DNA of 32,787 bases from Syntrophaceae bacterium (GTDB lineage: Bacteria; Desulfobacterota; Syntrophia; Syntrophales; UBA5619): positions 1-32,787 of the forward strand of contig PLLC01000089.1 of assembly GCA_003141195.1 (NCBI GenBank), given 5' to 3'. A model generated the notes under the pieces. That model ran no database searches and was not told the DNA's origin. It saw nothing but the letters and a program-made list of their open reading frames with translations. This document shows positions 1 to 32,787 of this stretch, one piece after another. The position numbers and the translations under genes are program-made. Each line of letters begins with the position of its first letter. Within the stretch, counting starts at the first letter, position 1.

Positions 1-97
1 CCCGCGTACGCGGGAATCCAGAATGTCGTGAAAGGACTGGATTACTGCTTTCGCAGGAATGACGATTTTCCGAATTTCAGGAGTAATTCAAAGCTCT
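1..97. repeat. Dispersed two-hairpin (BIME/MITE-like) repeat, copy 1, cut by the window edge
   Basis: Aligns without gaps to 7203-7299, with clear identity through the two hairpins and decaying similarity after them. The element has one hairpin built on CCCGC/GCGGG, then a second hairpin with arms like TTCCTGC/GCAGGAA; in this copy the second left arm is degenerate (ATTACTGC). The layout is typical of REP/BIME-type intergenic repeats. The left end lies outside the window. Confidence 0.75.
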
Positions 98-359
98 TAA
101 TGCTTGATTTCATATGCGTAATGATCACCTTTATCGGGACCCTGAATATTCCTGGGATGAATATATTCAGGCACAACGCTTTGAGAATTCGTGGCGTGCA
201 GGAGAGGGCTGTCTGAAATCTGCCGAAAGAGCCCCTCGTAACAGGTGAAACACCCCAAAATCGGATTGCTCAACCGGAAGATCGGCCAACCACACCTTCC
301 ATCATCACCGATACAGCACCCCTATTTTGTGGTCAAAATTCAATGTTGTCAAAATTCAA
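98..359. other. Intergenic region without a convincing gene
   Basis: AT-rich DNA. The only candidate is a 44-codon frame at 114-248 (+) that starts MRNDHLYRDPEYSW. It has a plausible composition but no ribosome site and I do not recognise it. Positions 332-344 and 348-360 are a 13-bp direct repeat (GTCAAAATTCAAT) just upstream of the next promoter. Confidence 0.4.
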
Positions 360-388
360 TTGACACACAAGATCATTCTTCATATACT
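360..388 (+). promoter_or_regulatory. Sigma70-type promoter of the cNMP-binding-domain gene
   Basis: TTGACA at 360-365 and TATACT at 383-388 are separated by exactly 17 bp, close to consensus. Transcription would start near 395 and leave a leader of about 95 nt. The -35 box overlaps an imperfect palindrome (GTCAA..TTGAC, 348-364) and abuts the 13-bp direct repeat, so a repressor or activator could bind here. The operator role is inference. Confidence 0.65.
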
Positions 389-488
389 GCCACCTTGAAA
401 AAGCAATGACTTATCAATAAACAAATCTTACCTTGTAATATCAAGAGAAACCGGTCTACTCGACTCAAAAAGCTAGGAGGAATGGCTT

Positions 489-953
489 ATGGTCTCACAA
501 GAACTGCTGCTACGGTGTCCGTTCTTTGCCCCGTTCGATGATAGCCAGCGAAAAGCGCTCGCGCAAATCACCCAAGAAATTCGCTGCAAAGCAGAGACAA
601 CCTTTTTTGAGGCAGGCGAATCGGCGGACGCGCTATATCTGCTGCTCGACGGGCGTGTAAATTTGTACTTTGTCCCGCTCACCGAAACCAACATGGAGTT
701 GTTGATTGGCGAACTCGACCCCGGCGAGCCGTTCGCGATCTCGGCGTTGATACCCCCGCACATTCTCAAGCACACGGTACGTGCAAACAAAGCATGCCAT
801 GCCCTCAAAATTGCTGCTGCGCCGCTACGATCATTGTGCGAGCATGACACTCGACTGGGTTACCTCCTATTGTTTCGCATCGCCGAAGCCGCGATGGAAC
901 GCCTGAACTTTATGCGCGTGCAACTTGCAGCCGCGCAAGCGCAAACTCACTGA
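489..953 (+). CDS. Crp/Fnr-type cyclic nucleotide-binding domain protein without DNA-binding domain
   Basis: A 154-aa protein that is essentially one cNMP-binding beta-roll. It starts with a helix (LLLRCPFFAPFDDSQRKALA), then the roll with the family glycines (FEAGESADALYLLLDGRVNLYF, LDPGEPF), then a helical tail. Crp/Fnr regulators are usually about 220-240 aa with a C-terminal winged helix; that helix is absent here and the frame simply ends after a helix and an Ala/Gln tail. It may be a stand-alone sensor or a regulator that lost its HTH. The start is supported by AGGAGG at 475-480, 8 nt upstream. It is a single gene behind its own promoter, in a region of degraded mobile DNA. The ligand cannot be predicted. 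Confidence 0.75.
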   Translation: MVSQELLLRCPFFAPFDDSQRKALAQITQEIRCKAETTFFEAGESADALYLLLDGRVNLYFVPLTETNMELLIGELDPGEPFAISALIPPHILKHTVRANKACHALKIAAAPLRSLCEHDTRLGYLLLFRIAEAAMERLNFMRVQLAAAQAQTH

Positions 954-1037
954 TTTTTTAAGCTCCTCGCCGTTTTGTATGGGTTCTTAAATTTGATGTA
1001 CTCATAAGAGATCATAATTTGAAGGGTTGTGATTTGT

Positions 1038-1397
1038 AAACGCATCTTCCAACACAAGGTGCTCAGGATACTTCTGAACAAGGGAAAGATCACGAAGGAG
1101 ATGATCGCCATGCTCTCAACATGGTAGCATTTCGGATTCCACGTCTTCTGCGGCAACCGCATCTCGCCCGACGATCAAACGGCTATGGAGAACCTCGCCT
1201 GCTATATCATCCGGGCGTCATTCTCCCAGGAAAGGATGCAGTACCTGGATCAGGAGGGGAAGGTCGTCTATACATCCAAAGACGGCAGGACAAGCAAAAA
1301 CTTCCCCGCCCTGGAGTGGCTGGCCAACCTGTGCTCACACATCCCCCAGCAGGTGTGGGCAGATGTTGAGGTGCTAAGGCTTCCGAAACACTGTTAG
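1038..1397 (+). pseudogene. IS91-family (Y2) transposase remnant
   Basis: One frame reads through KRIFQHKVLRILLNKGKIT, an in-frame TAG at 1125-1127, HFGFHVFCGNRISPDD, then MENLACYIIRASFSQERM and KVVYTSKDG. This matches the central part of IS91-type HUH (Y2) transposases, where the block RYIIRASFSQERM is highly conserved. The usual W-R/Q-H-S-G-F motif carries the stop. Both the N-terminal zinc-binding part and the C-terminal catalytic region are missing, so it is an inactive fragment. The open frame from the ATG at 1185 is only the tail of this relic. Confidence 0.75.
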
Positions 1398-1640
1398 GCA
1401 CTACAGTTCAAATGGTAATCCTCACACCAATCCCAAATCAAAAACCATCTACTTGGTAGGTGAAAGTCAGTCAAGGCTTAAGTCAACAAATTATAAAATC
1501 AAAAGTACGCATCAACCGGATGAACCTAAAATATATATGCACTCCGATGTTGGAGGTCTTTGAAAACATCACTCTCCGTCTTCCCCGTTTTTCGTCTTCC
1601 GGTTTGGGGAGGACGGAATTGTCTCGCCAAAAGAATCATT
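1398..1640. other. Intergenic, nothing recognised
   Basis: AT-rich stretch between the transposase relic and the 62-bp repeat. Short open frames on both strands have no ribosome sites and no family resemblance. Confidence 0.4.
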
Positions 1641-1702
1641 CTCCGATCCACTTTTTCTAAAGACTTCCCATGAAGAGTGGACGATGGGTGTGACTGGAAA
1701 CG
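1641..1702. repeat. 62-bp dispersed repeat, copy 1
   Basis: Identical to 11781-11842 except one base (A at 1676, G at 11816); the offset is exactly 10140. It begins CTCCGATCCACTTTTTC and ends GTGTGACTGGAAACG. It lies directly against the truncated hicB coding sequence, which suggests the element or its mobilisation removed the hicB start. Confidence 0.85.
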
Positions 1703-1708
1703 TTTCCT

Positions 1709-1951
1709 TCCCTGGCCGCCCACGGGGATACCATTCAGGAAGCGCTGAGGAAAATTGAATATGTCGTTGCGGAGTCAGTGAAGTGGATGCAGGAAGAAGG
1801 TGAAGCGGCGCCAAAGCCATTGGGGCTTAAAAAATTCAAAGGGCATCTCACTTTGAGAATCCCTCCTGAAAAACACCGGGATTTGGCTATCCGTTGCGCT
1901 GAGGAAGGAGTTTCACTTAACCGTTTTATACTGTCTCGCCTTGCTACATAA
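1709..1951 (+). pseudogene. HicB-family antitoxin, N-terminally truncated
   Basis: An open frame of 80 codons reads SLAAHGDTIQEALRKIE, then a Lys/Pro-rich linker, then LTLRIPPEKHRDLAIRCAEE and GVSLNRFILSRLAT. This is the second half of the HicB RNase-H-like fold followed by its ribbon-helix-helix/HTH-type DNA-binding end. The first strands (normally about 30-40 residues) are missing, because the frame enters the 62-bp repeat and reaches a TGA at 1691. No HicA toxin is visible nearby, so this is a toxin-antitoxin relic. Family assignment is good; lack of function is inferred from truncation. Confidence 0.65.
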
Positions 1952-1998
1952 GAAAAGGCTGTTTTTTTGTACCTTTCCTTTGTTAATCGGCAATACCG

Positions 1999-2080
1999 TC
2001 AGTCAGGGCAAGATGTGGATAAGGTCAAGAATTTCCGGCATCGGGGATGCTGACCGCCGGTCATAATTGCCCTTGACTGA
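1999..2080. repeat. Inverted repeat with nested hairpins upstream of the hdr operon
   Basis: The outer arms TCAGTCAGGGCAA (1999-2011) and TTGCCCTTGACTGA (2067-2080) are complementary apart from one bulged base. Inside lie GCATC-GGG-GATGC (2038-2050) and the palindrome TGACC-GCC-GGTCA (2051-2063). It sits about 110 nt before the first gene of the operon. It could be a small mobile repeat, a structured leader or an operator; the sequence does not decide. Confidence 0.55.
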
Positions 2081-2186
2081 AAAACCGATTCATGGTACCG
2101 CCACCGACCGGGAGGGCAAAGCCTCGGCAGCGAGTTAACTTCGTTTCAAACTTCAATCTAAAGAATCCGGGTAAAGGGGTGAACGG

Positions 2187-5100
2187 GTGCTGAAAGAGAG
2201 CGATAAGGTCGGTGCGGTCATGGTGGTGGGGTCGGGGATTGCAGGCATCCAGGCGTCACTTGACCTTGCCAATTCCGGGATGAAGGTATTTCTCGTGGAG
2301 AGGGAGATCAGCATCGGCGGCGTCATGGCCCAACTGGACAAGACCTTTCCCACAAACGACTGTTCGGCCTGCATCCTTTCCCCGAAGCTGGTCGAGATCG
2401 GACGGCATCCCAATGTCGAGATCATGACCGGGCGGACCGTGGAGGCCGTCGAGGGCGAGGCGGGCCGTTTCCGCGTCCGGATGACCAAGGCCCCCCGGTA
2501 TGTAAACCTGGACAAGTGCACCGGCTGCGGGGACTGCGCCAATGTCTGCCCTGTCTCCGTTCCCTCCGATTTCAACGAAAATCTCAATACCCGCAAGGCC
2601 ATCTACCGCCACTTTCCGCAGGCCATTCCCTCCGGTTTTGCGATCGACAAGCTGGGGACCTCCCCCTGCAAGGCGGCCTGTCCCACCCACATCAGCGTCC
2701 AGGGGTACGTGGCCCTGATCGCGGCGGGAAAATTCAAGGAAGCCCTGAAACTGATTAAAAGAGATAATCCTTTTCCGATCGTCTGCGGACGGGTCTGCAA
2801 CCACCCCTGCGAGGAGGCCTGCAAGCGCGGAGAGGTGGATGAACCGATCGACATCATGCACCTGAAGCGCTTCGTGGCCGACCTGGATCTCAACGACGAA
2901 ACCCGTTTTGTGCCCAAGGTGAAAGAGAAAAAAGGGAAGAGGGTTGCCGTGATCGGCGCCGGTCCCGCCGGGTTGACCGCGGCGTACTATCTGGCGATCG
3001 AGGGGTACGACATCGACGTCTTCGAGGCCCTGCCCGTGGCCGGCGGCTGGCTCGCCGTCGGCATCCCCGAATACCGCCTCCCGAAGGACGTTCTGAAGGC
3101 GGAGATCAAGGTCATCGAGGAGCTCGGCGTCCGAATTCACCTCAATACCCGCATCGGCAAGGAGATCCCGTTCGAAAAACTCCGGCAGGATTATGACGCC
3201 CTCTTCATCGGCAGCGGGACCGTTCTCTCCAGCAGACTCGACGTCCCGGGCGAGGAGCTCCAGGGGGTCGTCCATGGGGTCGATTATCTGAAAAGGGTGA
3301 ATCTGGGAGAAAAAGTCTCCCTTGGCAAACGGGTCGCCGTCATCGGCGGCGGCAACGTCGCGATGGATGCCGTCCGGACGGCCGTTCGGACCGGTTCGCG
3401 GGAGGTTTTCATCCTTTACCGCCGTTCCCGGGCCGAAATGCCCGCTTCACCCGAGGAGATCGAAGAGGCCCTCGAAGAGGGGATCCGGATGGAATTTCTC
3501 GCGGCGCCGGTCCGCATCCTCGGCGAGAACGGGAAGGTCACGGGGGTCGAGTGCATCCGGATGGAGCTCGGCGAGCCCGATGCCAGCGGCCGCCGCCGCC
3601 CCGTGCCGATAAAGGGTTCCGAATTCACGATCGCCTGCGACAGCATCGTGCCGGCCATCGGCCAGGCGGCGGATCTGTCGTTTATCCCGAAGGAGAGCGG
3701 CATCGCCGTCAACAAATGGAACACCTTCGAAGTGGACCCCGTAACCTTCGCGACCAGCATTCCCGGGATATTCGCCGGCGGGGATAATGTGACCGGGCCG
3801 GCCACGGTCGTCAAGGCCGTCTATGCCGGGAAGGAGGCGGCCGTTTCGATCGACCGCTATCTGAGCGGTCAGGAGATCCGAACGGGCCGGGAAAAGGACT
3901 GGAAGAAGGATCTTGCCGACAAGGCCAATGTCTCGAAGGTGGCCAAGCTTCCCCGGGTGGAGTATCCGCTGCTGGAGGCAAAAGAGAGGAAGAACGACTT
4001 TCGGGAGGTGGGGATCGGGTTCGGCGAGGAGGAGGCCGTCCGGGAGGCGAACCGCTGTCTTTCCTGCGGGATCTGCTCCGAGTGCTACCAGTGCGTCGAT
4101 GCCTGCATCGCGAAGGCGATCGACCATGAGATGACCTGTTCCGAGGAGACGATCGAGGTCGGCTCCATCATCGCCGCACCGGGCTTCGAGGTCTTCGATC
4201 CGCGCCTCCGGGGCGAGTACGGCTTCGGCTTCTATCAGAACGTCGTCACCAGCATCCAGTTCGAGCGGATACTCTCCGCCTCCGGTCCATACTTCGGCCA
4301 TGTACAGCGGATCTCCGACGGCGGGGAGCCGAAAAAGATCGCCTTCATCCAGTGCGTGGGCTCCCGCGACACCTCCTGCGGCAATAGTTGGTGTTCGTCG
4401 GTATGCTGCATGTACGCCACGAAGGAGGCGATCATCGGCAAGGAGCACGCCAAGGGGCTGGAGCCGACCATCTTCTTCATGGACATCCGGGCCCACGGCA
4501 AGGATTTCGACCGCTTCGTCAACCGGGCCAAGGAGGAGTACGGCGTCCGCTACATCCGCTCCATGCCCTCGACCATCAAGGAACTCCAGCAGACGAAGAA
4601 CCTGCTCGTCACGTATGTGCTGGAGGACGGGCGCCTCGCCGAGGAGGAGTTCGACATGGTCGTCCTCTCCGTCGGCCTGACGCCGCCGAAGGAAGCGGCA
4701 ATGCTTGCGAAAAACCTGGGCATCGAGCTCGAGGAACACGGCTTCTGTAAAACGCTGCGGGAAAACCCGGTCCAGACCAGCCGGGAAGGGGTCTTCGTCT
4801 GCGGCGCCTTCGGCGGTCCCAAGGACATTCCCGAAACGGTCATGGAGGCGAGCGGTGCCGCCGCCTGCGCGGAGGGGCTGCTGGCTTCCCGCCGGGGCAC
4901 GCTGACCACGGTGGAAGAGCTTCCGATGGAGAGCGATCTGCGGGGGATCGGTCCGCGGACGGGGGTCTTCGTCTGTCACTGCGGCATCAACATCGGAGGC
5001 GTCGTCGACGTCCCCGGCGTTGTTGAATATGCCAAGACGCTGCCCAATGTGGTCTTCGCCACGGACAACCTCTTCACCTGCTCCCAGGATACGGCCGTCA

Positions 5101-6614
5101 AGATGGGCGAGGTGATCCGGGAACACAAGCTCTCCCGGGTCGTCGTCGCCTCCTGCTCGCCGCGCACCCATGAGGGGCTCTTCCAGGAGAACTGCGAAAA
5201 GGCCGGCCTGAACCCCTATCTCTTCGAGATGGCCAACATCCGGGACCAGGATTCGTGGGTCCATATGCACGAACCCGCCAAAGCGACGGAAAAGGCGAAG
5301 GATCTCGTCCGCATGGCGATTGCCAAGGCGGAATTCCTGAAGCCCCTGAAACCGGGCCAGCTCGGCGTCAACCATGCGGTCCTCATCATCGGCGGCGGAC
5401 TCGCCGGCATCACGGTGGCTCTCTCGCTGGCGGATCAGGGTTTCGCCTCCTTCATCGTCGAGAAAGAAGAAGAGCTCGGGGGAAACTACCGGAAGCTCCA
5501 CTACACCCTCGAAGGCGTCGATACGCGCAGCCATCTGGCCGGTCTGCTCGCTCGGGTCGGCAAAAGCCCTCTGATCCGCGTCTTCACCGGCGCGGAGATC
5601 CGCAAGCTGGAAGGGTTCATCGGCAATTACAAGACGACGGTGGGAACGAAGGCGGGCGAGGAGCTCTTTGAACACGGCGTTGTGATCGTCGCCACGGGGG
5701 CCTACGAACTCGAAACGGATGAGTACCTCTGCGGCGCGTCCGACCGGGTCGTGACGCAGCGGGAGCTGGAGAAGCTCATCGCCGGCAAGGAGGCCAAGGC
5801 GCTGGGGGCGAAGAGCGTTGTGATGATCCAGTGCGTCGGTTCACGGAACGACGAACGTCCCTACTGCAGCCGCTACTGTTGCTCCGAGGCGATCAAGAAC
5901 GCGCTGAAGCTGAAGGAAGCCAATCCGAACCGGGAGATCACCGTCATCTACCGCGACATCCGTACCTTCGGCCTCAAGGAGGATTATTACAAAAAGGCGA
6001 GGGAGGCCGACGTCCGGTTCGTCCGTTACGATGAAGATCGAAAACCCGAGGTGAAGGCCGAGGGAGGCAAGATCGCCGTGACCGTATTCGATCCCATTCT
6101 CAACGAGACCGTCGAGCTCCGGGCGGATCTGCTTGCCCTCAGCGTGGGGACCGTTCCCAACCCGGGCAACGCGGAAATCGGCAAGATGCTGAAGGTGCCG
6201 ACCAACCAGGACGGCTTCTTCCTCGAGGCGCACGTGAAGCTGCGGCCGGTCGATTTCGCCACGGACGGCGTCTTCATGTGCGGGATGTCCCACGCCCCGA
6301 AGTTCAGCGAAGAGTCGATCACCCAGGCCAATGCAGCGGTTTCCCGCGCCTGCACGATCCTGGCGAAGGACTTCATCGAGGCGGAAGGAAAGACGGCCTA
6401 CGTCAACAAGGAACGATGTATGGCCTGTGGTCTCTGCGAGATTAACTGTCCCTTCAGCGCCATTGCGGTGGATGAGAAGGAAGGGGCGGCCGTGGTCAAT
6501 ACCATCCTATGCAAGGGGTGCGGGGTCTGCACGGCCTCCTGCCGGATGAACGCGGCGGATCTCAACGGCTACAACAATGAGGAGGTCCTGGCGCAGATCG
6601 GGGCGCTCTTTTAG
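2187..6614 (+). CDS. hdrA: HdrA-GltD-HdrA fusion, electron-bifurcating flavoprotein subunit
   Basis: A 1475-aa cytoplasmic iron-sulfur flavoprotein; ordinary HdrA is about 650 aa. Domain order: HdrA N-terminal FAD fold (GSGIAG near residue 15) with CTGCGDCANVCP near 111. Next is an inserted glutamate-synthase small-subunit module (about 150-610) with its Cys-rich N-terminus (CGRVCNHPCEEACKRG), an FAD fold (VIGAGPAG near 250) and an NAD(P)H fold (VIGGGNVAMD near 380). HdrA sequence then resumes (CLSCGICSECYQC near 622, CVGSRDTSCG near 730). A second, complete HdrA follows from about 925 (CHCGINIGG; GGGLAG near 1068) and ends with two ferredoxin motifs (CMACGLCEINCP near 1410, CKGCGVC near 1441). 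The start is GTG with AAGGGG upstream. HdrA flavin is the site of electron bifurcation in Hdr complexes; the GltD insertion suggests an additional NAD(P)H entry point (inference). First gene of the hdr-flx operon. Confidence 0.9.
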   Translation: MLKESDKVGAVMVVGSGIAGIQASLDLANSGMKVFLVEREISIGGVMAQLDKTFPTNDCSACILSPKLVEIGRHPNVEIMTGRTVEAVEGEAGRFRVRMTKAPRYVNLDKCTGCGDCANVCPVSVPSDFNENLNTRKAIYRHFPQAIPSGFAIDKLGTSPCKAACPTHISVQGYVALIAAGKFKEALKLIKRDNPFPIVCGRVCNHPCEEACKRGEVDEPIDIMHLKRFVADLDLNDETRFVPKVKEKKGKRVAVIGAGPAGLTAAYYLAIEGYDIDVFEALPVAGGWLAVGIPEYRLPKDVLKAEIKVIEELGVRIHLNTRIGKEIPFEKLRQDYDALFIGSGTVLSSRLDVPGEELQGVVHGVDYLKRVNLGEKVSLGKRVAVIGGGNVAMDAVRTAVRTGSREVFILYRRSRAEMPASPEEIEEALEEGIRMEFLAAPVRILGENGKVTGVECIRMELGEPDASGRRRPVPIKGSEFTIACDSIVPAIGQAADLSFIPKESGIAVNKWNTFEVDPVTFATSIPGIFAGGDNVTGPATVVKAVYAGKEAAVSIDRYLSGQEIRTGREKDWKKDLADKANVSKVAKLPRVEYPLLEAKERKNDFREVGIGFGEEEAVREANRCLSCGICSECYQCVDACIAKAIDHEMTCSEETIEVGSIIAAPGFEVFDPRLRGEYGFGFYQNVVTSIQFERILSASGPYFGHVQRISDGGEPKKIAFIQCVGSRDTSCGNSWCSSVCCMYATKEAIIGKEHAKGLEPTIFFMDIRAHGKDFDRFVNRAKEEYGVRYIRSMPSTIKELQQTKNLLVTYVLEDGRLAEEEFDMVVLSVGLTPPKEAAMLAKNLGIELEEHGFCKTLRENPVQTSREGVFVCGAFGGPKDIPETVMEASGAAACAEGLLASRRGTLTTVEELPMESDLRGIGPRTGVFVCHCGINIGGVVDVPGVVEYAKTLPNVVFATDNLFTCSQDTAVKMGEVIREHKLSRVVVASCSPRTHEGLFQENCEKAGLNPYLFEMANIRDQDSWVHMHEPAKATEKAKDLVRMAIAKAEFLKPLKPGQLGVNHAVLIIGGGLAGITVALSLADQGFASFIVEKEEELGGNYRKLHYTLEGVDTRSHLAGLLARVGKSPLIRVFTGAEIRKLEGFIGNYKTTVGTKAGEELFEHGVVIVATGAYELETDEYLCGASDRVVTQRELEKLIAGKEAKALGAKSVVMIQCVGSRNDERPYCSRYCCSEAIKNALKLKEANPNREITVIYRDIRTFGLKEDYYKKAREADVRFVRYDEDRKPEVKAEGGKIAVTVFDPILNETVELRADLLALSVGTVPNPGNAEIGKMLKVPTNQDGFFLEAHVKLRPVDFATDGVFMCGMSHAPKFSEESITQANAAVSRACTILAKDFIEAEGKTAYVNKERCMACGLCEINCPFSAIAVDEKEGAAVVNTILCKGCGVCTASCRMNAADLNGYNNEEVLAQIGALF

Positions 6615-6656
6615 GGCGGCGGGAGGAGAGAGATCCTTGGAAAATGCCCCCGCATT

Positions 6657-6682
6657 GTCATTCCCGCGAAAGCGGGAATGAC
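6657..6682. repeat. Perfect hairpin repeat with GAAA loop, copy 2 (single-hairpin form)
   Basis: Arms of 11 bp (GTCATTCCCGC and GCGGGAATGAC) flank a GAAA tetraloop. The same core recurs at 7200-7219 and, partly, at the window start. It lies between hdrA and the next gene, so transcription of the operon would produce a stable RNA hairpin here that might act on processing or mRNA stability. Confidence 0.75.
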
Positions 6683-6742
6683 AACTGATATTAAATACCG
6701 AGAGATTCGAGCTCTCAAGTTGTCAATGGATGAGGATGAGAT

Positions 6743-7189
6743 ATGACGGAAAAGCAGTTGGCAAAGGAATGGGAACCGAAGATCGTTGCCATCGTCTGCA
6801 ACTGGTGCACCTATGCCGGGGCGGATCTCGCCGGCATCAGCCGGATCCAGTATCCGCCGAACGTAAGGATCATCCGGGTCCCCTGTACGGGGCGGATCAA
6901 TCCCTTTTACATCCTCAGGGCGCTGCAGGAGGGGGCGGACGGGGTGCTGGTCTCCGGGTGTCACCCCGGCGAGTGTCACTACATCACAGGAAATCTGACG
7001 GCCCGCCGGAAGTTCGCCGCACTGAAGAGTTTCCTGGGTTACATCGGACTGGAAGGGGACCGGACGCTGTTTACCTGGGTCTCCGCCTCCGAGGGAGACC
7101 GGTTCGCCCAGGTGATCCGGGGGGTCACCGACGCCGTGCGGGCGCTCGGACCGGCCCGCAAACTCGTCAAAGGACCTTTGAAAATTTAA
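6743..7189 (+). CDS. MvhD/FlxD-like [2Fe-2S] electron-transfer subunit
   Basis: A 148-aa small cytoplasmic protein of the MvhD (methyl-viologen-reducing hydrogenase delta) family. It shows the family cysteines in CNWCTYAGADLAG (about 20), the PCTGRI motif, and GCHPGECHY (about 73-81), which bind a [2Fe-2S] cluster. In Mvh-Hdr and Flx-Hdr complexes this subunit passes electrons from the hydrogenase or flavin oxidoreductase to the HdrA flavin. No hydrogenase genes are visible, so FlxA/FlxB-like proteins encoded downstream are the likely partners. Length is normal for the family. It lies 128 nt after hdrA with the GAAA-loop hairpin in between. Confidence 0.85.
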   Translation: MTEKQLAKEWEPKIVAIVCNWCTYAGADLAGISRIQYPPNVRIIRVPCTGRINPFYILRALQEGADGVLVSGCHPGECHYITGNLTARRKFAALKSFLGYIGLEGDRTLFTWVSASEGDRFAQVIRGVTDAVRALGPARKLVKGPLKI

Positions 7190-7196
7190 CCTTTTT

Positions 7197-7299
7197 GTCA
7201 TTCCCGCGAAAGCGGGAATCCAGAAGGTCTTGAAAGAACTGGATTCCTGCATTCGCAGGAATGCCGATTTGATGAGTTTCGGGAGAAATTCAAGGTCTC
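7197..7299. repeat. Two-hairpin dispersed repeat, copy 3 (most complete)
   Basis: First hairpin ATTCCCGC-GAAA-GCGGGAAT (7200-7219), then CCAG, a short spacer, CTGG and a second hairpin of the type ATTCCTGC-ATTC-GCAGGAAT. The two halves are themselves roughly inverted copies. It matches 1-97 without gaps. It fills the gap between the mvhD-like and flxC-like genes. Confidence 0.8.
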
Positions 7300-7347
7300 G
7301 TCAAGAGGGTTTAATGGAACGTCCATCAGAATGAGGGATCAGCGACA

Positions 7348-8373
7348 GTGGAAAATGTAGAGAAAAAGCTGCGGGAAGAGGCGAAGAGCCTCCTGGCCGA
7401 AAAGAAGGTGGATGTGGTCGTGGGGTACGAGAAGGGAACCCTGCCGCTTACGGCGACCCCCTGCTTCATCACGACGCCAGAGGAGGCGGACCGGTTGGTC
7501 TGGAATCCTTTCTGCGTGCAGAATCTGGCCAAATTCGTCCACGACCTCCTGGGCCAGCACCATGAAGCCCAGAAACGGGTCAAACCGGAAGCCCGGCGGA
7601 AAAAGGTGGTCGGCGTCGTTGCCCGGGGCTGCACAAGCCGCTCGCTCGTGATCCATTTGCAGGAAAAGCAGTATACGAAGGACGAGATCATCATCCTCGG
7701 CGTTCCCTGCGGCGGATATCTGGACGGGAAGAAGCTTGCCGCCCTCGCCGGCGGCGAGGAGATCCGGGAAGGGTCCCTGGACGAGGGGAAGATTGTTGTG
7801 AAGACCGTTAGCGGAGAGCGTCAGGCGGCCCTCAAGGATCTCTTGGCCGACAACTGCCTGGTCTGTCGTTTCAATCAGCCGGTCATTGCGGACATCCGTA
7901 CGGGGGAGGTTGCGCCGGTCGCGGAGGCCGAAAAGGAATACGATCCGGTAACCGCCTTTGAGAACCTCCCTCCGGAGGCGCGGTGGGCCTATTTCGAGAA
8001 GGAGATGGCCAAGTGCATCCGCTGCTCGGCCTGCCGAAACGTATGCCCCTCCTGCTATTGCCGGATCTGCTTCGCCGATCAATCCCAGCCCCGCTGGGTC
8101 GACATCGGGGCCGATCCTTCCGACACCCAGCTCTTCCAGTTGATGCGGATGTACCACATGGTGGGGCGGTGCGTCGACTGCGGTTCCTGCACGGCGGTCT
8201 GCCCGATGGGGGTGGATCTGCGGAAGTTTCTGAAAAAACTGGACAAGGATGCTTTCGAGATGTTCGGTCACCGGGCCGGGGTTTCGCTGGAGGAACCGGC
8301 CCCGCTCGGCGCCTACCGGGAAACCGACGGGGAGGATTTTATCTTCGAGCCGGGTAAAAAAATTGAGGCGTGA
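7348..8373 (+). CDS. FlxC-like iron-sulfur protein (FrhB-like N-terminus plus two [4Fe-4S] motifs)
   Basis: A 341-aa cytoplasmic protein. The N-terminal about 200 residues resemble the N-terminal part of coenzyme-F420-hydrogenase beta-type proteins (ARGCTSRSLVIHLQEKQY, ILGVPCGGYLDGKKL, DNCLVCRFNQP). The C-terminal part has two clusters of four cysteines, CIRCSACRNVCPSCYC (about 227) and CVDCGSCTAVCPMGVDL (about 275). This architecture fits the extra iron-sulfur subunit seen in flx-hdr operons. Its C-terminal half is similar in layout to the FlxB-like protein encoded at 9856, so the two are probable paralogues. The start is GTG with GAGGGA upstream. It is followed by hdrC after 22 nt. The exact substrate side is unknown. 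Confidence 0.7.
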   Translation: MENVEKKLREEAKSLLAEKKVDVVVGYEKGTLPLTATPCFITTPEEADRLVWNPFCVQNLAKFVHDLLGQHHEAQKRVKPEARRKKVVGVVARGCTSRSLVIHLQEKQYTKDEIIILGVPCGGYLDGKKLAALAGGEEIREGSLDEGKIVVKTVSGERQAALKDLLADNCLVCRFNQPVIADIRTGEVAPVAEAEKEYDPVTAFENLPPEARWAYFEKEMAKCIRCSACRNVCPSCYCRICFADQSQPRWVDIGADPSDTQLFQLMRMYHMVGRCVDCGSCTAVCPMGVDLRKFLKKLDKDAFEMFGHRAGVSLEEPAPLGAYRETDGEDFIFEPGKKIEA

Positions 8374-8395
8374 AAGCGTCAAAAACGGAGTCGCC

Positions 8396-8923
8396 ATGAA
8401 GACCTTTCTGGAAGAAGTGAACGAGAAGATCAACGGGGTTCCCATCCAGCGCTGTTACCACTGCCGGAAGTGTTCGGCCGGCTGTCCGATGACCTCGGCG
8501 ATGGAGCACAACCCAAACCAGGTCATCAAGATGATCCAGCTGGGGAGGAGGGATGCGGTCCTCAACAGCGCCACGATCTGGTTGTGCGTCTCCTGCGAGA
8601 CCTGCATCACCCGCTGCCCGAACGAGGTGGATATCGCCCGGATGATGGATGTCTTGAGAGAGATGGCCATCGGGACGGGGGTGGGAGCGAAGGAGAAGAA
8701 CATCCTCAAATTCCACGAGGCGTTCCTCGCCAACATCCGTATGGGCGGCCGGATCAACGAGCCTTCGATGATGGTCCATTACAAGCTCAAATCGGGGGAT
8801 CTCTTCTCCGATATGGCCATGGGTATCGACATGTTCATGAAGGGAAAGCTTTCCCTGGTCTCCCCGCGGACGAAGGATATGGGGAACGTGCGGCGCATCT
8901 TCGAAAAGACGCGGCAGTCGTGA
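8396..8923 (+). CDS. hdrC: Heterodisulfide reductase subunit C-like protein
   Basis: A 175-aa protein with two ferredoxin-type motifs, CYHCRKCSAGCPM (about 22-34) and CVSCETCITRCPN (about 64-76), followed by a helical tail. This is the usual HdrC size and layout. HdrC wires electrons from HdrA to the catalytic HdrB subunit. I chose the ATG at 8396, preceded by ACGGAG; an in-frame start further upstream would overlap the preceding gene and adds sequence without Hdr resemblance. The gene is followed 29 nt later by hdrB, the standard C-B order. Confidence 0.9.
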   Translation: MKTFLEEVNEKINGVPIQRCYHCRKCSAGCPMTSAMEHNPNQVIKMIQLGRRDAVLNSATIWLCVSCETCITRCPNEVDIARMMDVLREMAIGTGVGAKEKNILKFHEAFLANIRMGGRINEPSMMVHYKLKSGDLFSDMAMGIDMFMKGKLSLVSPRTKDMGNVRRIFEKTRQS

Positions 8924-8952
8924 CGTTGGAAACGTTCTGAAGGAGGAAAGCG

Positions 8953-9801
8953 TTGAAAGTTTCTTACTATCCGGGATGCTCGCTGCATGGCACGGCCAAG
9001 GAGTATGACCAGTCGGTCCGATCGGTCAGCCGTGCGCTCGGGATCGAACTCGAGGAGATCGAAGACTGGTCCTGCTGCGGCGCCAGTTCCGCCCACAACA
9101 CCAATTTCAAGCTCTCCATCGCGCTGCCGGCGAGGGATCTCATCGCCGCGGAGAAGAAGGCGCAGGACGTGATGGTTCCCTGCGCCGCCTGCTTCAACCG
9201 CTTCAAGACGGCGGAACACCATCTTTGTCATGATCCGGCGCTGAAGGCGGAGGTCGAGGAGATCGTCGGCGGCCGTTATCAGGGGAGCGTGGCCGTCCGG
9301 AATCCGATCGATATCATCGCAAACGACATCGGCTTGGAGGTCCTGTCCGCGAAGGTTGTCAAGAAACTCGCGGGACTCAAGCCGGTCTCCTATTACGGCT
9401 GTCTGCTGCTGCGGCCGCCGGAGGTTTGCCGTTTCGATGATGCCGAAAATCCGGTCCTCCTCGACCGGATCCTGACGGCGCTTGGGGCGGAGGCCCGTCC
9501 CTGGTCCTTCAAGACCGACTGCTGCGGGGGGAGCCTGACCATCAGCAAGACGGCGATCGTAACGAAGATGGTGGACAAACTGATGGCGATGGCGTGCGAG
9601 GCGGGGGCGAACTGCCTGGTGACGGCCTGCCCGGTCTGTACGGCCAATCTGGACATGCGGGCGTCGGGGGGCGCCGGACTTCCCGTTTTCTACTTTACGG
9701 AACTGGCGGCCCTGGCGATGGGGCAGGAGGGACCGGAGGGGTGGTTCAGGCTGCACCGCACGGATCCGCGGCCGCTGCTCCAAGGGCTGGGGCTTCTGTA
9801 G
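8953..9801 (+). CDS. hdrB: Heterodisulfide reductase subunit B-like protein
   Basis: A 282-aa protein with the tandem CCG domains of HdrB. The first has YYPGCSLHGTAKEY, WSCCGASSAH and PCAACFNR; the second has YYGCLLLRPPEVC, TDCCGGSLT and TACPVCTANLDMR. In methanogens the two CCG domains bind noncubane [4Fe-4S] clusters and reduce CoM-S-S-CoB. In bacteria without those cofactors the substrate is unknown, a DsrC-like thiol or another disulfide being the common proposal. The start is TTG, supported by AGGAGG at 8941-8946 with 6 nt spacing; weak initiation may lower its yield relative to hdrC. It is followed by a perfect palindrome before the FlxB-like gene. Confidence 0.9.
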   Translation: MKVSYYPGCSLHGTAKEYDQSVRSVSRALGIELEEIEDWSCCGASSAHNTNFKLSIALPARDLIAAEKKAQDVMVPCAACFNRFKTAEHHLCHDPALKAEVEEIVGGRYQGSVAVRNPIDIIANDIGLEVLSAKVVKKLAGLKPVSYYGCLLLRPPEVCRFDDAENPVLLDRILTALGAEARPWSFKTDCCGGSLTISKTAIVTKMVDKLMAMACEAGANCLVTACPVCTANLDMRASGGAGLPVFYFTELAALAMGQEGPEGWFRLHRTDPRPLLQGLGLL

Positions 9802-9806
9802 GGCGA

Positions 9807-9833
9807 TGGGGACAGATTTGAAATCTGTCCCCA
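9807..9833. repeat. Perfect REP-like palindrome between hdrB and the FlxB-like gene
   Basis: Arms TGGGGACAGATTT and AAATCTGTCCCCA are perfectly complementary around one base. It lies 5 nt after the hdrB stop and 22 nt before the next start. The arms resemble REP ends carried with Y1 (RAYT/IS200-like) transposases, a resemblance drawn from memory. There is no U-tract, so an intrinsic terminator is unlikely; an RNA processing or stability role is possible. Confidence 0.7.
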
Positions 9834-9855
9834 ATGTAAACCGAAAAGGAATATT

Positions 9856-10881
9856 ATGGAAAAAAGGCTCATCAAGAAGGAGACGCTGGCCGGCATCGTC
9901 GGGGAACTGGCGGGAAAGATGCGGGTCTGCGCGCCGATGAAGGCGGAGGATCAGGTCCTCTTCAGGGTCCTGGAGGCGGGTGAGAAACCCCTCGTTGATT
10001 TTGCGAATACGAAAAACGCGCCGAAAAATTTCCTCTTTCCCCGGACCGAGATGATGATGAAGTACACCCGGACCGGGAAGGGGATGGTCTTTGCAGGAGA
10101 GGAGGAGACGGACAGGGGGCAGACCCTCCTGTTCGGCGTCCGCCCCTGTGACGCGAGGAGCTTTACCCTTCTGGACATGCTTTTTGACCAGGAAAAGTAC
10201 CGGGATCCCTACTACATCAACAAGCGGAAGCGGACGACCGTCGTGGCCCTCGCCTGTGTCCATCCCCCCTACACGACCTGCTTCTGCACCTCCGTCGGCG
10301 GGAACCCGGTCTCCTCCGAGGGAGTGGATCTTCTGCTGACGGATCTGGGGGAGGCGTATCTGGCCGAGTTTCTGACGCCGAAGGGAGAGGCGCTCCTTTC
10401 CGCCTTCGGAGGAACTCCGGCCGGGAAAGGGGCGGAAAAGAAGAAAGAGGAGATTGCGGCCAGGGCCGCCGGGGAGATTGCCTCCCGGATCCCGGCGCGC
10501 GAGATTAAGCCGATCCTGGATACCCACTTCGAAGACCCCTTCTGGGACACGCTCCATCTGAAATGCCTCGCCTGCGGCACCTGCACCTACCTTTGCCCCA
10601 CCTGCCACTGCTTCGACATCAGCGACGAGGTGAAGGGGAACGACGGAATCCGCATCCGGAACTGGGACTCCTGCATGTTTCCAATGTTCACAAAGGAGAC
10701 CTCCGGCCACAATCCGCGTCCCTCCCAGAAGGAGAGGTGGCGGCAGCGGATCATGCACAAGTTCCGGTACTATGTGGACAATTTCGGGGCGATCTCCTGT
10801 GTCGGTTGCGGGAGATGCGTGATGGCCTGCCCGGTCAATCTGGATATCCGGAAGGTCGTCGCGGACATCGCCAAATTATAA
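9856..10881 (+). CDS. flxB: FlxB-like iron-sulfur protein (AsrA/hydrogenase beta-subunit family)
   Basis: A 341-aa cytoplasmic protein. The N-terminal two thirds carry the family signature VRPCDARSFTLLDMLF (about 96-111) and CVHPPYTTCFC. The C-terminal part has two [4Fe-4S] motifs, CLACGTCTYLCPTC (about 237) and CVGCGRCVMACPVNLDI (about 316). This is the architecture of anaerobic sulfite reductase subunit A and of FlxB in flavin oxidoreductase-Hdr operons. It should accept electrons from the FAD/NAD protein encoded next and pass them toward the MvhD-like and HdrA-like subunits. ATG start with an AAAGGA site. It ends 15 nt before the FlxA-like gene, so the pair is clearly co-translated. Confidence 0.8.
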   Translation: MEKRLIKKETLAGIVGELAGKMRVCAPMKAEDQVLFRVLEAGEKPLVDFANTKNAPKNFLFPRTEMMMKYTRTGKGMVFAGEEETDRGQTLLFGVRPCDARSFTLLDMLFDQEKYRDPYYINKRKRTTVVALACVHPPYTTCFCTSVGGNPVSSEGVDLLLTDLGEAYLAEFLTPKGEALLSAFGGTPAGKGAEKKKEEIAARAAGEIASRIPAREIKPILDTHFEDPFWDTLHLKCLACGTCTYLCPTCHCFDISDEVKGNDGIRIRNWDSCMFPMFTKETSGHNPRPSQKERWRQRIMHKFRYYVDNFGAISCVGCGRCVMACPVNLDIRKVVADIAKL

Positions 10882-10896
10882 GCCCGGGAGAGCGAC

Positions 10897-11736
10897 ATGC
10901 AGAATCCATACATACCCATCCCTGTCGAAGTGATCAAGATCGTTACGGAAGTGGATACAAAGGACATCAAGACCTTCCGTTTCGCCTTTCTCAAGAAGGA
11001 GGATGAGGAGGCCTTTCGGTATCTTCCGGGGCAGTTTGCGGAACTCTCGATCTTCGGAAAGGGGGAGTCGCCGATCGGGATCGCCTCCTCTCCGACCCAG
11101 CCCGGTTATCTGGAGTTCACGGTCCAGAAGGCGGGCGTGGTGACGTCGACCCTTCATGAGATGGAGGTGGGCGCCGTGATGGGCGTCCGGGGACCGCTGG
11201 GGAATTCCTGGCCCATCGACTACCTGGCCGGCAAGAATATCGTGATCGTAGGCGGCGGTTTTGCCTTTACGACGCTCCGTTCGCTGATCAACTACATGAT
11301 GGATGAGAAGAACCGTTCCCGCTTCGGCAAAATCACCGTCATCTACGGGGCAAGGAATCCGGGGCTTCTCATCTACAAGGATGAACTCGCCGCGTGGGCG
11401 AAGCGGGACGATCTCTCCCTCAATGTCACGGTGGACAAGGGGGATGCGGACTGGAAAGGCCGGGAGGGGTTCGTTCCGACGGTCTGCAGGGAGGTCGCCC
11501 CGAGCTCCGAAAACGCCGTGACGGTGATCTGCGGCCCCCCGATCATGATCCGGTTCACGCTGCCGGTCTTCTTCGATCTCGGTTTTTCGAAGGAGAACAT
11601 CATCACCTCGCTGGAGATGCGGATGAAGTGCGGGATCGGGAAGTGCGGCCGCTGCAATGTGGGGGAAAAATATGTCTGCAAGGACGGCCCGGTCTTTTCG
11701 CTGGCCGAGCTCGACAAACTGACCAAGGAGTATTGA
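10897..11736 (+). CDS. flxA: FlxA-like FAD/NAD(P)-binding oxidoreductase
   Basis: A 279-aa protein of the ferredoxin-reductase superfamily (AsrB, dihydroorotate-dehydrogenase electron-transfer and hydrogenase gamma type). It has an FR-type FAD domain (about 15-105, ending near GPLGNSWP), an NAD(P) domain with IVIVGGGFAFTTLR (about 111) and VICGPPIMIR (about 210), and a C-terminal [2Fe-2S] motif MKCGIGKCGRCNVG..YVC (about 245-268). It would oxidise or reduce NAD(P)H and feed the FlxB-like protein. In Flx-Hdr systems this is the NADH-reactive subunit. Last gene of the hdr-flx block; the 62-bp repeat and a 196-nt gap follow before the formate dehydrogenase. Confidence 0.85.
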   Translation: MQNPYIPIPVEVIKIVTEVDTKDIKTFRFAFLKKEDEEAFRYLPGQFAELSIFGKGESPIGIASSPTQPGYLEFTVQKAGVVTSTLHEMEVGAVMGVRGPLGNSWPIDYLAGKNIVIVGGGFAFTTLRSLINYMMDEKNRSRFGKITVIYGARNPGLLIYKDELAAWAKRDDLSLNVTVDKGDADWKGREGFVPTVCREVAPSSENAVTVICGPPIMIRFTLPVFFDLGFSKENIITSLEMRMKCGIGKCGRCNVGEKYVCKDGPVFSLAELDKLTKEY

Positions 11737-11780
11737 TTGCTTCCCCTTCGGAACGGCCTTTGTTTCCAGGGAAGATCCAC

Positions 11781-11842
11781 CTCCGATCCACTTTTTCTAA
11801 AGACTTCCCATGAAGGGTGGACGATGGGTGTGACTGGAAACG
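11781..11842. repeat. 62-bp dispersed repeat, copy 2
   Basis: 61 of 62 bases match 1641-1702. It fills part of the gap between the FlxA-like gene and the formate dehydrogenase genes, so it may separate two transcription units. Confidence 0.85.
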
Positions 11843-11932
11843 GTTCCGCCTCCCGTACCTGGAAAGGAGAAGGGTAAAAAAGTGTCACAATTGGATATGG
11901 TTCTCTAACCCTTGTGAAAGGAGTACGTCGTC

Positions 11933-14900
11933 ATGGATGTCAGCAGAAGAGGTTTTCTGAAGATCTCCGGCGTGGCGCTGGCGGCGAGCGGGTTCGGCAT
12001 CAGCCTCAAACCCGTTTCGGCCTACGCGCAGCCGCTGAAGATCCGGTACACCAAGGAAACAACGACCATCTGTCCCTACTGTGCCGTCGGGTGCAGCATC
12101 ATCGTCTCCACGCGCAACGGAAAGGTCGTCAACACGGAAGGCGATCCGGACAGCCCCATCAACCGCGGATCCCTCTGCACGAAAGGCGGTTCGATCTACC
12201 AGATGGCGGTCAACAAAAACCGCCTCGGGAAACCCCTCTACCGCGCGCCCTACGCCACGGAGTGGAAGGAGGTCACTTGGGAGTGGGCCCTCGACCGGAT
12301 CGCGGAGAACGTCAAGAAGAGCCGGGACAAGAGTTTCAAATTCAAGAACGACATGGGGCTGGTCGTCAACCGGACGGAGGGGATCGCCTCCGTCGGCTCG
12401 GCCGCCATGGACAACGAGGAGTGCTTCCTCTATCAGAAATTCCTGCGGGGGTTGGGTCTGGTGTACATCGAACACCAGGCCCGGCTGTGACACAGCGCGA
12501 GTGTAACGGCTCTGGCAGAGTCGTTCGGACGCGGCGCCATGACGAACCACTGGAACGATTTCCAGAACAGTGACGTCATCCTGATCATGGGGTGCAACCC
12601 CGCCTCGAACCACCCCATCTCCTTCAAATGGATCACGAAGGCGATGGAAAATGGTGGCAAGCTCATCTGCGTGGATCCCCGGTTCACGCAGTCGGCGGCG
12701 AAGGCCCACCTCTACGCCCCCCTCCGGTCGGGAACTGATATCGCCCTTTTGGGCGGGATGATCAAGTACATCCTCGACAACAACCTGATCCAGAAGGAGT
12801 ATGTCCTGAACTACACGAACGCCTCCTTCCTGATCAACCCGGCCTTGAAGCTGCCGGGGGACAACAAGGGGATCTTCTCGGGCTTGAAGGACGGCAAATA
12901 CGACAAGGCGACCTGGGCCTACCAGACCGACGCCGCCGGGGTGATCAAGAAGGACGCGACACTCCAGAATCCCCACTGCGTCTTCCAGCTCCTCAAGAGG
13001 CACTACTCCCGCTACACCCCGGAGGTCGTTTCCCGGGTGACGGGGACGCCCAAAGACAAGCTCCTCAATGTTTACAAGACCTACGCCGCCACGGGGAAGC
13101 CGGACAAGGCGGGGAACATCCTCTACGCGATGGGCTGGACCCAGCACACCGTGGGGGCCCAGAACATCCGCACCATGACCATCGTCCAGCTTCTCCTTGG
13201 CAACATGGGAATCGCCGGCGGCGGCGTCCAGGCCCTCCGCGGCGAGTCCAATGTCCAGGGCTCGACCGATTATGGCCTCCTGTTCCACATCCTGCCGGGG
13301 TACATCGCGACCCCCACGGCATCGCTTGCGACGCTCAAGGAGTACAACGAGAAGGTCACGACCAAGACCAAGGAGGCAAACAGCCTCAACTGGATGAAGA
13401 ACCTGCCGAAGTATTCGGCGAGCTACCTCCGGTCGGTCTACGGGATGAACGCCACGCTGGACGAGGCTTACAGTTACCTGCCGAAGGGCGACGACGGGGC
13501 CAACTACTCCTGGCTGGTCCTGTTCGACGAGATGTACAAGGAAAAGTTCACCGGTTTCTTCGCCTGGGGAATGAACCCGGCGTGCAGCGGGGCCCACTCG
13601 AACAAGGTGCGTCAGGCCCTGGGGAAGCTGGACTGGATGGTGAATGTCAACCTCTTCGACAACGAGACCGGTTCCTTCTGGCGCGGTCCGGGGATGGATC
13701 CGAAGAAGGTCAAGACCGAGGTCTTCATGCTTCCCTGCGCCTCCTCCGTGGAGAAGGAGGGGAGCATCACCAACAGCGGCCGGCTGATGCAGTGGCGCTA
13801 CAAGGCGATCAACCCGGTGGGAGAGGCGATGCCGGACGCGGAGATCATGACAGAGCTCTACTACAAGGTCAGGGAGCTCTACGAGAAGTACGGCGGCCCC
13901 CTCAAGGAGGCGCTCACGAAACTGACCTGGAATTACGGTCCCAAGCGGGCGGACGGAACGATCCGTTTTGTCGATCCCCATGCGGTCGCGAAGGAGATCA
14001 ACGGGTTCTTTGTGGAGGACGCGAAGGTCGAGGACCCCGCGAAGAAGGGCGAGTTCCGCGAATTCAAGAAGGGCGATCCGGTGCCGGCCTTCGCCTGGCT
14101 TCAGGACGACGGATCGACCTCCTCGGGCTGCTGGGTTTACTGTGGCTCCTACGGCGCAGTGAACATGGCGGCGCGCCGCGGGACGAAGGACCCGTCCGGC
14201 ATCGGCCTCTATCCCGAATGGGCCTGGTCCTGGCCCGTCAACCGGAGGATCATTTATAACGGCGCCTCCGTGGATATGAACGGGAAACCCTGGGATCCGA
14301 AGCGTCCCGTGATCCTGTGGGACGGCGCCAAGTGGACCGGCGATGTTCCGGATGGCGTGGGCAATCCCGGTTCCGGCCGTCCGCCCTTCATCATGAAGCC
14401 GGACGGCGTCGGGAGCCTCTTCGGCCCGGGTCTGGCCGACGGTCCCATCCCCGAGCACTACGAACCGCTGGAGTGCCCCGTGGAAAAGAACCTGCTGTCG
14501 CCCCAAAAGAACAGCCCCGTCCTCCGGCGGTTCGACAAGAAGGGGGTCGGTTCGGAGCTCGATGAGATCGCGAGCTGCGATCCGCGTTTCCCGTTCATCT
14601 GCAGCACGTACCGGGTGAGCGAGCACTGGCAGACCGGCGTCCTGACGCGGTGGTGTCCCTGGCTCGTCGAGATGCAGCCCGGGATGTTCGTGGAGATGAG
14701 CCTGGAACTGGCGAAGGAGCGCAATATTGCCAACGGCGAGAAGGTGATCGTCAAATCCGCCCGCGGCGAATTGGAAGCGACGGCCGTTGTCACGGCCCGT
14801 TTCAAGCCGTTCGACATCGACGGGACGCTGATCCACGAGGTCGGCATCCCCTGGCATTTCGGCTGGATCACCTCCGCCGACCGGAAGTACGGCCCGAACG

Positions 14901-15031
14901 ACAAGAAACCGGAAGTCTTCACCACCGGGGATTCGGCGAACCTGCTGACCCCGACCATCGGTGACGCCAACTCCATGATTCCGGAGAGCAAGGCCTTCAT
15001 GGTGAATGTGGTCAAGAAGGGGGTGAAATAA
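11933..15031 (+). CDS. fdnG: Formate dehydrogenase alpha subunit, selenocysteine-containing, Tat-exported
   Basis: 1032 aa when the in-frame TGA at 12488-12490 is read as selenocysteine 186; E. coli FdnG is 1015 aa. The N-terminus has a Tat signal (SRRGFLK, residues 4-10, then a hydrophobic stretch). A [4Fe-4S] site follows (C47, C50, C54, C82). The sequence around the TGA reads HQARL-Sec-HSASVTALAESF then GRGAMTNHW, the FDH-N/FDH-O active-site context with the invariant His after Sec. Molybdopterin-binding segments include IMGCNPASNHPISFKW, and the C-terminal dinucleotide-binding domain is complete. It oxidises formate to CO2, or the reverse, using W- or Mo-bis-MGD, probably on the periplasmic side as a complex with the next two gene products. 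AAGGAG precedes the ATG. Without Sec insertion only a 185-aa stub would be made. Confidence 0.95.
12488..12525 (+). promoter_or_regulatory. Selenocysteine UGA codon and downstream bacterial SECIS hairpin
   Basis: The UGA (12488-12490) is followed 14 nt later by a stem with arms AACGGCTC (12505-12512) and GAGTCGTT (12518-12525), fully paired with one G-U. The loop is TGGCA, or GGC if the T-A closes. Size, position and a G-rich apical loop fit bacterial SECIS elements recognised by SelB. The pairing is seen directly; the function follows from the gene family. Confidence 0.75.
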
Positions 15032-15032
15032 C

Positions 15033-15824
15033 ATGGCCGAGAAAGTGAAACTCATCGACGTTGCGAAGTGCACCGGCTGCCGCAGCTGCCAGCTCGCCTG
15101 CAAGCAGTGGAACCAGCTTCCCGCAAGGCAGACAAGCGCCGCCGGCACGTATCAGAACCCGCCCGACCTCCAGCCCAACACCTGGACCCTCATCCGGTTC
15201 CAGGAGGTTGTGGAGAAGGAGGGGGTAAAGTGGCTTTTCCGGAAGGACGGCTGCATGCACTGCACGAACGCCGCCTGCGTGAAGGTCTGTCCGAGCGGCG
15301 CCCTCTACCACAGCGATTTGGGGACCGTGGGGATCATCAAGGAACGCTGCATCGGCTGCAAGGAGTGCGTCGCGGCCTGCCCCTTTGAGATTCCCCGTTA
15401 TGACAGCGTCACGGACAAGGTCTACAAGTGCGACCTCTGCCTCTCCCGGATCCGGGCTGATCTTCCCCCCGCCTGCGTCAAGGCCTGCCCGACGGGGGCG
15501 CTTACCTTCGGGGACAAGGGGGACATGCTGAAACTCGCCTACAGGCGGGCCGGGGAACTGGGCGGCGACGCCTCGGTCTACGGGGACAAGTTTGTCGACG
15601 GGACACACGTGCTCTACATCCTGCAGGAGAAGCCTGGGGTGTATGACGTCCTGCCGGTGAAGCCCCACGTTCTGCTGTCGGTCATGGCCTGGAAGGATCT
15701 ACTGAAACCGCTGAGTCTTGTGGCGGCGGGCGGCGTCCTGGCGGCGTCGTTTTTGCACTACATCATCCACGGGCCGAAGACCCCGGATGAGGACGACAAC
15801 CACAAGACGGAAGGGGGTGCGTAA
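15033..15824 (+). CDS. fdnH: Formate dehydrogenase beta subunit, four [4Fe-4S], membrane-anchored
   Basis: A 263-aa ferredoxin-like protein with the FDH-N beta-subunit cluster pattern: CTGCRSCQLACKQW (about 12), CMHCTNAACVKVCP (about 74), CIGCKECVAACPF (about 106) and CDLCLSRIRADLPPACVKAC (about 133). One C-terminal transmembrane helix (about 219-240, LSLVAAGGVLAASFLHYI) is followed by a charged tail, as in FdnH. It carries electrons from the alpha subunit to the cytochrome. The start ATG is one base after the alpha stop, so translation is probably coupled. It has no signal peptide of its own; in this family it is exported with the alpha subunit through Tat. Confidence 0.93.
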   Translation: MAEKVKLIDVAKCTGCRSCQLACKQWNQLPARQTSAAGTYQNPPDLQPNTWTLIRFQEVVEKEGVKWLFRKDGCMHCTNAACVKVCPSGALYHSDLGTVGIIKERCIGCKECVAACPFEIPRYDSVTDKVYKCDLCLSRIRADLPPACVKACPTGALTFGDKGDMLKLAYRRAGELGGDASVYGDKFVDGTHVLYILQEKPGVYDVLPVKPHVLLSVMAWKDLLKPLSLVAAGGVLAASFLHYIIHGPKTPDEDDNHKTEGGA

Positions 15825-15825
15825 C

Positions 15826-16491
15826 ATGAAAAAGGGATTGATCAAGGCGACCGACGCCTTCGAAAGAATCGTCCACTGGAGTCTGGCCGTCTCGTGCCTG
15901 ATCCTCTGCATCACGGGGCTCGGGATGATGTTCCATTCGTTCAACTTCATCGGGACGCTGATGGGCGGCCTCAAGTCGCTCAAATACATCCACAACTTTT
16001 CGGGCCTCTTCTTCATCCTGGCGATCGTCTTCACCATCCGCATGTGGTGGAAGGAGGCGGGGATCTTTTCCATGCCGGAGGATCTCGAGTGGATGATGTG
16101 CGCGGGGGGCTACCTCTGGCACGTGGACAAGGTTCCCGAGGTCGGGAAATACAATCCCGGCCAGAAGGCCTTCTTTCTGGCAGTCGCCTTCTTCGGCGTG
16201 ATCATGGTAATCACGGGGCTCATCATGTGGTTCCCCTTCTACTTCCCGGTAGAGCTGGTGCGGTGGATGTATCCGCTCCACGCGCTCGGCTTCGTGGTAA
16301 TCTTCGCCTTCTTCTTCGTCCACCTCTATCTGGGGACGATCGGTTCGCCCGGGTCGCTTCCGGCGATGCTCCATGGTTGGGTGACACGCGCCTGGCTGAA
16401 GAAGCAACACGCCAAGTGGCTCCGCGAGATGGAGGAGACGGGGAAGTTGGAGGTCTTCGGCGAGGAGAAAAAAGCGGCCCACGGCCATTAG
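15826..16491 (+). CDS. fdnI: Formate dehydrogenase gamma subunit, cytochrome b556 family
   Basis: A 221-aa membrane protein with four predicted helices (about 15-38, 56-75, 110-135, 150-172) and the haem-ligand type histidines of the family (RIVHW near 17, KYIHNFSG near 54, YPLHALGF near 150, FFVHLYLG near 166). It would accept electrons from the beta subunit and reduce membrane quinone, or run in reverse for quinol-driven CO2 reduction or interspecies formate transfer. I chose the ATG at 15826, one base after the beta-subunit stop; the longer open frame only extends into the beta gene. Its stop overlaps the convergent next gene by 4 nt. Confidence 0.92.
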   Translation: MKKGLIKATDAFERIVHWSLAVSCLILCITGLGMMFHSFNFIGTLMGGLKSLKYIHNFSGLFFILAIVFTIRMWWKEAGIFSMPEDLEWMMCAGGYLWHVDKVPEVGKYNPGQKAFFLAVAFFGVIMVITGLIMWFPFYFPVELVRWMYPLHALGFVVIFAFFFVHLYLGTIGSPGSLPAMLHGWVTRAWLKKQHAKWLREMEETGKLEVFGEEKKAAHGH

Positions 16492-18656
16492 ACGAGGAGA
16501 AGGGCAAGCGCGGCGAGGAGGATCATCCCCCTCAGGGTTCCGGCGAGGCCGAGGAGGGGGATGAGGGCGAGGCTCCCCAGGATAGCGCCGAGGCAGCCGC
16601 CGATGAGGTCCGCCGCGTAGAGGGGGCCGATGACCTTCTTCTGTTCCCGAACGCCGCGAAGGCTGGCATAGGCGAAGAGGCCGCCGACCAGAAATCCGGC
16701 GGCGGCAAGGAGCACCGCCGTCAGGAGGAGGCCGCCGGCGGCCCCGCCGGTCACGATCCCGATCGCGGCGAAACCAAGGAGGCTGAAACCGGCCAGGAGG
16801 GCGCAGCCCCATCCCCGGGTCCGTTTTTTCTTGACGCCCGTCCCGAGGATCAGATCCCGGAAGACCGGCGCCCCGAGGGCCAGGCCGGCCATGAACGCCG
16901 CGAGGAGGAGGCCGATGTCCTGGTAGAGGACGCCCTCCTTCGCCTGGTAGGCGAGGATGAGGACCGATTCGCATACGATGCCGAGAAATCCGGCGACGAC
17001 GGCCAGGAGCAACCGCCTCCAGGCGGGCCGCAGGCGGCTTCCAAGAAACAGGAGCGCCAAGCCGATCCCCAAAATCCACCCGATTTTCCCGAACCCCTTT
17101 CCTTCAGCTCCGAAACCGGGCAGCTCCGCGAGCGACAGACTCGGGAAGAATCGCGAGAGCCAGGACATCACCGCATAGGGGTAGCAGACTGGCCGGATGT
17201 CGGTGTTTTCCGGAACGTCCGTTTCTTTCAGGCGTTTCTCAACGTCGGCGAAACGGTCGTTCGTGAAGAGATAGCGGATGTAGGGCGGCGAGACGAGGCG
17301 GGTCTGGAATCCCCGTTCCCGGAGGCGGTCGGTCAGGATTTCCGGTGACCGGGGGAGGGGGGCGGCGGATGCGGTCATCACCGTCATTTCCCCCGGCAGG
17401 ACGAGGACCTCCGGAAAGACGGAGGCGAGGGCATGATAAACGCTTGCCGTCCGGCGGGTCATCTGCGGCGTCCAGAGGTTCTCGGCGGCGGGGAGACGCA
17501 GCGCGACGATTCCGCCGGGATGGAGACGTGCGGCGCACTGGGCGAAGAATTCCCGCGTGTAGAAGCGGTTCGTCTCTCCCGACGACGGCTCCGGCATGCC
17601 GACGAGGATCAGGTCCCAGGCAAAACCCCTGTTCTTCAGGAAATGCCGCGGATCGGCCCGGGTGATACGGACGGCGGGGTCCGTCAGCGACGCCCGGATG
17701 TCCGCGGGGAGATGGCGCCGGAGAAGGGCAATCGGCTCAAGGTCGAGGACGACGGCGTCGATCCGCACTGGCCGGTGCCGGAGGAGCTCGCGGAGGGTTC
17801 CGTCCCATCCCCCGCCGAGGACGAGGATCCGCCGCGGCTCCGGGTGCTGGAGGGCCGTCAGGTGGGCGAAGAGCTCCGCCTCCGTTCCCCCGCTTTCGAA
17901 GGCGAGGGCATCGTTCTCGAATACGGAGACTTGTCCGGCGAGAACCGTGGCGGTGATCCGTCCGTAGGGAGAGTCCCGTGTCACGAGGAGCCCCGGGTGG
18001 TTCCAGCCCGTCATCCGCCGGTCCAGGGGGGACGCCTGATAGAGGATGGCGATCAGGAGCGCAGCCATAGCGACAGCGACAACACGGCCAGGCCGGCTTC
18101 CTTTTCCCGGGAAGAGGAAAAGGGCCGCGGCGACGGCAATCAGGCCGCAGGCGACGGCAAGGGGGAGGTTCTGGACGCCGTAGCGGAGACAGAGCGTCGC
18201 CAGCAGACCTCCGGCGAGGCCCCCCGCGCTTTCGATCCCGTAGGCGCCGGCGAGCGTCCGGCCCCGTTCCGCATGGAGACCGGCGGCCTCCCGGAACAGG
18301 AGGCCCGAGAGTAGGCCGGCGGGCAGCAGGGCGATCACCAGCGCCGCCATCTGCCGGGGAAAGGGGAGGTAGGCGCCGGGGATGCCGCCGAGGAGGAGGC
18401 GGCTCGCCCGGAGGAAGACGACGCCGAGGGGGAGGAAGAGGGCGAAGCACAGAAACAAAACGGCTGGCCGGCCGGCGGAGGGGCGCCGGCCGCCGATGAA
18501 CGCCCCCACAGCGGTCAGGAGCATCCAGACCGCCAGGGCGATGAGGTAGATCAGCTCGATTCCGTAAAAGGCGACGTTCAGCTCCCGCAGCAGAACGATC
18601 TGCCCGAAGAGCGAGACGAGGCCTGTCAGGAACAGCGCGGCGACGTCGGCGATCAT
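16488..18656 (-). CDS. Multi-spanning membrane protein with spermidine-synthase-like domain
   Basis: 722 aa. About seven hydrophobic helices (1-215), then a Rossmann methyltransferase/spermidine-synthase-like domain (about 260-430) with ILVLGGGWDGTLRE near 275, AVVLDLEPIALLRRHLP, MPEPSSGETNRFYTREFF near 352 and an ALRLP segment. More helices follow (about 515-722). This is the fused membrane aminopropyltransferase-like family common in anaerobes. Where spermidine synthase has the catalytic aspartate (consensus D-x-x-D-P), this protein has VGMPEPSS, so true spermidine synthesis is doubtful. The ATG overlaps the stop of the upstream mini-ORF as ATGA. Location next to AMMECR1 sequence ties it to the AmmeMemoRadiSam locus 10 kb away. 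Confidence 0.8.
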   Translation of the reverse strand: MIADVAALFLTGLVSLFGQIVLLRELNVAFYGIELIYLIALAVWMLLTAVGAFIGGRRPSAGRPAVLFLCFALFLPLGVVFLRASRLLLGGIPGAYLPFPRQMAALVIALLPAGLLSGLLFREAAGLHAERGRTLAGAYGIESAGGLAGGLLATLCLRYGVQNLPLAVACGLIAVAAALFLFPGKGSRPGRVVAVAMAALLIAILYQASPLDRRMTGWNHPGLLVTRDSPYGRITATVLAGQVSVFENDALAFESGGTEAELFAHLTALQHPEPRRILVLGGGWDGTLRELLRHRPVRIDAVVLDLEPIALLRRHLPADIRASLTDPAVRITRADPRHFLKNRGFAWDLILVGMPEPSSGETNRFYTREFFAQCAARLHPGGIVALRLPAAENLWTPQMTRRTASVYHALASVFPEVLVLPGEMTVMTASAAPLPRSPEILTDRLRERGFQTRLVSPPYIRYLFTNDRFADVEKRLKETDVPENTDIRPVCYPYAVMSWLSRFFPSLSLAELPGFGAEGKGFGKIGWILGIGLALLFLGSRLRPAWRRLLLAVVAGFLGIVCESVLILAYQAKEGVLYQDIGLLLAAFMAGLALGAPVFRDLILGTGVKKKRTRGWGCALLAGFSLLGFAAIGIVTGGAAGGLLLTAVLLAAAGFLVGGLFAYASLRGVREQKKVIGPLYAADLIGGCLGAILGSLALIPLLGLAGTLRGMILLAALALLLV

Positions 18657-18694
18657 CGGTGTTCCGCTTCGTCAAAAACGATCGCCTGGAGGGT
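18624..18694. repeat. 71-bp boundary direct repeat, left copy
   Basis: 69 of 71 bases equal 29057-29127 (offset 10433; differences at 18672 and 18691). It covers the last codons of an AMMECR1-like reading frame and the first 11 codons of the spermidine-synthase-like gene. Similarity to the left of it stops abruptly; to the right it continues only as protein-level similarity. Confidence 0.9.
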
Positions 18695-18793
18695 GGAGAA
18701 ACACGCCCCCGCCTCCTGCCGGGCTTTCGCCGACAGCCCCGCCTTCCGGGAGCTGAAGACGACAACCGGCAGTCCGATTCGCATGAATATCAT
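18653..18793 (-). pseudogene. Internally deleted Memo/AMMECR1 minigene (46 codons)
   Basis: An open frame with AGGAGATCC ahead of its ATG. Its end, KAGLSAKARQEAGACF then STLQAIVFDEAEHR, matches the AMMECR1 C-terminus encoded at 29086 (KAGLPSGAWRDGASF, LTFQAIVFGEAEHR). Its start, MIFMRIGLPVVVFS, resembles the first residues of the same intact protein (MTILQFGIPIVALS). About 460 residues between them are absent. The stop overlaps the next start (ATGA), so it may still serve as a translational leader for the membrane protein. The C-terminal match is solid; the N-terminal match is suggestive. Confidence 0.7.
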
Positions 18794-18887
18794 GGTGGAT
18801 CTCCTTTCAGTTCCGGACGCCGGGATAGTATAGGGAAGGCTGCCCGAGGGACGAGGGTCGGCAGCAGTGCTTTGTTCGGCCTCCGTT

Positions 18888-19358
18888 CTACTCGTCTTCC
18901 GGGTCGGGATACTGGGGCGGCGAGTCTCCTCTGCACTCGATCACTCTCGGGTACTTCACCTTGGCTTGCAGTGCCTCCACGCCTTCAACCGTGACCTCGT
19001 GCCACCACTCGTCACCGAAATCGAACAGGTACTCAAAGGTCGTCGCGCACTTCAGTTTCAGATCCCCAATCCTCGTCTCCACCGCGTTGAACTGCTTGGT
19101 TTCGAGTAGGTCGCGCCTTCCCTCAAAACAGGCGGGGATCGAGTAGGACAATGCGTCCATCAGTCTCCGCCTGCTTGTGCCCTTGGCCGCGGACATGTAG
19201 AAGGAGTACAGGTGCTCGTCATACCGATCAAAAGCGCGAAATATCGCGCTGTGGAGATCGTCCAGCGTTTGGTCGGTCCGGATAGCGATTCGCCGCCAGA
19301 TTCGCTTCGCGCCCTTCAGCGCCACCTTCAGAATGACTACCTCCGGCTCAGCCGTCAT
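18888..19358 (-). CDS. Plasmid pRiA4b ORF-3-like protein
   Basis: A 156-aa protein with the family pattern: VILKVALKGAKRIWRRIAI, DDLHSAIFRAFDRYDEHLYSF (central), then TTFEYLFDFGDEWWHEVTVE near the C-terminus, where Y-x-Y/F-D-F-G-D-x-W is the hallmark. The family is widespread on plasmids, in IS elements as a passenger and in accessory islands; its function is not established. I chose the ATG at 19358 because GGAGG lies 6 nt upstream; a longer frame to 19397 lacks this. It ends in an acidic PDPEDE tail. First gene inside the accessory block, just beyond the minigene boundary. Confidence 0.8.
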   Translation of the reverse strand: MTAEPEVVILKVALKGAKRIWRRIAIRTDQTLDDLHSAIFRAFDRYDEHLYSFYMSAAKGTSRRRLMDALSYSIPACFEGRRDLLETKQFNAVETRIGDLKLKCATTFEYLFDFGDEWWHEVTVEGVEALQAKVKYPRVIECRGDSPPQYPDPEDE

Positions 19359-19435
19359 GTCGATCCTCCTGCCGAACATAAAACTCACCGGCGGCAATGG
19401 AGCGCAACGGAATTGCCAACCGGTGCAGCGCCTTG

Positions 19436-19847
19436 TTATATTTTCTCTTTGTATTCCTTGAAGGCCTCCAACAATTGCCGGAATGAAGTTGGCTTGTATT
19501 TTTCAAAACTTTCTTCGTCCACGTAAACGAAGTCGTACTGCACGTCTGTCTGCACCCGGTTGATGTCTTCGCACCATTGCCGCAGCCGCGCCATCTTCAG
19601 CGGCACGTCCAGATCTCCCTGCCCTTTGGTTTCGACAATGACAATCCGCTTGTCCGACAACTTGACCATAAAATCCGGGTAGTAGTTGGAGATATCGCCG
19701 CCCGCGTTCACGTAATCGAGCTTGAAATGGACGGCCAGGTAGTTCTTCGCGAAAGAGACCACATCGCTGCAATCCTCCAGGAATGCGGCAACCGCTTTCC
19801 TTCAGCTTCGGGTCGATCAGTTCCGCTCTGGTTTCCGCTTCGTTCAT
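19436..19847 (-). pseudogene. Collapsed restriction endonuclease gene (N- and C-terminal ends only)
   Basis: The frame opens MNEAETRAELIDPKLKES, the typical start of HsdR-like/DEAD-box restriction subunits. Then, in another frame, it continues AVAAFLEDCSDVVSFAKNYL and DISNYYPDF...IVIVETKGQGDLDVPLK, the C-terminal PD-(D/E)xK nuclease part of restriction-type helicases. Everything between, normally the whole helicase, is missing, so a large out-of-frame deletion joined the ends near 19805. The start overlaps the fic stop as ATGA, so this was a fic-restriction operon. It may still make a short peptide but no enzyme. Confidence 0.7.
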
Positions 19848-20725
19848 GGGTCGTAAACTCCAATTTTCCAAACACCTTTTTCACGGAAAGCCGGAATCGT
19901 CTGTCGGCGGGCGGCGTTAAGTAGGGTGTTGATCGATTTCCGGCCCGTTTTCGCGCAATCGGCAAGCGTGGTTATCTTCTCGCCGCGCAGATAGGTAATT
20001 CTTTTGTGCAGCGACTCCGTCAGAGCGAGGGTGACCATCTTCTCCATTGTTTTGGCATTTTTTGCTTTGCTATATTCATTAAACGAGGCGTAATAAACCC
20101 GCTTCTCTTTATCCCGAATGATGATGCCGGGGAAACCCAGGCGCCTGAGCTGGAAATTGATGATTACCCGACCCATTCTGCCGTTGCCGTCGCAAAACGG
20201 ATGGATCGTTTCGAAATCAAGATGGAATTTGGCGATCTTGTCGGTAAAGTAATTAATGTGGTCGGCGGCAAATTCCCGCAGAATTGTCTCGATCATGGGT
20301 ACGACCCGTTCCGGCGCCGGCGCAATATGGGTTCCCACACGGACATATTCACCCGTGGTGCGGAAACACCCCGCAATCGCATCGTTGATATTGCCGATCA
20401 GCATTTTGTGCAGAAGCAGAATCATCTCCAGAGAAAGTTCCGCTGCCTGCGCTTTGCTTTTGGTATATTCCATCACCCGGGCGAGATTTTTTGCTTCAAA
20501 AACTTCCCGCACCGATACATGACGGGAAACTTCCATCTCCAGCAGAATGCGCTCCGTCTCCTTGAGCGTCAGCGTCGAATTCTCGATGGCGTTGGAATTG
20601 AAAACGCTTTCCGGAAGCTCGGACTCATCAATAATTGTCAGTAAAGATTCTTTGCCCTGGGCAAGCCGGTCGTATTCGGCCTTAAGGTCTTTGAGAGCGT
20701 TTTTTACGGGATTCGTTGTTGCCAT
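19844..20725 (-). CDS. fic: Fic family protein (AMPylator type, class II with N-terminal inhibitory helix)
   Basis: A 293-aa protein with the complete Fic motif HPFCDGNGRMGR (175-186). The inhibitory motif SNAIEN ([S/T]xxxE[G/N]) is at 44-49, as in class II Fic proteins whose activity is self-restrained. The C-terminal about 60 residues form a winged-helix-like tail (ITTLADCAKTGRKSINTLL). It would transfer AMP, or another nucleotide, to target-protein hydroxyls. I chose the ATG at 20725 because the promoter's -10 box sits over the earlier ATG. It is directly coupled to a restriction gene remnant; Fic genes of this type are often found in restriction-modification loci. Confidence 0.88.
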   Translation of the reverse strand: MATTNPVKNALKDLKAEYDRLAQGKESLLTIIDESELPESVFNSNAIENSTLTLKETERILLEMEVSRHVSVREVFEAKNLARVMEYTKSKAQAAELSLEMILLLHKMLIGNINDAIAGCFRTTGEYVRVGTHIAPAPERVVPMIETILREFAADHINYFTDKIAKFHLDFETIHPFCDGNGRMGRVIINFQLRRLGFPGIIIRDKEKRVYYASFNEYSKAKNAKTMEKMVTLALTESLHKRITYLRGEKITTLADCAKTGRKSINTLLNAARRQTIPAFREKGVWKIGVYDP

Positions 20726-20731
20726 AGAAAA

Positions 20732-20760
20732 ACCATACATGATTAACGGGTATTTGTCAA
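20732..20760 (-). promoter_or_regulatory. Near-consensus promoter of fic, possibly giving a leaderless mRNA
   Basis: On the minus strand TTGACA (20755-20760) and TATGGT (20732-20737) are 17 bp apart. Only 6 nt separate the -10 box from the ATG at 20725, so transcription would begin at or next to the start codon. A GTTAA-T-TTAAC palindrome just upstream (about 20766-20776) is a possible operator. Confidence 0.65.
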
Positions 20761-20820
20761 AGCATCGTTAATTTAACACGAAACGGGCAGCAATTAACGT
20801 TTTTTATAGAACCGTTCCCT

Positions 20821-21043
20821 CTATTTGGCCTCGCTTTTCTTCTTTGCGGGCGTCTCAGTCGTGCCGAGTTGCTTGCGCTGTTTGGTCTCGACCATTTTGC
20901 TGACGTCAGCAAAATGATCCTCAATAACGCTGCCCGCCTGTTGTCTTCGCCATTACTTCTTCCCTCCGACCGTAACCTCGACAATCGTCATCGTGTCGTT
21001 GCCGAAGATAACGACATACTTTACAACTGGAAACACTACTCAT
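20821..21043 (-). pseudogene. Two overlapping gene remnants of unknown family
   Basis: From the right, a frame reads VFPVVKYVVIFGNDTMTIVE and ends VTVGGKK with TAA at 20953-20955. That stop overlaps an ATG (TAATG) opening MAKTTGGQ, which then needs a one-base frame change to continue VIEDHFADVSKMVETKQRK and end KKKSEAK at 20821. Stop/start overlap and protein-like composition suggest the end of one gene and a small frameshifted second gene. I do not recognise either. They lie between fic and the helicase-nuclease gene. Confidence 0.4.
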
Positions 21044-24000
21044 TCAATTGACGTTCATTTTGTTTTTGCACGCCGGGTATGCAGTACAACCATAAAATTC
21101 GCCATACCTGCTACTCCGAAGTTTCATGGGAGCACCACATTTGTCACAGTGAGGAGCCTCGCCAGTTTGTTTCCCAGACGCCCCCTTTTGCCTTCGTGGT
21201 CTGTCAAAGCTCTCCCTCCAAGTACAGGTGTCGAGCTCGCAGTCCCAATAAGGACCATACGGCCCCTTACGATATGATGTTCTTGCCCCACAAATTGGGC
21301 ACCGAGGGTTTTCCGCCCTAGTAGAAATTCCCTCTGCAGCATCGGGTCGCACGCCACGGTCAAGGGCCATGAACGCAGAGAGCTGAAGAGCTAAATCCTT
21401 TCCCTCGATCCGTGCCATAACCTCATCAGTGCGTGTGGTGTGGGACAATGGGTTCAACGAGCCAAACCAGACGATTTCATCATCTATCACAACGACTTTT
21501 TCATGGATTTCGCCTCGCGTATCCACAACACAACCTATATGTTCTAGCCCATCAAGGGCGGCCTTCCCTTGTTCAACAGGAATGCTGCCATTATTCTTCG
21601 GTGGCCGAGTCACGCAACGAATCGCAACTCCCTCGGCTTTTTTTCGCCGGAAGAGCGCCTCGTAAGCAGCAACTCGCTGTTCGGTTACAAAGCCGGAGAA
21701 GATGGCAATGCCCTTTTGGGCTCGATCTAGATCCGCCATGCAAACTTGTTCAAAGTCATGTTGATTGAAAAGCCCGGTTTTCTCGACATCCGGCGACAAA
21801 TCAAAAGGCCTCCCAAGGCGCCGCAAATCCTCAGCAATGGGATACATTGCCAATACATCGCGGACATCGACCACACTACCGCGATCCTGCATCTCCGACA
21901 AGATATCGCGGAGTATCGCATAGCAAGGAAGCTTCTGGTCGAGATACGCAAGGTTGGCGAATACTATGAGATGGCCTTTGGCCCTACTTACGGCGACGTT
22001 GAAAAGCATCGCCCCTGCATCATCGACGTCGTCGGCATCAAGGAATATACCTGCACGTTGCTCTCCGTGGCTGTCGGGGATGTCCATGATCATCACGTGC
22101 TTTTCATCGCCCTGGTAACGATGCACGGTACCGGCCTCGACCATATCGCTCAGCTTAGACCCTTTGAGAATGCGTTGGAGTACTTTAGATTGTGCGGCAT
22201 ATGGGGTACAGACACCAACTCGAGATATATTTTGTAAGTAGCCGCAGGACTCCAGGAAACGGCACAGATTCCTCACGGCCAAAGCGTTCATGAGGTTATA
22301 GCGAGAATTGAACGGATCGCGGCTCACAAAGGGCCAGATTGGCGACGTATCGACGATTGTGAGAGGTCCGTCGAATGGCTGCGGAGGACGTGCCCCAGAC
22401 GGGACATGAGGATAACCAGTAGCTGTTTGTAATTTACCCTCGTACATGCGCAACGAGATTAAGCGGCATATCTGGTCGTCCATCCGGTATTGCTCTTTGA
22501 GCATCGCAACGCGTTTGCAGTGTCCCTCCTTCAGCATTTTCTTGTCAATTTCATTCGAGCGAAACACATCACCACCACCCGCTTTGAAAATTGCCTTTTG
22601 CTCAGTCTGGACGATGGGTGCCAACTGCCTGAAATCACAACTTTCTCTTTCGCTAGGCCCGCCGCGTTGAAGAGGGCCGGCAGCATTACCATGGATGCTT
22701 CGTCGACTATCACCACGTCAAATTCGCTGAAAAGTTGCGGGCTAAGGTATGCTTTGGTAACCGTTGCTCCAACAATGCGAGCCCGATCCATGATTGATTT
22801 TCTGATGTCATCGAGCTGCTTGTTGATGTCGGATATTTCCTCAATGAGCGGGCGTTTCTGCTCCTCAGCCTGTTCAAGCTGACGCTCAACCTGTTTTCGG
22901 TCTACACCCGCAACGGCCTGCTTCGCTTGATGGATAGAAGTATCTATTCCACTCAGGCGTTCCTTGAGGTCGCGGAGCTTCTGTTCCGAGGAATCAACTT
23001 GCTTTTCTAATACCACGAGATCGGCACTTGCCAGTCGTATGTCTTTCTCGAGGGTATCAAGCGAACGCAAAAATACACGTTTTATGGTGCCTGCCAGCTG
23101 AACTTTCTGTTTTTCTGCTTGTAGGGCTTCAAACCGCTTCTCTAAAGTTCGCTTCCGCTCGACAACCGAATTGCGGTGAGTCTGGGCTTGTTGAAAGGTG
23201 GTTGCAACGCGCCCCCTCTCGGCAACAAGGCCGTCCAAGACGATAAATGCCTTCATCAGTTCTGTGGCGCGAGCCACAGAGGCGTTAATCCGTTCGAGCT
23301 GTACCTCCAGTTCCTCTTTTCGAGCAAGGAGCGTCCGCGATTTTCTCTCGACAATCCCGTCAACGGTGATTTGCTCTGTCCAGTCTTGTTTTAGCTCACT
23401 GTCGACAATCTGTCCAACTCGAATGATCTGCCCCTCCTCAACCGCAGGGTGTTGCCTGCCGAATCGTATACAAAGCTTTAGGAGCACTTGATCAACTGCC
23501 TTGTTTGTATTAGAGCAAAGAAGAATCCGCTTGCTCCACTGAATAAGGACCTGACACAGAGCGCTCAGGGTCACTGTCTTGCCGGTTCCCGGTGGTCCCC
23601 ACAGATAGAATATCTCATTGGCGAGGATCTTCGCGATGGCTTCCTTCTGATAGGCATTGAGGCCGTCTACGAACTCTGCTGGGACGAAAGCAGGAGCGAG
23701 TTCATCGCCGATATTGAAAATGACTGACTCAGCGAGTTTGGTATTGAAATTGGTTATCTCACTTTTCGCAATCTTTTCCAGACGATTGCGAAGAGCCTCC
23801 AGCATTGCAGTATTGTCAATCCGCACAATACATGCGGCAATACGCGGGCCAAAGTCATCCTGCAGCGAGATCACTATCTGGTTGCCCAAAAAGGCCACTA
23901 TGCGGCCTTCCGACTGGGTGCCCCCGACTACAGCTATGACCGCGGCACCCTCGAACAGTTCAGCATCTTCGTTGTAGGGAAACTGATATCCGTTTTCTTT

Positions 24001-24618
24001 GCCATCCAGTTGCACCCTCACACCGCTCTCAAGCACGACTTGTTTGAAAGCCGTTTTTTTGCGGCGCATTTCAGCGACAAGTGCTTTGACTCCAGCTTCG
24101 TATCGCTCGACTAACGGGGCATCTTTCCTAAACTCTAGTTTGACCTCATCCTTGAGGTCAAACTGCCGCTTAGCCGGAACCCCGTCCAGCTTACCAGGCT
24201 TCCGCATTTTCCCCATGCGAGGTTCGCGTGGAGGTTCTTCCCTTGCCTCCTTGTTGCTTGAACTATCTGCCGACTCGGTTTTAGCGGCGGTAGACCCAGT
24301 GGTTTTTTTTGTTTCTCCATGCGGTTTATTATCATCACCAAACAAGCTTTTCTGCTCTGGCTTCGAAGTCTGAGATTGGCGGATCTCATGCTTTGGTGAG
24401 TTGTTCTTTAGCGGAGATTCTGTCTTAGGGCTGCCGCTACTGCTGGCAAGTACTTCGATCCTTCCTTCAACCTTGGAGCGCAAGGTTTTCATTTTCGGCG
24501 TTGAACGGAGCTGCAATTCAGCAAGAACCTGCTTAAGCACCTCAAGGTCATTCTGATTTTCGTCGAAAACATGCCTTATCTGGTCCCCGGTAAATTTAAA
24601 ATACGGTCTGTTTGACAT
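21044..24618 (-). pseudogene. SF1 helicase-PLD nuclease, Mokosh type II-like, frameshifted in motif III
   Basis: Two overlapping frames together encode about 1190 aa. The first (from ATG 24618) has a basic and acidic N-terminal region, Walker A GPPGTGKT near 340, a long coiled coil (about 425-620) and DVVIVDEAS near 635. The second has QLAPIVQTEQ, GVCTPYAAQ, VHRYQGDE and NVAVSRAKGHL (helicase domain 2), a phospholipase-D motif IHEKVVVIDDEIVWFGSLN, and two C-terminal zinc ribbons (CPICGARTSYRK, CDKCGAPMKLRS). The frame breaks near 22625 inside the VISGD-xx-QLAP motif, consistent with loss of about 10 bases. Helicase plus PLD in one polypeptide matches the anti-phage Mokosh type II layout. It is a pseudogene unless the break is a sequencing error. 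Confidence 0.75.
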
Positions 24619-24639
24619 ATGACAGGCCACCTAATTAGT

Positions 24640-24745
24640 TCATTTATGCGTAAGTGGTTCGATTTTCAGGTACGCGTCCCCCATCATCATCTTGTAGTGC
24701 TCGATGTGTCTGGTCTTCTCAAAAATAGCTCCGAACACCTGCAAG
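24640..24745 (-). pseudogene. C-terminal fragment of an unidentified gene
   Basis: A frame ending in TGA (24640-24642) reads LQVFGAIFEKTRHIEHYKMM then MGDAYLKIEPLTHK. It looks like genuine coding sequence but is cut off upstream by the inverted-repeat element at 24750. Not recognised. It would precede the helicase-nuclease gene on the same strand. Confidence 0.35.
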
Positions 24746-24749
24746 GAAC

Positions 24750-24829
24750 AATAGGGACACTTCTCGTATTATGATGCAGGCCAACCCAAAAAGCTGAATG
24801 ATAATTAATACGGGAAGTGTCCCTGTATT
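24750..24829. repeat. REP/MITE-like inverted repeat
   Basis: Arms AATAGGGACACTTCTCGTAT.. (24750-24771) and ..ATACGGGAAGTGTCCCTGTATT (24806-24829) are complementary apart from one mismatch and a 2-nt bulge, around a 34-nt centre. The GGGACACTTCCCGTATT-type end resembles REP sequences associated with Y1 transposases (from memory). It abuts the gene fragment at 24640-24745 and the 3' end of the next gene. Confidence 0.7.
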
Positions 24830-24835
24830 TTAGAA

Positions 24836-25366
24836 CTATCGACATGCACAAAGAAACTCCTTTAAGAACTTACCTTTCTTTATATTTCTCAGTTCCTGCA
24901 AAACGTCAGATGAGATATCGTGTACAAGCAAGTGGCAAATTTCTTGGAAGAACAACAACTCGTTGTGGAGTTGCACATAGACAACAAATGCTGACTCCTT
25001 TTGGTTGATGCTACCGGATATGGATAAAACTCCTTGTATAGCTGAGAGCATAAAGATCTCGGTGAGCTTTTGATCAAACCTTATTCCGCAATTTGGGCAA
25101 GGATCACTGTCTGCATGCTTGAAAAAGTTGTATTGCTTATGAAGCAACGCTTTCGATACCTGGGTTTTACGTCCTTTATGGGTCAAGCTGTCAAATAGCA
25201 ATTCTGGGCCGTTATTGTGGCGATTGATATTATGGACGACCTGATGGGCAGCGCAAGCAAGCGTGTGGATTGGAACAGGATCACCATCCTGAAAGTAAAG
25301 GGTTATTGCGCAATCAAGTTGCCGGATTGCAGCGTTCAGTTTTGTGACAATTTGTTCTGTCATCAT
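24836..25366 (-). CDS. Conserved hypothetical protein
   Basis: 176 aa from the ATG at 25366 (a second ATG follows immediately). The sequence is soluble and helical: MMTEQIVTKLNAAIRQLDCA, then GDPVPIHTLACAAHQVVHNI, ALLHKQYNFFKHADSDP and a C-terminal helical part. The pattern HTLA-AA-Q-(V/I)-x-(N/D)-I followed by K-x-x-NFFKHAD is one I associate with a widespread but functionally uncharacterised proteobacterial family. The isolated CPNCG gives no complete metal site. Longer frames upstream are out of character (Arg-rich shadow of the neighbour). Confidence 0.6.
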   Translation of the reverse strand: MMTEQIVTKLNAAIRQLDCAITLYFQDGDPVPIHTLACAAHQVVHNINRHNNGPELLFDSLTHKGRKTQVSKALLHKQYNFFKHADSDPCPNCGIRFDQKLTEIFMLSAIQGVLSISGSINQKESAFVVYVQLHNELLFFQEICHLLVHDISSDVLQELRNIKKGKFLKEFLCACR

Positions 25367-25427
25367 TTTTATCGCGTATAACGCTATGGCTCTTCGGCGG
25401 CGGTCAGCCTTCCGCAGAAGCCGCTGA

Positions 25428-26276
25428 TTAAGCCTGTTCGTCGAGCTGTTTGAGAGACTTGCCACCCTCAGTTTTCCACGCGGTAAGTCCGTTTGCGCTC
25501 CCGCCGTGTATGACAGCCGCCGCCGCAGATGGACTGGAAAACTCCGCATCCTTGGTGAAGACCAAGAAGCCGTCCTTGTCGGTAAGCGTGCCATCGGCGA
25601 TGAGTTGTTTGCGCTGGGCTACGACGTAGGGATAGATCTCGGCGGATGGGCGTTCCTCCAAGACGGCGGTGGAACCCTGGAATACGACGAAGCCATTCGC
25701 CGTACGCTGGCCCCGCGCCTCGGCGCCCTTGTTGCGGCAGAAGAGTACGCCGCCAGGCTGAGCTTTCGCGGCGGGTTGAGAGATCGGCGCGAGAATGTCG
25801 GAGCCGAGGACGGGGAGGAGTTGCCGAATGCGTGCCAGAAACACCTCCATGTCCTCGCGGTCTGATTCGGGAAGTTTGGAGCCGCCGGCCTGATTCTGTT
25901 CGAGCGTAAACCTCTTGATTTGAGCGGCTTCGACGAGGAGGCGGCCTTCGAGATACCTCACATGGGCCTTGGTCAGGTTCTCGTCCTTGCTCACGAAGAC
26001 GATGGCCGAAACCCAGAACTCCTTTGTCTTGTGTTGCTTGAGTCGATCGCGAATGACCTCCGCCTCGCCGATGTAAGCGCGCGGGGCGTTGGTAAGAGGG
26101 TCGCTGCCAATGAGGATATAGACGCCGGCCTTGTCAAGTTCCTCGCGAGCAAGAAGCTCGTCCAGTTCGGTGCGGGGCGCGGCGACAGCCTTGCCGGTCC
26201 AGTTAGAGATCTCGGCAGTGCGTAGGCTCTTCGCGTCTCCGCGTGGAAGGAAGAGTTTGATAGTTGCCGATGTCAT
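25428..26276 (-). CDS. GIY-YIG nuclease family protein with C-terminal DUF4357
   Basis: A 282-aa protein. Residues about 50-130 form a GIY-YIG domain: AGVYILIGSDP, RAYIGEAEVIRDRLKQHK, then a helix (LTKAHVRYLEGRLL) with the conserved Glu region. A linker follows, then a C-terminal DUF4357 module containing KDAEFSSPSAAAAVIHGGSA and NGLTAWKTEGGKSLKQL. Proteins of this type occur in defence and mobile islands, where they may cut or recognise DNA; the role is unknown. ATG start at 26276. It belongs to a minus-strand run with the small protein at 26364. Confidence 0.8.
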   Translation of the reverse strand: MTSATIKLFLPRGDAKSLRTAEISNWTGKAVAAPRTELDELLAREELDKAGVYILIGSDPLTNAPRAYIGEAEVIRDRLKQHKTKEFWVSAIVFVSKDENLTKAHVRYLEGRLLVEAAQIKRFTLEQNQAGGSKLPESDREDMEVFLARIRQLLPVLGSDILAPISQPAAKAQPGGVLFCRNKGAEARGQRTANGFVVFQGSTAVLEERPSAEIYPYVVAQRKQLIADGTLTDKDGFLVFTKDAEFSSPSAAAAVIHGGSANGLTAWKTEGGKSLKQLDEQA

Positions 26277-26363
26277 ATGCGCTCCATAGACCTAATGCCG
26301 GCGTTGAGATTCGGCGAGTTTGCGAGCCGTAAACTCCGATGTTTGGTTCGCCGCCGTCTCGTT

Positions 26364-26582
26364 TCAGACAGTAACCGGAGTGAGACTGAACACACGAGCC
26401 TGGCGAGTTGCCGCGCGAATGTCGCCGCGACGTAGAGAATCGCGCACATCATCAAGCCGGTAGGCGTCTTCAATCGAAAGGTACGGAGACCAACTCTCAT
26501 CTGTTTCGATCAATTCGACATCCACCTCGGCCACATATTGCCCCTCGTGAATCAGTTTTGAATGGATTCTCTTTCTCATCAT
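26364..26582 (-). CDS. Small conserved acidic protein
   Basis: 72 aa: MMRKRIHSKLIHEGQYVAEV, ESWSPYLSIEDAYRLDDVRD, SLRRGDIRAATRQARVFSLT. The start is supported by AGGAG five to eight nt upstream. It resembles small accessory-region proteins with the pattern IHEG-YVAEVDVEL and SPYLS-EDA-KLDDVR, which are probably antitoxin-like partners of an upstream gene, but I cannot name the family with confidence. The ATGATGA at its start overlaps the stop of an upstream frame, which suggests it was once translationally coupled to another gene. Confidence 0.6.
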   Translation of the reverse strand: MMRKRIHSKLIHEGQYVAEVDVELIETDESWSPYLSIEDAYRLDDVRDSLRRGDIRAATRQARVFSLTPVTV

Positions 26583-26864
26583 CTTCTCCTCATAAAGTCG
26601 GCTGTCCAGCGTGCCGGATCTGGCCGGTTCCCGAGATAGACCACTGGTAGCATGGTCACGCGGTCCTTGGCGCCCCCAACTGCAATAGGTAGACTCAGTC
26701 CTGCGGCTGTAATGACGGGAACGCTGTGCTTCGCGCAGGAGATCGAGAAGTTTCGGTTTATTTTGCGGTCGTTGAGAAGAAAGAATGATACGGACTGTCG
26801 GTGCAGACGATAGGCGTGTACGATCTTTATAAGCGGTTGGCAAAGGCGTTCTCGATTCGGTCAT
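26579..26864 (-). pseudogene. Tyrosine recombinase (integron-integrase-like) remnant
   Basis: One frame from ATG 26864 contains KPKLLDLLREAQRSRHYSRR followed by TESTYCSW, the core-binding (SAM-like) N-terminal domain of IntI/Xer-type recombinases. Immediately after, in the next frame, is GAKDRVTMLP, which resembles the GKGxKDRVTMLP block of the catalytic domain. About 150 residues between and the catalytic C-terminus are missing. The tail VVYLGNRPDPARWTADFM does not look like an integrase and ends overlapping the next ATG. The N-terminal match is strong; the second motif is plausible. Confidence 0.6.
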
Positions 26865-26882
26865 TCCTACGCCCCTCAATGC

Positions 26883-27153
26883 GTTGTGAAGGTTGGAAAC
26901 TGAATCTGTGAACTTTTTATAAATTATTACAAAGCAGCCGAAAAGTGGAGTAACTAAATCACCTTACATTCCCGTTGTCAATGATTTTATTGATTTATGG
27001 AAGATATGTCACAAGATGATGATTGCCACTAATGATCATCTCTATTTTCAGCTTTTGGCTGATTGCAGAGGAAGGAGCAGATGTTTAGCGCTTCTATGCC
27101 CCGTCGCTAAATGATCAGTGCGGCTCATAGGAGACATCCCAGTCTCATGCAAG
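26883..27153. other. AT-rich intergenic region, nothing recognised
   Basis: No ribosome-site-supported frame or strong hairpin seen. Its base composition is markedly more AT-rich than the flanking energy genes. Confidence 0.4.
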
Positions 27154-27417
27154 TTATTTTTCATATTCTTCCAGCAATTCTCTGAGAGCCGGCCTTACAT
27201 AGATGTCTCCGAGATCGAAACGCCTTAACGCCTCTATCATGATCTGCATCTTTTCTTTCACAGTCGCCTTTGAGTGGATAATCAGAATGTATTCCCCTTC
27301 TATGCGGCACAGCCCACCCGGACCCGTTAACTCATCTTTGATTATCTCGTACCGTATTGGTATCCCGAGCTTGTCAGCCAATCCCTCAAGAAGACTCAAA
27401 GCGGTGTGATCGTCCAT
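27154..27417 (-). CDS. Small conserved hypothetical protein
   Basis: 87 aa, soluble: LADKLGIPIRYEIIKDEL, GGLCRIEGEYILIIHSKATV, MIEALRRFDLGDIYVRPALR. The spacing of G-G-L-C-R-I-x-G, I-I-x-S-x-A-x-x-x-E-K and ALRRFD resembles small uncharacterised proteins known from Desulfobacterota/Geobacter-type genomes. No catalytic motif can be assigned. It is a single minus-strand gene downstream of the ACT/lyase pair, with 157 nt between. Confidence 0.65.
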   Translation of the reverse strand: MDDHTALSLLEGLADKLGIPIRYEIIKDELTGPGGLCRIEGEYILIIHSKATVKEKMQIMIEALRRFDLGDIYVRPALRELLEEYEK

Positions 27418-27574
27418 AGAGATTCCCTTATGAACCTCTGATGCGGTTTAGAAGTTAATCTTCTACCTAAAACTGGCCATTGCATTAATAACTAATTGAT
27501 ATAATTAGAAATAGTGTTTCGCATGGGTGAATGACAAATTTGGCAAAATCAACTTCAAAAACGTTAAGGTTGAC

Positions 27575-28582
27575 TCACCTTTCACCCTGGAAAAATCTGT
27601 TCCAGGATTCGGTCTGCTGCCGACCGATGACCTCGTTAAAGCCGTCGAACCACCTCTCAGGCTGCATGTCAGCGCCGGCCATGACCGATGCGCCTCGGCC
27701 GACAATGCCAAAGTAACGCCTCTGGGCCGCCCGGCCGGCAAGAAGGGGTCCGATGCAGTAGAGCGCGATGGCGAAGCCCATCCCGTGAAGTTCGGCCGGG
27801 CTCTTGTAAGGGGTCTTTGGACTCCCCTCGATCATATTGGCAATGGAGAGGACCGACGAGCCCTTGAACTCATCTGCAGCACGGGCGAGCTGCTTCTCAT
27901 CTTCCGGCGCCTCAATGAAGATGATCTTTGCTCCTGCCTCAGCGTAAAGACGGCCGCGCCGGACCGCTTCATTGAAACCATGGGCTGCAATGGCATCGGT
28001 CCGGGCCATGACCATCATGTCTTTCTGGCTTTCAGCATAACTGACGGCTGGCCTGAGCCGGAGTTCGATCATCTCCTCCGCAGAAATGAGAACCTTTCCG
28101 CTTCCCCTGGGGCCTTCCATGTGGCCGCAGCTCTTATTGATCGCATACTGGTCTTCTATCTGGACGTACTGGGCACCCTGTTTATGGACCTGGCGGCAGG
28201 TCAGAACGATTGAGGATGGCTCATTTCCATATCCGGTATCGATGTCCACACCGATCGGAAAGGCAGGTTTCCCCGTATCGAGGGCAGCCATCCAGGTGGC
28301 CTGCTCAATGATGTCGGTCTGGTGCACGATCTCTGACCGAAGGATGTAGCCGAGGTCTGGAAGGCCATAACTTGCGGCACAGAGATACCCGGAAACGAAG
28401 GTAATGAAGCCTCCGATATAATCAGGAACTGCATTCTGATCATAAAGTTCATAAACGCTATGATGAAGCTGCCGCGCCTCCGCGCCGTTGGCCACACCAA
28501 TGGCAACAAGAATCCGCCCGTCACGCTTCGCCGCCAGCTCGCTGAGGCTCTGCCTCTCAGCCTTCCAATTGATGCCTTCCAT
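27575..28582 (-). CDS. Isocitrate lyase/PEP mutase superfamily enzyme
   Basis: A 335-aa TIM-barrel enzyme. Visible signatures: GVDIDTGYGNE (metal-binding region, about 111-121), QIEDQYAINKSCGHMEG (about 141-157) with the lyase-type catalytic loop K-x-C-G-H, and MARTDAIAAHGFNEAVRR. The KxCGH cysteine points to a C-C lyase such as methylisocitrate lyase, or a related oxaloacetate/2-alkylmalate-type enzyme, rather than PEP mutase. Substrate cannot be fixed: the loop is KSCGH, not the KRCGH of PrpB or KKCGH of AceA. Its ATG lies 2 nt after the ACT-domain gene stop, so the two are co-translated; regulation of the enzyme by the ACT protein is a reasonable inference. Confidence 0.75.
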   Translation of the reverse strand: MEGINWKAERQSLSELAAKRDGRILVAIGVANGAEARQLHHSVYELYDQNAVPDYIGGFITFVSGYLCAASYGLPDLGYILRSEIVHQTDIIEQATWMAALDTGKPAFPIGVDIDTGYGNEPSSIVLTCRQVHKQGAQYVQIEDQYAINKSCGHMEGPRGSGKVLISAEEMIELRLRPAVSYAESQKDMMVMARTDAIAAHGFNEAVRRGRLYAEAGAKIIFIEAPEDEKQLARAADEFKGSSVLSIANMIEGSPKTPYKSPAELHGMGFAIALYCIGPLLAGRAAQRRYFGIVGRGASVMAGADMQPERWFDGFNEVIGRQQTESWNRFFQGER

Positions 28583-28584
28583 CG

Positions 28585-28989
28585 TTATTCCCCTCCTCTG
28601 AGGACCTTCTCCGTCTCTGCCATCTGATGCGTCCTGAGAACCAGGTAGGCCTTAGGTCCCTCGGGGTGCGCTGAGGCGTAGATGTAGTCGATGTTGATCC
28701 CTGCCTTCGCCAGATCTGTCGCCATTCTCCCCGTCGCTCCCGGAACATTGTCAAGTTCGACAAGAAAGATCTCTGTCTCAACGACACGAAACCCGTCTCC
28801 TTTCAAGGCCTCCAAGGTCCTCACTTCATCCTCGGCGACGATCCTTAGCACCGCTTCCTCTACCGTATCGATGGCGCATATGGCCAGGAGATTGACGGAC
28901 CGCTCAGAGATCAGATTACAGAGCTCGGCAAGTGCTCCAGCCCTGTTTTCGAGAAAGACCGAATATTGTTTGCACTTCCTAAATTTCAT
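28585..28989 (-). CDS. Tandem ACT-domain protein
   Basis: 134 aa made of two ACT domains: QYSVFLENRAGALAELCNLI (about 8-27) and a second half with LVELDNVPGATGRMATDLAK (about 76-95), ending in YLVLRTHQMAETEKVL. Stand-alone double-ACT proteins bind amino acids and regulate neighbouring enzymes or transport. AAAGGAGAAACG precedes the ATG. The gene sits right beyond the 71-bp boundary repeat, in the same direction as the AMMECR1 gene, so it may now be transcribed from the AmmeMemoRadiSam operon. Confidence 0.8.
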   Translation of the reverse strand: MKFRKCKQYSVFLENRAGALAELCNLISERSVNLLAICAIDTVEEAVLRIVAEDEVRTLEALKGDGFRVVETEIFLVELDNVPGATGRMATDLAKAGINIDYIYASAHPEGPKAYLVLRTHQMAETEKVLRGGE

Positions 28990-29056
28990 TTCGTTTCTCC
29001 TTTTGTCTATTCAGGGGCAAGATTTTCCACCTTTGCTGCCTCGTATTGCTGAGGTG

Positions 29057-29089
29057 TGTCAGGAACAGCGCGGCGACGTCGGCGATCAT
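29057..29089 (-). pseudogene. 5' stub of the spermidine-synthase-like gene
   Basis: The AMMECR1 stop overlaps an ATG (ATGA) that opens MIADVAALFLT, identical to the first 11 codons of the membrane protein at 16488-18656. After that the sequence is unrelated. The intact operon therefore originally ran from AMMECR1 straight into the spermidine-synthase-like gene. Confidence 0.85.
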
Positions 29090-29127
29090 CGGTGTTCCGC
29101 TTCGCCAAAAACGATCGCCTGGAAGGT
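29057..29127. repeat. 71-bp boundary direct repeat, right copy
   Basis: Pairs with 18624-18694 (two differences, at 29105 and 29124). Together the copies bracket about 10.4 kb of accessory DNA. Confidence 0.9.
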
Positions 29128-30618
29128 CAGGAAGCTCGCCCCGTCTCTCCAGGCGCCGGACGGAAGTCCCGCCTTCTGGCTCAGGTGGTCCAACATCTCA
29201 TCCCTTCCCCATCCCTGTTCCGGGGCGACCTGGGGGAGAAACACGGCGGATTTTCCCCCCTTCTGGAGGAGTACGCCATCCCGGCCGACGAAGATGTCGT
29301 TCGGGCCGGAGACCGGTTTCATCGGCGTCAGCACGGAGATCTCGATTTCCAGATCGGCCAGCTCCCGGAGTGTTACGGGGCTGAAGCGAGGATCCTCGAA
29401 GGCGGATTGGAGGGCCATCGCCCCGACGAGCTCGGCGAGCGGCCGGTCCGGGACCATCCGGCCGATGCAGCCGCGCAGGTCTCCCTGCTTTTTGAGGGTG
29501 ACGAAGACCCCGCGCGGTTCGCGCAGGATGGGGCTCGAAAGCCGCGGCAGGGGGACCATCTTCATCGTCAGGAAACGGGAGATCGTCTCCCGCGCGAGGC
29601 GAAGCAGGTATTTCCGGTCGGCGGGTCCAATGGACCCTTCCGCCGCCATTGCCGCAGCCGGTCGCGCGGCGGGGGTCTCCTTTTTCAGATCGGCGGCCAG
29701 GACGACCGCCCCGTAGCCGACGACGCGCTCCCGCTCGCCGATGGGGAGATTCCCCGAGTTGGCGTAGCTCACGATTTTTCCCCCGGTCGCCCCCATCGCC
29801 TTGGCGGCGGCCATCGCGGCCATGATGGGGGCTTCGCCGCAGGCGCAGGTGGAGAGGTTCGGAATCCGCCGGGCCATCTGCGCTTGGACGGCCGTATGGA
29901 GTGCCACCGGATCGAGTGTGGCGACGGCCTCCAGCGTCTTCATGTCCGCGGTCTCGGCGTCTTTCGCCGACGGGTAGTGGGAGAGGTCGGAGCTGGCGAC
30001 GATCACGGCGCGGCGGCCCTTCAGGACCGAGGCCAATGCGTTTCCGAAGCGGGTGCAGAGGGCGGCGTCCGCTTCGCCGACGATCGCGGCGACGATCTTC
30101 GCCTGGGGAAAGAGGACTTGGACGAAGGGAACCTGGACCTCGACCGAGTGTTCCCGGACGTGCGGCCCCTTGTCGAGGGCGCATTCGGGCGAAGCGGCAA
30201 GGAGAGCCGCCGTGAGATCCCCGTCCACCTTTGCGGTTCCGAGCGGCGTCCGGAAGCCGCCGCCCGGGTAGAGGGCGATCTTGCGGAGATCCGGCGTTGT
30301 GTGGTTCGTCCCGAGGAGGACGACGACGTCATAGGCCCCGCCGCGGACCTGGTTCCAGCCGTCGGCGCAGATCTGGCCGGAGTAGATGTACCCCGCGTGG
30401 GGGACGACGATGGCGAGGGGTTTTTTCGCCTGCGGCGGCAGCGCGTCCTCCATGAATTTTTCGACGGCAAGTTTCAGAACGGTTGCCGATTCGGGATAGA
30501 ACTGCCCGGCCACGACGGGGGGACGCACCTCGCCCCCCCCGTCCTTTCCGGCCATACCGGTCGTGGCCACCCCCAGGCTGAGGGCAACGATGGGAATACC
30601 AAATTGCAGAATGGTCAT
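29086..30618 (-). CDS. Memo-AMMECR1 fusion protein (AmmeMemoRadiSam system A+B), with signal peptide
   Basis: 510 aa. The N-terminus MTILQFGIPIVALSLGVATT-GMAG looks like a Sec signal peptide. A Memo domain follows (about 30-290) with the extradiol-dioxygenase-like metal residues in VVPHAGYIYSG, GTNHTTPD, SSDLSHYP and CACGEAPIM. A linker of about 30 residues leads to an AMMECR1 domain (about 325-510) with the hallmark GDLRGCIGRM. I chose the ATG at 30618 because AGGAGAG lies just upstream; the ATG at 30636 would place that site inside the gene. Both domains are usually separate proteins or fused, and their reaction is unknown. It starts 18 nt after the radical SAM gene and formerly preceded the spermidine-synthase-like gene. 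Confidence 0.88.
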   Translation of the reverse strand: MTILQFGIPIVALSLGVATTGMAGKDGGGEVRPPVVAGQFYPESATVLKLAVEKFMEDALPPQAKKPLAIVVPHAGYIYSGQICADGWNQVRGGAYDVVVLLGTNHTTPDLRKIALYPGGGFRTPLGTAKVDGDLTAALLAASPECALDKGPHVREHSVEVQVPFVQVLFPQAKIVAAIVGEADAALCTRFGNALASVLKGRRAVIVASSDLSHYPSAKDAETADMKTLEAVATLDPVALHTAVQAQMARRIPNLSTCACGEAPIMAAMAAAKAMGATGGKIVSYANSGNLPIGERERVVGYGAVVLAADLKKETPAARPAAAMAAEGSIGPADRKYLLRLARETISRFLTMKMVPLPRLSSPILREPRGVFVTLKKQGDLRGCIGRMVPDRPLAELVGAMALQSAFEDPRFSPVTLRELADLEIEISVLTPMKPVSGPNDIFVGRDGVLLQKGGKSAVFLPQVAPEQGWGRDEMLDHLSQKAGLPSGAWRDGASFLTFQAIVFGEAEHR

Positions 30619-30636
30619 GATCTCTCTCCTTTCCAC

Positions 30637-31878
30637 TTAACTCCAGACGCCGGCGATCCTTCCGCCGCAGAAGCCGCAGCGGCCGTTTGTTACATGCATT
30701 TCCACGGTGAAGAATCCCGTGCGTTTGATGACCGCCTTCCCGCAGGAAGGGCAGTAGGTATGGTTCCCCGGATGGTCCGGGACGTTTCCAACATAGGCGT
30801 AATGCAGCCCCCGCCCCAGCGCCGTCTCCCGTGCCCGCTCCAGCGTCGCCACCGGCGTGGGCGACAGGTTCCGGAGCTGGTAATCCGGGTGGAAGCGCGT
30901 GAAGTGGAGGGGGACGTCGGGTCCGACTTCTCCCAGGACCCAGTCGATCAGGCTGCGGAGCATCTTCTCGGAGTCGTTGAGCGTCGGGACGACGAGGTTG
31001 ACGATCTCGAGATGGGCGCGGCTTTTGGCGATCTGTTTGATGCTCCTCAGGACGGGCCTCAGCTCCGTGCCACAGACGTCGCGGTAGAACGCCTCGTCGT
31101 ACCCCTTCAGGTCGATCTTGATCGCATCGAGTGTCTCACAGAGCTCCGCGAGCGGCGCCTCATTCATGATCCCGCAACTGATCAGGACGGGGCGGAGCCC
31201 CTGCTTCTTCGCCTCCCGGGCGATGTCGATCATGTACTCCGCAAAGACCGTCGGCTCGTTGTAGGTGAAGGCGATCACCGGCGCCTGCCGGTCCCGGGCG
31301 GAACGGACGATCCGGTCGGGGGGGATTGGGGGGCTTTCATAATCCTCCGGGGAGGCCTGGGAGATCTCCCAGTTCTGGCAGAACTTGCAACGCAGCGGGC
31401 AGCCGGAGGTCGCGAGCGAATAGGCCGCGGCGCCGGGAAGAAAGTGGTAGAAGGGCTTCTTTTCGATCGGGTCAATATGGATGGTGATCGGGCGGCCGTA
31501 GACAAGGCTCTTCAGTTCGCCGCCGACGTTCATCCTTGTGCGGCAGCGGCCGCGCTCGCCGGCCCTGATGATGCAGCCTTGGGCGCAGAGAAGGCACTTG
31601 ACGATCCCGGCCTCATGCCGTTGGCGTTTCCCCTTGAGGATTTCCGGGGAGGCGTGGCACGACCGGCAGTCGGCGCCGGCGAGGGGAACGGAGGTCCAGA
31701 AGCGCGCCCGGGGGGCGAGACGGACCAGGTCGGACTTCGGATCGAGGGCGAAGAGGCAACCGACGTCTCCGCCCGCAAGCAGGCGCTCCCAGAGGGGGGA
31801 GGAGAGGCACAGCCCCGCCCCGCCGAGGATCGGGGCGATCCCGGCCAGAGTCTTCAAAAAAGCGCGTCGGGAGATCAT
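30637..31878 (-). CDS. AmmeMemoRadiSam system radical SAM enzyme with Tat signal and CxxCH motif
   Basis: 413 aa. It starts MISRRAFLKTLAG, a consensus Tat signal (SRRxFLK) with a hydrophobic stretch (about 11-27). An N-terminal extension contains CRSCH (71-75), the form of a haem-c site. Next come CLLCAQGC and C112 of the PflA-like N-region, then the radical SAM motif CPLRCKFC (C160, C164, C167), the QNWEIS sequence typical of this family, and a barrel. The C-terminus has a zinc-ribbon (CPSCG and CGFCG). Usual family members are about 330-340 aa and lack the extension. AAAGGAG precedes the ATG. It heads the operon with Memo-AMMECR1. Reaction unknown; a radical SAM enzyme outside the cytoplasm would be odd because SAM and a reductant are needed. 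Confidence 0.88.
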   Translation of the reverse strand: MISRRAFLKTLAGIAPILGGAGLCLSSPLWERLLAGGDVGCLFALDPKSDLVRLAPRARFWTSVPLAGADCRSCHASPEILKGKRQRHEAGIVKCLLCAQGCIIRAGERGRCRTRMNVGGELKSLVYGRPITIHIDPIEKKPFYHFLPGAAAYSLATSGCPLRCKFCQNWEISQASPEDYESPPIPPDRIVRSARDRQAPVIAFTYNEPTVFAEYMIDIAREAKKQGLRPVLISCGIMNEAPLAELCETLDAIKIDLKGYDEAFYRDVCGTELRPVLRSIKQIAKSRAHLEIVNLVVPTLNDSEKMLRSLIDWVLGEVGPDVPLHFTRFHPDYQLRNLSPTPVATLERARETALGRGLHYAYVGNVPDHPGNHTYCPSCGKAVIKRTGFFTVEMHVTNGRCGFCGGRIAGVWS

Positions 31879-32002
31879 GGTCCGACTCCTTTGTGCATCT
31901 ACCCGGGGAGCGGCAGCGGGTTTGGCGTTCCCTTTGCGTCTACCGCCGTTTCATCCGTCGAAACGGAGCGACCATGGTTCCGACCTCCATGGCCCGGTTT
32001 CT

Positions 32003-32787
32003 TCAGATTTCCCGGCCGGCACGATCGCCCTCGTGGATCGCCTCCAGGAGCCGTCTCGGGCTCTTGGCGTCCCCGGCGATTCTGTAGGGGATGGCGAGCT
32101 TCTGCAAGGCCCCTTCCAGCGCGTTGTCCGGCTTGGCCCCCATCGCCGTGACCACAAGGGCGGCGGATAACGTTTTCTCTTCGTCTCCCTGCCGGTAGAC
32201 CACGGCGCCCTCTTCAATCCGGGTGACCGTCGCCCCGAGGATGATCCTCCCTCCCGCCTCTTTGATCCGCTTGTGGAGCCAGTAGCCATGGGCCGTGTGC
32301 TTCCCGACGGGAAAAGAGGGAAGCATCTCGACAAGAGCGACTTCGATTCCCCGGGCGATCAGAAAATCCGCCGTCTCCATGCCGACATAGCCGGCGCCGA
32401 GGACAACCGCGGGGCCGGCGGAGGCCACCTTTCCGACGAGGAGATCACGGGCGTCAACCACGTTCGGGCCGTCCATACCGGGGAGCTCCGGCGTCACCGG
32501 ATAGGCGCCGGCCGCCAGGATTACAGCGTTGGGTTTTTGCTCACCCAACATTTCTGCCGTCATTTCCTGGCCATAGCGGGTTTTCACCCGGAATTTTTCC
32601 ATCTGACGGACGGCCCAGTCCACCCAGTCCAGGTAACTCGTCTTGTGAGGCGGCCTGCAGGCCGACCGGACCTGACCGCCCGGGGCGGTCTCCTTTTCGA
32701 AGATCTCAACTGCGTACCCTCGCCCGGCGGCGGCCAGGGCGGCGGAGAGGCCCGCCGGTCCCGCCCCGATCACCCAGAGCCGTTTCG
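32003..32787 (-). CDS. FAD/NAD(P)-dependent oxidoreductase, partial (N-terminus beyond window)
   Basis: At least 261 aa, entering from the right edge with KRLWVIGAGPAGLSAALAAA, an FAD-binding Rossmann fold. A second dinucleotide fold contains VVLGAGYVGMETADFL, and a C-terminal TAMGAKPDN segment follows. This is the C-terminal half typical of the 2,4-dienoyl-CoA reductase/NADH:flavin oxidoreductase family (old-yellow-enzyme barrel plus pyridine nucleotide-disulfide reductase part) or a stand-alone disulfide-reductase-like protein; the missing N-terminus would decide. The apparent GTG at 32773 is internal, as coding similarity continues upstream of it. It lies 124 nt upstream of the radical SAM gene, same strand. 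Confidence 0.8.
   Translation of the reverse strand, partial: KRLWVIGAGPAGLSAALAAAGRGYAVEIFEKETAPGGQVRSACRPPHKTSYLDWVDWAVRQMEKFRVKTRYGQEMTAEMLGEQKPNAVILAAGAYPVTPELPGMDGPNVVDARDLLVGKVASAGPAVVLGAGYVGMETADFLIARGIEVALVEMLPSFPVGKHTAHGYWLHKRIKEAGGRIILGATVTRIEEGAVVYRQGDEEKTLSAALVVTAMGAKPDNALEGALQKLAIPYRIAGDAKSPRRLLEAIHEGDRAGREI

Follow-up and report, generated by a model that had tools for sequence, protein, structure and literature searches.

The window analysed here is a stretch of 32,787 nucleotides, comprising positions 1 to 32,787 of contig PLLC01000089.1 from the Syntrophaceae bacterium assembly GCA_003141195.1. All three AmmeMemoRadiSam domains exceed their curated cut-offs within it, one in the radical-SAM enzyme AmrS and the other two, Memo and AMMECR1, fused in a single protein (Table 1). 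The amrS reading frame starts with ATG and the N-terminus of its product is MISRRAFLKTLAGIAPILGGAGLCLSSP. Residues 87–412 match TIGR04337 over profile positions 6–333 of 349 with 354.6 bits (cut-off 220), PF04055 is matched with 64.8 bits, and the AlphaFold2 model of the protein has a pLDDT of 85.9. PflA (3cb8) is the closest solved fold and sequence and has the radical-SAM core with CX3CX2C in common with AmrS, but the match is confined to this core (TM-score 0.48 of the query), and PflA has neither the signal, the CxxCH insert, the four-Cys motif nor the C-terminal Cys pairs of AmrS. The Memo-AMMECR1 fusion begins with a GTG at 30636 that abuts the amrS stop codon (an alternative ATG lies at 30618), and its two domains match the solved MEMO1 and PH0010. 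Relative to the AmmeMemoRadiSam system as defined by TIGR04337, TIGR04336 and TIGR04335, with which the window shares the three domains as well as the cluster, SAM-site, four-Cys and C-terminal CxxC/CxxC residues, the differences are that AmrS here is Tat-signalled, that Memo and AMMECR1 are fused and bear a signal, and that a spermidine-synthase-like membrane protein has been added as the product of a third gene.

Table 1. Features of the window, with strand and supporting evidence.
Feature	Coordinates	Strand	Evidence
amrS, encoding an AmmeMemoRadiSam radical-SAM enzyme of 413 aa with Tat signal	30637..31878	-	TIGR04337, PF04055, AlphaFold2 model
Tat signal peptide, AmrS residues 2-28 (ISRRAFLK and hydrophobic stretch)	31795..31875	-	TIGR01409; RRx[FLIMV] in homologues
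CRSCH in the insert (residues 71-75), putative attachment site for haem c	31654..31668	-	CxxCH in 46/46 insert-bearing sequences, themselves recognised by CxxCH
Second conserved His (His88), possible distal ligand of haem	31615..31617	-	Matching His in 46/46
Four-Cys motif of the family, C95-C98-C102-C112 (site for auxiliary cluster or metal)	31543..31596	-	>90% conserved in either AmrS group, exported or cytosolic
Radical-SAM motif CX3CX2C, C160-C164-C167	31378..31401	-	Conserved in both AmrS groups
Memo-AMMECR1 fusion with N-terminal signal peptide	29086..30636	-	TIGR04336 243.9 bits, TIGR04335 172.1 bits
Third cassette gene; spermidine-synthase-like domain (outside, by prediction) between 7 and 6-7 TM helices	16488..18656	-	PF01564, positive-inside count, AlphaFold2
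Direct repeat copy 1, at start of third gene, island boundary	18618..18709	.	92 bp, 90% identical to 29051-29142
Direct repeat copy 2, at AMMECR1 3' end, other island boundary	29051..29142	.	90% identical to copy 1

The preliminary description of this DNA had taken SRRAFLK at the N-terminus of AmrS to be a Tat motif. Indeed, TIGR01409 (TAT_signal_seq) matches residues 2–28 with 19.8 bits, above the cut-off of 16.7. We scanned 84,980 bacterial and archaeal genomes for homologues and took the best 80 loci; among these, which are biased towards full-length matches because similarity to the query was the selection criterion, RRx[FLIMV] is present at the N-terminus of 60 of the 61 nearest homologues, and the one exception (L044) is truncated by the end of its contig. 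An Acidobacteriota sample, chosen otherwise, includes both signalled and unsignalled AmrS. In an alignment of 46 AmrS sequences from several phyla, R5 never varies and R4 shows at least 90% conservation, and across phyla the signals have a hydrophobic stretch and frequently an AxA site. Phyla with the full-length form include Thermodesulfobacteriota, Acidobacteriota, Calditrichota, Bacteroidota, Ignavibacteriota and Latescibacterota, and the Tat signal is more widely distributed among AmrS than the CxxCH motif discussed below. Conservation of both SRR and CxxCH among close homologues had been singled out beforehand as one of the points on which the preliminary description would stand or fall, and both are conserved. 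An additional exported AmrS lineage (L065–L080) has T(R/K)RE(A/F)LK signals ending in AQ and is devoid of both CxxCH and an adjoining Memo; the L065 and L072 genomes have a signal-bearing Memo-AMMECR1 located elsewhere.

Turning to the partner genes, Memo-AMMECR1 adjoins amrS at 54 of the 58 loci with enough flank, and tblastn revealed a 55th (L050) that had been missed by our script. A hydrophobic N-terminus is found in practically all Memo-AMMECR1 homologues from the cassette, many of them with a lipobox, and the Memo copies without one are mostly single-domain proteins located elsewhere, together with the fused L164. Genomes whose Memo does not adjoin amrS encode one with a signal elsewhere, as seen for Desulfonema magnum (L169), L038, L041, L077 and L082 in addition to L065 and L072. 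In Desulfonema magnum amrS is at L030, and L169 carries the third gene together with the signal-bearing Memo. Right after a pair formed by the third gene (spe) and amrS, at L145:13999-14877, there is also a Memo paralogue of 454 aa that is divergent (about 100 bits).

The third gene, of about 720 aa, lies no more than 4.5 kb from amrS in 42 of 46 loci, and all 24 aligned members match PF01564. The linkage is retained at L144 despite a permuted order (memo-amme, spe, amrS), and in L145–L147 spe lies next to amrS. In the AlphaFold2 model (pLDDT 89.3) seven helices precede the domain, and lysine plus arginine number about 18 in the loops assigned inside versus about 5 in those outside, on which grounds the spermidine-synthase-like domain is predicted to be periplasmic. 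The closest structures to this domain are polyamine aminopropyltransferases/spermidine synthases (1uir), of which the motifs on the SAM/dcSAM side are kept. Unlike 1uir, the domain is set between seven and six to seven transmembrane helices with a predicted periplasmic location, and the catalytic Asp of DxxDP is not conserved (IIDLTDP in 1uir versus LVGMPEP here); since the first Asp is replaced by Gly, we did not file the gene as a spermidine synthase.

In the window itself, the third gene and the fusion are about 10.4 kb apart, while they abut in L006, L019 and L155. The intervening DNA is an island bounded by the direct repeats listed in Table 1, with a Fic gene, a plasmid pRiA4b ORF-3-like gene and a partial integrase-like gene among its cargo. 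Other DNA occupies the same fusion/third-gene junction in L004, L005 and L011. Insertions that recurred at a single site would explain this most simply, and the junction has the look of a hotspot for them. Two overlapping reading frames of the island (21044-24630) correspond to the halves of an SF1 helicase, AAA_11 in the first and AAA_12, PLDc_2 and a Zn ribbon in the second; this may be a defence-like helicase-nuclease that is either frameshifted or made up of two genes.

The genome of the window contains another AmrS (L083:7220-8230), which is of the canonical cytosolic type, 336 aa long and without signal or insert; the unsignalled AmrS of relatives and of Acidobacteriota likewise have neither. 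Because the only Memo found in this genome (96% complete) is the signal-bearing fusion, the cytosolic AmrS seems to have no cytosolic Memo. In a quick tree of 124 AmrS domains, a branch with support 98 sets 25 of the 27 unsignalled sequences apart; across it lie all signal-bearing AmrS plus L070 and L075, in which no signal was recognised (the contig of L070 ends there), and L081, with a different signal. It could be argued that the RR stretch is vestigial, or a cytoplasm-facing anchor, and that AmrS, like its paralogues, acts on the cytoplasmic side, as would fit the location of the biochemically studied radical-SAM enzymes, all of which are cytoplasmic as far as we know. This is very improbable in our judgement: the twin arginines are near-invariant across phyla and followed by a hydrophobic stretch and often an AxA site, the Memo-AMMECR1 partner carries a signal or lipobox of its own, an RR signal anchor that left the C-terminal domain in the cytoplasm would run counter to the positive-inside rule, and the genome also encodes a separate, cytosolic AmrS. 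The preliminary description had raised the idea of an exported or membrane-tethered radical-SAM enzyme, and at the level of sequence export has good support in the conserved Tat signal, the signal-bearing adjoining partner and the predicted outside location of the soluble domain of the third protein. The strongest evidence for an exported system comes from the partner genes, which the preliminary description had not taken into account.

If AmrS is exported, does it turn over outside? SAM and low-potential electrons are found in the cytoplasm, and radical-SAM chemistry is regarded as cytoplasmic for that reason. An exported AmrS might instead be used a single time with SAM preloaded, or its cluster might have a structural or electron-transfer role. 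The cytoplasmic location of SAM is established knowledge and no SAM exporter has been shown, in line with such a protein, but the residues that bind SAM and the cluster are conserved in exported AmrS as they are in cytosolic AmrS: besides the cysteine motifs in Table 1, the alignment shows that T205, Y206 and P209 of the SAM site are kept in both groups, and the C-terminal Cys pairs (CxxC/CxxC) are identical between them. Moreover, a membrane protein with a SAM fold accompanies exported AmrS. We consider an exported AmrS that does not turn over to be unlikely.

CRSCH of AmrS sits in a short insert between the Tat signal and the family domain, which starts at residue 87. It had been described as part of an extension absent from usual family members; the unsignalled cytosolic copies do not have it. 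Among the non-redundant insert-bearing AmrS of a wider set, CxxCH is present in 46 of 46, bearing in mind that these sequences were recognised by CxxCH itself, and a further His is found 6–9 residues ahead of the first family Cys in all 46. The two central positions of CxxCH vary (A, S, I, L, T or Q). The whole insert is missing as a block from several Syntrophales lineages and is thus dispensable, and none of the remaining signal-bearing AmrS has a CxxC remnant at the insert position. The CxxCH-containing clade has support 100 and comprises 63 rows of the tree, 17 of them without CxxCH. On the best tree the CxxCH label changes five times; since well-supported branches force only one of these changes, we are unsure of the number of losses, and the history may be one gain followed by up to four losses in Syntrophales.

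To look for haem maturation, we initially used PF01578 as a marker, but it matched HemX-like proteins; ResB was added because PF01578 was too broad, and CcmF-type systems were judged by open-frame length. ResB is matched at 2.5e-83 in the genome of the window (G000). Cytochrome c maturation genes were found in 31 of 33 genomes with CxxCH versus 13 of 17 without it (Fisher p = 0.16, with one independent pair on supported branches), a comparison without the power to discriminate. Most CxxCH-less genomes retain ResB, and we rejected the possibility that CxxCH is absent owing to lost haem maturation. No cytochrome c family matched AmrS above the Pfam cut-off, and several sub-threshold matches were to cytochrome families; one short motif may be too little for profile detection. 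The CxxCH region of the AlphaFold2 model has a pLDDT below 60, and haem geometry was not read from the model for this reason.

These data bear on whether the conserved CxxCH carries haem c. Alternatively, CxxCH...H of an exported AmrS might be a structural site for zinc or another metal, or it might act as a redox dithiol. This would accommodate the dispensability of the insert and the failure of any cytochrome family to pass the Pfam cut-off, and neither the low-confidence region of the model nor the co-occurrence with Ccs demands haem. On the other hand, a CxxCH with variable middle residues and a second His in every one of the 46 sequences is more like a c-haem site than a zinc knuckle of the CPxCG kind, the predicted outer compartment suits a c-haem, cytochrome families do appear among the sub-threshold matches, and nearly all CxxCH genomes tested have a maturation system for c-haem. 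We give such a metal site or dithiol somewhat less than an even chance. Haem c is normally attached to unfolded chains exported by Sec, while Tat exports folded proteins; this, and the absence of CxxCH as a block where cytochrome c maturation persists, speaks against haem. A partial precedent is provided by the Split-Soret cytochromes c of Archaea, which combine c-haem motifs with predicted Tat signals but are not radical-SAM enzymes (PMC4429474). Taken together, haem c on the CxxCH of AmrS is plausible from sequence, with the chances about evenly balanced.

In summary, the window probably encodes an extracytoplasmic AmmeMemoRadiSam system, with a radical-SAM reaction at the envelope as the proposed mechanism. 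The Tat signal, the signal-bearing partner, the linkage of the three genes, the intact radical-SAM residues and the predicted topology all point in this direction, and the lack of an established source of SAM and low-potential electrons outside the cytoplasm is an argument against it. AmrS would acquire its Fe-S clusters in the cytoplasm and then be exported by Tat in the folded state, and the Memo-AMMECR1 fusion would leave by way of a signal peptide of its own and in many cases be a lipoprotein. The polytopic third protein would place its spermidine-synthase-like domain, a fold that binds SAM/dcSAM, on the outer side as well, and the three proteins could between them act on an envelope substrate through radical-SAM chemistry, or serve to mature a partner in such a reaction. 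We further propose, tentatively and as a rather less probable part of the model, that AmrS turns over outside the cytoplasm. The CxxCH would then bind haem c beside the auxiliary cluster, where the second His would ligate it on the distal side, and relay electrons from periplasmic cytochromes to the clusters, while the outward-facing membrane protein would, by conjecture, supply or bind SAM.

No description of an exported or periplasmic radical-SAM enzyme, or of a Memo-AMMECR1-radical-SAM system of this kind, was found in the literature searched, which included a minority of subscription papers, and we know of no biochemically studied radical-SAM enzyme outside the cytoplasm. Memo and AMMECR1 are conserved into humans and, to our knowledge, have no known molecular function; a study from 2019 reportedly tied Memo to nucleotide and isoprenoid modification. 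The cassette offers a handle on both proteins, as it links them to a radical-SAM partner and to a compartment with few, isolable substrates. That AmrS has a conserved export signal in many anaerobic bacteria also raises the question of the route by which cofactor and electrons would reach the outer compartment. If true, a conserved exported set present in multiple phyla would either break the rule that radical-SAM chemistry is confined to the cytoplasm or expose a new way of powering it.
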